Origin: Paenibacillus sp. FSL W8-0426
GTDB lineage: Bacteria > Bacillota > Bacilli > Paenibacillales > Paenibacillaceae
Reading direction: 5' to 3'
DNA length: 64,000 nt
Assembly: GCF_037969725.1 (NCBI RefSeq)
Contig: NZ_CP150203.1
Location: 6,315,501 to 6,379,500 of the forward strand
The notes below the pieces were generated by a model. The model was given only the letters and a program-made list of their open reading frames with translations. It had not been told where the DNA came from and did no database searches. The translations under genes were made by a program, and so were the position numbers. Positions 1 through 64,000 of the stretch are shown here, piece by piece; position 1 is the stretch's first letter, and every line of letters starts with the position of its first letter.

Positions 1-1792
<1,792 letters not shown>

Positions 1793-1802
1793 TCACCCCA
1801 AT

Positions 1803-2351
1803 CTACTGTACTCGTCTATTAAAAGACTGCTCAAGACGTTCGAGCTTGCCAGACAAGCTGCCGTCATAGATCGTATCGCCAATGGCGACTTTCAATCCGC
1901 CCAAGAGGCTCGGATCAACGATATTTTCAATACGTACCTGTTTATTGACACGGCCGCCGAATTCGCGAGCAACCGCTTGTTTTTCTTCCTCATTCAGCGC
2001 ATAAGTCGAGTATACGAGCGCATCGGCAATACCCAGCGACTCTCCCTCGATCTTCACGTAATCACTCAGCAGAGCATCCAGCAAATCAACGCGTCCGCGC
2101 TCGATCAGGAGCAGGACAGTTCGCAGGACGGACTCAGATACTTTACCGTCAAGGCTGGCGTGCAGCGCATTCCGTTTTGCCTCATCCGAAATGTTAGGAG
2201 AAGAGATAAACTTGCCGATCTCCTTATCCCCGGTCAGTGCAACAACAACCGCCCGCAGCTCTTGCTCCGTTTCCAGCACGCGTTGTTGCTGCTGCGCCAC
2301 TTCAAACAATGCTTTTGCATAACGTTTGGCAACAATCGTATCGCGGCTCAT
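1803..2351 (-). CDS. atpH: ATP synthase F1 delta subunit
   Basis: This 182-residue protein begins MSRDTIVAKRYAKALFEVA, the typical OSCP/delta N-terminal helix, and ends with the conserved VDPSLLGGLKVAIGDTIYDGS segment. Delta links the top of F1 to the peripheral stalk b subunits. Its ATG overlaps the end of atpF (ATGA arrangement), which indicates translational coupling. Confidence 0.96.
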   Translation of the reverse strand: MSRDTIVAKRYAKALFEVAQQQQRVLETEQELRAVVVALTGDKEIGKFISSPNISDEAKRNALHASLDGKVSESVLRTVLLLIERGRVDLLDALLSDYVKIEGESLGIADALVYSTYALNEEEKQAVAREFGGRVNKQVRIENIVDPSLLGGLKVAIGDTIYDGSLSGKLERLEQSFNRRVQ

Positions 2352-2836
2352 TTTCTGCCCCCTACCTCATTGAGGTATTGGTTCACAAGCTCTTCTTGTG
2401 CAGGACCGTTCTCAACTTCTTTTTTGATCAGTTTGGAAGCGATCTGTACCGAAGCAGAGCCCAGCTCGCTGCGCAATGCCGCAACCGCTTTGTTTTTCTC
2501 GCTTTCGATTTCACGCACTGCATCGTCTTTCAGGCGATTCGCTTCGGATTTGGCATCGGCCAAAATCGTTTCGGCTTGCTTGTTTCCGGTTTGTTTGGAC
2601 TGCTCGATAATATCGTAAGCTTCTTTGCGCGCTTGTTCCAAAGCTTTCTTTTGTTCCTCAACATAGGCAAGAGCTTGATCACGAGTCTGCGCAGCCTCAT
2701 TCATCTGCGTCATTACGAGTTCGCGACGTTTCTCCATGATGGAGAAAAGCGGGCCAAATGCATAACGGCTAAGCAGCCAATATAAAATAACAAAAGCGAT
2801 GATCGCCAGAACTGTATTTTCCCATACGAAACTCAA
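2348..2836 (-). CDS. atpF: ATP synthase Fo b subunit
   Basis: Peripheral stalk subunit: one N-terminal membrane helix (about residues 8-27) followed by a long charged helix rich in E, K, A and Q (a coiled-coil dimer in the family). I place the start at the TTG at 2834-2836 because AAGGAG lies about 8 nt upstream. A GTG three codons earlier (2845) overlaps the Shine-Dalgarno and is less likely. About 162 residues, the normal length. Confidence 0.93.
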   Translation of the reverse strand: MSFVWENTVLAIIAFVILYWLLSRYAFGPLFSIMEKRRELVMTQMNEAAQTRDQALAYVEEQKKALEQARKEAYDIIEQSKQTGNKQAETILADAKSEANRLKDDAVREIESEKNKAVAALRSELGSASVQIASKLIKKEVENGPAQEELVNQYLNEVGGRK

Positions 2837-2951
2837 TCTGTTCACTCCTTCCTGGAGATATCCTCAGGCTGCATTTCCGGGTTTACGGACGCTACCTAAA
2901 AAGAAGGCGCGGATGGCTGTGGCCTTCCCCGCCAAACCTGCATTGATTTTA

Positions 2952-3215
<264 letters not shown>

Positions 3216-3251
3216 TCAGTCCTGCAGGGCTAATCCGTTTGGACTTGAATC

Positions 3252-4070
3252 TTAATGTTCGTCGTGAGACTCGACGGTCTGTGAAATATAAACCATCATC
3301 AGTACTACGAAGACAAATGCCTGAATGGCACCGATAAAGATACTGAAACCTTGCCATGCAGCCAACAGCGGGATCGCCGCAATTGCACCAATCCATTTGA
3401 AAGCCGTCAGTTTCATGATGGTTGAGATGAGAACCTCGCCCGCAAAGATGTTTGCGAACAAACGCATTCCGTGTGTCAACAGTTTGGATGCCGTCTCGAT
3501 AATGTTAATCGGGAAGAACAACCAATGCGGCTGGAAGTAGTGTTTGAGATACGCTCTGGTATTTTTGAACAATCCCAGACCGTGAGCGATCACAAACGCA
3601 ATAAGTGCCAGTCCCATCGTCACAGAAAGGTCTGCGGTCGGTGATTTCCACCAAGCAATCTCAATGTGAGGGTGAGCATTCGGATCTTTCTCATGCGCTT
3701 CGTTGAATGCTTCGACAGCACTTACGATCGGTTGACCCGCAATCTGTGCCTGACTTACATCAGTCATGCCAGTGACTACCCCAAAAGGAAGCCCAAGCAT
3801 GTTACCCACAAAAATAAACATAATCATGGTTGTTGCCAGAGTAAGGAAATGCTGGCCCTTCTTCATGTCCATCGTACTCGAGATCAGGTTGCGAACAAAC
3901 TCGATGGCCCATTCCAAAAAGTTCTGCATTTTACCTGGGTTGTCTACAGACAAGTTCCTTGTCGCCAGTTTACAAATGATAAAGACGATTAAGCTAGTCA
4001 CCACCAGCATCAGTACAACCGACAAGTCCAGTCTGAATCCACCCAGATCAATAATGGGAGCTTCATGCAT
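3252..4070 (-). CDS. atpB: ATP synthase Fo a subunit
   Basis: A 272-residue membrane protein with several hydrophobic helices. The essential stator arginine is Arg203 in LLTHGMRLFANIFAGEV, which faces the c-ring Glu. Together with AtpE it forms the proton path. It lies between atpI and atpE in the operon. The start ATG follows AAAGGGGTGAG. Confidence 0.97.
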   Translation of the reverse strand: MHEAPIIDLGGFRLDLSVVLMLVVTSLIVFIICKLATRNLSVDNPGKMQNFLEWAIEFVRNLISSTMDMKKGQHFLTLATTMIMFIFVGNMLGLPFGVVTGMTDVSQAQIAGQPIVSAVEAFNEAHEKDPNAHPHIEIAWWKSPTADLSVTMGLALIAFVIAHGLGLFKNTRAYLKHYFQPHWLFFPINIIETASKLLTHGMRLFANIFAGEVLISTIMKLTAFKWIGAIAAIPLLAAWQGFSIFIGAIQAFVFVVLMMVYISQTVESHDEH

Positions 4071-4110
4071 ATTTTTCTCACCCCTTTCTCGCGTTCAATT
4101 CGGTTCAGTT

Positions 4111-4494
4111 CTATGATTCTGTGTTGCGGGATAAGATGATCCCTATAAATAGGAGGGAAAATTGCGCAAAGACGAGGCCACCCACGACCGCGTATGTATT
4201 GAAGTACTGCGGATACCGCATCGCCAGAAAAACACCGAGCACCGCAAGTGCCGCCCTTGTCAAAAATCCCAGATTTACCCTCTTCAAATTACCCCCAGCC
4301 GCATCTTCCGACATAATCCTCACTTTGCGTCCGAGATAGGAAGCATTGATCCAGCTGATGCCTACGCCCAAAGCCAGTCCGACTGCGATCGTCTGGATGT
4401 CGGGAAACAATGCGGCAATCAGGAAACAGATCATGAGGATGGTCATAACGCACACTGTCATCCATTTGCGAAGTCTGGTTAGTTCACTCATCAC
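4111..4494 (-). CDS. atpI: ATP synthase subunit I
   Basis: A 127-residue, four-helix membrane protein at the classical atpI position, upstream of atpB. Members of this family assist c-ring assembly or membrane insertion and are not part of the finished enzyme. It starts inside the 3' end of the preceding gene (11-bp overlap), consistent with coupled translation. Sequence is weakly conserved in the family, so the call rests on topology and position. Confidence 0.85.
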   Translation of the reverse strand: MMSELTRLRKWMTVCVMTILMICFLIAALFPDIQTIAVGLALGVGISWINASYLGRKVRIMSEDAAGGNLKRVNLGFLTRAALAVLGVFLAMRYPQYFNTYAVVGGLVFAQFSLLFIGIILSRNTES

Positions 4495-4738
4495 TTTCCC
4501 CCATGAATTTTTTCGCGATAAAGTAGATGCTCACGCCGCCTGCCGCCAGAAAAAAGAGAACGCTTACGGCGGTCCATATTCCGGTAGTTCCAAAGGTCTT
4601 GTCTACCCAGGAGCCGACGAAATATCCGGCAACGGCGAGGACGGCAATCTCGATCCCAAAAGCTGTCACGAGCCCCATCGCTTTCCACACGTTATCATCA
4701 TGGTTACGGGATGAATTTGGTTTGTTCGAATCGGCCAT
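4484..4738 (-). CDS. atpZ: AtpZ/AtpI family protein, first gene of the atp operon
   Basis: About 84 residues with two hydrophobic helices (AMGLVTAFGIEIAVLAVAGYF and a second after GSWVDKTFG), matching the small AtpZ/AtpI family that precedes atpI in many Bacillota. The family is implicated in Fo assembly, and in some species in Mg or Ca transport. I choose the ATG at 4736-4738 because AAGGGTGG is about 8 nt upstream; a GTG 12 nt earlier lies inside that site. Confidence 0.82.
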   Translation of the reverse strand: MADSNKPNSSRNHDDNVWKAMGLVTAFGIEIAVLAVAGYFVGSWVDKTFGTTGIWTAVSVLFFLAAGGVSIYFIAKKFMGESDE

Positions 4739-4767
4739 TTTCCACGCCACCCTTGCAATCCCAGTTA

Positions 4768-4797
4768 ATTTTACTGAATGATGAGAGCCTTTGTCAA
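4768..4797 (-). promoter_or_regulatory. predicted sigma-A promoter of the atp operon
   Basis: On the minus strand a consensus -35 TTGACA (4792-4797) and a -10 TAAAAT (4768-4773) are separated by 18 nt. The -10 lies about 30 nt ahead of atpZ. This is the only good promoter seen upstream of the operon. Confidence 0.72.
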
Positions 4798-4874
4798 TTG
4801 AATGATTTTAGCGTTTTAAAGGGTAAAACGACGGATTTATAAGCCCACAAAAGCCCATAAACCCGCGTAAACCG

Positions 4875-4889
4875 TACAGTTTAACTGTA
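4875..4889. promoter_or_regulatory. 15-bp palindrome between wecB and the atp operon
   Basis: TACAGTT-T-AACTGTA, a perfect 7-bp inverted repeat with a one-base centre, lies between the wecB stop and the atp promoter. The flank repeats part of the motif (CTGTATGCTGTAC). It could be a protein binding site or part of the wecB 3' end. No regulator is identified. Confidence 0.4.
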
Positions 4890-4925
4890 TGCTGTACCCT
4901 TCGTGAATCGAACAAAAAAAGTAAA

Positions 4926-6083
4926 TTATTTTTTGAATTTTCTGTGAAATGATTCCGGTCTTTCGTCTTTCCTGCCAAAATGGTGCAAAATCGCATTGAC
5001 AATTCTTTCCGAAGCCTGTCCGTCACCGTACGGATTAGCAGCCTGACTCATGCTTTCATAGAGTGTATCGTCCGTTAGCAAAGCCCGCGTCCGTTCATAA
5101 ACGCGTTCCTCACTCGTCCCGACAAGCTCCAGGGTGCCAGCTTCGATGCCCTCGGGACGCTCCGTCGTATCCCGAAGAACAAGGACAGGCACGCCAAACG
5201 AAGGCGCTTCTTCCTGCAAACCGCCTGAATCGGTCAAAATCAAGTGAGTATGCGGGTAAAAGTTATGCAAATCCACTACGTCTAGCGGATCAATAAGTTT
5301 AATTCGGGGATGATCTCCCAAAATTTCGTGAGCCGGCTCCTTCACAGCAGGACTTGGATGCACCGGGTACACGATGGCAATATCTTCGAACTCGTCGGCA
5401 ATCCGTTTGACGGCCCGGAAAATGTTGCGGTGAGGCTCGCCTTGGGATTCACGGCGGTGAGCTGTCATCAGCACAAGGCGTTTGCCTTGAGCCCAATCAA
5501 GTACCGGATGTGTATAACCCTGCCGTACTGTATATTGAAACACATCCGTGATCGTATTGCCTGTGACGTAGGTACTAGACTCCGGTTTATTTTCTTTGGC
5601 GAGGTTCGAGGCAGACCAGTCCGTCGGCGCAAAATGCATATCTGCCAATACGCCCGTAAGCTGGCGGTTCATCTCTTCGGGATATGGAGAAAGCTTGTTC
5701 CATGTCCGAAGCCCAGCTTCCACGTGCCCCACTTGAATCTGCTGCATGAAAGCGGCATAACTGGCCAGGAACGTCGTCAGCGTATCCCCATGAACCAATA
5801 CGATATCCGGTTTCGCTTCGCGAAGTACAGGTTCGAGCCCTTGCAATACGCGGATGCTGATTTCGTTCAACGTCTGACGTTCTTTCATGACATCCAGATC
5901 GTAGTCCGGTTTAATGTTGAACACCTCGAGAACCTGATCCAGCATCTGGCGATGCTGTGCCGTTACGCACACGATCGACTCGATCGATTCAGGATACTTC
6001 TGCAGTTCCAAAATGAGCGGAGCCATTTTGATCGCTTCCGGCCGCACGCCGAAAATCGTCATTACTTTGATTTTGTTGGACAT
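4926..6083 (-). CDS. wecB: UDP-N-acetylglucosamine 2-epimerase (non-hydrolysing)
   Basis: A 385-residue cytoplasmic enzyme that interconverts UDP-GlcNAc and UDP-ManNAc, supplying ManNAc for wall teichoic acid linkage units or other wall polymers. It starts with KVMTIFGVRPEAIKMAPL and carries HVEAGLRTW and LTDSGGLQEEAPSFGVPVLVLRDTTERPE, all family hallmarks. Length is normal. The Bacillus name is mnaA. It sits 42 bp downstream of upp on the same strand, a common arrangement near the atp operon. Confidence 0.96.
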   Translation of the reverse strand: MSNKIKVMTIFGVRPEAIKMAPLILELQKYPESIESIVCVTAQHRQMLDQVLEVFNIKPDYDLDVMKERQTLNEISIRVLQGLEPVLREAKPDIVLVHGDTLTTFLASYAAFMQQIQVGHVEAGLRTWNKLSPYPEEMNRQLTGVLADMHFAPTDWSASNLAKENKPESSTYVTGNTITDVFQYTVRQGYTHPVLDWAQGKRLVLMTAHRRESQGEPHRNIFRAVKRIADEFEDIAIVYPVHPSPAVKEPAHEILGDHPRIKLIDPLDVVDLHNFYPHTHLILTDSGGLQEEAPSFGVPVLVLRDTTERPEGIEAGTLELVGTSEERVYERTRALLTDDTLYESMSQAANPYGDGQASERIVNAILHHFGRKDERPESFHRKFKK

Positions 6084-6125
6084 TCGAGCAAAGCCCCTTT
6101 TCTACTACCGCACAGAGACGTGCGC

Positions 6126-6755
6126 TTATTTTGTGCCGTACAGGCGGTCTCCTGCATCTCCCAGTCCGGGAACGATGTATCCATGGTCATTCAGGCACTC
6201 GTCCAATGCAGCCACGTAAATGTCCACATCCGGGTGAGCATCATGAACAGCCTTTACGCCTTCCGGTGCTGCTACAAGGTTCATCATTTTGATTTGGGTG
6301 CAGCCGCGCTTTTTGAGCACGTCAATCGCCGCGATGGCCGATCCGCCGGTGGCCAGCATCGGGTCGATCACGATCAACTCGCGTTCCGTCACATCCGTAG
6401 GCAGTTTGGTGTAGTATTCGACAGGCTGCAGCGTTTCCGGGTCACGGAACAAGCCGACATGGCCAACCTTCGCTGCAGGCAGCAATTTCACGACGCCATC
6501 CAGCATACCCAGGCCTGCGCGAAGGATCGGCACCAGTCCGAGCATGCGGCCCGAAATCACTTTTCCTTTCGTTTGGGCAACAGGAGTCTGAACGTCGATC
6601 GATTCCAGCGGAATCTCTCTCGTAATCTCGTAGGCCATCAATGTGGCTACCTCGTCCACGAGTTCGCGGAAATCTTTCGTATTTGTACGCATGTCGCGAA
6701 TAAACGTCAGTTTGTGTTGAATCAAAGGATGATCACATATTACCAATTTTCGCAT
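6126..6755 (-). CDS. upp: uracil phosphoribosyltransferase
   Basis: Pyrimidine salvage enzyme joining uracil to PRPP to give UMP. The 209-residue protein begins [21 protein letters not shown], has the PRPP-binding loop [12 protein letters not shown], and ends with [20 protein letters not shown] lies just ahead of the ATG at 6755. A longer reading frame to 6818 has no ribosome site and does not fit the family. Confidence 0.97.
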
Positions 6756-6843
6756 CTTAATTTGTCCCTCCGGTAAGTTCTTCAATGTACAGCTTATCCA
6801 ATATCGCCTGACGATCATTCATCCGGCCCGATAAATCCTGTAT

Positions 6844-6849
6844 ATTATA
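6844..6849 (-). promoter_or_regulatory. upp: possible -10 element of upp
   Basis: TATAAT on the minus strand, 89 nt ahead of the upp start and downstream of the glyA terminator. No convincing -35 box is visible at 16-18 nt spacing, so this is tentative. Confidence 0.3.
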
Positions 6850-6919
6850 TCATCACCCACACCGAATTACACCCTCCAAGGACATCGAATCATTACAGAA
6901 AAACGAATCCTACAAAAAC

Positions 6920-6946
6920 AGGACCGGAAACATAGTGTCCGGTCCT
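6920..6946 (-). terminator. Rho-independent terminator after glyA
   Basis: Nine-bp stem AGGACCGGA / TCCGGTCCT with a T-rich tail (GTTTTTG) on the minus strand, about 15 nt after the glyA stop. Confidence 0.8.
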
Positions 6947-6960
6947 TGAAGAAGTAAATT

Positions 6961-8208
6961 CTAGTATTTCAGGTCAGTGTACAGCGGGAATTTGTCGGTC
7001 AGCTTCGTTACTTCGCTGCGCGCTTCATCCAGAATCGCTGTATCTTTCGGGTTTTTCAACGTTTTGGCAATGATTTTACCGATCGCAACCATTGCTTCCT
7101 CATCCATGCCGCGCGACGTTGCCGCAGGCGTACCGATCCGGATGCCGCTTGTGATGAACGGGCTGGTCGGATCGAAAGGAATGGCGTTTTTGTTGACGGT
7201 GATACCAATGGAATCGAGCACATGCTCCGCTTCTTTACCCGTGATGTTCACGCTGCGAGTGTCGATGAGCATCAAGTGGTTGTCCGTACCGCCGGACACG
7301 ATGTTCAAGCCTTCGCTGATGAGCGTTTCAGCCAAAACTTGCGCATTTTTCACGACGTTTTGAGCATATGTTTTGAAAGAAGGCTGCAATGCTTCGCCAA
7401 GGGCTACCGCTTTGGATGCGATGACGTGCATCAGCGGCCCGCCTTGGGAACCAGGGAATACGGCTTTGTCGATCGCCGCTGCCCACGATTTGCGGCACAG
7501 AATCATACCGCCGCGAGGTCCGCGCAGCGTTTTGTGCGTCGTTGTCGTTACGAAATGGGCATGCGGAACCGGGCTTGGATGCAATCCGGCAGCCACAAGG
7601 CCTGCGATGTGAGCCATGTCGACCATGAACAACGCGCCTACATCATTGGCGATGGCGGCAAGCTTTTCGAAATCGATCGTGCGCGGATATGCACTTGCAC
7701 CGGCAACGATCAGGCGGGGACGATGTTTGAATGCCGCTTTGCGAACTTCGTCGTAATCAATCATGAACGTGTCTTCCTGTACGCCGTAAGCCACGAAATT
7801 GTACAACAGACCGGATGCATTGACCGGGCTGCCGTGCGTCAAGTGTCCGCCATGGGCCAGGTTCATGCCGAGCACGGTGTCGCCTGGTTTCAGCGCTGCC
7901 AAGTATACCGCCATGTTCGCTTGCGCACCGGAATGGGGCTGTACGTTAACATGCTCCGCACCAAACAGCTCTTTTGCGCGATCGCGCGCGATATCCTCAA
8001 CGATATCCACGTGTTCGCATCCGCCATAGTAGCGTTTGCCCGGATATCCTTCGGCATATTTGTTCGTCAGTACAGAACCCATCGCTTCAATTACCGCTTC
8101 GCTGACGATGTTCTCGGATGCGATCAGCTCGATGTTGTTGCGTTGGCGTTTCAATTCGAGATTCATCGCTTCCAGTACTGCCGGGTCACTCTTGCGCAAT
8201 TGTTCCAT
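6961..8208 (-). CDS. glyA: serine hydroxymethyltransferase
   Basis: PLP enzyme converting serine plus tetrahydrofolate to glycine plus methylene-THF, the main source of one-carbon units. The 415-residue protein has the catalytic Lys226 in [14 protein letters not shown], the [11 protein letters not shown] motif and [14 protein letters not shown]. It lies upstream of upp, with its own terminator, and 33 bp after ywlG. Confidence 0.98.
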
Positions 8209-8241
8209 GATTAAATTCCTCCCGTTTATAAATGAAGTTAG

Positions 8242-8835
8242 TCAGTCACAAAATGTTGAATCAAGCTCTTCGTCCAAACGATACACCGCGCGTTCCCCGC
8301 CGATGAGTTTGGGCCGGGTCAACGCGGCCGTTACCCGCGCTTTGCCGATATAGCGAAGAGTCGTGCGAAAAGGTACTGCAACATGGCGCAAATGCATGCC
8401 AATCATCGTTTCTCCGATGTCCACCCCCGCATGGGCCTGCACATGTTCAGCCAGACATGGTTTCGCCAGCGAGCGATAGGCCGCGGCTGCCATGGAGCCG
8501 CCTGCCTTTGGCACCGGAACGGCTCCCACCTCGGTCAATCCAAGGCGCGTCAACACCGAACGTTCCATGACCAGCGCACGATTCAAATGCTCGCAGCACT
8601 GAAACGCCGTGTCGAAACCGAATTCCTGTTGTACCTCGCGAATACCGTCAAGCAGCTGCTGGGCAACTTCAAAGGCACCGCCCGTACCAATCCGTTTGCC
8701 TGCAACCTCGCTTGTGCTTGTACCGATCACCACGATCTGCCCAGGCCCAAGCTTGCCCGCAATCGCCAGTTCACGCAACACCGCTGCGGTCTGCTCCTGC
8801 AATCCGGGTTGATGCGAATCCAACTCCGTTGTCAT
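8242..8835 (-). CDS. ywlG: UPF0340/TIGR01440 family protein (YwlG-like)
   Basis: A 197-residue soluble protein. The stretch GPGQIVVIGTSTSEVAGKRIG and the later VPKAGGSMAAAAYRSL and HLRHVAVPFRT segments match the YwlG family, which has no settled biochemical role. It keeps the Bacillus order ywlE-(ywlF)-ywlG-glyA, but ywlF (rpiB) is missing here. GGAGGCGATAGG precedes the ATG. Confidence 0.88.
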   Translation of the reverse strand: MTTELDSHQPGLQEQTAAVLRELAIAGKLGPGQIVVIGTSTSEVAGKRIGTGGAFEVAQQLLDGIREVQQEFGFDTAFQCCEHLNRALVMERSVLTRLGLTEVGAVPVPKAGGSMAAAAYRSLAKPCLAEHVQAHAGVDIGETMIGMHLRHVAVPFRTTLRYIGKARVTAALTRPKLIGGERAVYRLDEELDSTFCD

Positions 8836-8940
8836 CCTATCGCCTCCCGATTAAATCATGCCCTGCTTCCTCTGGATTGTCTCGCATGCATGCGTGGCAT
8901 TTCAGGTACCATTATAGCGAATAAACGGACGAAATACGAA

Positions 8941-8978
8941 AAAAGAGCAGTCTGCGGGTATCGCAGAATTGCTCTTTT
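8941..8978 (-). terminator. Rho-independent terminator after ywlE
   Basis: Two-part stem AAAAGAGCA...CTGCG / CGCAG...TGCTCTTTT followed by a T6 run on the minus strand. It separates ywlE from ywlG-glyA. Confidence 0.75.
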
Positions 8979-9173
8979 GCCCAGGCGACCGGCCGTTTGT
9001 TCTGGTGCTCCACCGTGGTTAAACCCACTTTTGTCGCCAGTTACACCAGATCCCTGTTTTCCATTTCATCATAAATCAACCCGCGCATAAAATCAACGGG
9101 AAATTTACACTCGATGTCCTGTTTGACAATGTCATCCCATCTTGACGAACAACAGCCTTATGCTCTGCAGAGG
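8979..9173 (-). other. ywlE-ywlG spacer with a short open segment where rpiB would be
   Basis: No gene can be assigned. A 38-codon open stretch on the minus strand (9041-9157), ending DFMRGLIYDEMENRDLV and then a stop, has codon-like composition but no usable start or ribosome site. It could be a gene remnant. It does not resemble the RpiB (YwlF) C-terminus expected here in Bacillus. Confidence 0.25.
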
Positions 9174-9746
9174 CTATTCCAGTTTGTCCAGCAATCGGTC
9201 CAGCGCGGTGCGGATTTCAGCTGCGGCCACATTGTAATCATCCCGGCTCCCGCCGAACGGGTCGGAGATGTCAAAGCTCGGGATACGTTGACGAATCTCG
9301 ATGGCACGCTCGCGCTCGTCTGCTGAAATTTCCTGGCCGAGCGCTCGTTTCATCTCCAGCGTGGCGAACAGGCTGTCCAGTTCCTGCAAGTCGTTCATAA
9401 CCTGTTCATCGTCTTCCACATACTCTTTCAGCGTATACGTTTTGTGGACCGAGTCTGGAAACACTTGAATAACATGCTGCTTGTGCCCTCTGGTCAGCGT
9501 AAGCACAAGATCCGCCCATTCGATCAGATCGGCATTCAGCTGCGTGGAGTGTTCGGGGCCGCGGACGTCATGATCCCGCAAAACCGCTTCCGCATGATGG
9601 GAAATCGGCATACCCGTCGTCGCCGCAACCCCGGCGGAACGCACCTCCACCTCGATCCCCCGATCGGCTGCCAGCTTGCGCATCAGTCCTTCAGCCATGG
9701 GGCTGCGGCATGTATTTCCGGTGCATACAAACAAAATATGTTTCAT
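9174..9746 (-). CDS. ywlE: protein arginine phosphatase (low-molecular-weight PTP fold)
   Basis: A 190-residue protein with the P-loop CTGNTCRS: Cys8 nucleophile, Arg14 and Ser15. The residue before the second Cys is Thr12; in YwlE the equivalent Thr favours phosphoarginine over phosphotyrosine. The general acid is in SFDISDPFGGSRDDY. It removes McsB-type arginine phosphates that mark proteins for ClpCP. The start at 9746 has GGGGAGG upstream; a longer frame to 9779 lacks one. Confidence 0.9.
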   Translation of the reverse strand: MKHILFVCTGNTCRSPMAEGLMRKLAADRGIEVEVRSAGVAATTGMPISHHAEAVLRDHDVRGPEHSTQLNADLIEWADLVLTLTRGHKQHVIQVFPDSVHKTYTLKEYVEDDEQVMNDLQELDSLFATLEMKRALGQEISADERERAIEIRQRIPSFDISDPFGGSRDDYNVAAAEIRTALDRLLDKLE

Positions 9747-9804
9747 CGTGCAAGCCTCCCCATTCAAAATGATGTCCATATATGAATAACGCCATAAATC
9801 CCGT

Positions 9805-9830
9805 AAAAAACGCTAACGAAGCGTTTTTTT
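9805..9830 (-). terminator. terminator after mntP
   Basis: AAAAAACGCT / AGCGTTTTTT hairpin with U-runs on both strands, in the 283-bp gap between mntP and ywlE. It fits mntP termination. The rest of the gap (9831-10029) shows no gene. Confidence 0.6.
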
Positions 9831-10029
9831 GCACAGGCGAACTTCGTTTAACCGTTTGTTGCTTGAAATATCGGCTTTCACATGCAGTACTCGGATGCTT
9901 TATGAAACTATTGCCCAAGCATCCATCGATATATTTTCATGTTCGAATAAACCGGACCCATTCTATCGATGCTTTCTTGCTATTATAGGATGGTTAAGCC
10001 CTGTTGAAAACATGTACACCGCACAACGT

Positions 10030-10590
10030 TCAGAAAATAAAGAGCAGCCCGAAGGCTAACAAGATCGCTCCCCCGACAGCCTCGCCGTAATCGCCAAGAT
10101 TTTGACTGACACGCCGTCCGAGCAAAAGGCCCATGATGGACATCACGCCGCCGCAAATCCCGAATGCCAGCACGGTGAGCAACAAATTGCTGCTAAACAT
10201 GCCCAGCGATACGCCAACCGAGAACGAGTCTATGCTTACGCTGAACGAGAATAACGTGACCCCCAGCATGGTACGGTGATCAACCAGCTTGGTATCTCCT
10301 TCCCTAAAAGCGTTCCAGATCATATGCCCACCCAGCAAAATAAGCAAGCCACCCGCCGCATATGTCGTGATGTCTCCCAACAGGGCACTGACGTATTTGC
10401 CCGTCACCATGCCGATCAATGGCATGATGACGTGAAACAAGGCCGTCACCGTGCTGATCTTCAGCACATCCCGCAACCGTATGCCTTTCATGCCGATGCC
10501 GATCCCCAGAGAAAAGGCATCCAGCCCAAGAGCCACAGCCATGATCAAAATGGTTACCAGCTGCCCCACATGGGCAGATACATCCCACAT
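10030..10590 (-). CDS. mntP: manganese efflux pump MntP (YwlD-like)
   Basis: Six hydrophobic helices with two internally related halves carrying the family's LGLDAFSLGIGIGMKG and SVSIDSFSVGVSLGMF motifs, whose Asp residues are thought to bind Mn2+. I take the ATG at 10588-10590 (MWDVSAHVGQLVTIL) because GGGGGA is 6 nt upstream and the 186-residue length fits the family. A frame opening at 10653 has no ribosome site. No yybP-ykoY riboswitch is recognisable upstream. Confidence 0.87.
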   Translation of the reverse strand: MWDVSAHVGQLVTILIMAVALGLDAFSLGIGIGMKGIRLRDVLKISTVTALFHVIMPLIGMVTGKYVSALLGDITTYAAGGLLILLGGHMIWNAFREGDTKLVDHRTMLGVTLFSFSVSIDSFSVGVSLGMFSSNLLLTVLAFGICGGVMSIMGLLLGRRVSQNLGDYGEAVGGAILLAFGLLFIF

Positions 10591-10760
10591 CCCCATTCCC
10601 CCATGTCCCGTAAAAGATTCTTGTACACGATATGCGGACAAGGCCATAAACATGACCAGGGATAATTAAGAGGCTGCCGGAAACCCGGCAGCGTCGGGCC
10701 AAACGATTCGCTTTATCGCCGTTCGGGAAGGAATGGACGGATGGAGGATGTAATCAGGGC

Positions 10761-10949
10761 GCTGACGAACATCAGCATTCTTATTTCACCAAAATGATGA
10801 ACGTTCCAATTCTAACGAGCTTCAGTAACGTTATTTCGCTGAAAGTGGCCTTCTACACGCCATTTCATATCCCATAGCGTGCTTCAGGTTCGCTGCACAA
10901 TCACGAGCGCTATTTCGCGCCAAATAACGTGACCAGGGTTCGTTAGAGC
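10761..10949. repeat. degenerate copy of the CTAACGAAC repeat family
   Basis: In the 547-bp gap between mntP and ywlC are several short related units: GCTGACGAACATCAGC (10761-10776), CTAACGAGCTTCAG (10812-10825), CTTCAGGTTCGCTG (10882-10895) and GGGTTCGTTAGAGC (10937-10950). They are separated by CGTTATTT/AAATAACG stretches. Forward and reverse units alternate, as in the better copy around 43.9-46.75 kb. No gene is supported. Confidence 0.55.
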
Positions 10950-11137
10950 TGGACGGGACGTAACGGGGTGCGGCAGAACGACCGGGCAGCGCAGAACAAA
11001 GCGTGGTGCATGCCCTGTAAGCACGGGCGAGGTCGAGGCGACTGGAGGTGATGCGTCTGACCGGGCATGCTGCGGTGGAGCCGCGAAAGCGCGGTGCGGC
11101 GCACCTGAGCATAGCGCCGCCAGCCGCTCACGGCGGG

Positions 11138-12349
11138 TCATCCGACCTGAATCAGTCGGTGGCCCGCCGCCTTGAGCAGCCGATTCATGACGGCTGCGCC
11201 AAGCCCTTCGCGCGAGCAGGCTTCCGCCACGATATACGTGGCGCCCTGCTCATCGCAGCTGCGCAGCGCGGCGTACAGCCTGCGCGCAGCTTCTTCCAGC
11301 TCGCTGGCTTCGCCCAGCGAGAACACTGCGTCGGCGCGGTACTGCTCCGCGTGCTCGGCGAACGCCAGCACTGCGGTGCGCTCCCCGCGCTGCGCCGCCT
11401 CCGCGAGGGCGGCGCCGATCCAGGCCGCCACCGCATCAGGCGGCCCCTCCACCACGCACAGCGCGCCAACGGGCGCATAGTGCGTGTACTTCACGCCCGG
11501 CGAGCGCGGCACCGGGCGATCGTCGCCTTCGGGCCCTTCGGCCAGCAGGCCCGGGTCCGTGGCGACGCGGGCGGCCACGGCGGACAGCTGCTCCGCCGTG
11601 ATGCCGCCAGGGCGCAGGATGGTGACGGTACCGTCGTCACCGGCCTGCACCACCGTGGACTCGACGCCCACCCCTGTGGGGCCGCCGTCCACAATGCCGC
11701 CGATGCGGCCAGCCAGGTCCTCGCGCACATGTGACGCGAGCGTAGGGCTTGGCCGCCCCGAGCGGTTGGCGCTTGGCGCGGCGACCGGGCAATCCGCCGC
11801 CGCGATCAGCTGCAGCGCAACCGGATGGTCCGGCATGCGCACGCCCACTGTATCCAATCCGGCGGTGACGCGAGGCGATACCGCGCCGTCTCTAACAGGC
11901 AGCACCAGCGTAAGCGGTCCGGGCCAAAACGCATCCATCAGCGCTTCCGCAGTGGCATTGACCTCCGTCACCAGCGAATCCAGCTGGTCCCGGCGGGCAA
12001 TATGCACGATCAGCGGGTTGTCGGAAGGCCGGCCCTTGGCGGCGAATACGGCTTCCACCGCTGCCGTGCTGCGCGCATCCGCACCGAGGCCGTACACCGT
12101 TTCGGTCGGGAAGGCAACGGTTTCCCCTTGACGTAGGCAGGCTGCGGCAGCCTGCAAGTCCACGAGCGCCTGCTGCCTTGCAGAAGCGCTCTCCCTTTTT
12201 CCATCCCCATCTTCCGGGTTGATCAGCACCTTCACGTCCCAAATGACCGTATCCTTCATCGGCTGGCCTTGTTGAAAACCAACGCCCGCCTCTCCTGCAT
12301 TTCCATTCGTGTTGCTTAACGGCTGCATCGCTTCTTGTTCTCTGTTCAT
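11138..12349 (-). CDS. ywlC: L-threonylcarbamoyladenylate synthase (Sua5/YwlC)
   Basis: Two-domain enzyme making threonylcarbamoyl-AMP from Thr, bicarbonate and ATP, the first step of tRNA t6A37. The YrdC-like domain (VAFPTETVYGLGADA, KGRPSDNPLIVHI, VAAPSANRSGRPSPT) fills the first two thirds, and the C-terminal Sua5 domain follows after SPGVKYTHYAP. At 403 residues it is longer than the 346 of B. subtilis YwlC, owing to an N-terminal extension. The exact start is unsure because no strong ribosome site precedes 12349; internal Met8 or Met31 are alternatives. GC is clearly higher than in flanking genes. Confidence 0.9.
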   Translation of the reverse strand: MNREQEAMQPLSNTNGNAGEAGVGFQQGQPMKDTVIWDVKVLINPEDGDGKRESASARQQALVDLQAAAACLRQGETVAFPTETVYGLGADARSTAAVEAVFAAKGRPSDNPLIVHIARRDQLDSLVTEVNATAEALMDAFWPGPLTLVLPVRDGAVSPRVTAGLDTVGVRMPDHPVALQLIAAADCPVAAPSANRSGRPSPTLASHVREDLAGRIGGIVDGGPTGVGVESTVVQAGDDGTVTILRPGGITAEQLSAVAARVATDPGLLAEGPEGDDRPVPRSPGVKYTHYAPVGALCVVEGPPDAVAAWIGAALAEAAQRGERTAVLAFAEHAEQYRADAVFSLGEASELEEAARRLYAALRSCDEQGATYIVAEACSREGLGAAVMNRLLKAAGHRLIQVG

Positions 12350-12401
12350 CTATTCATCATTCCCAAACGTTCATAGTAGGTTATGTTCGCTCGCACGGAT
12401 A

Positions 12402-12592
12402 CTATATAAACCGCACTATCAATCACACAAGGCCACTGCGAATGCAGTACGAACTTCCGATCGCTCTTATCCCCAGATTTTTTCGAATCCTCTTTCTTTA
12501 AGGGAAAATCCGGTGATAAATACGCAAGCCTCGCTTCTTCAGATTGGTTCTGCCTCTCCGTTAGCGTGTGTATGTTTTTGTGGTTTATATAG
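12402..12592 (-). repeat. palindromic element family 1, copy A
   Basis: A 191-bp element with inverted ends CTATATAAACCGCAC... and ...GGTTTATATAG. Read on the minus strand it contains GGCAGAACCAATCTG, TTATCACCGGATTTTCCC and AATCTGGGGATAA then GAGCGATCGGAAG, shared with copies at 21549, 36563 and 57835. It lies between the ywlC start and the spoIIR end. The termini match copy C (AAACCGCA type), not copies B and D. Confidence 0.8.
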
Positions 12593-12769
12593 TTATACGC
12601 CACCAGCGCTCGAACAAACATCAGTACATTAGTATTTATCCTTCTTCGTTGCAAACGCAAGATATTCGTCAGGTTCCTTCCTGCGACAAATATGGTAACA
12701 GCGTCGTTCCCCAATTATAACACATCCCTGCTGCTCCCGGACGGGCTTGCTGCCGCGGCAGCATGCCGT

Positions 12770-12803
12770 AAAAAAAGGACAGTGCCCACTTTGGAGACCG
12801 TCC
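12770..12803 (-). terminator. putative spoIIR terminator
   Basis: On the minus strand a GGACGGT / ACTGTCC stem is followed by T7, about 20 nt after the spoIIR stop. Confidence 0.55.
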
Positions 12804-12823
12804 CGGTTGAATCGATATGAACA

Positions 12824-13492
12824 TCAAGCAAACCATCCGGTTACCCAGCTCCAGACATTGACCGCCAAATCCCACAAGAAGAAGCGCGCTTCCGGAGCAG
12901 CGTCCTGAACAGACGCGGCGGTTTTCACAGCTTCTGGGTCGGCAGCAGCGGCGGCAGACGCCGTCGTCGGCTTGGCCAACGCATCGCCCGTACCTGCATC
13001 GATGAAGCACAGCGGCGGGAATAGAACGCACCACCAATTTTGCCCCTCGCCTTTCCCCAGTGTTACGCGCACTGCTTCATAATCCCCGGCGGGATATACG
13101 GTACCCCCATACAGTTTGGTCGGAAAAGGAACCACCCCAAGCTCCACCTGATAATCGTAGTTCAGCCCGCGACTCTTAAGCTCCGCTCCCACCAACGCCT
13201 CCAGCTCGGGCAAATGGCGACGGATGACAGCACGCGCATCCTCGATGCTCTGCGGGTTGTCCAGCTCCGATACCCACTGATCCATCTGGGCAACGACAGC
13301 ATCGCGAATCTCGCGTTTCACGAGCTGGTCTCCGGCGGAATCCGAGTTGGCCAAAATGCGCAAGCGGATCGATTGCTCCGGAATGTTCGCAGCCGCTACG
13401 GCTGCATCCGTTTTCTGTCCTTCCCACATCATAATTACCATCATAAGACAGGCTATAATAAGTCCAATTTGTTTCACGAATCGTCTGCTCAT
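12824..13492 (-). CDS. spoIIR: stage II sporulation protein R
   Basis: Secreted forespore signalling protein that triggers the SpoIIGA protease to process pro-sigma-E in the mother cell. An N-terminal signal or anchor helix (IGLIIACLMMVIMMW) precedes the conserved IPEQSIRLRILANSDSAGDQ core. The C-terminal 70 residues are Ala-rich and variable, ending in a tryptophan-containing amphipathic tail. The start at 13492 has AAGGGGGAG at good spacing; a frame to 13522 overlaps that site. This gene marks the host as an endospore former. Confidence 0.93.
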   Translation of the reverse strand: MSRRFVKQIGLIIACLMMVIMMWEGQKTDAAVAAANIPEQSIRLRILANSDSAGDQLVKREIRDAVVAQMDQWVSELDNPQSIEDARAVIRRHLPELEALVGAELKSRGLNYDYQVELGVVPFPTKLYGGTVYPAGDYEAVRVTLGKGEGQNWWCVLFPPLCFIDAGTGDALAKPTTASAAAAADPEAVKTAASVQDAAPEARFFLWDLAVNVWSWVTGWFA

Positions 13493-13659
13493 CCCGTTCT
13501 CCCCCTTGGCTCCCGTAGTCATGTTCCCTGCAACTCTCTCATGTCTATCAGTATGCCCGGGGGAGACGAAAGTAAACCTATTAAATTCACGAATCTAGCA
13601 ATATTGCAAAAGATATATTCCGGCGCTTCTCCCGTACGTTTGAACCAACCATGTCCGGA

Positions 13660-14877
13660 TCATCCCGTCATCTTGCCTGTTCCCATCCTGCCTTGTAACC
13701 GGCCCCACAATCCGCTCCTCTGTTCCGCAAAACCAAAATCATCGTCCTCTTCATGCCCGTACAGCTTGATGCTCATCACAAATCCGATGCACGCCATATT
13801 GATCAGCAGCGACGTCCCGCCGTAACTGATGAAAGGCAGCGTAATTCCCGTTAACGGCATCAGGCCGAGGAATGCGCCGATATTTTCATAAACCTGATAC
13901 AGCAGCATGCCGATCACGCCCACAATGATGACAGGTCCGGTCCGATCCTTGCATTCGAGCGCGATCAGCACCATCCGGTGGATCAGGATAAAGTAGAGCA
14001 GAAGCAGCACCGAACCGCCAACGAAGCCGAACTCCTCGGCAATGACCACGAAAATGGAATCCGAATACGTATAGGGCACCCTTCCGCTTTGAACCGAAGT
14101 CCCTTGAAGGTACCCCTTCCCGGTAATGCCGCCCGATCCGATCGCAAGCCCGGCGTTTTTCGTATGCCAGGAAGCCTTCGCCGTCGCTTTCTCCGGTACG
14201 AGCCATGGATCGATCCGCTCTGCCCAATGCTCCCGATCCGCCGCTTCCAAAAACGTATAAATCTCATCATGGTATGTCGTATACGCCTGTACAAAGCCAA
14301 ATATTGAACCCCCTATGATCGCCAAACCGATCAGAGCGTGAGACAGCTTGATATTCCCGATCCAAAGCACGGCCGCCAAAATAACAACGTAACCAAGCGC
14401 GTTGCCCAGATCGTTCTGAGCCATGACCAAAGCAAACGGCAGGAACGTCCACAATCCGATGGGAACGACATCCCGCCAGAAGCCGAGCGGCCGTTTCGTC
14501 CTGATCAGCAGGAGTTTGGCCAGAAACAAAATCAGCACCAGCTTAAAAAGCTCCGCAGGTTGAAGGGAGAACGATCCGATCTGCAACCACCCATTGGCAT
14601 TGTTGATGGCATTCCCGACAAAATGAACGAGGATCAGCAACATAATACCGACCCAGTAAATCCAGAACGCATACTTGATGAACAGCTTATAGTTAACCAG
14701 ACCAATACCGAACACGGCTGCGAAACCAGCGACATAAAATAACAGTGTCTTTATATGATGGCGTCCCAGTTCCGGACTTGCCTGCACAGCGCTGTATACC
14801 GTAACCACGCTAAATATCATCAGCAGGAACAGCACGAACAGAATAACGCCATCCATCTTCTTCAACAAGCTCCACAT
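13660..14877 (-). CDS. FtsW/RodA/SpoVE family peptidoglycan polymerase, paralogue 1
   Basis: A 405-residue polytopic SEDS glycosyltransferase with about ten membrane helices. The SEDS signatures are GWLQIGSFSLQPAELFKL, AQNDLGNALGYVVI, GSGGITGKGYLQGTSVQSG and LPFISYGGTSLLINM. RodA-type SEDS proteins polymerise glycan from lipid II with a class B PBP. It lies just downstream of a close paralogue on the same strand, with a terminator between them. The RodA-like ending suggests elongation or sporulation rather than division, but this cannot be settled from sequence. Confidence 0.88.
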   Translation of the reverse strand: MWSLLKKMDGVILFVLFLLMIFSVVTVYSAVQASPELGRHHIKTLLFYVAGFAAVFGIGLVNYKLFIKYAFWIYWVGIMLLILVHFVGNAINNANGWLQIGSFSLQPAELFKLVLILFLAKLLLIRTKRPLGFWRDVVPIGLWTFLPFALVMAQNDLGNALGYVVILAAVLWIGNIKLSHALIGLAIIGGSIFGFVQAYTTYHDEIYTFLEAADREHWAERIDPWLVPEKATAKASWHTKNAGLAIGSGGITGKGYLQGTSVQSGRVPYTYSDSIFVVIAEEFGFVGGSVLLLLYFILIHRMVLIALECKDRTGPVIIVGVIGMLLYQVYENIGAFLGLMPLTGITLPFISYGGTSLLINMACIGFVMSIKLYGHEEDDDFGFAEQRSGLWGRLQGRMGTGKMTG

Positions 14878-14979
14878 GCCGTTGCTCCCCCTCGACCTTT
14901 ACGCGATACAAACGGAATAGGCATCAAGAAATATTTCCCAGATGCAACACTATTATATCCAATACAATGAACAAATGGA

Positions 14980-15031
14980 AATAACCCCGAAAGAACGAGC
15001 GGATGATTCCACTTCTTCTTTCGGGGTTATT
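14980..15031 (-). terminator. terminator between the two rodA paralogues
   Basis: Sixteen-bp stem AATAACCCCGAAAGAA / TTCTTTCGGGGTTATT with a 20-nt loop, located after the stop of the upstream paralogue. It ends in T-rich sequence on both strands. Confidence 0.75.
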
Positions 15032-15108
15032 TTCGTGATTGCATATTCCGTTAAGATAGGGCGATCCCACGGTGGCTTGACGTTCAGAGGATCACCTTAA
15101 GCCTGTCA

Positions 15109-16347
15109 TCAGGCAAGATCCCCTTGTTCTTCCTCAGATTGCGGCCGCTTCCGCTTGAACAGCTTCACAAACAGCTCGCTGATGGTTGGCTGCTCCGTCG
15201 TGCCGAGAATGTCTTCATTCTCCTCGGTATGCACCTTGATGCTCATAGCGATCCCCATACTAAGCATATTCAACATAAGCGAAGTACCCCCGGAACTGAT
15301 AAACGGCAGCGTGATGCCCGTCAGCGGCATCAGACCAATAAACGGACCGATGTTAACGAAGATCTGGTAGAGCAGCATCGCAATAATGCCCACAATGAGA
15401 TAAGGTCCGGCTCGATCCTTACACTCCAGTGCAATCAGTACAAGACGGTGAATGAGAATAAAGTATAACAAGAGCAGTACGGACGCTCCGACAAAACCGA
15501 ATTCCTCGCCGATCTGTACAAAGATGGAATCCGCATAAGCCAGAGGCACGCGATTCGATTGAATGGTCGTGCCTTGCATATATCCTTTACCAGTAATGCC
15601 GCCCGAGCCGATAGCCAGCTTGGCATTATACGTTTGCCACAAGACGTCCCGTGACGTCTGGTCCGGCACAAGCCAAGGATCGAAGCGGTCTGCCCAGTGC
15701 GATCGGCCGATATCCTTCAGAAACTTGACGATTTCGTCGTGGTAATGGATATAAGCCTGGGTCCCGCCGATAAAAGCAGCAACCGCAATGACGAATCCGA
15801 TCAACGCATGCGTAAACTTGATGTTGCCGATCCAGAGCAATCCGATCAGGATGACCACGTAGCTGAGCGCATTCCCCAAGTCATTTTGCAGCAGGACCAG
15901 CAGCAACGGCGGTAATACGCACAAGGATACCGGAATGACATCCCTGCCGAAATACAGCCGCCGATTCGGCTTTCGCGCCAGCAGCGCTGACAGAAACACG
16001 ATCAGGCAGAGCTTGAACAGCTCGGCAGGCTGCAAACTGACACCAAATACAGACAACCAACCTTTGGCACCATAGTACTCCTTACCGAAGAAAGTAACGA
16101 TGACCAGCAAAGCCATGCCGGCACCGTAAATGTACAAGTAATTTTTGATAATGAAGTTGTAGTTAATCATCGAGATGCCAAAAAAGACGACAAAACCCAA
16201 AATGTAAAACATCACGGCACCCTTGGTGAGTGATTCAAGTTTAGGCCGGCCAAACGTTGTACTGTAGATGGATAAGATACTTATCGCCATCAGAACCAGC
16301 AATATAAAGACGATCGTGTAATCAATTTTTTTAAATTTATCGAGCAT
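15109..16347 (-). CDS. FtsW/RodA/SpoVE family peptidoglycan polymerase, paralogue 2
   Basis: A 412-residue SEDS protein closely similar to its neighbour: GWLSVFGVSLQPAELFKL, LQNDLGNALSYVVI, GSGGITGKGYMQGTTIQSN, LPFISSGGTSLMLNM. The one clear change in a signature is SYGGTS to SSGGTS near the C-terminus. The C-terminal cytoplasmic tail is charged and slightly longer (KRKRPQSEEEQGDLA). Tandem placement indicates gene duplication with separate transcription. Confidence 0.88.
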   Translation of the reverse strand: MLDKFKKIDYTIVFILLVLMAISILSIYSTTFGRPKLESLTKGAVMFYILGFVVFFGISMINYNFIIKNYLYIYGAGMALLVIVTFFGKEYYGAKGWLSVFGVSLQPAELFKLCLIVFLSALLARKPNRRLYFGRDVIPVSLCVLPPLLLVLLQNDLGNALSYVVILIGLLWIGNIKFTHALIGFVIAVAAFIGGTQAYIHYHDEIVKFLKDIGRSHWADRFDPWLVPDQTSRDVLWQTYNAKLAIGSGGITGKGYMQGTTIQSNRVPLAYADSIFVQIGEEFGFVGASVLLLLYFILIHRLVLIALECKDRAGPYLIVGIIAMLLYQIFVNIGPFIGLMPLTGITLPFISSGGTSLMLNMLSMGIAMSIKVHTEENEDILGTTEQPTISELFVKLFKRKRPQSEEEQGDLA

Positions 16348-16429
16348 GCGTTACGTTCCCCCAAATATCGACAATCTTCGGTATATCCATTGTAGAGGAT
16401 TTCGCGGCAAAAAGAAAACCCGCCGAATC

Positions 16430-17338
16430 TTACACTTCTGTCACCGGTTCCGAAGCGCGAATTCCGAGGACGTGACGTTCGATGCCGGCAAGGTCCGGCA
16501 CGATGACGATTTCCGGCCAGTGTCCGGCAGCCTCCAGCATGGCTGCAATGTCGCGCGCCTGCCCTTGGCCAAGCTCAAAGCCGATCACCTGCGGCGGCGC
16601 GGGCAGCAGCGCGAGCTGCCGCAGCATGATCCGGTACGGCGCAAGCCCGTCCGGCCCGCCGTCCAGCGCGGTGCGCGGCTCATGGTCGCGCACCTCCGGC
16701 TGCAGCCCGGCGATATCCTCCGCCGGGATGTAAGGCGGGTTGGACACCAGGATGTCCAGCCGCTCCCCCGCGAACGGGGCCAGCAGATCGCCTTCACGGA
16801 AGTCGATCCGCACGCCGTTCGCCGCCGCGTTCCGCGCGGCCACTTGCAGCGCCGCCGCCGAGATGTCCCCGGCGGCTACCTGCCAGCGCGGGCGCTGCGC
16901 GGCCATCGTTACCGCGATGGCCCCGCTGCCCGTGCCGACGTCGACGGCGCGCACCGCGTCGCCGGCGGCAAACACGCGGTCGGCCGCGCGCAGCACGGCT
17001 TCGACCAGCAGCTCGGTCTCCGGCCGCGGAATCAGCACGGCCGGCGTGACCTCGAACGGCAGCCCGTAAAACTCCTGGCTGCCGATGATGTATTGCGCAG
17101 GCTCGCCCGCGGCCTTGCGCGTCACGGCCGTTTCCCAGCGGCTGCGCAGCTCGCCGGGGAACGGCTCCGGCAGCTTCATGTAGTACGCGGCCCCTTCGAG
17201 GCCGAGTACATGCTCCAGCAGCAGCCGGGCGTTATTGTGCGGCTCTGTCACGCCGCACTTCTCCAAAAAAGAGGAAGCCTCCACGAAGGCTTCCCGGCAG
17301 CTCTGCTCCGGCGTCATCACGAATTTCGCCTGAGTCAC
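16430..17338 (-). CDS. prmC: peptide chain release factor N5-glutamine methyltransferase
   Basis: Methylates the GGQ glutamine of release factors using SAM. The SAM-binding motif VDVGTGSGAIAVTMA and the catalytic NPPY (ILVSNPPYIPAED) are present, and length (302) is normal. The start is a GTG at 17336-17338 with GAGGAG about 8 nt upstream, only 3 nt after the prfA stop. prmC therefore shares an mRNA with its substrate gene. Strongly GC-rich. Confidence 0.96.
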   Translation of the reverse strand: MTQAKFVMTPEQSCREAFVEASSFLEKCGVTEPHNNARLLLEHVLGLEGAAYYMKLPEPFPGELRSRWETAVTRKAAGEPAQYIIGSQEFYGLPFEVTPAVLIPRPETELLVEAVLRAADRVFAAGDAVRAVDVGTGSGAIAVTMAAQRPRWQVAAGDISAAALQVAARNAAANGVRIDFREGDLLAPFAGERLDILVSNPPYIPAEDIAGLQPEVRDHEPRTALDGGPDGLAPYRIMLRQLALLPAPPQVIGFELGQGQARDIAAMLEAAGHWPEIVIVPDLAGIERHVLGIRASEPVTEV

Positions 17339-17341
17339 AGA

Positions 17342-18409
17342 TTATTCTCCTCTTTCCATCATCTCGGTCTGCTCGGCAATCGTGAGCGCAGACACGATCT
17401 CTTCGATCTCGCCGTTCATGATCTGATCCAGCTTGTGCATGGTCAGGCCGATACGGTGATCCGTTACGCGGCTTTGCGGGAAGTTGTACGTACGAATCCG
17501 CTCGCTTCGGTCGCCCGTTCCCACTTTGCTTTTCCGTTCACCCGCGTACTTCGCTTCCTCTTCCTGGCGCATCATGTCATAGATCCGGGTGCGAAGCACC
17601 TGCAGCGCTTTCTCCTTGTTGGAGTTCTGCGATTTGCCGTCCTGACAAGTTGCTACGATGCCGGTCGGAACGTGGGTTACGCGAACCGCCGATTTCGTCG
17701 TGTTGACGGACTGTCCGCCCGCGCCGCTGGAACAGAACGTATCTACGCGAATGTCCTTGTCATGGATTTCGATGTCGATTTCTTCGGCCTCGGGCAATAC
17801 CGCCACCGTCGAAGTGGACGTATGGATCCGTCCGCCGGATTCGGTGGAAGGGATGCGCTGCACGCGATGCGCGCCGCTCTCGTACTTCATTTTGCTGTAC
17901 GCGCCGCGTCCGTTGATCAGGAAGATGACCTCTTTGAAGCCGCCCAGGTCGTTCGTATTGGCGTCCATCAGTTCCACGCGCCAGCCTTGCGTATCCGCAT
18001 AACGCGTATACATCCGGTACAGATCGGCCGCAAACAGCGCCGCTTCGTCCCCGCCGGCCGCGCCGCGAATCTCCACGATGACGTTTTTATCGTCGTTAGG
18101 GTCCTTCGGCAGCATAAGCACGCGAATTCGCTCTTCCAGCTCCTTCAAGCGGGCCGTGAGCTCCTCGATTTCCATTTTGACCATTTCGCGCATCTCGTCG
18201 TCCAGCTTCTCGCCCTGCATTTCTTTGGCAGCTTCGAGATCTTCGCTGGCCTGCTTGTATTCGTTATACGCTTCATACGTCGGCTGCAAATCCGACTGTT
18301 CTTTGGAATACTCCCGCAATTTTTTGTTGTCGCTGGCTACATCCGGGTCACACAGCAGCTCGCTGAGTTTCTCGTAACGATCAGCCAATGCTTGCAATTT
18401 ATCCAACAT
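17342..18409 (-). CDS. prfA: peptide chain release factor 1
   Basis: RF1 decodes UAA and UAG. The GGQ loop is in [25 protein letters not shown], with [20 protein letters not shown] upstream and the standard N-terminal coiled-coil domain. The ATG at 18407-18409 ([15 protein letters not shown]) follows GAGGTGA; the GTG three codons earlier is that ribosome site itself. 355 residues, usual size. Confidence 0.97.
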
Positions 18410-18745
18410 TTTCGTCACCTCGCGCTTTATTTTGTTCCGCTTTCGTCTATCGCAACATCATTCATGCATTTCCATGTTTCGAATCTATAGTTCACAATGC
18501 CTTGGGCCTTGCTTGTAAGCCCTGCCGCAACATTTCATTCAATGACTGACGCACACTCTCGCTACAACGTCATCAAATCCTTTGCTTGTGATGGTTAGGT
18601 TAAAAAAGAATCCTGTACGCTGCATGTTTGCCCGCTTTCATTGCTGAAACAGCGCACACAAGTAAATACAGGTACACGACTCTTAATTATAGCATATTAC
18701 ATCCATCCTGAATAGATACTTTTCAGGCTTTGTACAGGGCGTTCA

Positions 18746-18774
18746 TTGGCTATACGAACCAGCGCCGCTATACT
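18746..18774 (+). promoter_or_regulatory. bluB: candidate bluB promoter
   Basis: TTGGCT and TATACT separated by exactly 17 nt, 87 nt upstream of the bluB start. The rest of the 18410-18860 gap shows nothing clear. In particular, no cobalamin riboswitch B12 box is recognisable. Confidence 0.45.
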
Positions 18775-18896
18775 TATATTACAATCATATGGCCGTGCCC
18801 GTTCCGGCATCCATTGCCAACCAGCCCGGCCCATTTATTTTGCACAGGAGCTGAGTCGCCATGTTTAGCGAACAAGAAAAAGAAGCGCTGTTTGAA

Positions 18897-19160
18897 CACT
18901 CCCACCACTTAACCTTCGCTTGAAGTGGGGGATTCTTGGGTCATCGAACCTCTTGGTTCGAAGTGGACCAAGCGATCCCTGTGGTCCCCACAGTTCTCGG
19001 GCGATATGACGATCTATATGGCAACATCCTTAATGTTTCGGGCTGCATTAACATCCCGATCATGGAGGGTTTTGCAGGATGGGCACACCCATTGCCGTAC
19101 CGAAAGATCTTTCACCTCGCGGTGTAGCGCTCCGCATACATGGCAGGTTTGACTTGTCGG
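18897..19160 (-). ncRNA. candidate omega (guide) RNA of TnpB
   Basis: In this family the RNA spans the 3' end of tnpB to the right end, and the guide is the flanking DNA just past the element. Here that flank is minus-strand bluB sequence starting TTCAAACAGCGCTTC. The hairpin-rich 117 nt after the tnpB stop fit this role. Boundaries are inferred from family knowledge; nothing shows expression. Confidence 0.45.
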
Positions 19161-20102
19161 TGCAAACGTATTCGCAATCTTGAGGGTACGCCCGTACCAT
19201 TCCGCTTTATACGTGAGCTGCCTTCTGAACTCACTCCAGGACGCATCGGCGATCGATTTGGCCAGCTTGTGATTCTTGAGCATGTTTGAAACCTTTAAGT
19301 CCTCGATGCTGATCGTTTGGTTTTCACGAATCAGCTTGGTGGACAGCTTGTGCAAAAAGTCATGGCGGATATTCACCATTCTCTCGTGGATCAGGGCGAC
19401 CTTCCGTTTGGCTTTTTGCCAATTGGTACCGTCTTTCGTACGTCGGGCCAATCTCCGTTGCCAGCATGCCAACTTCTTTTCGTACCGGCTGAAGGCTTTC
19501 GGATGAGTATCCCGCATACCCTCGGAGGATACCGCAAACGTTTTAAGTCCCAGATCGATCCCTACCGACTTATCGTTATCCCGCAAGGGCTTCATTTCCA
19601 CTTCACAGACGAGCGAAACAAAATATTTCCCCGCGGCATTTCGCCGTACCGTAGCCGAGAGAATGCGTCCTTCACAGGGGCGGGAGTTTGCAAAACGCAG
19701 CCACCCCAGCTTGGGGAGCTTCAGCTTCCTCCCATTCACAGCGATATTTCCATTCGTATATCGAGTAGTGTAGCTTTGCACCGGATGTTTACGATTTTTG
19801 AAACGCGGAGCCTGCGTCTGCTTCTTGAAAAAACGATCAAAGCTATCGGCTACATGCCGAACAGCCGATTGTAGAGCGATACTATCCGTTTTTTTCAACC
19901 AAGGATGTTCTTGCTTTAGATCTGGGAGCTGCGTGGCACAAGCATGGTACGACAAGCCCTTGCCCGTGGCGTCAAACGTATCCTTCCATTGCCCCAGAAA
20001 ATGGTTGAACACAAACCGGCAACATCCAAACATCTGATGAATCCACTGCTGCTGTGTACGATTGGGGTAGATCCGATACTTGTATGCTTTATGGAAGAAC
20101 AT
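19014..20102 (-). CDS. tnpB: RNA-guided endonuclease TnpB
   Basis: A 362-residue protein with a complete RuvC site: Asp183 in [12 protein letters not shown], Glu267 in [10 protein letters not shown] and Asp350 in [11 protein letters not shown]. The zinc ribbon CHVCG...CPSC (Cys 320, 323, 340, 343) sits between the last two. The N-terminal part ([16 protein letters not shown]) is the typical wedge region. The protein cuts donor sites guided by omega RNA and thereby helps keep the element. ATG at 20100-20102 follows GGAGG; an upstream TTG at 20126 overlaps it. No inactivating change is seen. Confidence 0.93.
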
Positions 20103-20862
20103 GCCATGCACCTCCGTTCCTTGCAATTATCATAGCACATATGTTCGGTTCCGAATAGAAAAAAATGGCGATTCATCCCCCACCTAAAGCTGACGCTTTT
20201 GAGGAGGGAGTCTTCTCGCCTTCAACGAAAGTCATTTATACAAGGCGGGATATTCGAACTTTTATGGATACACCCATTCCGAAAGATACCATTGACCGGA
20301 TACTGCATGCGGCCCATCACGGTCCATCGGTCGGCTTCATGCAGCCATGGAGCTTTATTTTGGTGACGGAGGAACATACGAAATCCCGCCTCGCCTGGGC
20401 GGCCGACAAAGAGCGGAGAGCGCTCGCCATCCACTATGAGGACGAAAAGAAAGAACGCTTCCTCGGCATCAAAATCGAAGGTCTCATGCAGGCCCCGCTC
20501 ACGATCTGCGTCACGTCCGATCCGACCCGCGGCGGGTCCCATGTCCTTGGGAGAAATTCCATTCCCGAAACCGACCTGATGTCCACCGCCTGCGCCATTC
20601 AGAACATGTGGCTTGCCGCTTGCGCCGAAGGGCTTGGTATGGGCTGGGTCAGCTTTTACAAGAAAAACGACGTTAGAGACATCCTGAACATTCCTCCGCA
20701 TATCGAACCTGTCGCTTTACTGTCTATTGGATATACGGAGCATTATCCGACGAAACCGATTCTTGAAACGGCCAACTGGGAAAAAAGAAGAGATTTGCAG
20801 TCGGTCATTTATCATGGACGATGGGGCAACGCCGAGGAAATATAGCTCATAAGGCTGGCAGC

Positions 20863-21462
20863 CTACAGCAAATGATCTTCCAACTGTTCCAGCACCACGC
20901 TCCACCAGGCATCTTCACTGGCTAAGCTGGCGGGATCCTTTTCGATATAATATGCTCGAAGTTCCTGAACGGCTTTCTCTCGCGCGGCGATTGAGGTGCT
21001 CTTGTTTCCGGGTTTGATCTCCCCGCGCCGAAAGGCTTCCAGCTTCAGTCTAGCCTGCTCCGCCGTGAGGATCGTCGGTTCTTCCCGGGTGGAAAATTGC
21101 TGCATAACATCTGCATAACGCTTCAGAAATTCGACGAATGCGGCCAAGGAAGCGTTGATTCGGCCAAGCTCGCCCGTCTCTGCATCCATGATGCAGACTC
21201 GGCCCGTTCCCGTTTCCACGCAAAGCCAGGCAGCAGTTTCTTCCCACTCGTATCCGATCGGAAACAGTTTCAGCTTTCCTTCTTTGTCCGTGATGAAATC
21301 TCGGTCCGTACGAGGTTGAAAATGAACGCCAAGCACGTCTTCATCGTTATGGCGCAGCTGCGGCAGGCCCTGTTCCAACAAAAGCCGACGCGTTTCCTCC
21401 GGCAAACATGCAGCCTCGACCAACGTCTGATCGTAACGAATATACGGTATTGCTTCGTCCAT
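20863..21462 (-). CDS. SUKH-4-like protein (possible orphan immunity protein)
   Basis: A 199-residue soluble protein. The pattern LPEETRRLLLEQGLPQ..., FPIGYEWEETAAWLCVETGTGRVCIMDAETGE and INASLAAFVEFLKRY is like the SUKH-4 branch of SMI1/KNR4 proteins, many of which neutralise contact-dependent or polymorphic toxins. No toxin is adjacent. The start at 21462 has GGAGGTGGGGGA upstream; an open frame continues to 21630 without one. It converges with bluB, stops 17 bp apart. Family placement is by eye. Confidence 0.6.
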   Translation of the reverse strand: MDEAIPYIRYDQTLVEAACLPEETRRLLLEQGLPQLRHNDEDVLGVHFQPRTDRDFITDKEGKLKLFPIGYEWEETAAWLCVETGTGRVCIMDAETGELGRINASLAAFVEFLKRYADVMQQFSTREEPTILTAEQARLKLEAFRRGEIKPGNKSTSIAAREKAVQELRAYYIEKDPASLASEDAWWSVVLEQLEDHLL

Positions 21463-21548
21463 TCCCCCACCTCCGCTTGTTATTGCTAATATTATAATCA
21501 CCCACGGTGATGCCAGCAATCCGGCGTAGAACCTAAAAGAAAAACCAT

Positions 21549-21742
21549 CTATATAGGTTGAACTAGACATTATACGATAAACGGAGAGGGCAGAAAGAAT
21601 CTGGAGAAGCGGAGCGTTCGCCTTTATCACCGAATTTTCCCGTTACATAAGGGAATTAAAAAAATCTGGGGATAACAGCGATCGGAAGATGGTTCTGACC
21701 ACGTAGTGAATCCGTGTAAAAATCATTGGTTCAGCTTATATA
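21549..21742 (+). repeat. palindromic element family 1, copy B
   Basis: A 194-bp element starting CTATATAGGTTGAAC and ending GGTTCAGCTTATATA, with core AGAATCTGGAGAAGCG and AATCTGGGGATAACAGC then GATCGGAAGATGG. It lies between the SUKH-like gene start and ychF. Termini match copy D (GGTTGAAC type). Confidence 0.8.
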
Positions 21743-21812
21743 TCGATGAATTTTCGGAGAAGGCAGACTGCGTTTTGGCAGCCGTTTTTGCCCCTACAGT
21801 CTGCATGTATTG

Positions 21813-21853
21813 AAAAAACCCTGGCGATCTTCATGCGAAGAACCAGGGTTTTT
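21813..21853 (-). terminator. ychF terminator
   Basis: Stem AAAACCCTGG / CCAGGGTTTT with T-runs on both sides, about 45 nt after the ychF stop. A second, looser stem (GCAGACTG / CAGTCTGC, about 21763-21803) lies beyond it. Confidence 0.75.
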
Positions 21854-21898
21854 GAACCATTCTATATTTGTCGTCCAGCTTGATCCGTGCCGGGCAAA

Positions 21899-22999
21899 TT
21901 ATACATTGAAACGGAAATGCATGACGTCGCCATCCTGCACCACATACTCTTTGCCTTCGAGGCGAAGCTGCCCGCGCTCTTTGGCGCCATTCATGGAACC
22001 TGCAGCAACCAAATCCTCGTAGGATACCACCTCTGCACGGATAAATCCACGCTCGAAGTCACTGTGGATGACGCCCGCCGCACCAGGAGCCTTCGTTCCT
22101 TTGCGGATGGTCCATGCGCGTACTTCTTGCACGCCGGCAGTGAAATACGTGTACAGGCCGAGCAATTTGTAAGCCGCCTTAATCAGGAGGTTCAGGCCGG
22201 AATCCTGAATGCCGAGCTCTTCGAGGAACATTTGCTTGTCCTCGCCTTCCAGCTCGGAAATCTCTTCTTCCACCTTCGCGCTGATCGGCACGACTTCCGC
22301 GTTCTCGGCAGCAGCGAACTCTTTTACTTTTTGTACATATGCATTGTTGGCCACATCGCCGATTTCATTCTCGGACACGTTGGCCGCATACAGCACAGGC
22401 TTCAGGGTCAACAAGTGCAAATCGCGGATGATCAGGCGCTCATCGTCGGTCAGGTCCATGCTGCGCGCCGGTTTGTCTTCATACAAAACAGCCTTCATGC
22501 GCTCAAGCAATTCCACTTCCTGCGCGTATTGTTTGTTGCCGCCCTTCATGTTTTTCTTGGAACGTTCGATACGCTTCTCCACGCTCTCGATATCGGCCAG
22601 GATCAGCTCCAGATTGATCGTCTGAATGTCGCTGATCGGATCGATCTTGCCGTCCACATGCGTGATGTTCTCGTCCTCGAAGCAGCGAACGACATGCACG
22701 ATCGCGTCCACTTCGCGGATATGAGCCAAGAACTTGTTTCCAAGCCCTTCGCCTTTGCTCGCGCCGCGCACCAGACCCGCGATATCCACGAATTCGAATG
22801 CCGTAGGTACCGTTTTCTTCGGTTCTACCAGTTCGGTCAGTTTGTCCAGGCGCTCATCCGGCACTTCCACGATGCCCACGTTAGGATCGATCGTGCAGAA
22901 CGGATAGTTGGCCGATTCGGCACCAGCTTGCGTGATTGCGTTAAACAGCGTGGATTTCCCGACGTTCGGAAGACCCACGATACCAGCTTTCAAAGCCAT
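21899..22999 (-). CDS. ychF: redox-responsive Obg-like ATPase YchF
   Basis: A 366-residue P-loop protein starting MALKAGIVGLPNVGKSTLFNAIT (G1), with the FVDIAGLVRGASKGEGLGNKFL switch region, a coiled-coil insertion (SVEKRIERSKKNMKGGNKQ) and a C-terminal TGS domain ending GKEYVVQDGDVMHFRFNV. The family binds ATP rather than GTP and associates with ribosomes. Single gene with its own terminator. Confidence 0.96.
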   Translation of the reverse strand: MALKAGIVGLPNVGKSTLFNAITQAGAESANYPFCTIDPNVGIVEVPDERLDKLTELVEPKKTVPTAFEFVDIAGLVRGASKGEGLGNKFLAHIREVDAIVHVVRCFEDENITHVDGKIDPISDIQTINLELILADIESVEKRIERSKKNMKGGNKQYAQEVELLERMKAVLYEDKPARSMDLTDDERLIIRDLHLLTLKPVLYAANVSENEIGDVANNAYVQKVKEFAAAENAEVVPISAKVEEEISELEGEDKQMFLEELGIQDSGLNLLIKAAYKLLGLYTYFTAGVQEVRAWTIRKGTKAPGAAGVIHSDFERGFIRAEVVSYEDLVAAGSMNGAKERGQLRLEGKEYVVQDGDVMHFRFNV

Positions 23000-23150
23000 G
23001 TATATGACAACTCCTCATTCATTACTTGTTCGGTTCGAATAATCCTACTCATTATATATGACAAGCACCGGTGCATCAAGGAAGTTTGCCAATTCCATGC
23101 GCACCGGAGCAGGAAAATCATCCACAATCTTCTATGAGCCTTGGGTCAAA

Positions 23151-23223
23151 TTACGTTGCTGAGATCTGTTAGCGTTGGATCACGCTTCATATCGGCCACA
23201 TAAGGTGGCTGATGTTCGTTAGC
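23151..23223. repeat. fragment of the CTAACGAAC repeat family
   Basis: Contains TTACGTTGCTGAGATCTGTTAGCG and, 30 nt later, GCTGATGTTCGTTAGC (23208-23223). The latter is identical to the inner arm of the copy near 46.68 kb. The end of the repeat supplies the last codon and stop of the adjacent acetyltransferase gene. Confidence 0.55.
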
Positions 23224-23689
23224 GCCCGAGCTCCTTGTACATGGTCATGTCCGTAATGGCATACCCCATCTTGCGGTATAACTCGCTCGCCCGCACATTA
23301 TGCCCGAATACATGCAGCCCGATGCGATTCACGCCAAGACCCGCAGCCGCTTGCTCCAAGGCGGCCATCGCTTCTGTTCCATATCCTTTACCGCGATGCT
23401 CCTCTTCGACGACGATGTCGAGCAGAAACGCCTCTTTCCCGCGCAGATGCTCCGTCACGTTAAACCAGATATATCCCACATTTCCGTCCACCTCATGCAT
23501 AAGGTTGTATATGTACGCTCCCTTCGTCTGCAGGCCCTCCGGCAAAAATCGGCGATAGGACTCACGGGATAACTGCTCCGCCTCTTCTTCCGCCCATGTG
23601 CCCGCTTCCACTTTATCCAGAGCAAAGTCCTTAATGCCCCGGTCCAGAAAACGCGCAAACTCCTGATCATTCATTTGTACCAATTGCAT
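23219..23689 (-). CDS. GNAT family N-acetyltransferase
   Basis: A 156-residue acetyl-CoA dependent acetyltransferase. The acetyl-CoA loop is VVEEEHRGKGYGTEAMAAL, followed by GLHVFGHNVRASELYRKMGY, a typical GNAT C-terminus. The substrate is unknown. ATG at 23687-23689 has GGGGGGA just upstream; an ATG 15 nt earlier overlaps that site. The stop codon lies inside a dispersed repeat, so the C-terminus may have been altered by it. Confidence 0.85.
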   Translation of the reverse strand: MQLVQMNDQEFARFLDRGIKDFALDKVEAGTWAEEEAEQLSRESYRRFLPEGLQTKGAYIYNLMHEVDGNVGYIWFNVTEHLRGKEAFLLDIVVEEEHRGKGYGTEAMAALEQAAAGLGVNRIGLHVFGHNVRASELYRKMGYAITDMTMYKELGR

Positions 23690-23833
23690 CTGATGTCCCC
23701 CCATTTCAGATAAACCAACGAAAATATAATGGTGAAAGAAGAATGTATGTAATCATAATACTTCGCGCCATAACTATGTTAAAATATATAGGCGAGCGAC
23801 CCGCCAAAAGTTTCTCGCCCAAAGTCGATTGGA

Positions 23834-24004
23834 TTATTCCATCGGCTTTTCTATTTTAACATGATTGTATTGATTAATCAGATCATCCAGGACCATAGAT
23901 TGCTGTATAACAAGGGGATGTAGAAGATCTCCATATTCCAACTTTAATTGATAGAGCTTCTGTCTCGCTGCTTCGATCTGCAACTTAAGTTTGCTATAAT
24001 CCAT
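23834..24004 (-). CDS. Spo0E family aspartyl-phosphate phosphatase
   Basis: About 56 residues predicted to form two helices. The family signature Ser-x-x-Leu-Asp occurs as SMVLD in HPLVIQQSMVLDDLINQYN. Such proteins dephosphorylate Spo0A~P and delay sporulation. The start at 24004 has GGAGGGGTGA upstream. It lies in an AT-rich accessory stretch beside an XRE/TPR regulator. Confidence 0.82.
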   Translation of the reverse strand: MDYSKLKLQIEAARQKLYQLKLEYGDLLHPLVIQQSMVLDDLINQYNHVKIEKPME

Positions 24005-24333
24005 ATTCACCCCTCCATACTGTGACATTTTAGAACACTCTGCGAATCAGAGGGAAATGATATATACCCCAACATTTACTGTCTTCACCCTTCCCCTTTC
24101 ATGTATCCCTCTTTTTTGAACAGCAAAAAAGCGTTCCTTTTACTGAATTAGTCCCATCTCAACGTGAACAGGTTAAACATAAACTTTGTTCCGATAAGGT
24201 GAGCTTCCAGATGAGAGAACACTTTGTTTTGATATGGTTACATACTTGTACTAATCATTCCATGAACCTTCGTTGTCAGCATCACGGGAGAACAATTGGA
24301 TCTTTAATTTAGACAGTTATATCAGGGGATGGT
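24005..24333. other. intergenic, no gene seen
   Basis: AT-rich 329-bp gap between two minus-strand genes. It holds a weak GAACAGC / GCGTTC hairpin with a T-rich tail near 24118-24142 that might be a terminator, and no coding signal. Confidence 0.4.
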
Positions 24334-25725
24334 TTAGGGATTCAGTCTGCGAAGGTTATGTATGTAGTTACGTGCGAAGACGATTTTTTTACTTTTGAGT
24401 TTTAATTGATTATACTTCTCTATCGTGGTGGCAGTTGCAAACGTCGAATACTGTTCAAATAAATCAACACATTTCACCATACATAGCCCACTACTAATTT
24501 CAATCGCAATGGATAAACTATCCAACAGGAACAGGAAGCCTTTATCCAAATTATTTTTTTGGAAGTAATATATACTTATCCCCATCAATAAATTAGCATA
24601 GCGGTCCCCCGTAAGTTGACTACTAATCGCCCCAATTCGACTAATTTGTTCACGATAGATAATAGAAGATTCATATTTTTCAAGTACGGCATCGATATCC
24701 AATCCAAACTTATTGGCTGCAACAACGATCTCGCATAAAGCCGGAAAAACTTCATTCTCTCTTTCTGAGATATAATTCAAATAATCGTGAAGGACATCTG
24801 TCTTCCCGGACATCAATTCATACTGGTAACGATTACCTTCTGCCCATTCCTTGAACTGTTGAATAACAGTTATTTCCTTTTCGGTCGGATCAATTACCCA
24901 GCTAGAATCGGTATATAAAGAAACGTAATGGAGTGCTTTTTCATATTCTTCAAAATAGAAATAAGTCTCTCCGAGTACCAAATATGCGTACAAAATATAA
25001 AATATAATCTCTTTTTTGACTTCTTTCGGCTTAATATTACCGTACAATTCATAATGTACAGATGCTTTCAATTTCAATTTCTCTCCAAGTTCCAACAGCT
25101 TATCCCACCGTCGCACCGAAGCATAAGCATTAATCAGTTCATTCAGTCCATCAAGCTCGTAAGGCTCATCAAGACGATCCACAAATAACTCAAATCGAGT
25201 TGCAACTGAGAGATTGTTAGTCTGATCTTTGGAAAGCCCAATAGTAAATAACCGATACTGACTTAGAGCCAAACGTTCGGAATGTTGCATCTTCTCACTC
25301 TCGGCCACCCAGTAATAGAGAGGCTTCGCTGCCTCGAACATCCCCTCATGAAATAACTGTTCAGCCAACCCGAACAACAGGGGAGCGTATGCAAGATTAT
25401 CCATCATTAGCTTAATTATTGTTTCCATGCACTCGATCTTATCGAGTTCGGCACAGCGGTATAGAAACGGCCTAAGCCGCCGCCAATCGGGGCTTGTATG
25501 TACAAAACATTCATTGATGTATAAATCGTAGAAGTAACCTTCAGGTAATCCCATTCCGATAGTGATCCGATCCAACTGTTGCATGCTGATGGGACGCAGC
25601 CCATTCAACATACCGCTCAACGTACCTGAATTAATGCCCGATATTTCAGAAAAATGAATGAGCGTCATATTATTTCTCTTCAAGTAATCTTCCAGATGAT
25701 CACGTATCGTTGTTAACGATCTCAC
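24334..25725 (-). CDS. XRE-type transcriptional regulator with TPR-like helical domain
   Basis: Residues 8-60 form an HTH (LEDYLKRNNMTLIHFSEISGINSGTLSGMLNGLRPISMQQLDRITIGM). The remaining 400 residues are helical with tetratricopeptide-like spacing and many Tyr and Leu. The layout recalls peptide-sensing regulators of the RRNPP type, but no cognate pheromone gene is seen and the assignment is by shape only. Probable start is the GTG at 25725; an in-frame TTG at 25767 is an alternative, and neither has a strong ribosome site. AT-rich relative to flanking housekeeping genes. Confidence 0.72.
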   Translation of the reverse strand: MRSLTTIRDHLEDYLKRNNMTLIHFSEISGINSGTLSGMLNGLRPISMQQLDRITIGMGLPEGYFYDLYINECFVHTSPDWRRLRPFLYRCAELDKIECMETIIKLMMDNLAYAPLLFGLAEQLFHEGMFEAAKPLYYWVAESEKMQHSERLALSQYRLFTIGLSKDQTNNLSVATRFELFVDRLDEPYELDGLNELINAYASVRRWDKLLELGEKLKLKASVHYELYGNIKPKEVKKEIIFYILYAYLVLGETYFYFEEYEKALHYVSLYTDSSWVIDPTEKEITVIQQFKEWAEGNRYQYELMSGKTDVLHDYLNYISERENEVFPALCEIVVAANKFGLDIDAVLEKYESSIIYREQISRIGAISSQLTGDRYANLLMGISIYYFQKNNLDKGFLFLLDSLSIAIEISSGLCMVKCVDLFEQYSTFATATTIEKYNQLKLKSKKIVFARNYIHNLRRLNP

Positions 25726-25882
25726 GGGAACACCAACTTTCCACGTAAAAATAAAATGGTTAGCCAAAATATACTATACTCTTACATTTAATATCAATAT
25801 TTTACTTGTAAATAATTTACTTTTGTTGTAAAGATACTTATCAGCATTGCTCAATGGTCCAAAGGACTGTAGAGGAACTTCA

Positions 25883-26239
25883 TCATTGAAAGCGATCAAG
25901 CTTCAAATTCATATCGACACGGTCTGGAGTCCACAATAAGACATCTGTAAGAAACGTCAATGCATCCATTTCACTGAATTTATCCACGATTGACTCTAAC
26001 ATCTCCTTTGCATCTCCTGTGATATGTTCAGCCAGGATTAACCCTCCGGTATCTCCATCAATATAAAAATGATCTATATTTGCGACCTTCTGTACATGCC
26101 GAAGCCATAACGTTCCTTCTTCCACAAAAAAGATATAGCGTTCATTCATGACATATCCCTGGTAAATATACAACTCTGCTTCTTGATCAAAGGGGCCGAG
26201 CACTAATAAACCAAGTTCAAATTGGGTTAGGATTCTCAT
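25883..26239 (-). CDS. hypothetical protein, 118 residues
   Basis: Not recognised. Starts MRILTQFELGLLVLGPFDQEAELYIYQGY. It is acidic (many Asp and Glu), with alternating hydrophobic stretches suggesting mixed alpha/beta fold, no signal peptide and no membrane helix. AGGTAA lies 8 nt before the ATG. It sits 157 bp upstream of, and on the same strand as, the XRE/TPR regulator and may be functionally linked. Confidence 0.55.
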   Translation of the reverse strand: MRILTQFELGLLVLGPFDQEAELYIYQGYVMNERYIFFVEEGTLWLRHVQKVANIDHFYIDGDTGGLILAEHITGDAKEMLESIVDKFSEMDALTFLTDVLLWTPDRVDMNLKLDRFQ

Positions 26240-26568
26240 GACACTATTACCTGCATACTCATGAAAAAAAGCATAAGCAATTCATAATCTCTTGAAAAAT
26301 AATGAATTTCTAATCCTCCGCTAACTAAAATCACTACTATTTCCCCTCCCTCAAAAAACTAAGACTCAATCGTTATGGCGAAATAACCATTAGATAAATT
26401 CAAAATATTTTTGATTCATTGATTTTAAACCACAAAAAACATAACGTTTTACGTTTAACGCCTGTTGATAATACACTAGAATTTTATATCGTCTATTGAT
26501 AAACGTCAAGTGATTATTTAAAACCATTTAACGTTAGGTTATGATAAAAGTGAAGGGTGGGATGGGCT
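26240..26568. other. AT-rich divergent spacer with TTTAACGTT-like motifs
   Basis: Divergent region between the 118-residue gene and the small HTH gene. It holds repeated short motifs (AACGTTTTACG, GTTTAACGCC, TTTAACGTTAGG) within 26440-26540 that could be operators of the HTH protein, and a loose promoter (TTGATA, 16 nt, TATCGT). No coding signal. Confidence 0.35.
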
Positions 26569-26802
26569 ATGTCTATAAAAATAAGATTGGGCTACACTTT
26601 AGACGCAGCCGGCGTCACTAAAAATGCACTAGCAAGGGAAGCAAAAGTTCGACCTAACCTTATATATGATTTGTGCGAAGGAAAAACAAAAAGGCTAGAT
26701 TTAGAAACCTTAAATAATATCGTGAACACTCTGCGGGCAATGACAGGAAATGACTATACTCTTTCAGATGTGATAGCGTACATACCGGATGATAAGGAGT
26801 AA
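26569..26802 (+). CDS. small Cro/CI-type HTH DNA-binding protein
   Basis: A 77-residue protein that is nearly all HTH_XRE: IRLGYTLDAAGVTKNALAREAKVRPNLIYDLCEGKTKRLDLETLNNIVNTL. This class often regulates toxin, phage or mobile-element functions. The ATG at 26569 follows AAGGGTGG; a GTG four codons earlier is inside that site. Isolated, with its own terminator, just left of the CRISPR remnant. Confidence 0.8.
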   Translation: MSIKIRLGYTLDAAGVTKNALAREAKVRPNLIYDLCEGKTKRLDLETLNNIVNTLRAMTGNDYTLSDVIAYIPDDKE

Positions 26803-26868
26803 AAAAACAAACTGGGCTAAACATTGTCAACTGAGCGTAACGCTTTCTCACTTTTAAAGAGAAACATA

Positions 26869-26905
26869 AAAAATCCATCCATTTTTACTTTGGACGGATT
26901 TTTTT
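26869..26905 (+). terminator. terminator after the small HTH gene
   Basis: AAAAATCCATCC / GGACGGATTTTTTT hairpin with one mismatch and T7 tail. Confidence 0.78.
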
Positions 26906-26960
26906 GTTTCATATGGTTTTGTTAACGTACTCAGCAATAATTAACATAGCTATTAGCTTT

Positions 26961-27194
26961 GATCATATTTGGCACTTCATACGGAGTGCGACCGTGATGT
27001 GCTGTACATTCAGACCAAGACCGGGGAATTTCAATCCACGCACTCATGCAGAGGTGCGACACAAGATACGATTGGCCTTATTGTCCCACGCAAAGATTTC
27101 AATCCACGCACTCATATAGAGTGCGACTCCCGCCTTCATACCAATTCCCCCTCAAACTTATAATTTCAATCCACGCACTCATATAGAGTGCGAC
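26961..27194 (-). CRISPR. orphan type I-C-like CRISPR remnant (4 repeats, 3 spacers)
   Basis: Two identical 32-bp repeats (27096-27127, 27163-27194), one variant 33-bp repeat (27028-27060) and one strongly degenerate repeat (26961-26992) are separated by three spacers of exactly 35 bp. On the minus strand the repeat runs GTCGCACTCTATATGAGTGC then GTGGATTGAAAT, matching the type I-C consensus with its GTCGC start, GTGGATTGAAAT tail and internal hairpin. Degeneration increases to the left, so that is the leader-distal end and transcription should be leftwards from about 27195. No cas gene lies in this window. Confidence 0.88.
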
Positions 27195-27450
27195 AGCGAA
27201 AATACACGTAATAAAGTCACATAACGTAGACATAATTACGTATTACCTCTAATTATAACAAATACTATCCACATTTGTGGCAAAAGAAGCCTAAATTCAA
27301 AATCAGTGTTGCCAAAAGGTCACAAAAAACATATTTTCGACAAAATTCGAGGTGCGAATCCCCCAGGAAAATCATGTGAGCTTGAGGTTCGCACCGAACA
27401 ACATCGTTAGTCCTTCCTGTGAACGAGAGTACAAATATCACTTTATCGTT
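27195..27450 (-). other. possible CRISPR leader and intergenic DNA
   Basis: AT-rich 256 bp next to the intact end of the array (about 27195-27330), as expected for a leader. The rest runs into the 3' end of fni. No gene is seen. Confidence 0.4.
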
Positions 27451-28518
27451 TCAGCGCCGCTCCACCAAACGGTTCGTCATCCGCAATTCCTCGATTCGAC
27501 CCGCGCCGATGCCAAACATGACTGTCTGCAGCTCGAATTCGACCTGCTCCAGCCGCTGATCCAGCGCCTCGTCCGAGGCTACGGCCGACTCCAGCAGCGA
27601 GCGTCCAAAACCTGCCAGATCAGCCCCCAATGCAATTGCTTTGGCTGCATCCACCCCGTTATGCAGGCCGCCGCTGCCAATCAGCGCACTTTCGGGATTC
27701 ATGGCGCGCACGTCGCGGATGCAGTCTGCCGTCGGAATGCCCCAGTCCGCAAAGGCTTCCGCCGCCGCACGCCGAACCGGCTGCTTGTTTCGGAATTTCT
27801 CCACCTGCACCCAGCTGGTGCCGCCGGCTCCGGCCACATCGACAAAAGCTGCCCCGGCTTCATACAACTGACGTGCCGTTGAACCATCGATGCCCCAGCC
27901 CACTTCCTTCACGCCAACCGGAACGTCCAGCACCCCGCACAAACCCTCGATCTGCTTCAGCAGCCCGCCGAAATTGGTATTGCCCTCAGGCTGGAAAATT
28001 TCCTGCAGTCCGTTCAGGTGCAGCACCAGCATGTCCGCCCCGGCAATATCGATGGCGCGCCGGAACTCGTCCGGTCCAAAGCCGTAATTCAACTGCACCG
28101 CTCCCAGATTGGCAATCACCGGAATATCGGGGGCCCAGCGCCGCACATCGAACGTATGCGCAAGGTCCGGCTGCTCCACGGCAGCCCGGATCGAACCTAC
28201 GCCGAGCGTCCAGCCCCGCGCATTCGCCACGCGCGCGAGCCGTTCGTTTATCGCGCCGGTCGTATCGCTCCCTCCAGTCATCGAACTGATGAGCAGAGGT
28301 GTGCGCAGTTTTTTGCCAATAAATGACGTTTCCAGACTCAACGCGTCGAAATCCAGCTCTGGCAGCGGGTTATGCCGGAAAGCATACCGTTCCATGCCGG
28401 TGGTGATCCCTTCTCCCGCAACCTGTTCCTGCAGGCATAGACGGACATGCTCCAGCTTCCGTTCGCTCGTCGGGACTTCGGGAAGCAGCCGTCTGGCCGC
28501 TCTTTCTTGTTCGTTCAT
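27451..28518 (-). CDS. fni: type 2 isopentenyl-diphosphate delta-isomerase
   Basis: FMN- and NADPH-dependent enzyme interconverting IPP and DMAPP. A 355-residue TIM-barrel with LISSMTGGSDTTGAINERLA, LHLNGLQEIFQPEGNTNFGG, VGVKEVGWGIDGSTARQLYEAGA and the FMN-phosphate site ALIGSGGLHNGVDAAKAIALGADL. GGGGG precedes the ATG. Type 2 enzymes are usual in Bacillota. Single gene on the minus strand. Confidence 0.95.
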   Translation of the reverse strand: MNEQERAARRLLPEVPTSERKLEHVRLCLQEQVAGEGITTGMERYAFRHNPLPELDFDALSLETSFIGKKLRTPLLISSMTGGSDTTGAINERLARVANARGWTLGVGSIRAAVEQPDLAHTFDVRRWAPDIPVIANLGAVQLNYGFGPDEFRRAIDIAGADMLVLHLNGLQEIFQPEGNTNFGGLLKQIEGLCGVLDVPVGVKEVGWGIDGSTARQLYEAGAAFVDVAGAGGTSWVQVEKFRNKQPVRRAAAEAFADWGIPTADCIRDVRAMNPESALIGSGGLHNGVDAAKAIALGADLAGFGRSLLESAVASDEALDQRLEQVEFELQTVMFGIGAGRIEELRMTNRLVERR

Positions 28519-29001
28519 GATGCAACCCCCTTATGTGAAATGCCCGCATACAACTCTACCCAGTATACCGTTCCCAAAAGTCGATGGAAAGGGAGCCCGG
28601 CCCGCAACAAAAAACATCCCTGGCTCGGCGTTAGAGATGTCCATGTATCGGAGCCTTTCGGGCAAATATCCCTTTCGGGCAAAAGGCCAATACCTTGGAC
28701 AGATGCGGATAGATCGGGAATAGGTGGAAAAGCTGATAGAAACGCAGCGAGATCAACGGACCGGCGCAAATCCTGAATGCTCTCTTCCGTGTACAACCGT
28801 AATACAACGCTCCTGAACCTTTCGACTGCAAGACGTACCCATCATAGATTTGCCGGATGCCGTCCCGCTGTATTCCGTTTTTTTGCGTCAGCGGAGGCAA
28901 ACCTGTGGTAATGGTTGACACAACGTATACCCGGGCTGGCCCATAAGCCAGCCTGTTTCCATACATACATTCCGATCCTGCCGGATCAAGGGAGGCATCA
29001 T
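28519..29001. other. fni-PLD spacer, nothing assigned
   Basis: A divergent 483-bp region. Short open frames on the minus strand lack ribosome sites. A TTGACA occurs at about 28915-28920 without a matching -10 box. Confidence 0.4.
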
Positions 29002-30480
29002 ATGATTTTTTCTCATCGTCATCGCGATCGGTCAGACCCCCGCAGAGCCGTCAGACGTTTTCCGTACATAAGGACATTATTGGGTTTGCTCGCCTTATGG
29101 CTCGTCGCCGTTATGGCGTACCAGACATACAAACCTCTGCCGCCCGGCATCTCTTATGCAAGCCCGGAGTACAGGGTGAAGGATGTAAAGTTTTTGTACG
29201 ATCTGACCTTTCCTTCCGGAGACGGGCAGGTCGAGCATGAACAGCAGATTTTCCAGCGGATGCTTCAGGTCGTCGAACATGCAGAACAATTCGTCGTCGT
29301 CGACATGTTTCTTTTTAACGACTATCAGCATAAAGGGCAGCATTTTCCGCCCGTCAGCAGGCAGTTCGCGGATGCACTCATCGCCAAAAAAAAGCAGCAT
29401 CCCGACATGCCCATCCTGTTTATCACGGATGAAATCAATACCAATTACAATTCCGCGCCCAACCCTCTGCTTGAAAGAATGAAGCAAGCCGGCATCGAGG
29501 TCGTGATTACGAACGATGACCCGTTAAGGGACTCTACCCCGATCTACTCTGCCGTTTGGCGGACGTTCTTTCAGTGGTTCGGGCAGGCCGGGGAAGGCTG
29601 GATTCCCAATCAGATGGCGAGCGATGGCCCGAAGATGACTTTGCGTTCCTATTTAAAGCTTTTGAACATCAAAGCGAATCACCGCAAGGTGGTCACCAGC
29701 GAAAAGTCGGCCGTCATTTCATCCGGCAATATCCATGATGCCAGCGTTTACCATTCCAACATCGCCTTTGAAGTAAGCGGTCCCGTCATCGCCGACATTC
29801 TGGCAACCGAGCAAGCCGTGCTGGACATGTCCGGCGGTGGACAGGTTCCCGTATACGATCCGCCCGCTCAAAAAAACGACGGAGAGGCGCGCATCCGCTA
29901 CTTGACCGAGGGAAAAGTGAACGATGCCGTCCTTCAGGAGATCGGCGCGACCGAACAAGGAGACGTGCTCTGGATGGGCATGTTTTACATCGCTTCGCCG
30001 ATGGTGCTGGATGCCCTGCTGGACGCCTCGAAAAGAGGCGTGGATATCCGCCTGGTGCTTGATCCGAACGAAAATGCCTTCGGGCGATCGAAGCTTGGGA
30101 TTCCAAACCGCCCTGTCGCCGAAGAACTGCATGACAAATCGGGAGGGAACATCCATATCCGGTGGTACAACACCACGAAGGAACAGTATCATACCAAGCT
30201 GATGTACATCGACAAGTCGAGTGGGGATGACATCCTGCTCGGCGGATCATCCAATCTCACTCCCCGCAACCTCAATGATTACAATTTGGAAAACGACCTG
30301 TGGGTCGCGGCTCCGCCGGATCATCCTTCCATGCATAAGGCAGCCGATTATTTTGAAAGAATATGGTACAACAACGATGCCGTATTCACCCTGAGCTTGA
30401 AAGCATTTCAGGAAAAAACGACGTTTCTGAAGCGAATCGCCTATAAACTGCAGCTTGTGTTGGGCTTTACGACCTTTTGA
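29002..30480 (+). CDS. phospholipase D-like phosphatidyltransferase/hydrolase, membrane anchored
   Basis: A 492-residue protein with one N-terminal membrane helix (LLGLLALWLVAVMAYQTY) and two PLD half-sites. The second, HTKLMYIDKSSGDDILLGGSSNLTPRN, is a full HxKx4D...GSxN motif. The first, HRKVVTSEKSAVISSGNIHD, has Glu in place of the usual Asp. Cardiolipin synthases of the PLD type have two sites and usually two N-terminal helices, so this may be a relative with another substrate. ATG at 29002 has GGGAGG; the frame extends left to 28915 without one. Confidence 0.8.
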   Translation: MIFSHRHRDRSDPRRAVRRFPYIRTLLGLLALWLVAVMAYQTYKPLPPGISYASPEYRVKDVKFLYDLTFPSGDGQVEHEQQIFQRMLQVVEHAEQFVVVDMFLFNDYQHKGQHFPPVSRQFADALIAKKKQHPDMPILFITDEINTNYNSAPNPLLERMKQAGIEVVITNDDPLRDSTPIYSAVWRTFFQWFGQAGEGWIPNQMASDGPKMTLRSYLKLLNIKANHRKVVTSEKSAVISSGNIHDASVYHSNIAFEVSGPVIADILATEQAVLDMSGGGQVPVYDPPAQKNDGEARIRYLTEGKVNDAVLQEIGATEQGDVLWMGMFYIASPMVLDALLDASKRGVDIRLVLDPNENAFGRSKLGIPNRPVAEELHDKSGGNIHIRWYNTTKEQYHTKLMYIDKSSGDDILLGGSSNLTPRNLNDYNLENDLWVAAPPDHPSMHKAADYFERIWYNNDAVFTLSLKAFQEKTTFLKRIAYKLQLVLGFTTF

Positions 30481-30573
30481 AAGAATGGCCCTTTCCATCC
30501 GTCTGTCCTATTTGCGGGCAGGCGGATTTCATATGACACTTGACACGGGATGTGAAATATGAAAATATAATCA

Positions 30574-30589
30574 CCTAACGACCGTTAGG
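30574..30589. promoter_or_regulatory. probable TetR operator
   Basis: CCTAACG-AC-CGTTAGG, a perfect 7-bp inverted repeat just upstream of the ribosome site of the TetR gene. A TTGACA (30540-30545) and TATAAT (30566-30571) precede it, 20 nt apart, which is long for sigma-A. The position fits autorepression of the tetR-SMR operon. Confidence 0.62.
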
Positions 30590-30596
30590 AAGGTGA

Positions 30597-31187
30597 ATGA
30601 ATATGACTGCAACATCCATTCGGGATGCCGCCCTGATCCATTTTGCGAGAGACGGGTATGAAGGTGCCTCCCTCCGTGCCATCGCGGATGAAGTCGGCAT
30701 CAAAAAGCCGTCCATATATGCGCATTTCAGCAACAAGGATGACCTGTTTTTGCACACGTTGTCCCATGCCTTTAAAGAAGTACAACGGCATACGCTGGAA
30801 TATTTCAGGGACCATGCCCACCTTTCGCTGGAGGAGCGTTTGAAGGGTTTGCTGACCTGGGTGGAGCACGAATACAACACGCAGGCGTCGGCCCGCTTTA
30901 TGCTTCGCATGTGTTATTTCCCGCCGCTTGCGCTGTACAACGACGTCATGGGTATCGTATATCCGTTTCTGGACGGATTGGAGCGTTCCCTAAAGCGGTT
31001 GCTTCAACGTGCCATACGGGAGGGGGAGCTTCCGTCCATTGCGTCCGAACAGGTTGCCGTGGCGTTCATGACCTTGCTGGACGGCGTAACGGTGGAGCTC
31101 ATATACGGCAATTCGAGGCGATACAAGATACGGCTCGAAGCGGCCTGGCCTATATTTTGGAGCGGCATTCATCATCTGAGCAACTGA
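30597..31187 (+). CDS. TetR family repressor of the SMR pump pair
   Basis: A 196-residue protein. Its N-terminal HTH (RDAALIHFARDGYEGASLRAIADEVGIKKPSIYAHFSNKDDLF) is a textbook TetR domain, followed by a helical ligand-binding half. It lies 34 bp upstream of two SMR genes on the same strand and carries a palindrome in its leader, so it most likely represses the three-gene operon. Starts at 30597 or 30603 are both compatible with AGGAAGGTGA. Confidence 0.9.
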   Translation: MNMTATSIRDAALIHFARDGYEGASLRAIADEVGIKKPSIYAHFSNKDDLFLHTLSHAFKEVQRHTLEYFRDHAHLSLEERLKGLLTWVEHEYNTQASARFMLRMCYFPPLALYNDVMGIVYPFLDGLERSLKRLLQRAIREGELPSIASEQVAVAFMTLLDGVTVELIYGNSRRYKIRLEAAWPIFWSGIHHLSN

Positions 31188-31221
31188 CACCAAGGATTGA
31201 CGAAAGGAGAACTTACGCAGC

Positions 31222-31563
31222 ATGAACCGCAATTGGTTGTATGTTTTTATTGGAGGATTAATCGAAATCGTATGGGTGAGCGGTCTGAAGCATGCCGGCA
31301 ACGTCTGGGAATGGGCGCTCACCGCCCTGGCCATCATTATTAGCTTTGCTTTGATCATCGCGGCTTCCAAACGGCTGCCTGTAGGCACCGTTTATGCCGT
31401 TTTCACGGGAATCGGCACGGCAGGCACCGTGCTGGCCGAAATGATTCTTTTCGGAGAGCCGTTCAAACTGGCCAAAATACTGCTGATCGGCCTGCTGCTT
31501 GCAGGCGTCATCGGACTGAAGCTGGTCACCGACCAGCAATCTGCACAAGGGGGTGAGGCATAA
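31222..31563 (+). CDS. paired SMR transporter subunit 1 (YkkC-like)
   Basis: A 113-residue four-helix SMR protein with Glu in the first helix (GGLIEIVWVSGLKHA) and the TVYAVFTGIGTAGTVLAEM motif. Paired SMR proteins work as heterodimers; the GIGTAG pattern is closer to the Gdx/SugE guanidinium branch than to EmrE. The stop and the next start overlap by one base (TAATG). Substrate is inferred, not shown. Confidence 0.85.
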   Translation: MNRNWLYVFIGGLIEIVWVSGLKHAGNVWEWALTALAIIISFALIIAASKRLPVGTVYAVFTGIGTAGTVLAEMILFGEPFKLAKILLIGLLLAGVIGLKLVTDQQSAQGGEA

Positions 31564-31877
31564 TGGCATGGCTCGCTCTGGTTGGCGCAGGCATTTGCGA
31601 AATTTTCGGGGTCATCGGCATTAACGGCGCCTCTTCGAGAAAAGGCTGGCGCTACGTTGCAATTATGCTCGTATCGTTTGTATGCAGCTTCTCTCTCCTC
31701 TCTTATGCCATGACCTCCATTCCCATGGGCACCGCCTATGCCGTATGGACGGGAATCGGGACGGTAGGCAGCACGTTGACCGGCATGTTGTTGTTCGGCG
31801 AACGTAAAGAAGCGAAGCGGCTGCTGTTCATCGCCATGATTCTGGTGGCCGCCATCGGCCTGAAACTGATTACTTAA
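31563..31877 (+). CDS. paired SMR transporter subunit 2 (YkkD-like)
   Basis: A 104-residue four-helix partner. The first-helix Glu is in GAGICEIFGVIGIN, and TAYAVWTGIGTVGSTLTGM is the Gdx-like signature. AAGGGGGTGAGG lies in the end of the first subunit gene, so translation is coupled. With its partner and the upstream TetR it forms an inducible small-cation exporter. Confidence 0.86.
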   Translation: MAWLALVGAGICEIFGVIGINGASSRKGWRYVAIMLVSFVCSFSLLSYAMTSIPMGTAYAVWTGIGTVGSTLTGMLLFGERKEAKRLLFIAMILVAAIGLKLIT

Positions 31878-32045
31878 TCATCTTCATAAGCTATGGGTGA
31901 CTTCAAATTAGAAGTCGCCTTTTTTTATCCCCATTTACCAATTCCCTTCCATTTGAAATCGGCTTTTCATTTCGTTTATACTTGTTTTGACCACAAAGTC
32001 AATTCAAGAACTCAAAAGTTCGGAGCTGAGGTGGATGTATCGTTA

Positions 32046-32984
32046 ATGAACCCGATTCATGAAATGAACGAGAAAAAAAGGATGGTCATCACGACAGCGC
32101 TCCGGTTGTTCTCCGCCAAAGGCAGCACCGGAACGTCCATGCAGGAAATTGCGGAAGTATGCGGCATGTCCAAGGGCAGCCTCTATCTGCTGTTTAAATC
32201 CAAGGAAGAGCTTGAAGCCAGCACGATGGAATACTGCATGTACACGCTGGTCGACGAGATGACCCAGATTGAACAGAGTGCCGGCTACACGGCAAGGGAA
32301 CGCCTGCTGAAACAGATCGAGACACTACTCATTCACGTATCTGAACTGAAGGAATTTTTGAGGGTGCAAATGCGCAGCATGATGATCAATGACGAGCAGC
32401 CCGGCCGGGATAAATGCAATCCCAAGAACCGCGACCTCGAAATTCGCATCGTGCATTGGTTTAAGGAGAAGCTCGAGGATCTATACGGTCCGGAAATTGG
32501 ACCTTACACCGTAGACCTCAGCCTGCTTACGCATGGACTGTTTCTTTCCTACGTCAAAATCTGGTTTACGGAAATGCCTTCCCTGACCGTATCCAAAATG
32601 GCAACCAATTTGCTGCAAACGATCGATTATGCGGCACATGGGCTGCTGGAGCAGCGCCCTGCCCCATTCGTTCGTTTGGAAGACTGGCCAGCCTGGGCCA
32701 GCAACCCTAACACGGACTCTACAATGATGCGTCATCCCATTCACATTATTCGAGAAATGCAGGATGTCGTCACATCGTCCCTTACCGAAGGGCAGATCAA
32801 AAGCGATGCGCTTGAGGCCATCGCCATCCTGAAGCAGGAAATGATGGAGTTCACGCCAAGGCGCGCAATCATCCTCGGCATGATGCACAATCTGGAGAAC
32901 ACCCCTGCCATCGAATCGTTGCACGCCGAGCTTCAGCACATTCTGGATGCCATGTACAGCCGGTTCATCCAGGCTGACTCGTAA
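32046..32984 (+). CDS. TetR family regulator of the RND pump
   Basis: The N-terminal HTH is KKRMVITTALRLFSAKGSTGTSMQEIAEVCGMSKGSLYLLFKSKEEL. The C-terminal part is unusually long (312 residues in total against about 200 in most TetR proteins), with an extra helical region after residue 200. It lies 41 bp upstream of the RND gene on the same strand. Start is uncertain: ATG at 32046 with GAGGTGG 11 nt away, or GTG at 32031. Confidence 0.85.
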   Translation: MNPIHEMNEKKRMVITTALRLFSAKGSTGTSMQEIAEVCGMSKGSLYLLFKSKEELEASTMEYCMYTLVDEMTQIEQSAGYTARERLLKQIETLLIHVSELKEFLRVQMRSMMINDEQPGRDKCNPKNRDLEIRIVHWFKEKLEDLYGPEIGPYTVDLSLLTHGLFLSYVKIWFTEMPSLTVSKMATNLLQTIDYAAHGLLEQRPAPFVRLEDWPAWASNPNTDSTMMRHPIHIIREMQDVVTSSLTEGQIKSDALEAIAILKQEMMEFTPRRAIILGMMHNLENTPAIESLHAELQHILDAMYSRFIQADS

Positions 32985-33025
32985 CACCAATATAAAGAGA
33001 AGCAGAGAGGAGAAGAAACCATCGC

Positions 33026-36000
33026 ATGAAAGGAATCATTAACTTTTCACTGAACAACAAATTTGCAATCTGGATTCTGACGATTATCGTTACCTTTGCA
33101 GGTTTGTACAGCGGGTTGACGATGAAACAGGAAACGATCCCGAACATCAACGTTCCGTTTCTGAGCATCACCGCCATCGATCCCGGAGGTGCTCCGGAGA
33201 GCATCGTGGAGGACGTCACCAAACCGCTCGAGCAAACGCTGAGGAATGTGGAGGGCATCAAAACGTTAACCTCGACTTCCATGGAAAACGCCGCTTCCAT
33301 CATGCTGGAATTCGACTACGGCACGGACCTGGACAACGCGACCGCCGCCGTGCGGGAAGCATTGAACGATGTTCAGCTGCCGGATGGCGTGCAGAAGCCG
33401 ACCATTTCCAAATTCAGCATCAACTCCTTCCCGGTCGTCTCGCTCAGCTTGTCCGACAAGGAAGGCGGGGATCTGGAACAGCTGACACGTTTGGCCGAAT
33501 CCGATCTGAAGCCTGCGCTTGAGGACATTGACGGCGTAGCCCAAGTTCAGGTATCGGGCCAATACGTCAAAGAAGTCCAACTGAAATTCGACCAGGCCAA
33601 AATGAAAGAACTCGGCTTGACCGAGGATACCGTGAAAGGCATCGTGCAGGGCTCCTCGGTTCGCGTTCCGCTCGGATTGTTCGAACTGGACAAAGCTCAA
33701 AAATCCGTCGTGGTGGATGGCAACATCATCAGCCTTGACGACCTGAAAAACCTCGCCATTCCGGTCGTGCCAAGCGGTGCGGGTGCAGCCTCGGGCAGCG
33801 GTTCCGCAGCAGCCGGACAAGGCATGGACGCGCAGGCTGGCGCTGCTGCCGGACAAGGCGCCGCAGCCCAAAGCCAAAGCGCTGCACAAGGCGCTGCGGC
33901 GCAAGCCACGAACCCTGCGGCAGGTGCGGCAAGTGCCCCTGGCATCCCGACCGTAAAATTGAGCGAGATTGCCAAGATTGAAGTCATTGGCCAAGCAGAG
34001 TCCATCTCCCGGACGGACGGCAAGGAATCCATCGGGATTTCCATCGTGAAGTCCAATGACGCCAATACCGTCGATGTGGTCAATGCGGTCAAAGACAAGG
34101 CGGAAGAACTGCAAAAGCAATTCAAAAACGCCGAACTGACCGTGTTGCTTGACCAAGGCAAACCGATTCAGGATTCCGTCAACACGATGCTCGGCAAAGC
34201 CGCCTTCGGCGCCCTGTTCGCGGTCCTGATCATTCTGATCTTCCTGCGCAACTTCCGTTCCACCCTGATTTCGGTCATCTCCATCCCGTTGTCCCTGCTC
34301 ATCGCTTTGACGGCGCTGAACTTGATGGACATTACGCTGAATATGATGACGCTGGGTGCCATGACCGTTGCGATCGGCCGGGTCGTGGATGACTCGATCG
34401 TCGTTATCGAGAACATTTACCGCAGGCTGTCGCTTAAAGGCGAGAAACTGAAAGGCCGTGAACTGATTCGCGAAGCGACGCGCGAAATGTTCATCCCGAT
34501 CATGTCGTCCACCATCGTTACGATTGCGGTATTCCTGCCGCTCGCCCTCGTAAGCGGTATGGTCGGCGAACTGTTCATGCCGTTTGCGCTGACCATGGTT
34601 TTTGCGCTTCTTGCATCCTTGCTCGTGGCGATCACCATCGTTCCGATGCTGGCACACTCTCTGTTCCGCAAAGGGCTGAAAAACACGCACAACCACGAAG
34701 AGAAACCGGGCAAAATGGCGGAAGGCTACAAACGCCTGCTGAACTGGACACTGTCCCACAAATGGATCACGTCCATTGTCGCCGTCCTGCTGCTGGTCGG
34801 AAGCCTCTTCCTTTATCCGTTCATCGGTGCAAGCTTCTTGCCGGAGCAGCAGGATAAATACGTAACCATTACGTATTCTCCGGAGACGGGATCGCTGCGC
34901 GAAGACGTGGAGAAAGAAGCACTTGTTGCGGAGAAATGGCTCTTGAAACAACCAGGCATCGAAAAAATGCAATATTCCATTGGCGGAAGCAATCCGCTGA
35001 GCAGCATGGGTGGCGGAAGCTCCAACTCGGCCCTGTTCTACATCGAATATAACAAAGACACCAAAAACTTCTCGCAAGTGAAGGAAGACCTTGTCGAAGG
35101 TCTGAAAAAGGAAGTCTCCGTCGGCGAGTGGAACGAGCTGGACATGTCCGGCGGACTCGGCGGCAGCAGCCTTAGCGTTTCGATCTATGGCGACAATCTG
35201 GAACAGATCAAGCCGGTATCGGATGAAGTGCTCAAGCTGGTTGAAGCAGACACCGATTCTTTTGAAAAAGCCGAAACCACGCTCTCCGATACGTATGGTC
35301 AATATACGCTCGTTGCCGATCAGGAGAAACTGAGCTCGCTCGGACTGACTGCCGGCCAACTGGCCATGGCGCTCGCCCCGGCTCAGGAACGCCCGGTGCT
35401 GACCGAAGTGGACATCGAGAACAAAACGTATAAAGTTTACGTGGAGACCGATGCCAAACAATTCAAGAGCATCAAAGATATCGAAAATGAAACCGTAACT
35501 TCGCCTCTCGGCGTGCAAGTGCCGATCAAAGAGGTGGCTGCGGTGGAAGAAGGCACTTCGCCGAACTCGATCATGCGCATCGACGGCAAAATGGTCGCGC
35601 AAGTGACGGCCAACATTCTGGCTTCCGACGTGCAAAAGGCTTCGCAAAACCTGCAAGCCGGCATCGATAAACTGGATCTGCCGGACGGCGTCGAAGTGAA
35701 ATTCGGCGGTACGACCGAACAGATCAATGATACATTTACACAGCTCGGACTCGCCATGGTGGCGGCCATCGCCATCGTATACTTCGTGCTTGTCGTTACC
35801 TTCGGCGGCGGTTTGGCTCCATTCGCCATCCTGTTCTCGCTGCCGTTTACCGTGATCGGTATCATGGTAGGTCTGTTTGTATCCGGCGGAACGCTTGATG
35901 TCTCCGCCATGATGGGTGCGTTGATGCTCGTCGGCATCGTGGTCACCAACGCCATCGTTCTGATCGACCGCGTTATCCATAAGGAGAACGAAGGCCTATC

Positions 36001-36247
36001 TACGCGTGAAGCCTTGCTGGAAGCAGGCGCAACCCGTCTGCGTCCGATCCTGATGACCGCCCTTGCCACGATTGGCGCATTGCTGCCGCTCGTAACCGGT
36101 CTTGAGGAAAGCGCAGGTATCATTTCGAAAGGGCTCGGCATTACCGTCATCGGCGGTCTCGTCAGCTCGACCCTGCTTACGCTCGTGATTGTGCCGATCG
36201 TGTACGAAATGCTCGCAAGATTCAGAAAGAAAAAAATCGTCGATTAA
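33026..36247 (+). CDS. RND efflux transporter (HAE1/SwrC-like)
   Basis: A 1073-residue single-polypeptide RND pump with twelve membrane helices and two large extracytoplasmic loops. TM4 carries the proton-relay motif GRVVDDSIVVIENIYR, with the usual AspAsp. B. subtilis SwrC, involved in surfactin self-resistance, is the closest type I recognise. Residues 250-306 are an Ala/Gly/Gln/Ser low-complexity insertion in the first loop. No periplasmic adaptor gene is adjacent, as is common in Gram-positives. Strong terminator follows. Confidence 0.93.
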   Translation: MKGIINFSLNNKFAIWILTIIVTFAGLYSGLTMKQETIPNINVPFLSITAIDPGGAPESIVEDVTKPLEQTLRNVEGIKTLTSTSMENAASIMLEFDYGTDLDNATAAVREALNDVQLPDGVQKPTISKFSINSFPVVSLSLSDKEGGDLEQLTRLAESDLKPALEDIDGVAQVQVSGQYVKEVQLKFDQAKMKELGLTEDTVKGIVQGSSVRVPLGLFELDKAQKSVVVDGNIISLDDLKNLAIPVVPSGAGAASGSGSAAAGQGMDAQAGAAAGQGAAAQSQSAAQGAAAQATNPAAGAASAPGIPTVKLSEIAKIEVIGQAESISRTDGKESIGISIVKSNDANTVDVVNAVKDKAEELQKQFKNAELTVLLDQGKPIQDSVNTMLGKAAFGALFAVLIILIFLRNFRSTLISVISIPLSLLIALTALNLMDITLNMMTLGAMTVAIGRVVDDSIVVIENIYRRLSLKGEKLKGRELIREATREMFIPIMSSTIVTIAVFLPLALVSGMVGELFMPFALTMVFALLASLLVAITIVPMLAHSLFRKGLKNTHNHEEKPGKMAEGYKRLLNWTLSHKWITSIVAVLLLVGSLFLYPFIGASFLPEQQDKYVTITYSPETGSLREDVEKEALVAEKWLLKQPGIEKMQYSIGGSNPLSSMGGGSSNSALFYIEYNKDTKNFSQVKEDLVEGLKKEVSVGEWNELDMSGGLGGSSLSVSIYGDNLEQIKPVSDEVLKLVEADTDSFEKAETTLSDTYGQYTLVADQEKLSSLGLTAGQLAMALAPAQERPVLTEVDIENKTYKVYVETDAKQFKSIKDIENETVTSPLGVQVPIKEVAAVEEGTSPNSIMRIDGKMVAQVTANILASDVQKASQNLQAGIDKLDLPDGVEVKFGGTTEQINDTFTQLGLAMVAAIAIVYFVLVVTFGGGLAPFAILFSLPFTVIGIMVGLFVSGGTLDVSAMMGALMLVGIVVTNAIVLIDRVIHKENEGLSTREALLEAGATRLRPILMTALATIGALLPLVTGLEESAGIISKGLGITVIGGLVSSTLLTLVIVPIVYEMLARFRKKKIVD

Positions 36248-36314
36248 GCCGGTTAGTCCATGAACTGAAATTAAACGCATTCCATTAAACCATTCCATAT
36301 CCACAATTTTTAAG

Positions 36315-36348
36315 CACCGATTGGATAAGATTCCAGTCGGTGTTTTTT
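36315..36348 (+). terminator. RND gene terminator
   Basis: CACCGATTGG / CCAGTCGGTG stem with T6 tail, 68 nt after the stop. Confidence 0.82.
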
Positions 36349-36562
36349 CTGCACCTTACGCCTGCGGAGAAATGCTCCATAGCATGAACGCTATAGGACC
36401 ATCCATCCTGTACTTTTCGAGCAAGTTAAGTCCCTTGTCCCACTTCTCGGAAAGCAATGTTCAAATACGTATATTTATTTGCATTTTTTGTATGATTATT
36501 CGGAAAATATGACATATACCCTCGTATTTTGCTGTATTTTTTTGTATAAAGGTTCTAATAGC

Positions 36563-36794
36563 ATATAGATAAACCGCAAAAAAGATACACGTTAACGAAG
36601 AGGCAGAACCAATCTGGAGAAGCGAAGCGGTCGCTTAAAAGCTTTCTGAAAGAAAGCTGCTTCGGAAGCATAGGCTGATCACCGGATTCCCCCTTTGAAA
36701 AAGGGAAATTTGAAAAAATCTGGGGATAACAGCGATCGGAAGATGGTACTGCACTCGCAGTGCCTTGTGTGATTGTTTAGTGCGGTTTATATAG
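36563..36794 (+). repeat. palindromic element family 1, copy C
   Basis: About 232 bp, from ATATAGATAAACCGC to GCGGTTTATATAG, with core GGCAGAACCAATCTGGAG and AATCTGGGGATAACAGC then GATCGGAAGATGG. It has an extra internal hairpin (AAAAGCTTTCTGAAAGAAAGCTGC) shared with copy D. It sits between the RND terminator and the chemoreceptor gene, 58 bp ahead of the latter's start. The surrounding 36349-36562 shows nothing else. Confidence 0.8.
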
Positions 36795-36852
36795 ATACAC
36801 ACATATAAACCGTTTATCAAAGCTTTCAAATCCAATTACCGGGGTGATCAGC

Positions 36853-39078
36853 ATGTTTGGATGGCTGGGATGGAAAAAGGGATGGCCTTTGTGGCGTTCC
36901 TATCGGTTGAATGCTCACATTCAGGAGGACGTCGAACAAATCTTCGAAGGCATTGCCGAAACGAGGCGGCAGCTTCTCATGGACTGGGCGGAGGAACAAT
37001 GGAATCATCTGGAGCGATTGTTCCATCAGCTCCAAGGGACCCATCTGCAGCATGTATCGGAAGACTCGCCTGCCCTTCACAAGCTTGAAGCATGGTTTAA
37101 AGCAAGTTATGTCCGCTCGACAGACAGCACGGAACTCTTCATGCTGGATGCGCAGAATCAGGTTGTATTTTCTACATATCAGAAGCACGTTGGAGAAATT
37201 TATACCGAGACAAGCGACGGATTCGGGCCTGGATTGCAATACGCCAAATCGGATGGCACCCATGTCCGCAAATGTCTGTATGGCCCGTATTCCGATCGGC
37301 TGACATTGGAGATCGGCCCCCGCTCTTCCTCATTTCACGACAGCATCACGATCCTGTTCATTTGGCCCATCGTGCAGCAAGGGCGTTACGTTGGTTCCCT
37401 CTGCAGCAGGGTGCCGGGCGATGTCATCGGCGATCTGATCCAGCGGGAGTCGGGGCATGTCTACCCGGATTCCGGGGATAATTACATCTTTATGGCGAAC
37501 TCCGTGCTCCGTCCGAACCTGCCGCCCGGAACGGCCCTGTCCCGCAGCCGCTTTGAAGACCGGACGTTTACCCATGGGGAAAACCTGAAAGATGGCGTAA
37601 CCACCGATTGGGGCATCGTATCCGTGAAAGAACATACCGAGCTTGAATTGATGTTCACCGATCCATCGACGGGCGAGCTGCACCCGGGCGTGGCGAATAC
37701 CATTCGCAACGGTTCGAACCTGTTCGCGGCCTTTCCGGGGTACTCGGACTACCGGCATATTCCCGTCATCGGCAAAGGCATCACCTTCCAGCTTCCGCAT
37801 TGTCCGGACCTGTGGGGCATGATGTGCGAAGGTGATCTTGAGGAAGTGTACCGGGTTCGCAGCATCGGTTGGCGTCAATCCAACACGCACAGGCTGCATG
37901 CCGTTCTCTCCGGCTTCATCGGCTCCGTGCTCGTATATGCTCTTACTTCGAATGTGTGGGCAGCGCTCTCCATTGCGGCCTTCAACCTCGTTTTCGGGGT
38001 GTTCACTGCCCGCAGGCTGCAGCGTAAGCATTATCGCAGGGTCCATGAGGATCTGAGGCGCATCACCCGCTTTATCCGCATCAATGCCGAGGGCCGGGGA
38101 GATTTGACGCAGCGTTTGGACACGTCCGCTTTTGCGCAGGACGAATCGGGGGAACTCGCCAAATGGATCAACAACATGATCGACTCGCTGGAGGGCATCA
38201 TGCTGAAGGTCCGTCTCGCTACCATCGACGTCATGGACAACCAGCTCCAGATGCGGTCGTCCACCGAAACGACGCAAGGCACGACCGAACGCGTAAACCG
38301 CAAGCTCGGCTCCATGATTCGCGGCATCCGCAAGCAGCTTGAGGACCTGGATCAGGCGAAGGCGGCCGCAGACCACATGCGCCTTACGCTGCAGCAGTTG
38401 GAGACCTCCGCCACTGAGCAAATTCTGGTTGCCCGTCAGGAGGTCGAACGCATCGGCGGCAAAATGACCGAAATATCCGGTACCGTGTCCGATACCAACC
38501 GCACGATTTTGTCTTTCATGGAGACGATGCAGGAAATATACCAAGCGCTGGCCGTCATCGACGAAATCTCGGCCCAGACCAACCTGCTGGCGCTAAATGC
38601 TTCCATCGAAGCGGCCCACGTAGGTGAACACGGGCGCGGATTCGCCGTCGTTGCGGGAGAAATCCGCAAGCTGGCTGAGTTGTCCCGCACGTCTACGGAG
38701 AACATTCACCGCATCCTGGACAACATTTCCGCCGCAGCCGGAACGGCCTCCCATTCCATCCATGAAGGGGACCGGGTTCTGGCGGAAGGCTCGGCTCTCG
38801 TGCAGGAAGCTTCACGTCTATTGCACCAAGCCACGGCCGAAGAAACGCAGCGTACCCAGGTGGTGGATCAGGTCGTGACGCTGATGGAGAGCATTGCCGC
38901 CATCAGCCACAAAAACCGCTCCACCTCCGCCGAGGTGGAGACCGAAATGCAGGATCTCGTACTGGACATGCAGCAGGTACAGCATTCTTCGCATGACGTC
39001 GAAGCGATCACCGTCTTTTTGCAGCAGCTCGTCGGACAGTTCCAACTCACTCCATCCAAGAAGGATGCTGCCATCTGA
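36853..39078 (+). CDS. methyl-accepting chemotaxis-type receptor with N-terminal soluble sensor
   Basis: A 741-residue protein. Residues 1-340 form a sensor-like region without an N-terminal membrane helix. Two short hydrophobic helices follow at about 350-386, then a HAMP-like linker ([22 protein letters not shown]...) and the signalling hairpin tip [45 protein letters not shown]. Classical receptors place the sensor between two helices; here both helices come after it. The ATG at 36853 follows GGGGTG, itself an in-frame GTG. Confidence 0.85.
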
Positions 39079-39197
39079 CGTGATATTGACGCGCTTTGGA
39101 TAAATGGCTAAAATTTGATGCAACTGTTCCTAACTGAATAGATGCATCATTTTCAAATAGAAATAATCCAATCCGAGTCAATGAAAGGGTGGTCTGC

Positions 39198-40199
39198 ATG
39201 GAAATGCTTCAGGACTCGTTTGGCAGGATACATGACTACATCCGTATTTCGGTTACGGACCGCTGCAATCTGCGCTGCGTGTACTGCATGCCTGCCGAAG
39301 GCATGGAGTTTGCGCCGCATGACCAGATCATGAGCTATGAAGAAATCGCCCAGGTGCTGAAGGTGCTCGCTCCGATGGGTATGCGCAAAGTGCGTCTGAC
39401 CGGGGGAGAACCGCTTGTCCGCAAAGACCTGCATAAGCTGGTTGCCATGATCTCGGCGATCGAAGGCATTGAGGATATCGCGCTCACCACCAATGCGCTG
39501 CTTCTGGAGAAGCAGGCCCAGTCGCTCAAAGACGCCGGGCTGAACCGGATCAACATCAGCCTCGACTCCCTGCACGCGGACCGTTTCTCGATGATTACCC
39601 GGGGCGGGGACGTGAACAAGGTGCTGAAAGGCATCGAAGCCGCGACGGCAGTCGGTTTGGCTCCCATCAAGCTGAACGTGGTGCTGATGAAAGGTATCAA
39701 TGATGACGAAATCAAGGATTTCATCGCCATGACGCTGGAACAGCCGCTGCATGTGCGGTTCATCGAATATATGCCGATCGGTCATGCCACCGAGGCGTGG
39801 CGCAAGTCATATCTGCCGCTGGAAACGGTGACGAATGTGTGCGCCGAAGCCGGCTGGGAAGTGGAAAACACGGCGGGTCCTGCCGGGAACGGCCCTTCGC
39901 GCAATCTGAGGGTGGTTGGGTCAAAAGGAACCTTTGGGCTGATTCACCCGGTGAGCGATCACTTTTGCGATAACTGCAACCGGCTCCGCCTCACGGCAGA
40001 CGGTCATATCAAAGCATGCCTGTATTGGTCCGACGAATACAACGTCCGGCGTTACGTGGACGACCCGGACGCGATGGCCGCGCTCTTCCTCAAGGCATTG
40101 GGCAGCAAACCGAAGAACCATGAAATGGCGCTTGCCCTGGAGAAAAAAATGCAAAGCCATACGCCGACCGTACGGCGTATGTCCCAGATCGGCGGGTAG
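39198..40199 (+). CDS. moaA: GTP 3',8-cyclase
   Basis: Radical-SAM enzyme for the first step of molybdenum cofactor synthesis. The SAM cluster Cys residues are in [16 protein letters not shown], the C-terminal cluster in [21 protein letters not shown], and the protein ends with the expected double-Gly tail (RRMSQIGG). 333 residues, full length. ATG at 39198 has AAAGGGTGG; a GTG 9 nt earlier lies in that site. The other moa genes are not here, but mobA is at 55.6 kb. Confidence 0.96.
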
Positions 40200-40260
40200 C
40201 GATTGGTTGATCGTCCCCTGCTCCCGCCCATTGCCGCCATGAAACCATATCGACGACTGC

Positions 40261-40293
40261 ATGAAAGCCGTCCGGAATTCCGGGCGGCTTTCA
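40261..40293 (+). terminator. hairpin after moaA
   Basis: ATGAAAGCCGTCCGG / CCGGGCGGCTTTCAT long stem with an AATT loop, 61 nt after the stop. The T-tail is weak. Confidence 0.55.
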
Positions 40294-40463
40294 TATCGTG
40301 GATTTGGCAAGGAGATTATGCTCCACTTGCCCATCGATCCGCTATATAATAGTAAAATCCGGAGCAGAATTCAGCCGCAGCATCTTTTTAGCGTCATTCT
40401 GTCTTCTGGCGAGGCCTACTTGCATCATTTGTATACATCACTCATGTATAGGAGCTGAATAGA

Positions 40464-41300
40464 TTGAATATCATTGATGCCCTTGTTGCCGCAAGCCCTT
40501 ATTTCAAAATCATGCTAAGGGAACACAACCTCATGATCGCCGTCACAGACATGGAGAAATTCAGATATTACGTGCCCAGCGAAGACCTCGACCTCGGAAT
40601 CAAGGCAGGCGATGCGATCTCGCTGGATGACCCTACGCTGCGGCGAGCGCTTGTGGACGGCGAAACGTCGGCCAACCGCATTGCCGAGCATTTTTACGGA
40701 ACTGCCATCAATTCTGCCGCAACTCCGATTCGTGATGAGGGAGGGCATATCGTCGGTGCGCTCGCGATCGGCTTTTCGCTGCGCAACGAACAAAAACTGG
40801 AGCAATTCACCGAATTGATCAGCAGCATTGGCGGGCAATTGACCGACATGGTGCAGACCGTGGCTGCCCATTCCGAAGAGCTGACCGCTTCTTCGACTCA
40901 AATTCTGGACAACTCCCGGCAGGCCGTCCAGAATTCGGCCGAAATTAACAAGGTTGCTTCTTTCATTCGCGAAATTTCCGAGCAGACGAACCTCCTTGGC
41001 CTAAATGCAGCCATCGAGGCTGCGCGGGCAGGCGAAGCCGGTGCCGGCTTCGGCGTGGTCGCTTCCGAAGTCCGCAAGCTCTCGAGCGGAACCAAAGAGG
41101 CCACCGTGAACATTGAACGTTCCCTGAAACAAGTGCAGGATTCCATTCGCCAGATGGAATCGGAGATTACCTCCATCACCCAGTCCAGCAATCAACAGGC
41201 TGAACTGGTGACGGAGTTCAGCAATGTCATCGAACATCTGAACAGCGTCAGCCAAGAGCTGAAAACGTTCATAGAGTCCATGCTGCTTCGAGCCGACTGA
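40464..41300 (+). CDS. soluble methyl-accepting chemotaxis-type protein
   Basis: A 278-residue protein without membrane helices. The N-terminal 110 residues resemble a small PAS/cache-like ligand domain ([39 protein letters not shown]), and the C-terminal half is a short MCP signalling hairpin ([41 protein letters not shown]). It starts with TTG behind AGGAG. The methylation helices are shortened compared with full receptors. Probably a cytoplasmic sensor acting with CheA/CheW encoded elsewhere. Confidence 0.85.
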
Positions 41301-41416
41301 CGGATTATGCGAAGGAAAGCCTGCGCGCAATGCGGCATATCTTATGAGCTTATTTCTCCCCCAAAGAGCATTCATTTCTGAGCATTCTGCATCAATGACT
41401 TCCTTGAAATCCAGAA

Positions 41417-41450
41417 AGCTTCCTGCGATCAATGGCAGGAAGCTTTTTCA
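41417..41450 (+). terminator. terminator after the soluble receptor
   Basis: AAAGCTTCCTG / CAGGAAGCTTTTT stem with T-run, also usable by the convergent exporter gene. Confidence 0.75.
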
Positions 41451-41508
41451 GTTCATGCAGGTTGTGAGGACCCTATCCCAGTCGTGGAGCCTTTAACAAG
41501 AACGTGTT

Positions 41509-42117
41509 TCAAACCGCCATCCATTTCCAAAGCATCATGCTCCCCATGGCAAACATCACTGCCGCCGACAAACGGTTGAACCACCATCCGACCCGGCCGG
41601 AACGATCGCTTCCGCCAACCCACCTGCCCGCGCCTGCCAATCCGAAGAACCAGATCCACGAAACTGCTGCGGCCACGATCGCGAACAGCAGGCGTTCTTT
41701 GCCATCGTACTGCAACGAGCTTGTCCCGATTACTGCTACCGTATCCAGCAATGCGTGCGGATTGAGCAAAGATACCGAAGCAGCAAATAGGATTTGCCTT
41801 CCCGGCGCAATCAGCTTCGGTGCTGCATTGGTTGCCCCGGTCGATCGCCAGACGCTCCATGCCATATATAACAGGAACAAGCCGCCGCAGGCATACAATG
41901 CGCCTGCCAATAACGGCCACTGCAGCAGGACAAGCGAAATGCCCCCGACCGCGGCTCCGATCAGCAATGTATCGCAGAGCCCCGCCGTAATCACGGCTGG
42001 CAGTGCCCGAATCAGGTTGGGCTGCATCATGCCCTGGTTGAAAACAAATACGTTCTGCACGCCAAGCGGCAAAATCAGACCAAACGCCAGCATGGCGGCA
42101 TGCATAATGACCTCCAT
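41509..42117 (-). CDS. LysE/ArgO family amino acid exporter
   Basis: A 202-residue polytopic protein with the family's N-terminal LPLGVQNVFVFNQGM and SLLNPHALLDTVAVIG motifs, and five to six hydrophobic helices. It exports basic or other amino acids. ATG at 42117 follows AAAAGGAGGATG. It is transcribed divergently from a MocR regulator whose gene begins 269 bp away, a typical regulator-exporter pair. Confidence 0.88.
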   Translation of the reverse strand: MEVIMHAAMLAFGLILPLGVQNVFVFNQGMMQPNLIRALPAVITAGLCDTLLIGAAVGGISLVLLQWPLLAGALYACGGLFLLYMAWSVWRSTGATNAAPKLIAPGRQILFAASVSLLNPHALLDTVAVIGTSSLQYDGKERLLFAIVAAAVSWIWFFGLAGAGRWVGGSDRSGRVGWWFNRLSAAVMFAMGSMMLWKWMAV

Positions 42118-42385
42118 CTGTTCATCCTCCTTTTGTGCCTCAGTGTCATGGTAGCGGAGAGGATGCGATATGTATCCAACCAATTGGATGGCATCGCAGC
42201 CAACCAAATGGTATAGTTACTGCATATTGGGCCACGCTCAGGAAGCGCCTGAGTATTGACGATGAGTACCGAGTTTAGACATTAGTTTCTCAAATATCAA
42301 GTTGCGCTTCACGCTGACCAGCCGTGCGGCCATTCCCCACAACCCGCTTGTTTTCCCATTCCGTTTACTGGAGGTGATGACCGGC

Positions 42386-43882
42386 ATGAAACATGCCGAC
42401 AATGGACAAGCAGCTGCAGGCTGGAAGCCCAATCCCGCATCCCCCTTGCCGCTGTACCGTCAGATCGAGCTCCATATCCGCGATAAAATCACGGCAGGCG
42501 AGTGGACGGCCGGTTACCGTCTGCCTGCGCAGCGCGCCATGGCGGAGGCCATGGGGGTCAATCGCAGCACCTTGATTACCGCGCTGGACAATCTCGCTGC
42601 CGCAGGCATGATTAAAGGACGTCATGGCGGGGGCACGTATGTCTGCGGAGCTGGCTGGCATGCGATCGCCCATGAGGCAGCAGCCTTTCCAAATTGGAAC
42701 GAAGCCGTCGAGGAAGGATCGCATTACCCCAACCTGCCTGAGGTCCAGCATATTAACGAGGCGGAATTCCAGCCAGGCATCATCCGGCTGGGGACGGGCG
42801 AGCTTGCTCCCGAGCTGATGCCGCATGATGCCTTTCAGGCCATTTTGCGCTCCTTGCCAGAACGAAGCCGCACCCTGAACTACATGGAACCGCAGGGCAG
42901 CCTGGAGCTGCGCACCGCCATATCGGCCCATTTGCAGGCACATGGCGTGCAAGCTTCTCCGGCATCCATCCTGATCGTGTCCGGCTCGATTCAGGCCTTG
43001 CACCTCATATCGGTTGGTTTGCTTCCGCGCGGATCGGCGGTGATGCTGGAGCGTCCGTCCTATCTGTATTCGATCCATGCTTTTCAGTCCGCCGGGCTGA
43101 AATTGAACGGCATCGCCATGGATGGCGAAGGACCGCTGCTCCCGGCTCTGGCAGAAGCTGCCCGGCGCGGCGGGGTCGGCAAAAGCAACATCTCGCTGCT
43201 CTACACGATCCCGAGCTTCCACAACCCTACCGGCGCGCTGATGAGGGAAGAGCGCCGCCAAGAGCTGCTGGCCGCAGCCCACGCCTCCGGCATCGCCATC
43301 CTGGAGGATGCCGCTTACGCGGATCTGTGGCTGGAGGCCCCGCCGCCGCCATCGCTCAAGGCGCGCGACCGGGACGGCAGGGTGCTCTACATGGGCACCC
43401 TGTCCAAAGCCGTCAGCCCCGGACTGCGTCTGGGCTGGCTGGTCGGACACGAGCCGGTCATACGCCGGCTCGCCGACATCAAAATGCAAACCGACTACGG
43501 AACCAGCTCCCTTGCTCAGGAAGCTGCCGCACTCTGGTTTGCCGAAGGGCATCACGAGCAGCATCTGGAACGCCTGCGCCCCGAGCTGCGCAGGCGGCGG
43601 GACCACATGCTGGAGCTGCTCGAACGGCATTTCCGCGGCCTGGCCGAATGGAACAGGCCTGCCGGCGGCTTCTACGTCTGGCTCCGGTTTACGGCCGGCC
43701 AGCCTTCGATCCGCAAACTGTTCCACGCCTGCCTGGAACAGGGCGTGTTAATCCATCCCGGCTACCTGTACGACCGCCTGGATGCCGAACATTTGCGGCT
43801 GTCCTATGCTTACGCATCGCCGGAGGAAATGGAACGCGGCCTGCGTATCCTTGCCCAGACGGCAAAGCGCATGCTGGATTAA
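42386..43882 (+). CDS. MocR/PdxR-type GntR regulator with aminotransferase domain
   Basis: A 498-residue protein. The N-terminal GntR winged helix (PLYRQIELHIRDKITAGEWTAGYRLPAQRAMAEAMGVNRSTL) is fused to a fold-type I aminotransferase domain. The PLP lysine is in MGTLSKAVSPGLRLGWLVG, and LYTIPSFHNPTGALM is the substrate-site region. It probably senses a PLP adduct or amino acid and controls the divergent exporter. The start at 42386 has GGAGGTG at 9 nt. Confidence 0.9.
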   Translation: MKHADNGQAAAGWKPNPASPLPLYRQIELHIRDKITAGEWTAGYRLPAQRAMAEAMGVNRSTLITALDNLAAAGMIKGRHGGGTYVCGAGWHAIAHEAAAFPNWNEAVEEGSHYPNLPEVQHINEAEFQPGIIRLGTGELAPELMPHDAFQAILRSLPERSRTLNYMEPQGSLELRTAISAHLQAHGVQASPASILIVSGSIQALHLISVGLLPRGSAVMLERPSYLYSIHAFQSAGLKLNGIAMDGEGPLLPALAEAARRGGVGKSNISLLYTIPSFHNPTGALMREERRQELLAAAHASGIAILEDAAYADLWLEAPPPPSLKARDRDGRVLYMGTLSKAVSPGLRLGWLVGHEPVIRRLADIKMQTDYGTSSLAQEAAALWFAEGHHEQHLERLRPELRRRRDHMLELLERHFRGLAEWNRPAGGFYVWLRFTAGQPSIRKLFHACLEQGVLIHPGYLYDRLDAEHLRLSYAYASPEEMERGLRILAQTAKRMLD

Positions 43883-44037
43883 ATTACGCATGTAACGCCC
43901 CCTTGCACACCACACTCACAAGTATTCATGCAGTTTCGACCGCGTCGCTAACGAACCCTATGCAGCTAGAATAAAAAGTGGACACATCGTTAAGGAACAG
44001 AAATAATAGACCTAACGAAAGAAGAGGTGTCCACGGC

Positions 44038-44355
44038 ATGGGAGAACAACGGCAACGTTACAATGAAGAATTTAAGAAACAAACGGTAAAGTACATTCAG
44101 GAGCAAACAAAGACGCTATCCGATGTAGCGGAAGATTTAAATATTCCTAAAAGTACGCTGAGTCAATGGATGACTAAGTACCGGCAATTCGATCAGGAAA
44201 ACGTCAACCATCCTGAAAAGATCCGAAATCTCGAACAAACACTCCGAGCAAATGAAGCAGAACAACGCCGGAAAGACCGTGAAATTGAAGATCTCAAAGA
44301 AGAACTGGCTATCCTAAAAAAGGCGCTGCACATCTTCAGCAAGGAAAAGAACTGA
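44038..44355 (+). CDS. IS3-family OrfA (HTH transposase subunit), copy 1
   Basis: A 105-residue protein: HTH_Tnp_1 domain (YNEEFKKQTVKYIQEQTKTLSDVAEDLNIPKSTLSQWMTKY) followed by a leucine-rich coiled coil (NLEQTLRANEAEQRRKDREIEDLKEELAILKKAL) for multimerisation. It binds the terminal repeats. The slippery heptamer A AAA AAG at 44316-44322 lies in frame near the end and would shift ribosomes into orfB to make the OrfAB transposase. The ATG at 44038 has AGAGGTG upstream. Confidence 0.92.
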   Translation: MGEQRQRYNEEFKKQTVKYIQEQTKTLSDVAEDLNIPKSTLSQWMTKYRQFDQENVNHPEKIRNLEQTLRANEAEQRRKDREIEDLKEELAILKKALHIFSKEKN

Positions 44356-44393
44356 GGTTCCAATTCATCGAAGAGTATCGCTCCGACTTTCGA

Positions 44394-45227
44394 GTGGAGA
44401 AGATGTGCAAGGTCTTGCAAGTGTCTCGGAGTGGCTACTACAAATGGCGTTTGGCTGCACCATCCAACCGAGATCAGCGGAGGAAACGCCTTACGAATCG
44501 AATTTTGTGGCACTATCATGACTCGGATTCGAGGTATGGTAGTCCTCGTATTCGCAATGAACTTTTAAAAGAAGGTTGGGTCGTATCGGAGCGTACGGTC
44601 GGCTTCATCATGCGCGAAAACGGACTTCGTTCCTGTGTTTCGCTTAAGTTTAAAGTGTGTACAACGGATTCCAGACATACGTTTCCGGTAGCGCCTAATG
44701 AGCTCCAGCAAGACTTTTCAGCTTCAAAACCGGCCGAAAAATGGGTCGCAGACATCACCTATATCCCATGCCGTCAGGGCAGACTGTATTTAGCCAGCAT
44801 TTTGGATCTGTATACCAAGCAAATTGTAGGTTGGAAGCTGAGCGACCGCATGACCACTGATCTCGTCATGGATGCATTAAACCAGGCCTATACTGCGAAA
44901 AAGCCAGCAAAAGGGCTCATCCACCACTCTGATCGTGGAGCACAATATGCTTCCAAGGAGTATCGACGCAAGTTGGAACAGTATGGGATGAAAGCGAGTA
45001 TGAGCAGGCCTGGAAACTGCTATGACAATGCTTGTATTGAAGCCTTTCACAGCACATTGAAGCGAGAACTGATCTATCGCATCCCTAGATTTAAAACGAA
45101 GGCAGAAGCCTATGAAGCACTATATCGCTACTTGGAATTCTTTTATAATCGCAAACGCTCACACAGTGCACTGGGTTACCTGTCTCCTTTGGAATTCGAG
45201 CAACAGTATTACCAAAAAACCTCATAA
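44394..45227 (+). CDS. IS3-family OrfB (DDE transposase catalytic part), copy 1
   Basis: The catalytic triad is seen in VADITYIPC (Asp), HHSDRGAQYASKEY (Asp) and NACIEAFHSTLKRE (Glu), with HTH_21-like DSRYGSPRIRNELLKEG upstream. The listed ATG is a minimal start. The -1 frame is open from the orfA slip site (44316) through LRFQFIEEYRSDFRVEKM, so the real product is probably the OrfAB fusion. No disruption is seen. Confidence 0.92.
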   Translation: MEKMCKVLQVSRSGYYKWRLAAPSNRDQRRKRLTNRILWHYHDSDSRYGSPRIRNELLKEGWVVSERTVGFIMRENGLRSCVSLKFKVCTTDSRHTFPVAPNELQQDFSASKPAEKWVADITYIPCRQGRLYLASILDLYTKQIVGWKLSDRMTTDLVMDALNQAYTAKKPAKGLIHHSDRGAQYASKEYRRKLEQYGMKASMSRPGNCYDNACIEAFHSTLKRELIYRIPRFKTKAEAYEALYRYLEFFYNRKRSHSALGYLSPLEFEQQYYQKTS

Positions 45228-45389
45228 ACGAGAGTGTCCACTTTATTGACAGAAGAGCACTACGCACGTTATGTGCTCGATTTTGGGGTCTGCCAAAACC
45301 TAACGAACATCATGCAGCTAGAATAAAAAGTGGACACATCGTTAAGGAACAGAAATAATAGACCTAACGAAAGAAGAGGTGTCCACGGC

Positions 45390-45707
45390 ATGGGAGAACA
45401 ACGGCAACGCTATAATGAAGAATTTAAGAAACAAACGGTAAAGTACATTCAGGAGCAAACGAAGACGTTATCCGATGTAGCGGAAGATTTAAATATTCCT
45501 AAAAGTACGCTGAGTCAATGGATGACCAAGTATCGGCAGTTCGATCAGGAAAGCGTCAATCATCCCGAAAAGATCCGAAATCTCGAACAAACACTACGGG
45601 CCAATGAAGCAGAACAACGCCGGAAAGACCGTGAAATTGAAGATCTCAAAGAAGAGTTGGCTATCCTAAAAAAGGCGCTGCACATCTTCAGCAAGGAAAA
45701 GAACTGA
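45390..45707 (+). CDS. IS3-family OrfA, copy 2
   Basis: Identical to the copy 1 OrfA except Asn to Ser in DQE(N/S)VNHP; other differences are silent. The slippery A AAA AAG is at 45668-45674. Confidence 0.92.
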   Translation: MGEQRQRYNEEFKKQTVKYIQEQTKTLSDVAEDLNIPKSTLSQWMTKYRQFDQESVNHPEKIRNLEQTLRANEAEQRRKDREIEDLKEELAILKKALHIFSKEKN

Positions 45708-45745
45708 GGTTCCAATTCATCGAAGAGTATCGCTCCGACTTTCGA

Positions 45746-46579
45746 GTGGAGAAGATGTGCAAGGTCTTGCAAGTGTCTCGGAGTGGCTACTACAAATGGC
45801 GTTTGGCTGCACCATCCAACCGAGATCAGCGGAGGAAACGCCTTACGAATCGAATTTTGTGGCACTATCATGACTCGGATTCGAGGTATGGTAGTCCTCG
45901 TATTCGCAATGAACTTTTAAAAGAAGGTTGGGTCGTATCGGAGCGTACGGTCGGCTTCATCATGCGCGAAAACGGACTTCGTTCCTGTGTTTCGCTTAAG
46001 TTTAAAGTGTGTACAACGGATTCCAGACATACGTTTCCGGTAGCGCCTAATGAGCTCCAGCAAGACTTTTCAGCTTCAAAACCGGCCGAAAAATGGGTCG
46101 CAGACATCACCTATATCCCATGCCGTCAGGGCAGACTGTATTTAGCCAGCATTTTGGATCTGTATACCAAGCAAATTGTAGGTTGGAAGCTGAGCGACCG
46201 CATGACCACTGATCTCGTCATGGATGCATTAAACCAGGCCTATACTGCGAAAAAGCCAGCAAAAGGGCTCATCCACCACTCTGATCGTGGAGCACAATAT
46301 GCTTCCAAAGAGTATCGACGCAAGTTGGAACAGTATGGGATGAAAGCGAGTATGAGCAGGCCTGGAAACTGCTATGACAATGCTTGTATTGAAGCCTTTC
46401 ACAGCACATTGAAGCGAGAACTGATCTATCGCATCCCTAGATTTAAAACGAAGGCAGAAGCCTATGAAGCACTATATCGCTACTTGGAATTCTTTTATAA
46501 TCGCAAACGCTCACACAGTACACTGGGTTACCTGTCTCCTTGGGAATTCGAGCAACAGTATTACCAAAAAACCTCATAA
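45746..46579 (+). CDS. IS3-family OrfB, copy 2
   Basis: Differs from copy 1 by two residues near the C-terminus (Ala to Thr in HSALGYLS, Leu to Trp in SPLEFEQQ). The DDE residues are intact and the -1 frame from orfA is open. The product should be active alone or with copy 1. Confidence 0.92.
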   Translation: MEKMCKVLQVSRSGYYKWRLAAPSNRDQRRKRLTNRILWHYHDSDSRYGSPRIRNELLKEGWVVSERTVGFIMRENGLRSCVSLKFKVCTTDSRHTFPVAPNELQQDFSASKPAEKWVADITYIPCRQGRLYLASILDLYTKQIVGWKLSDRMTTDLVMDALNQAYTAKKPAKGLIHHSDRGAQYASKEYRRKLEQYGMKASMSRPGNCYDNACIEAFHSTLKRELIYRIPRFKTKAEAYEALYRYLEFFYNRKRSHSTLGYLSPWEFEQQYYQKTS

Positions 46580-46764
46580 ACGAGAGTGTCCACTTTATTG
46601 ACAGAAGAGCATCAGCCGCGTTATTCGAGGCAAAACGAGCGCAGCAGTCCTATTTTCCCCGATATAAAGACGCTGATGTTCGTTAGCATTCAAATCGGGC
46701 CAAAAAGTACCCCATTACGTGTCTCAGGTTCGTTACAGCTCGGGCAAGATGAAATCACGAATAA

Positions 46765-46806
46765 AAGGGCATTCCCCGTCATGGTTATGACGCACGGAAT
46801 GCCCTT
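46765..46806 (-). terminator. terminator of the sugar ABC transporter genes
   Basis: AAGGGCATTCC / GGAATGCCCTT stem with TTTTATTC on the minus strand, about 150 nt after the last permease gene. The gap between (46807-46959) has no gene. Confidence 0.75.
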
Positions 46807-46959
46807 ATGATTTGCTCCATTTGCTCCAAACGAAAGATTGGTGACCTCACAGATTGCTTCACGGATCGCTTCGCCACCCACTTTATTGCTCACTCCATCC
46901 CGCTTTGAGCTACCTTGCAGTTCGGGAGTTCCCATCCAATCCAATCCAACCCAACCAAC

Positions 46960-47787
46960 TCAGCCTTTTACCGCTCCCTCCGCGATTCCCTCCATGATGA
47001 ATTTCTGGAAAAACGCATAGATCAGGACGACCGGAACGGCGGTCAGCACGAGGGACGACAGGATCAGCGGCCATTCCTTGTTGTACTCGCCAAACAGCAT
47101 ATTCGTTGACAGAATCAACGTATAGCGGTTAACGTCCGTCAGCATGAGCAGCGGCAGCAGAAAGTCGTTCCAGATCCACAGGAAGTCCAGAATCGCAATC
47201 GTTACCGTAATCGGCAGCAGCAGCGGGAAAATGATGCGGAAGAACGTCTGGAATTCATTACAGCCGTCCATCTGTGCCGATTCTTCCAGCTCGCGCGGAA
47301 TGGACTTCACAAACCCGTGATAGAGGAAGATGGCCATGTTGACGCCAAGTCCGACATAGATGAGGGCCAGCCCGTAGGTGCTTCCTTGTACCGCAAGCCC
47401 TTTCGCCACTCGCGTCAGCGGAATCATGATCGAGTGGAACGGCACCAGCATCGATGCCACGAACAGGAAAAAGATCAGGTTGCTCAGCCGTCCGGCTGTA
47501 CGCGACAATTTATATCCGGCCAGGGAAGCGCAGAATACGATACCGCCGATGCCGAGGAACGAGACGATTGCCGAGTTCATCGAACTGCGCAGCAGGTTGA
47601 TTTTGTTAAACGCATCCGTATAGTTTTCCCAGTGCAGCGTCGTTGGCAGCGCGATGAATGATTGAAACATTTCTCCCTGCGTTTTGAACGAATTGACGAC
47701 GGCCATATAGATCGGCAGCATGGCGAAGAGAGCACCTGCGATGAGCAGCAAGCGGATCAGGTAGCTGTTGACTTTTTGCATCCTCAT
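46960..47787 (-). CDS. carbohydrate ABC transporter permease (MalG type)
   Basis: A 275-residue inner-membrane permease with six helices. The EAA loop for ATPase contact is ELEESAQMDGCNEFQTFFRIIFPLLLP, and the protein ends QKFIMEGIAEGAVKG, standard for CUT1 MalG-like subunits. It overlaps the preceding permease gene by 4 bp. No ATPase gene is present, so a shared MsmX-type ATPase is likely (inference). Confidence 0.93.
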   Translation of the reverse strand: MRMQKVNSYLIRLLLIAGALFAMLPIYMAVVNSFKTQGEMFQSFIALPTTLHWENYTDAFNKINLLRSSMNSAIVSFLGIGGIVFCASLAGYKLSRTAGRLSNLIFFLFVASMLVPFHSIMIPLTRVAKGLAVQGSTYGLALIYVGLGVNMAIFLYHGFVKSIPRELEESAQMDGCNEFQTFFRIIFPLLLPITVTIAILDFLWIWNDFLLPLLMLTDVNRYTLILSTNMLFGEYNKEWPLILSSLVLTAVPVVLIYAFFQKFIMEGIAEGAVKG

Positions 47788-48668
47788 GCTTCCACCTCTT
47801 TCTTCTTCATGACCGTAATCTGAATGAGCGTAAAGATCAGCACGATAACGAACAGCACGACCGACTTGGCGCTGGCGTATCCATAACGAAAATTGTTCGA
47901 GAACGCTTCTTCATAGATGTTCATCGTGATCACCTGCGTAGCCCGTCCCGGTCCTCCACCCGTCAGACCATACACAACTTCAAATACCTTGAACGCGCCG
48001 TTCAGCGTAAGAAAGAAACAGATCGTGATCGCATGGGTAATCATCGGCATGACCACGTTGCGCAGCACTTGAAACGCGTTCGCTCCGTCAATGACGGCGG
48101 CCTCCTTCAAACTTTTCGGTACGCCCTGCAAGGCCGCCAGGTAGATAATCATCATGTACCCCACGCCATTCCAGAGCGATACGGTCAGAATCGAGTAGAA
48201 CGAAAACTGGGGATCCCCCAGCCACTGTTGGTCAAGGAACGTTATCGCCAGCTTTTCGGCCAGCTGCGGCAGCACTTGGGAAAAGATGAACGTCCACATG
48301 AAGGCGCTGATAATTGTACTGATCATGTTCGGCATGAAGAACAGCGTCCGGAACAATCCTTTGCTGCGCGTACGTGTCTCGATGAACACGGCGAGCAGCA
48401 GCGCAATTCCGTTTTGCAGAATCAGCATAAATACGACGTACTTCATCGTGAACCACAGCGAATTCAGGAAATCGGGATCTTCCTTGAACAGCTCCACGAA
48501 GTTGCCCAAACCGATGAAGCTGTAGTCCTTATTTAGCCCGTTCCAGTCCGTCAAGCTGTAGAACATGCCGCCGAATGTCGGAATGAGCAGAAATATGGCA
48601 TAAATGATAAAGGCCGGTGCCGTAAACGCCAGCAAGGATAAATACTTTTTGAAAACATTCGTAGCCAT
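47784..48668 (-). CDS. carbohydrate ABC transporter permease (MalF type)
   Basis: A 294-residue CUT1 permease with about six helices and the EAA loop SLKEAAVIDGANAFQVLRNVVMPMI. I start at the ATG at 48668 (MATNVFKKYLSLLAF), preceded by GGGGGAGG. An open frame continues to 48803 without a ribosome site. It is the partner of the MalG-type subunit, and is separated from the binding-protein gene by a strong hairpin. Confidence 0.93.
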   Translation of the reverse strand: MATNVFKKYLSLLAFTAPAFIIYAIFLLIPTFGGMFYSLTDWNGLNKDYSFIGLGNFVELFKEDPDFLNSLWFTMKYVVFMLILQNGIALLLAVFIETRTRSKGLFRTLFFMPNMISTIISAFMWTFIFSQVLPQLAEKLAITFLDQQWLGDPQFSFYSILTVSLWNGVGYMMIIYLAALQGVPKSLKEAAVIDGANAFQVLRNVVMPMITHAITICFFLTLNGAFKVFEVVYGLTGGGPGRATQVITMNIYEEAFSNNFRYGYASAKSVVLFVIVLIFTLIQITVMKKKEVEA

Positions 48669-48788
48669 AGGCCGGGTCCTCCCCCTATTTGCGATGAGCA
48701 TATAAGCAGAAACGGGGGATGGAAGGCGATGTCTGCCACCCCATTTCTTCAGCTTAGCGACTGTGATGAATAAATGGCCGCTAATGGG

Positions 48789-48823
48789 TTGACAAAGCTC
48801 CAACTGCTGTGGAGCTTTGTCAA
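48789..48823 (-). terminator. strong hairpin between binding-protein and permease genes
   Basis: A perfect 14-bp stem TTGACAAAGCTCCA / TGGAGCTTTGTCAA with a 7-nt loop and no T-run. In sugar ABC operons such structures commonly give partial termination or protect the upstream mRNA, so that more binding protein than permease is made. That role is inferred here. Confidence 0.7.
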
Positions 48824-48854
48824 CAAAAGCGCGTACTCATTGATTCACAGTTTC

Positions 48855-50135
48855 CTACTTGTTGACTTTGTTGTACGATTTCCACGCCTTGTCGAGCGCA
48901 TCGATCACCTGTTGTTGGTTCAACTGTCCGGAGTAGTAGCCCTGCAGCGCCTTGCCTGACTCATCCTTCACTGCCTGCGGTACCGACGGATCCTGATAGG
49001 CTTTGCCTTCATTGACGTATTTCATGGCATCGTCCACCCAAGGGAAACTTTCAAAGTTGTGGACTTTCGCTACCGGATTGAATTTGAGCGCTTCATAGAA
49101 CGCACTGGAGTCTTTGTCGTCGAGAATGTAGTTCACGAAATCGAGCGCCACTTCCTTGTTTTTGCTGCTGGAAGAAACGGCGAGCGACGTGGACGTGCTC
49201 AGATTGATTTTGGTATCGTCCGGATTGTCGTTGATCGGCATCGGCGCAACGCCGAAATGGATGTCCGGGTTAGACTTCAGAATGGTCTCCGCATACCACG
49301 GACCCTGTACCCACATCGCCGCTTTGCCTGTTGCAAATGCAGCCGCTCCGTCGTCCGCGCCGACTTCCAGCGCCTTCTCCGTGCCGTTTGCCGTCACCAG
49401 GTCAAAGGCATCAAACATCGCTTTCATATCGGAAAACGAACCCTGATCCTGATTCATTTTGTCCAGGAAATCCTTGTGCTCGGATTGGGTGAGCGCGCCT
49501 ACCGTCAGCGGCAGGAAGAGCTGTGGTACCCAAGCTTCCTTGTAGGCCAGCTCGAACGGCGTAATGCCGGCTGCTTTCAGCTTGTCGACGACCGCCTTCA
49601 TTTCAGTCAGCGTTGTTGGCGGTTCAAGCCCTTGTTCCTTGAAGATATCCTTGTTGTAGAGGTATCCCCATGACAGCGTTTCCAAAGGCACGGCAACGAT
49701 TTTACCATTGGCATCTGTCACGGAAGGTTTCACCGAATCAAGCAATTTGTCGACGAATGGCTGATCTGACAGGTCTTCCAGATAACCTGCCTTGCTGAAC
49801 GGCGGAATTTCGTTGACCGCGTGCAGCGCGAATACGTCAGGCGCGTCGTTCGAGGCCAAGCGTGTCTTCAGAATCTGCGCAGCATTGTCCGCCGGCGGCA
49901 TCTCCAGCTGCACGTTTACTTCAATGTTTTTCTCCGCCTTCTCCTTGGCCTTGAACTGTTCTATATATTTATCGTAATGTTCCTTCAGCCGAGGTTGCGC
50001 AACGAATATTTTCAAATTGACCGTACTGCCGGATGCAGAGCCTCCCTGTGATTCGTCCGTTCCCGTGCTCTGACCGCACCCTGCGAGCAATACGCTGACC
50101 AGTACTGCACTTGCGACGCTTTTCCATACCTTCAT
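48855..50135 (-). CDS. sugar ABC transporter solute-binding lipoprotein
   Basis: A 426-residue CUT1-type binding protein. The signal peptide ends in the lipobox LLAG-Cys20, so the mature protein is lipid-anchored outside the membrane. Family features include NAAQILKTRLASNDAPDVFALHAVNEIPPFSKAGYLEDLSD and the later AAAFATGKAAMWVQGPWYAETI. The substrate is probably a beta-galactoside or other oligosaccharide, judging from the GH42 gene in the locus. Ribosome site GGGAGGTCATGAG. Confidence 0.93.
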   Translation of the reverse strand: MKVWKSVASAVLVSVLLAGCGQSTGTDESQGGSASGSTVNLKIFVAQPRLKEHYDKYIEQFKAKEKAEKNIEVNVQLEMPPADNAAQILKTRLASNDAPDVFALHAVNEIPPFSKAGYLEDLSDQPFVDKLLDSVKPSVTDANGKIVAVPLETLSWGYLYNKDIFKEQGLEPPTTLTEMKAVVDKLKAAGITPFELAYKEAWVPQLFLPLTVGALTQSEHKDFLDKMNQDQGSFSDMKAMFDAFDLVTANGTEKALEVGADDGAAAFATGKAAMWVQGPWYAETILKSNPDIHFGVAPMPINDNPDDTKINLSTSTSLAVSSSSKNKEVALDFVNYILDDKDSSAFYEALKFNPVAKVHNFESFPWVDDAMKYVNEGKAYQDPSVPQAVKDESGKALQGYYSGQLNQQQVIDALDKAWKSYNKVNK

Positions 50136-50179
50136 CTCTCATGACCTCCCGGTGTGACTGGTTTGTCTTGCATAAGCCC

Positions 50180-50207
50180 ATTATATGCTTGTAATGTAAG
50201 CGCTTCA
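50180..50207 (-). promoter_or_regulatory. putative promoter and cre-like site of the binding-protein gene
   Basis: On the minus strand TATAAT (50180-50185) lies 45 nt before the start codon. The -35 area overlaps a cre-like near-palindrome, TGAAGCGCTTACA (50195-50207), which is one base short of the usual 14. This suggests catabolite control and possibly activator dependence, since no -35 box is seen. Confidence 0.45.
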
Positions 50208-50235
50208 TTGGACAATACGGAGCTTCTGCATTGGA

Positions 50236-51318
50236 TTATTTTAAACTTTGTCCCTTGCGCATCTCTCCGGGAGACAAGCCGAAATGTTTCTTGAACACCC
50301 GATAAAAATAGGACACATCCTCATACCCGACCATTTCGGCGATATGTTTGAATGGAATGCTGTCGTCCATCACCCATTCCTTTGCCTTGGCCATCCGCAG
50401 CTGCACGATGTAGTCGACAACCGTGATGCCGTATTCCTTTTTGAATGCCTTGCTCAGATATTCCTTGCTGACAAAAAAGACTTGTGCCAGCTGCTCCAGC
50501 GTGATCGCTTCCATGCAATGCTGCTCCATGTGCTGCCTGACCTCTTCAAGGTTCAGCTTATTCTTGAACTTCCGCTGCGCGATCACGCCTTCCAGCGCCT
50601 GACTGTAGAGGTCAAACGTCCAGGCCAGCGCCGCTGACGCCGTTGTCAATGCGGATGGAGGAGCAGGCTTTGCTGCCGCAGATTGCTCACCCGCTCCATT
50701 GGAACTGCACAGCTCCCCGAGCAGGGTCTGCAAATCATGGACGACCCTGCCCAATTGCTGCGGTTTCCGCATGTCCTCTTTTTCCAGTTTCTCCTCCAGT
50801 TGGTTGAAAAGATCTCGCAGCTCCGGCATGTTCAGTTCGTTGAATCGAATGCGGACCTGCTGCTGAAAACGCGAAAATTCCCCAGCAAACATCCGGGAAT
50901 AAGGCTCCCACCCTTCCGGGCTGTAACGGACCTTCTCCAGATCACGCTTGCACTTTGCAAGCACGGCGTTCAGCTCATCCGGATTAACCGGCTTGAGCAA
51001 ATAATCCGCTGCCCGGTGCCGAATGGCATGTTTCGCATAATTGAAGTCATCATAGCCGCTCACCACGATCACTTTGATTTGCGGGAACTGCGCGCTCAAT
51101 GTTTCCAGCAAGGCAACCCCGTCGGTGCCCGGCATGCGCATATCGGTAATGATGATATGGGGATTCTGCTGCTGCAGCTGCTGCAAAGCCTGATCCCCAT
51201 CCTCCGCTTCGCCCGCAACGACCATATCGAGTTCCTCCCACTCCCCCAAATTGCGCAAAATATCCCTGTTCCACGGTTCGTCGTCGACCAATAACACTCG
51301 ATAAGGCTGCACGCTCAT
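50236..51318 (-). CDS. AraC-type response regulator (YesN-like)
   Basis: A 360-residue protein. The receiver domain has the acidic pair in LLVDDEPWNRD, phospho-acceptor Asp59 in IIITDMRMPGTDG and Lys in DYLLKPVNPDE. A variable linker follows, then a C-terminal AraC/XylS double HTH (LEQLAQVFFVSKEYLSKAFKKEYGITVVDYI ... VGYEDVSYFYRVFKKHFGLSPGEMRK). It overlaps the kinase gene by 4 bp and probably activates the adjacent transporter. Confidence 0.94.
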   Translation of the reverse strand: MSVQPYRVLLVDDEPWNRDILRNLGEWEELDMVVAGEAEDGDQALQQLQQQNPHIIITDMRMPGTDGVALLETLSAQFPQIKVIVVSGYDDFNYAKHAIRHRAADYLLKPVNPDELNAVLAKCKRDLEKVRYSPEGWEPYSRMFAGEFSRFQQQVRIRFNELNMPELRDLFNQLEEKLEKEDMRKPQQLGRVVHDLQTLLGELCSSNGAGEQSAAAKPAPPSALTTASAALAWTFDLYSQALEGVIAQRKFKNKLNLEEVRQHMEQHCMEAITLEQLAQVFFVSKEYLSKAFKKEYGITVVDYIVQLRMAKAKEWVMDDSIPFKHIAEMVGYEDVSYFYRVFKKHFGLSPGEMRKGQSLK

Positions 51319-53105
51319 ACGATTTCTCCTCCCTCGTCAAACGGAATGCGTACCGTCACTGTCGTTCCCTCTCCTACTTCGCTGTCGACGCTCATTCCAT
51401 AACCAGGGCCAAAATGCATGGTGATGCGCGATGCCGCATTTACAAGACCGATGCTTGTCCCGGCACTCCATACCCGGTCTCCCTCTATGGCTACACGCTC
51501 CAGTCTGGCTTGCAGTTCGCTCCGTTTCCCGGCATCCATGCCCAGCCCGTTGTCATGAACGCGAATGATGATCTTCTTCCCTTCCCGAGCAACTTCAATA
51601 TTTAATTTCCATTGCGCCTTTTTGTTTTCCAGGCCGTGCACGAACGCATTCTCCACAATAGGCTGAAGTGTAAGCTTCGGAATGGCACATCCCTTCAGAT
51701 CAGCTTCAATCTGCAGATGGTATTCGAGCCTGCCTGCAAATCGCTGCTGCTGGATCAGCATGTAATGTTCAAGCTGGTCCAGCTCGCTCTGAAGCGAAAC
51801 CAGCCCGTCCGGAGCCCGCACGATGTAGCGGAACATCTCGCTCAGCGCACGAATCACTTTGTACGTGTCGGCAGGCTTTTGCGAATACACCATGCCGCCG
51901 ATCATTTGCAGCGTATTTTGCAAGAAATGCGGGTGGATCTGGGACTGCAAAGCCTTCAGCTCTGCCGTACGTTTATCCAGATTCATTTGGTAGTTTTCGC
52001 GGATATGCTCGCGGATGCGGCCAGCCATGCCATGCAGGTTTTTTTCCAGCAGCCCGATCTCGTCCACGCGTCCGGTGCGAACCACCTCCCTGTCCTTGAT
52101 GAGCCGAATGCCTTTCATGGCATTGGCCAGACTGACGATCGGCTTGGCCGTGCGCCAGGCAACGAGCGCTGCCAGTCCCACCGAAATCAGCGTAGCCAAG
52201 CCGCCTACGACAAGTCCGTATTTCATCGTTTCCAACGCGCTCTCATTAATGACATGGGCAGGCACGATCTTGACGAGACGCAGTCCCGAAGGGTCGATGG
52301 AATGGTAAAAGACATACTCCCGCTCGGTACGGATCAAACCCGCATCGTCTTGGGTATCCGCCAGTTTGTCCAATGCTTCTGCCGAAGGCTGGAATTCGGA
52401 ATGGGGCTGATACTCCGGATGGCCTGACGGGTCAGAGATGTACACGGTGTAATCGCCCCGGCCATCCAGCAGCTCCAGCGTCTGGTTGAACACGGTCCAT
52501 TTGATTTCTAGGCTGATCGCCCCGATCTGGGCCTGGTCCTCAAAGCGGTTCATGCTGCGGGTCATATGGAATTTTTCCGGATCGTTCGGATCATTGATAA
52601 TCGTAAAATCTTTGTGCTCGGCAAAAAGCTCATGATACTCGGCCGGAATGCCCGAAACCGATTTAATCCGGTTTTCCATGGAGTTGAACGTAAACAACGT
52701 ATCCAATTCCTTCAGGTACAGCTCCACGCCGAACACATAATTGCCGGCAGAGTAGTACACGCTGTTGAGCATGTTGAACACGGCCTTCTGCTCGTCGAAA
52801 CGGCTCGAGGCCGACGCATCCCGGTTCAGCGCCAAATACTGGTGCACCTCATCGCTGATCTGGATCGAGTAAATCAGGTTGTTCATGCGGGCGAACTGCT
52901 CTCCCAAGTAAGCCGAAGCCCACTTCATGTTGGCCCGGTTGGTCTCCATAATCTCTTCCTCCATCGAAGAGCGGGCATTTTCGGCCGCCATCGCGGTCAT
53001 AACCAGCACGGGCAATACCGCGACCAGCGTCATTGTCAGGATCAGTTTGTTGCGGATGCTGCGTTTGAACGGATCAGCCAGCTTGCGATACATTTCGGTA
53101 ATCAT
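51315..53105 (-). CDS. sensor histidine kinase (YesM/LytS-like)
   Basis: About 597 residues: membrane helix at 19-40, a long extracytoplasmic sensor (about 45-290, dCACHE-like), second helix (LVVGGLATLISVGLAALVAW), HAMP, His_kinase domain with the phospho-His in LQSQIHPHFLQNTLQMIGG, and HATPase with VHDNGLGMDAG and GTSIGLVNAASR. I start at the ATG at 53105 (MITEMYRKLADPFKR), with GGGGGAATG upstream; the frame extends to 53171. It pairs with the downstream regulator. Confidence 0.93.
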   Translation of the reverse strand: MITEMYRKLADPFKRSIRNKLILTMTLVAVLPVLVMTAMAAENARSSMEEEIMETNRANMKWASAYLGEQFARMNNLIYSIQISDEVHQYLALNRDASASSRFDEQKAVFNMLNSVYYSAGNYVFGVELYLKELDTLFTFNSMENRIKSVSGIPAEYHELFAEHKDFTIINDPNDPEKFHMTRSMNRFEDQAQIGAISLEIKWTVFNQTLELLDGRGDYTVYISDPSGHPEYQPHSEFQPSAEALDKLADTQDDAGLIRTEREYVFYHSIDPSGLRLVKIVPAHVINESALETMKYGLVVGGLATLISVGLAALVAWRTAKPIVSLANAMKGIRLIKDREVVRTGRVDEIGLLEKNLHGMAGRIREHIRENYQMNLDKRTAELKALQSQIHPHFLQNTLQMIGGMVYSQKPADTYKVIRALSEMFRYIVRAPDGLVSLQSELDQLEHYMLIQQQRFAGRLEYHLQIEADLKGCAIPKLTLQPIVENAFVHGLENKKAQWKLNIEVAREGKKIIIRVHDNGLGMDAGKRSELQARLERVAIEGDRVWSAGTSIGLVNAASRITMHFGPGYGMSVDSEVGEGTTVTVRIPFDEGGEIV

Positions 53106-53347
53106 AGGCGCATTCCCCCGATCGCGCTTGAATATAAAACGGTGCATCCTCATTTCTTCCGAGGCAGACATTCGCGTTCAGCGGGAGTCCGCCATGAAAC
53201 CTACGGGAAGCAAATGTGTCGATATGTTTATAATTTCCGATAGGACAATGAAACGCCCCAGCATAAACAGCAAGGGCGCCTCCATCTCTATATTTTCACT
53301 TAACAAGCCAATGTAAACCATCATGGACCAACCACGTTAACGGTCGT

Positions 53348-55357
53348 TTATATTTCTTCAATAATTTGCATTCCCCATCGTTCCAGCTTCAGCTCCTGAC
53401 CGGGTTCAACCGGTTCATCCGCATGAAGCTCTCTCCCGCTGCCGTGCGGATATATGAACGAAACCGGATTGTCGGAGTAATTAAAGTAATAACGAATCGT
53501 TTTTCCCTGTCCGTTGACGCCCGATTTTACGATGAATGGGAATGCCAGCTCCTGATCGGCCCCCCACACGCCGGATTCCTTTAGAACCCGCTTAAGCACT
53601 TCGCGGATTACCGCTGAACTCGTGAAGCACCCGACATAGGTTGCTTTTCCGCTCCCATACGCGTTTTGCGTGATGGCGGCATATGTGCCCCAATGCGGAT
53701 GATCATACCAAGCGAGCACTTCGGCCGTCGTCGGCGTTATCAGTTCCATCCAGGTGTGCACTTGGTTTTGCCCTTCACCGACTTGGAAAGGGTCGCCTTG
53801 AAGCGATACATGCTTTGGCTCCACGAACATGCTGTACTTGATGCCGCAAGCTTCGCTGATGATGCCCGGCTGGCGCGTGGAGCGAACCTTGATATGTTCG
53901 TTGGCAAACCCGCTTTTGAAAGAATACACGACATGGCCGCCGTCCTTCACGAAAGCATTAAGCCTTTCCAGCAGTTCGTCCGGAGCCGCGTACAGCGCGG
54001 GCACCACAATGACATCATAACCTTCTAAGCTCTTCACGGACGGGTCGATGAAATCGCAGCCCACGTTCATTTTGTATAACTCGTCGTACATCCAGCGCAC
54101 CACGTCATTGTAGGTTTTATCGCTTTGGGCTTGAAAGCCGAACCACTTGATCGACGTGAGCGCTTCGTTGCTGGCAAGGATAGCTACGCGGTTCGTTTTT
54201 TTCAAATTGACCAATTGCGGGCTCCATCTTGCAAAATCGCGTCCAATCGTCTTCGCTTCCTCATACACCGGATTCGGTTCGAAGTCATGGCTGAGCAGTC
54301 CCTTCCAATACGTTTCGAATGAATTGTGCAGCGAATGCCAATGCCAGTAGGCGACCATGTTCGCTCCGGAAGCGAGATGGCTGAATGCTTGCAATCGCAG
54401 CTGCCCCGGATAAGGGACCCAGTTCAGAAACGCCTGGGCTTCGGTCTCCATGACAAGATAGTTTGCCTGTTTGGTTGACCGGGCGACGTCGCCGCCAAAC
54501 GAGATTTCGATCCCGGTCAGGTCATCTTGGGAAGGATGATAGATATCCACGCTCGTGATGTCGAATGGCTGTGATGCAGCAAAATGGTTCACATCTCCCT
54601 GGATGCCGTAGGAATAACCTCTCCAGTCAAAGTCGAAGTTCTGCGTCACGAACTGGCCTTCCTGCTTGTATTCGTTCACGATGCCGACCTGCCATGCCAA
54701 AAAGTCCGTGACCAGCTGACGCTGGAATTTGGCAAACTCGGCACCCAAACTGCCATTGATCGTGCCTACCACGGAAGGGAAGTCCTCCCAGCTATTGATG
54801 CGGTTGCTCCAGTAATCGAGTCCAAACTCCTTGTTCAGCTCGTCCAGGGAAGCAAATTTGCCACGCATATATTTGACGAATTGCAGCTGCACATTATCCC
54901 CTGCCGTATTGTAATGCTTCGTTTCATTGTCGGTCTGATAGCCGATCACCGCCGGGTGTTTGCATACGCGCGAGATCAGTTTGCGAATAATGCGCTCGGC
55001 ATAGAACAGGTAGGTCGGGTTCGTGATGTCCATAATCTGGCGCGCTCCGTATTTGCCGGGTCCTTTAGCCGTCGTGGCCAGCACGTCCGGATGTTCCTTG
55101 ACCATCCATGTCGGTACGGCATACGTAGGCGTTCCGACAATGACCTGAATGCCGGCCGCATGCATGGCGTCCAACACCCGATCCACGGACGAGAAATCGA
55201 ATACGCCGTTCTGGGGTTCGTGCGTGCTCCAGGTCGATTCCGCAATGCGAACGACGTTAATGCCCGCTTCCTTCATCATTCGTATGTCTTCGCTCAATCT
55301 TTCGTAAGGCATATATTCATCATAATAAGCAACGCCGTACATCAATCGGTTCATCAT
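53348..55357 (-). CDS. beta-galactosidase, GH42
   Basis: A 669-residue glycosidase: TIM barrel, trimerisation domain (about 390-590) and C-terminal beta domain. The acid/base is Glu145 in GYQTDNETKHYN, and the nucleophile is Glu304 in NYLVMETEAQAFLNW. No signal peptide, so it acts on imported substrate. The start at 55357 follows AAGGAG; the frame reaches 55381. It is the first gene of the same-strand sugar locus and probably hydrolyses what the ABC transporter brings in. Confidence 0.95.
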   Translation of the reverse strand: MMNRLMYGVAYYDEYMPYERLSEDIRMMKEAGINVVRIAESTWSTHEPQNGVFDFSSVDRVLDAMHAAGIQVIVGTPTYAVPTWMVKEHPDVLATTAKGPGKYGARQIMDITNPTYLFYAERIIRKLISRVCKHPAVIGYQTDNETKHYNTAGDNVQLQFVKYMRGKFASLDELNKEFGLDYWSNRINSWEDFPSVVGTINGSLGAEFAKFQRQLVTDFLAWQVGIVNEYKQEGQFVTQNFDFDWRGYSYGIQGDVNHFAASQPFDITSVDIYHPSQDDLTGIEISFGGDVARSTKQANYLVMETEAQAFLNWVPYPGQLRLQAFSHLASGANMVAYWHWHSLHNSFETYWKGLLSHDFEPNPVYEEAKTIGRDFARWSPQLVNLKKTNRVAILASNEALTSIKWFGFQAQSDKTYNDVVRWMYDELYKMNVGCDFIDPSVKSLEGYDVIVVPALYAAPDELLERLNAFVKDGGHVVYSFKSGFANEHIKVRSTRQPGIISEACGIKYSMFVEPKHVSLQGDPFQVGEGQNQVHTWMELITPTTAEVLAWYDHPHWGTYAAITQNAYGSGKATYVGCFTSSAVIREVLKRVLKESGVWGADQELAFPFIVKSGVNGQGKTIRYYFNYSDNPVSFIYPHGSGRELHADEPVEPGQELKLERWGMQIIEEI

Positions 55358-55430
55358 CAGCACTCTCCTTTGGGTCATCAAGGTATCGGTTTTTGCACTG
55401 GCTCATGCAGTGAATTCATCCACAGATAAA

Positions 55431-55444
55431 TGGTAGCGTTTCCA
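55431..55444. promoter_or_regulatory. cre/LacI-like near-palindrome upstream of GH42
   Basis: TGGAAACGCTACCA on the minus strand, 74 nt before the beta-galactosidase start, is close to CcpA cre and LacI-family operators. The remainder of 55358-55610 shows no gene. Confidence 0.4.
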
Positions 55445-55610
55445 TTATTATCGGAGAAAGACTCCCTTTTCGGGAGACCTTAGTCCGCTTCCCCACTTCA
55501 TGAGACTTCATTGCCGCCTCTAAACTGATTATAATGAAGTATAATACGGGTGCCGATGGCACAAGGCAAGTTGTTTTTACCCTTTTCCGGGGTAAACCTC
55601 TGATTCAGGG

Positions 55611-56228
55611 TCAAAAAGGCTCTGTCCGCATCTGCCGATAATCCTCCGGCGTGTTCATGTTGGCCAGCTGCCGTTCTGCTGCATGAACGCCGGCGTGTTC
55701 CAACTCGTCAGCATCCGCATAACGACAGCCGATTTCATCCAGCCAGCGGGTCACCCGCAAACGGTCTTCCTGCAGCCGCTGTTCCAATCCGGGAAGCACG
55801 CTTCGGTGATATACGCCTGCAAGTGGATGAATGCGCCCGTTCACTCGCGGCACAATGACGGGTGCTTGCATGTCCGATTCGGCAGCAATCCTTTTCAAAC
55901 CTGCAAAAAGGTTGGTTTGGACCCGCGGCATGTCACAGGCGCAGACCATATTCCAATCGGTCCTCGAGGCCTGAAGTGCGGCGTGGAGACCGGCCAGCGG
56001 TCCCTTTCCCGGATAATGATCAGGGACGCACGGATAACCAAATCGTTCATAATCGCGAGCATGCTCCCCGGCCGAGATGAGAATCTGCGAGACCTCCGGG
56101 GCCAGCGCGGCTGCAGTCCGTTCAAGCACTGTGGCGTCATTCAGCACAAGCAGCGTTTTGTTCGTTCCCATGCGGCTGGACAACCCCCCGGCCAATATGA
56201 TTCCCGTCCATGTTGTTGCATTCGTCAT
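55611..56228 (-). CDS. mobA: molybdenum cofactor guanylyltransferase
   Basis: Transfers GMP to molybdopterin. A 205-residue nucleotidyltransferase with the N-terminal GIILAGGLSSRMGTNKTLL motif, CDMPRVQTNLF metal site and PVIVPRVNGRIHPLAGVYHRSVLP. Start at 56228 chosen for AAAGGG at 9 nt; an ATG three codons earlier is possible. Isolated from other moa/moe genes. Confidence 0.9.
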   Translation of the reverse strand: MTNATTWTGIILAGGLSSRMGTNKTLLVLNDATVLERTAAALAPEVSQILISAGEHARDYERFGYPCVPDHYPGKGPLAGLHAALQASRTDWNMVCACDMPRVQTNLFAGLKRIAAESDMQAPVIVPRVNGRIHPLAGVYHRSVLPGLEQRLQEDRLRVTRWLDEIGCRYADADELEHAGVHAAERQLANMNTPEDYRQMRTEPF

Positions 56229-56292
56229 CGGTATCATCCCTTTATTCCAATCATGATAAACTTATTCTATACATTGAATCCCCTTTCAACAA

Positions 56293-57567
56293 ATGATACA
56301 TTTGAACAATATGACCCGGAAAGGATGGCCCTCTTTGGATAGAACCGTGCCTGAAAGAGGAAACGCCTCTTTAACCTCACTCAAACTGTATAACTTTTTC
56401 ATTTACGGCGCCATCTCCATCTTTGCCGGCTTTCTGCAGCTGTACCTTCAGGAAATCGGCATGACGAAGCTCGAGATCGGCAGCCTGATGGCCATCGGCC
56501 CGTTTGTATCATTGTTTGCCAACCCGTTCTGGGGGTACTGGAGCGACAAGTCCCGCAATATCCGCGTTGTGCTGATGTTGATGATGGCGGGTACCTTCGT
56601 GTTGGCCCAAGCGGTTTTCTATGCACCGACGTATTCCTGGATCTATGCATCCATGATTGTTTTTTATTTTTTTCAAAGTCCCTTGTTCGCTCAAACCAAC
56701 AGCCTCATCCTGGGATATATCGACGGAACCTCCCAGAAGTTCGGTACATTCCGGTTATGGGGTTCACTGGGCTGGGCGTTGACGGCGGCGGCAGCCGGTC
56801 CGCTGATCGATCGCCTGGGCATACGGAGCGTCTCCATCGTGTTTGCCGTCATGATCGTCATTGCGTTTGGTTTCTCGCTGCTGCTGCCGAGACAGCCCAT
56901 CGCTTCGGACACGCCTGTCATCACGTTCCGGCGGTTCGGCAGGGTCATGTTCAACCCGTATTTCATGACGTTCATCGGCCTCGGCGTGCTGGTGTCGGTG
57001 CCCAATGCCATGAACAGTACCTTCATGTCCCTGTACATCACGGAAATGGGCGGAAGCAAACAGATGGTCGGTTATGCCATTTTCACGTCTTCCATCCTTG
57101 AGGCAGTCGTCTTCCTGCTGCTGGATCGTCTGCTCAAACGCAGAATGAGCATGCTGCTGGCTTATCTCGTTCTCATCTGCCTGCTGTTTGCTCTCCGTTG
57201 GCAGCTCATGGCCGGAGCAACCAGCCCGCTGGAAATCGTGTTCATTCAGCTGACGCATTCCGTGACGTTTGGCGGTTATTTCTACGTCGGCACCCAGCTC
57301 ACGATGCTGTTCATCCCCAAACCGTACCGATCCTCCGGCCAGGCGGTATACACGATGGCTTGGGGCGGATTGTCCGGCGTTATCGCGGGCCTGTTCGGGG
57401 GCTGGCTCTTCCAAAATTTCGGTGCCGAGATCATGTACAATATCGGCGTATTCTTCTCGCTGATCGGCGCAGCGGGGTTTGCCGTCATGTGGCTGATGAA
57501 CCGCCGAAACGGCTACCAGCCTGCGGTACTGACCGAACTGGGCAATATGGACGAAGAGGACCGTTAA
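56293..57567 (+). CDS. MFS transporter (MFS_1-like)
   Basis: About 424 residues with twelve hydrophobic helices. The loop-2 motif is FANPFWGYWSDKSRNIRVVL, and FGTFRLWGSLGWALTAAAAGPLIDRLG is typical of the PPP/nucleoside-symporter-like MFS_1-like branch. The substrate is unknown. The start is uncertain: the first ATG (56293) lacks a ribosome site, while an in-frame TTG at 56335 has AAAGGA. Both precede the first helix. A weak hairpin with T7 (about 57607-57642) follows. Confidence 0.85.
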   Translation: MIHLNNMTRKGWPSLDRTVPERGNASLTSLKLYNFFIYGAISIFAGFLQLYLQEIGMTKLEIGSLMAIGPFVSLFANPFWGYWSDKSRNIRVVLMLMMAGTFVLAQAVFYAPTYSWIYASMIVFYFFQSPLFAQTNSLILGYIDGTSQKFGTFRLWGSLGWALTAAAAGPLIDRLGIRSVSIVFAVMIVIAFGFSLLLPRQPIASDTPVITFRRFGRVMFNPYFMTFIGLGVLVSVPNAMNSTFMSLYITEMGGSKQMVGYAIFTSSILEAVVFLLLDRLLKRRMSMLLAYLVLICLLFALRWQLMAGATSPLEIVFIQLTHSVTFGGYFYVGTQLTMLFIPKPYRSSGQAVYTMAWGGLSGVIAGLFGGWLFQNFGAEIMYNIGVFFSLIGAAGFAVMWLMNRRNGYQPAVLTELGNMDEEDR

Positions 57568-57679
57568 CCTGAGGAGGTAGGTATTAGAACCTCGTTACAA
57601 CGACACGAAAAGCCGAAGCCTGATTTTTTTAATAGGTTCCGGTTCTTCGTATTTACAACAACCTGCTATCTCACATCAT

Positions 57680-57846
57680 CAAAAATGCGTTTCCAAAGAA
57701 GAGCTAATTACATTACGCCAAATTGGTGAAGATGCAGAGACGGCTACTATTTACCATGGGAACACTACCGAGATAACAATGTGTACATTCCTATTAATGA
57801 GGATGAAACAGCTTATTCAAAAACCATTATCAATTATATAGGTTGA
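57680..57846 (+). pseudogene. possible degraded coding remnant
   Basis: One frame reads ...SKEELITLRQIGEDAETATIY and then loses sense. From that point a second frame reads YYLPWEHYRDNNVYIPINED and on to a stop inside element D. The protein-like composition in two frames suggests a frameshifted gene end. I recognise no family. The rest of 57568-57834 is empty. Confidence 0.25.
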
Positions 57847-58065
57847 ACTAGACATTTACACGATAACGGAGAGGGCAGAAAGAATCTGGAGAAGCGAAGC
57901 GGTCTAAAAGCTTTCTGAAAGAAAGCTGCATCGGAAGCATAGGCTTATCACCGGATTTTCCCTTTGAAAAAAGGGGATCAAAAAAATCTGGGGATAACAG
58001 TGATCGGAAGATGGTTCTGACCACGTAGTGACTCCGTGTAAAAATCATCGGTTCAACTTATATAG
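57835..58065 (+). repeat. palindromic element family 1, copy D
   Basis: A 231-bp element from TATATAGGTTGAAC to GTTCAACTTATATAG, the best-preserved copy. Inner parts are AGAATCTGGAGAAGCG, the AAAGCTTTCTGAAAGAAAGC hairpin, TTATCACCGGATTTTCCC and AATCTGGGGATAACAGT then GATCGGAAGATGG. It lies 85 bp ahead of a small lipoprotein gene. Confidence 0.82.
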
Positions 58066-58150
58066 TAACTGTTGACGAAGTTTCAACTTCCATTAATTAA
58101 CACAAAAGATTAAGCCCCATTTAGGGCCTTAGTCTATCCGTGGAGGTATC

Positions 58151-58513
58151 ATGAAAAGAACTTTGCTATTGTTGCCGATCATTTCTTTGGTTTTACTTTC
58201 GTTGGGGTGTTCATCGTCTTCAGGAAGCTTTGCTTCAGATAAAATGATAAAATTACGGGAAGAAATTTATATTACCAGTAATGAAAACATTTCAGAAGAT
58301 GAACTAGCTGAACAAATAGGGAAGATCGAAGTATCGTCTACCAATGAGAGTGATTTTGACGATAAGAACATGATCAGTTCTAACACATACAAAGTAGGCA
58401 CAAAACTATTTAAAATCAAAAACGAAAAAAGTATAGATATGATTGCTGTAGAGGACTCAGCAGAAAAATTTCTGATCGCGTATAACAATAAGTATAAAAT
58501 AAAAAATAGGTAA
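58151..58513 (+). CDS. small putative lipoprotein
   Basis: A 120-residue protein. Signal peptide MKRTLLLLPIISLVLLSLG is followed by Cys20 in a lipobox (LSLG-C) and a Ser-rich linker, so it is probably anchored outside the membrane. The mature part is acidic and unrecognised. GGAGG lies close before the ATG. Base composition is clearly more AT-rich than its neighbours, and with the adjacent repeat this suggests an acquired gene. Confidence 0.75.
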   Translation: MKRTLLLLPIISLVLLSLGCSSSSGSFASDKMIKLREEIYITSNENISEDELAEQIGKIEVSSTNESDFDDKNMISSNTYKVGTKLFKIKNEKSIDMIAVEDSAEKFLIAYNNKYKIKNR

Positions 58514-58614
58514 AGACCTGTGAAACAATATACCACCTTCACAGTTCATGTCCAATGACGATTCTATGCCAATCGAAGTTACAAACCTCTTTGGATTAAT
58601 CAATATATGCACAT

Positions 58615-58654
58615 AAAGGCGCCTGTACCAGAAAGTAACGGTACAGGCGCCTTT
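58615..58654. terminator. bidirectional terminator between lipoprotein gene and glnS
   Basis: AAAGGCGCCTGTACC / GGTACAGGCGCCTTT 15-bp stem with TTTTATTTTT on the plus side and a shorter T-run on the minus side. It serves the convergent genes. Confidence 0.82.
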
Positions 58655-58672
58655 TATTTTTCAGGCTAATTG

Positions 58673-60364
<1,692 letters not shown>

Positions 60365-60584
60365 CGGTATCAACCTTTCGTGTGTATGGATTGAAGCATT
60401 CAGGAACGGCAACCATTCCCGCAGTATTTCCTTCATGGTACGAAGCCAAATTCCGTGCGTTTTCTTTTCTTTGGAAAAGTTTCGTACTGCTTTCATTTAA
60501 ATATACCTTTAACGCGGAACGAGTTCAATAAATAACGGCACCAAATTGGGATTTTGCGCACTGGAAGATAGGCCTAAAACCATT

Positions 60585-60613
60585 TTGACTGGTTCCCGCG
60601 AATCATGTAGCAT
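60585..60613 (+). promoter_or_regulatory. candidate promoter of the DUF2164 gene
   Basis: TTGACT, 17 nt, TAGCAT in the divergent spacer 60365-60766. The rest of the spacer has no evident feature. Confidence 0.4.
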
Positions 60614-60766
60614 GATATTAGGAAAAACGCAGACCAACGCATGCCACTGAACATTCGGAGCGCGTTTTTCAGCCATTATGTCTCGCGAAATCAGAGGGGC
60701 ATTTCACGGGGAATTTGACCTTTCTGACGCGCGAAAACATCATCATTCAGGGGAGGGATTCCCGTT

Positions 60767-61021
60767 CTGAACACACTAAAACTGACCAAAGAACAGCAGG
60801 ATGAAGCCATACGGTCCATACAGACCTATTTCGCGGACGAACGCGGGGAAGAGCTTGGCGACCTGGCGGCTTGGGGCGTGCTGGACTTATTCATGACCCA
60901 GTTGGCACCCTACATATATAATCAGGCATTAAGCGACGCCCGCACGACCGTCAATCAGCGCATCGCTTCCATCGAAGAGGACTTGTTCGCCCTGGAGCGC
61001 AAACCGCCGCGTTCCCGCTGA
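60767..61021 (+). CDS. DUF2164 family protein, apparent non-ATG start
   Basis: An 84-residue protein: (M)NTLKLTKEQQDEAIRSIQTYF, GEELGDLAAWGVLDLFMTQ, LAPYIYNQALSDARTTV and a charged C-terminus. This pattern of short acidic and amphipathic helices fits DUF2164, whose function is unknown. The frame has no ATG, GTG or TTG near its conserved start. A CTG at 60767 lies 9 nt after GGGGAGGG, and an ATT at 60758 directly abuts it. It is followed 33 bp later by an acetyltransferase gene. Confidence 0.75.
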   Translation: MNTLKLTKEQQDEAIRSIQTYFADERGEELGDLAAWGVLDLFMTQLAPYIYNQALSDARTTVNQRIASIEEDLFALERKPPRSR

Positions 61022-61054
61022 TCACCCATTTTACGAAGAAAGAAGGTTGCACTC

Positions 61055-61606
61055 ATGTTTACCTATGCATTGGATGAATATACGGAGCTTCGCCCCCTGG
61101 CCCTGGAGCATGCCAAAACGTTATTCGAGCTGACGGACCGCTCCCGTGACCAACTGAGACATTGGCTCCCTTGGGTTGACCAGGTTACGGAGCTCGATCA
61201 CACGACCCATTTCATAAGCAATGCGTTAAAACAGGGCGCAGAGAACGGCGGATTCACCGCCGGCGTCTGGCAAAAAGGAGAGCTGGCCGGCGTCATCGGA
61301 TTTCATGAAATCAACTGGACCCATCGTTCCGTCAGCATCGGCTACTGGCTTGGCAAAGGCTTCGAGGGCCAGGGCCTGATGACAAGCGCCTGCCGCGTCC
61401 TCGTGGATTACGCGCTCGTAACGCTCGATCTGAACCGCGTCGAAATCCGCTGCGCCACCAACAACAAACGCAGCCGGGCCATCCCTGAGCGGCTTGGATT
61501 CGTGCTTGAAGGCGTGATTCGCCAAGCGGAGAAGCTGCCGATCAAAGGTTACGTCAACCATGCCGTATACGGCATGCTGCAGCATGAATGGGAGCTTTTG
61601 CGTTAA
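61055..61606 (+). CDS. GNAT acetyltransferase (RimJ/RimL-like)
   Basis: A 183-residue protein. The acetyl-CoA site is IGYWLGKGFEGQGLMTSACRVLVDYA, followed by VEIRCATNNKRSRAIPERLGFVLEGVIRQAE, characteristic of the RimL branch that acetylates ribosomal protein or other N-termini. AAGAAGGTTG precedes the ATG. Probably co-transcribed with the DUF2164 gene. Confidence 0.9.
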   Translation: MFTYALDEYTELRPLALEHAKTLFELTDRSRDQLRHWLPWVDQVTELDHTTHFISNALKQGAENGGFTAGVWQKGELAGVIGFHEINWTHRSVSIGYWLGKGFEGQGLMTSACRVLVDYALVTLDLNRVEIRCATNNKRSRAIPERLGFVLEGVIRQAEKLPIKGYVNHAVYGMLQHEWELLR

Positions 61607-61682
61607 AGGACTACATAATTTCGGCTTCATCGGCCCTGCATGCGATATATCATCGCCGCTTTTACAAGCACGGGCTTTGAGT

Positions 61683-61722
61683 GCCCCTCGCCTCTTGGGA
61701 ATGCCCATTCCAGGCGAGGGGC
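61683..61722 (+). terminator. terminator after the RimL-like gene
   Basis: GCCCCTCGCCT / AGGCGAGGGGC stem with an 18-nt loop and TTCTTT tail. Confidence 0.72.
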
Positions 61723-61867
61723 TTCTTTAACGTTTGAGATCACGTTTTTACTGTAAAACAAGGTCGTTTCCAGCCGGTCGAGCTGCCCATCCATCTTAGC
61801 GCGTAATCGCCCTTGTTGACGGTGCTCGCCCGCAGAGCCGTGCTGGGCAGGGAACAAAGCCATGGAC

Positions 61868-61925
61868 GCAAACGGACCATAAACACGCCATTTCACCAGA
61901 AATAGTGTGTCTGTGGTCCATTTGC
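61868..61925. repeat. isolated long palindrome
   Basis: GCAAACGGACCA / TGGTCCATTTGC arms (one mismatch) enclose a second stem, ATTTC-ACCA-GAAAT, with ACAC/GTGT between. It would form a 58-nt hairpin without a T-run. It lies in the 435-bp gap before the convergent SDR gene, which holds no gene. Confidence 0.6.
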
Positions 61926-62041
61926 TTCTGCGAGAACGCATTTCCGGTCAAATAAAGCACTCAGGTTCACTCATTTCTAGACCTTCTCCTCTGAAGCATA
62001 GCCTTTGCGCTTACGTTCCCAATCGTTATTCGAACGCAGCG

Positions 62042-62833
62042 TTACAGCGCCCGCATCATACCGCCATCCACCACCAGCGATGCCCCGGTAATGTAGGTGT
62101 TTGCCCCGGACACCAGAAACAGCACAGCCTTTGCAAACTCCTCGGGTTCGCCGTAACGGCCTAGCGGAATTTCGGTCAGGAACTGCTCCGACACTTCCTC
62201 CTGCGTGATGCCGGACTGTTCCGCACGCGCGGCATCCAATTCGCGAATGCGGTCCGTCCCGATCCGGCCTGGAGCAATCGTATTGATCAAAATGCCGTAA
62301 GGCCCAAGCTCCTGGGATAACGTCTTGGCCATGCCGAACACCCCGGTACGGAACGTATTGGACAAAATAAGGCCGGAAATCGGCTGTTTGATCGATGATG
62401 ACGCGATATTCGCGATATGTCCGCCATGCTGCTTCATCAAAGGCAGCGCTCCCCGGATAAGACGTACGTAGCTGAGCACGTTCAGTTCAAACGCGCGCTC
62501 CCATTCTTCATCCGTCAACGACTCGAAAGTGCCGGAGGGCGGCCCGCCCGAATTGTTGACCAAAATGTCGATTCTGCCGCCGGACCAATCCCCGGTTTTA
62601 CTCATAAGGGCATCGATATCTTGTTTGCGGGTAACATCGGTCACGCAGTACTCGACTCGCCCGCCACCGCCCAGCCCCAGCAGTTCCTGCTGCACGGCCT
62701 TCAGCTTATCCTCATTCCGGCTGGCAAGCATAACGTCGGCGCCTTCAGCAGCCAACTGCTTCGCCACCGCCTTGCCCAGTCCCTGACTGGATGCAAGCAC
62801 AAGCGCCTTTTTTCCTCGCAGTCCCATATCCAT
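62042..62833 (-). CDS. atypical short-chain dehydrogenase/reductase
   Basis: A 263-residue Rossmann protein. The cofactor loop is VLASSQGLGKAVAK (Ser in place of the usual Thr-Gly), NNSGG and an active-site Ser region IASSSIKQP are present, but the YxxxK pair is replaced by Ser158-x-x-x-Arg162 in LILSNTFRTG. Some SDR subgroups annotated as 3-oxoacyl-ACP reductase show this change. It ends with the normal GGMMRAL. The start follows GGAGGCATG. Confidence 0.88.
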   Translation of the reverse strand: MDMGLRGKKALVLASSQGLGKAVAKQLAAEGADVMLASRNEDKLKAVQQELLGLGGGGRVEYCVTDVTRKQDIDALMSKTGDWSGGRIDILVNNSGGPPSGTFESLTDEEWERAFELNVLSYVRLIRGALPLMKQHGGHIANIASSSIKQPISGLILSNTFRTGVFGMAKTLSQELGPYGILINTIAPGRIGTDRIRELDAARAEQSGITQEEVSEQFLTEIPLGRYGEPEEFAKAVLFLVSGANTYITGASLVVDGGMMRAL

Positions 62834-62907
62834 CGTTCATGCCTCCTAAGTGTGGTATATCGTTACATTCAAAGCGTCAATCGCTGAGGAGAGTTCGACG
62901 ATGCATC

Positions 62908-63405
62908 CTACCCTTCCACAAAATAGCCCATCAAAATATCGTCCACATATTGGCCGTGAATATAAAATTCCGCCACCAAGCGGCCTTCCGTTTTGAATCC
63001 GCACCGTTCATAGAAAGCTACCGCCCCCGCGTTGCTCGACAACACCCGCAAGCGCAATTTTCGGATTCCTTGCTCCGACGCATGCCGTTTCATGGCATCC
63101 ATTAATGACGTTGCAATGCCATTTCGGCGGTATTCGGGATGCACGGCAATATGAATTTCATAGACATGGCTGTTGCTGTGCATTCCCGTGGCAGGCCGAA
63201 ACCCTACCAGCCCGCATACCCGATCCCCCATGGTTGCCACCAACTGGCTGCCTGGGGGGCAGTGCTGCAAATACTGCTGGCGGGAGCGCCATTGCATCGG
63301 CGCAGGTGAGGTCTGGTCCGTCCATACGAGCGCATCCAGTTCCATCAGCTGGTCCGCATCTTTCATTTCGGATAGACGTATATGGTATGTGTCCTGTGTG
63401 AGCAT
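62908..63405 (-). CDS. GNAT family N-acetyltransferase
   Basis: A 165-residue protein with the acetyl-CoA loop IAVHPEYRRNGIATSLMDAM and LRVLSSNAGAVAFYERCGFKTEGRL. The tail FYIHGQYVDDILMGYFVE is typical of acetyltransferases close to the RimI/PhnO group. Substrate unknown. AAAGGTTG precedes the ATG. It runs in the same direction as the SDR gene, 74 bp upstream of it. Confidence 0.9.
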   Translation of the reverse strand: MLTQDTYHIRLSEMKDADQLMELDALVWTDQTSPAPMQWRSRQQYLQHCPPGSQLVATMGDRVCGLVGFRPATGMHSNSHVYEIHIAVHPEYRRNGIATSLMDAMKRHASEQGIRKLRLRVLSSNAGAVAFYERCGFKTEGRLVAEFYIHGQYVDDILMGYFVEG

Positions 63406-63497
63406 GTTTTTTCAACCTTTCCTGCATTCATTCTTCCCTTGTCCATGTATTGTAGCATAGCTCAGACCTGCAGCTAAAATCCCTTCCTTAACTCTTA

Positions 63498-63525
63498 ACC
63501 TTGACGTAACGTAATCGTTTATACT
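63498..63525 (+). promoter_or_regulatory. MerR-type operator/promoter
   Basis: ACCTTGACGTAACGTAA, with ACGT half-sites, lies 48 nt upstream of the MerR gene and is followed by TATACT. Such a dyad inside the promoter is what MerR regulators bind, so autoregulation is likely. Confidence 0.55.
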
Positions 63526-63561
63526 TAGGCTCAACGGAGATCACAGCAGGAGGTAAGGGCG

Positions 63562-64000
63562 ATGAACATTAAGGAAGCTGCCGACCGGCTTGGCATTTCG
63601 GCCAGGGCCATTCGTTTCTATGAGGAAAAAGGACTCCTTCGGCCTGCCAAACAACCGGAGAACGGTTACCGCATCTATACGGAGAACGATATTTGGCGTT
63701 TACAAACCATATCCGCCCTACGCGAGATCGGCATGTCCATTCAAGACATCGCCCAGGCACTGGCCGAAATTGATCGCGGCAACCCGCAGAAGCTTGAGGA
63801 ATACCTGGAGCTGCAGCAAGCCGTTATGTATGCCCAGTGGGTCGAATTGAAACGCATGCTGGATACGACCCAGCGCATGATCGATATCAACCGCTCGGAC
63901 GGGCCTCTGAACGTCAGCCATCTCCATGATCTGGCTCAAAGTGCGCGCCGCCTGAGGGAAGCGCGGCAGAACTGGCACGACCGCTGGAATTACGACAAAC
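63562..64000 (+). CDS. MerR family transcriptional regulator (3' end outside window)
   Basis: 146 codons are visible. The N-terminal winged HTH is MNIKEAADRLGISARAIRFYEEKGLLRPAKQPENGYRIYTENDIWRLQTISALREIGMSIQDIAQAL, followed by the usual dimerisation helix. No metal-binding Cys is seen in the visible part, so it may sense an organic ligand. AGGAGGTAAGGG precedes the ATG. Confidence 0.92.
   Translation, partial: MNIKEAADRLGISARAIRFYEEKGLLRPAKQPENGYRIYTENDIWRLQTISALREIGMSIQDIAQALAEIDRGNPQKLEEYLELQQAVMYAQWVELKRMLDTTQRMIDINRSDGPLNVSHLHDLAQSARRLREARQNWHDRWNYDK

Follow-up and report, generated by a model that had tools for sequence, protein, structure and literature searches.

A clade of IS3-family elements in Paenibacillaceae very probably inserts at the dyad centres of short palindromic boxes, most of which lie in fixed-spacing arrays

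RESULTS

Two IS3-family elements interrupt a four-box array

The DNA analysed here, called the window, is a stretch of 64,000 nucleotides of the Paenibacillus sp. FSL W8-0426 genome. Its segment 43949..46735 contains two IS3-family elements, each of 1,299 bp and in the same orientation (Table 1). OrfB matched the NCBIfam model transpos_IS3 with 335.7 bits (cut-off, 160) as well as the Pfam rve domain, and OrfA alone reached 44.9 bits against transpos_IS3, under the cut-off. Elements of the IS3 family have TG...CA ends and generate target duplications of 3 bp (3 to 5 bp). The clade conforms to this description in its transposase homology (OrfA HTH, OrfB rve/DDE), in its TG...CA ends with exact 3-bp duplications in 111 of the 131 copies with usable flanks, and in the overlap of orfA and orfB at an A6G frameshift signal, identified by sequence; TA replaces TG at the start of the element in some lineages. 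The heptamer AAAAAAG is found at the identical place in all six copies of the host genome (44316 in copy 1), and the OrfB frame is predicted to be reached through a frameshift there. A match to the ALIL pseudoknot was observed 3′ of the heptamer (44327-44429 and 45679-45781), at 23.9 bits and thus below the gathering threshold of 50; its position just past the slip sequence would fit programmed frameshifting. An RNA-family search of the IS locus and nine array loci gave nothing above threshold, and below threshold it returned ALIL at the frameshift and three weak matches only. In a plasmid listing, IS1133, IS3, ISAba22 and ISKpn18 came closest among named elements, at 41 to 43% identity. Relatives of the clade bear generic names among the 120 of 6,285 matches listed, with ISCce3 appearing in one record.

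Table 1. Features of the interrupted array (positions in the window)
Feature	Coordinates	Strand	Remarks
Four-box array (forward, forward, reverse, reverse), twice interrupted	43949..46735	.	empty version in G010
Box F1, left part	43949..43960	+	TAACGAACC + duplication CTA (43958-43960)
IS copy 1	43961..45259	+	1,299 bp; termini TGCAGC...AGAGCA
OrfA of copy 1	44038..44355	+	HTH_Tnp_1 (Pfam)
OrfB of copy 1	44394..45227	+	IS3 transposase, rve domain; start is the first listed start codon
Box F1, right part	45260..45271	+	duplication CTA (45260-45262) + CGCACGTTA
Box F2, left part	45301..45312	+	TAACGAACA + duplication TCA (45310-45312)
IS copy 2	45313..46611	+	1,299 bp; OrfA 45390-45707, OrfB 45746-46579
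Box F2, right part	46612..46623	+	duplication TCA (46612-46614) + GCCGCGTTA
Box R1	46665..46685	-	no IS
Box R2	46715..46735	-	no IS

Removal of both elements in silico left four 21-bp boxes with starts separated by 50, 62 and 50 bp, as in the other arrays of the host genome. The sequence-only reading of this locus had placed one element in the outer and one in the inner arm of a single inverted repeat, at the same offset, and the reconstruction bears this out: F1 and F2 were hit, and CTAACGAAC followed by one base precedes the duplication in both. The target of copy 1 reads TAACG-AACC-[CTA]-CGCA-CGTTA and that of copy 2 TAACG-AACA-[TCA]-GCCG-CGTTA, so that a symmetric 21-bp frame (TAACG-N4-[3 bp]-N4-CGTTA) is centered on each 3-bp duplication. 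When counted alone, neither motif was enriched, with 77 occurrences of CTAACGAAC versus 64 of a reversed control, and 276 per strand of TAACG-N11-CGTTA (at most one mismatch) versus 347.

The same reading held that two insertions had taken place, which was borne out by the distinct duplications, by an empty locus and by the differences between the copies. In G010, assigned to the same species by the tool used, the locus is without either IS, and one CTA is present in box 1 and one TCA in box 2; a 27-bp deletion private to that genome has cost it part of a linker together with bases one to four of the second box. Eighteen of 1,299 positions distinguish copy 1 from copy 2, compared with 4 between copy 1 and L002 and 3 between copy 2 and L004. 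Had a single inserted element been duplicated in tandem, a near-identical pair in one orientation with an offset of 1,352 bp would result, but this origin is so unlikely as to be barely credible, because each copy has a closer match in another copy of the genome than in its neighbor, the duplications and boxes differ, and both sites are unoccupied in G010.

Insertions in the host genome

Four of the six copies in the host genome (copy 1, copy 2, L002 and L006) lie in boxes at one offset, and all four have one orientation relative to the box; the duplications of L006 are mismatched (TTA/CTA). L003 and L004 lie outside boxes, and still they rank in the 98th to 99th percentile of the leave-one-genome-out profile described below. 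Given about 180 box centers, estimated from 48 arrays, in 6.9 Mb, finding four of six copies in boxes by chance has a probability of about 7e-18, rising to 3e-14 when insertion is assumed to be possible in only 12% of the genome.

A dyad-symmetric target across the Paenibacillaceae

A DNA search with the IS gave a match of any kind in 38 of 75 genomes of the genus, many of them short, and a search with OrfB gave matches at E<=1e-100 in 76 of 394 genomes of the family; one further genome collection contributed 27 loci. The loci sampled were the best rows plus 20 and 80 regions picked from the listings rather than every match. tblastn yielded 176 element rows, from which 5 were dropped as too distant; the remaining 171 comprised 158 distinct flank pairs. 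Both flanks were available for 134 pairs; exclusion of those containing N left 131, of which 111 showed exact 3-bp duplications, corresponding to 110 distinct targets. The 20 of 131 sites without an exact duplication were left out, and L006, L069, L073, L075 and L077 among them are visibly in boxes. As related genomes have box types in common, the sites are not fully independent.

The logo of the 110 targets is symmetric to about 13 bp on each side, with almost nothing further out. On the left it shows T 0.71, A 0.74 and A 0.63 at -10 to -8, mirrored on the right by T 0.57, T 0.74 and A 0.75 at +8 to +10. The inner pairs are G 0.55 at -5 with C 0.62 at +5, and A 0.50 at -3 with T 0.60 at +3, and positions 12 and 13 are A/T-rich on both sides. 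The rough consensus, AANTAR..GG-N-A-[3 bp]-..T-N-CC..YTANTT, has two-fold symmetry about the middle base of the duplication. TAR at -10 to -8 together with YTA at +8 to +10 was present in 46 of 110 targets at the true center, against 0 to 1 of 110 at ten shifted centers. The mean palindrome score was 5.44 of 12 at the center versus 3.00 elsewhere, and 54 of 110 sites scored at least 6, compared with 6.5 expected; the strictly best palindrome phase within 30 bp was the insertion center in only 21 of 110. When scored against neighboring positions with a profile built from the other genomes, 72 of 110 sites reached at least the 99th percentile; 18 fell below the 95th, two of these below the 50th.

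The sequence-only reading had predicted a conserved CTAACGAAC one base to the left of the duplication. This did not hold: a literal match is found in 2 of 110 distinct insertions, and boxes of other sequence are hit in other lineages. The 9-mer survives as half of one box type, but what is conserved is a dyad-symmetric site centered on the duplication. Most copies do not lie in sequence without the motif or a related palindrome, since 92 of 110 sites are at or above the 95th percentile of the profile.

The asymmetric boxes of the genus, as read from the flanks, contained 12 insertions in one orientation and 4 in the opposite one, to which L072 may be added by its left half. In the copies L008/L037, L010 and L072, the left and right flanks are half-sites of unlike origin, a pattern suggestive of a deletion or of recombination between IS copies. 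We also considered that the IS ends might carry a copy of the box half-site. The mean best match was 7.37 with an element's own ends and 7.23 with those of other lineages (SD 0.04, 20 shuffles), a small difference confounded by relatedness, and this idea was rejected.

Another IS3 group of the genus (L278-L297; ends TGGTATTATCCCC... / ...GCTATGACCA), whose OrfB is about 37 to 40% identical, was fetched as 20 loci, with both ends found in 15 and 12 scored. By eye, complementary arms with A-runs and T-runs at their ends flank, for example, L279, L281, L283, L290, L296 and L297, and the group apparently targets the loops of intrinsic terminators. Although intended as a neutral control, it has a palindrome preference of its own.

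Most targets lie in arrays

The unoccupied targets were rebuilt by joining the flanks, and the target's own box was sought within 400 bp for insertions with exact duplications and at least 180 bp available on each side. Another copy of the box was found nearby for 69 of 110 insertions, compared with 1 of 110 for shuffled boxes, 10 of 600 for random window positions and 1 of 12 for the other IS3 group. With a fixed list of distances the count was 66 of 110, with L090 still included, leaving 44 of 110 without a second box. L015, L090 and L149, which are among the 69, are short tandem repeats and not arrays; the one around L090, a relative, has a 10-bp period. Distances peak at 51 bp (57 matches, with 27 more at 50 and 52 bp), and further peaks are seen at 62 (21), 102 (30), 113 (18) and 153 bp (22), the box sequence varying by lineage. 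The majority of targets are in arrays in which the box recurs about every 51 bp, or inverted at 62 or 72 bp. Box-pattern matches sought irrespective of the IS in G241 numbered 37 forward and 38 reverse, with zero in the control, and 12 of 14 close gaps between boxes were 51 or 52 bp. Most copies accordingly sit at one position of a dispersed extragenic palindrome, as in the REP-targeting IS; the preference for extragenic palindromes that had been suggested for this element is seen in four of six host copies and in 66 to 69 of 110 family targets located in arrays.

Box arrays of the host genome

We aligned 17 copies picked as complete, and their conserved part consists of the four boxes only, in the order forward-50-forward-62-reverse-50-reverse (distances between box starts) over about 187 bp. 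A model of the primary sequence returned at least 101 rows on both strands of the host genome among the best 150 of 815 candidates scored, and these rows read as at least 48 array loci, some of them partial. In the window, the segment 10762-10947 is a complete array, 23136-23223 a partial one and 61869-61968 a weak match (E 0.0026). Identity between non-orthologous copies is 75% in boxes and 37% in linkers. Of the loci listed, 40 of 48 are on the chromosome half that surrounds coordinate 0, the site of dnaA (Rayleigh p ~6e-6). The arrays are mostly intergenic, with 24 of 26 sampled loci (two seen twice) having no overlapping ORF of at least 120 aa, and the genes that flank sampled arrays have no fixed orientation.

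Two other natures were considered for the arrays and rejected. An RNA hairpin would be expected to show covariation between the arms, but in the 17 host copies the RNAalifold covariation term was -0.03, and the named arm pairing was no better than in shuffles, 365 of 500 of which were at least as high. A REP system driven by a RAYT was set aside as well, as no match to the Y1 transposase (Y1_Tnp, PF01797) was found in the host genome; the control search matched in 5 of 14 genomes.

The middle spacing differs by 10 bp between species

The array model matches in 48 of 75 genomes of the genus and in 201 of 388 genomes of the family, which represent 16 of 19 genera. For the host species, 50/62/50 was the best register in 18 of 25 rows (24 different arrays, one of them in two rows) and the others were within one base; 20 further host loci had a middle spacing of 61 or 62 in 17 cases, the other three being incomplete with poor scores. 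In other genomes of the genus, taking the best-scoring array of each, the register was 50/72/50 in 22 of 24, and the middle spacing was 70 and 71 in the remaining two. Twenty arrays from four of those genomes, four of them already counted among the best per genome, had a middle spacing of 72 in 18 cases, 71 in one and 62 in one. The middle spacing in most sampled other species of the genus is therefore 10 bp longer than that of the host. Outside the genus, 20 arrays from 11 genomes, including one array seen twice, were 50/62/50 in 16 cases and had a middle spacing of 61 in four. Because each sample consists of the highest-ranking matches to a model derived from 62-type arrays, sampling favors 62; the finding of 72 runs counter to this bias, whereas that of 62 outside the genus is in line with it.

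The orthologous arrays L236 of the host and L340 of G034 align in their linkers, with one clean 10-bp gap in the middle. L306 has flanking genes and a portion of one linker in common with L334, L336 and L341. At the shared loci L233 and L243, linker identity is near background and so gives no support to common descent of the arrays there.

DISCUSSION

We consider it highly probable, at roughly 90%, that an IS3 clade spread through the Paenibacillaceae inserts at the dyad center of short palindromic boxes. Elements of the IS3 family transpose by copy-and-paste through a minicircle, and this clade presumably does the same: its joined ends would put TTGACA and TAGAAT 17 bp apart, a putative junction promoter. 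A two-fold symmetric transpososome may then dock on the two-fold symmetric site and join the IS ends 3 bp apart across the dyad. Such a target choice spares genes, the boxes being intergenic.

It may be, although we think it on the unlikely side, that the transposase is blind to sequence and that a box-bound host protein, or a cruciform or single-stranded hairpin, guides insertion. The center is always hit even as box sequence varies by lineage, the other IS3 group chooses terminator hairpins, and the fixed spacing suggests a bound protein, all of which would agree with guidance. However, the core TAR..GG..CC..YTA persists across lineages, a profile derived from other genomes recovers most sites, and the host boxes are self-complementary only in part.

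As for the boxes, they most likely serve a host DNA-binding protein as paired binding sites, a prediction based on the fixed spacing, the unconserved linkers and the 10-bp difference: spacing and box sequence are conserved, and linker sequence is not. We tentatively propose that the arrays might form a family-wide chromosomal scaffold of four helically phased, protein-bound dimer sites, concentrated on the origin half, and that the IS3 clade might be a parasite tracking the dyads as box sequence changes. The change from 50/62/50 to 50/72/50 would then represent a genome-wide shift by one helical turn. We find it doubtful that the array is instead a REP/BIME-type or MITE-like mobile repeat or an RNA hairpin rather than a protein-binding array. 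Its units are indeed dispersed, intergenic, palindromic and in opposite orientations, as in BIMEs, yet the PF01797 transposase is absent from the host genome, arm covariation is -0.03 with 365 of 500 shuffles pairing at least as well, linkers of non-orthologous copies are 37% identical against 75% in boxes, and some arrays are orthologously placed in other species. Returning to the insertions, near-random integration with survival of copies only in harmless intergenic repeats is very improbable: the intergenic position of sampled host arrays (24 of 26 loci) agrees with such selection, but it would not put the duplication on the dyad (half-site pair in 46 of 110 against 0 to 1 of 110 at shifted centers), and another IS3 group of the genus favors other palindromes.

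In the open-licence literature we found no description of the target of this IS3 clade or of these arrays in Paenibacillus. REP-targeting IS3 elements are already known, and the box arrays are the bolder part of the finding. More than 100 natural insertions make the target rule of an IS3 transposase readable to the base and traceable across box types, and this clade is thus a good system for asking how integrase-like enzymes pick their targets. Fixed-spacing box arrays have been uncovered in about half of the family genomes searched. Their geometry is conserved, with species differing by 10 bp, which calls for a bound protein; none is named in the open-licence literature searched.

IS1397, ISKpn1 and ISPsy8 are IS3-family elements that insert in REP/PU palindromes, and five of five ISPsy8 copies are in REPs (PMC1525189). 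The present clade resembles them in its family, in its OrfA with a PF01527-type HTH and OrfB with a DDE integrase domain, and in its preference for dispersed extragenic palindromes, the likeness being one of target habit and domains. It differs in its hosts, in its repeats, which form fixed-spacing box arrays, and in its duplication, which over 110 insertions from many species falls on the dyad of a symmetric site.

The boxes themselves resemble REP, BIME and REPIN sequences as short dispersed extragenic palindromic units in both orientations (21-bp boxes at at least 48 loci, mostly intergenic). Unlike these, they come in fours, spaced 50/62/50 or 50/72/50 bp, and the linkers between them are not conserved. 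They also differ from REPs and BIMEs in that no RAYT match (PF01797) was found in the host genome and that arm pairing in the 17 host copies gave no sign of a stem-loop kept by compensatory change. The 1997 Bacillus subtilis genome paper reportedly described 190-bp repeats, of about 190 bp, only in the origin half of the chromosome. As far as length and location go, the arrays described here would be similar, measuring about 187 bp and having 40 of 48 listed loci in the origin half.
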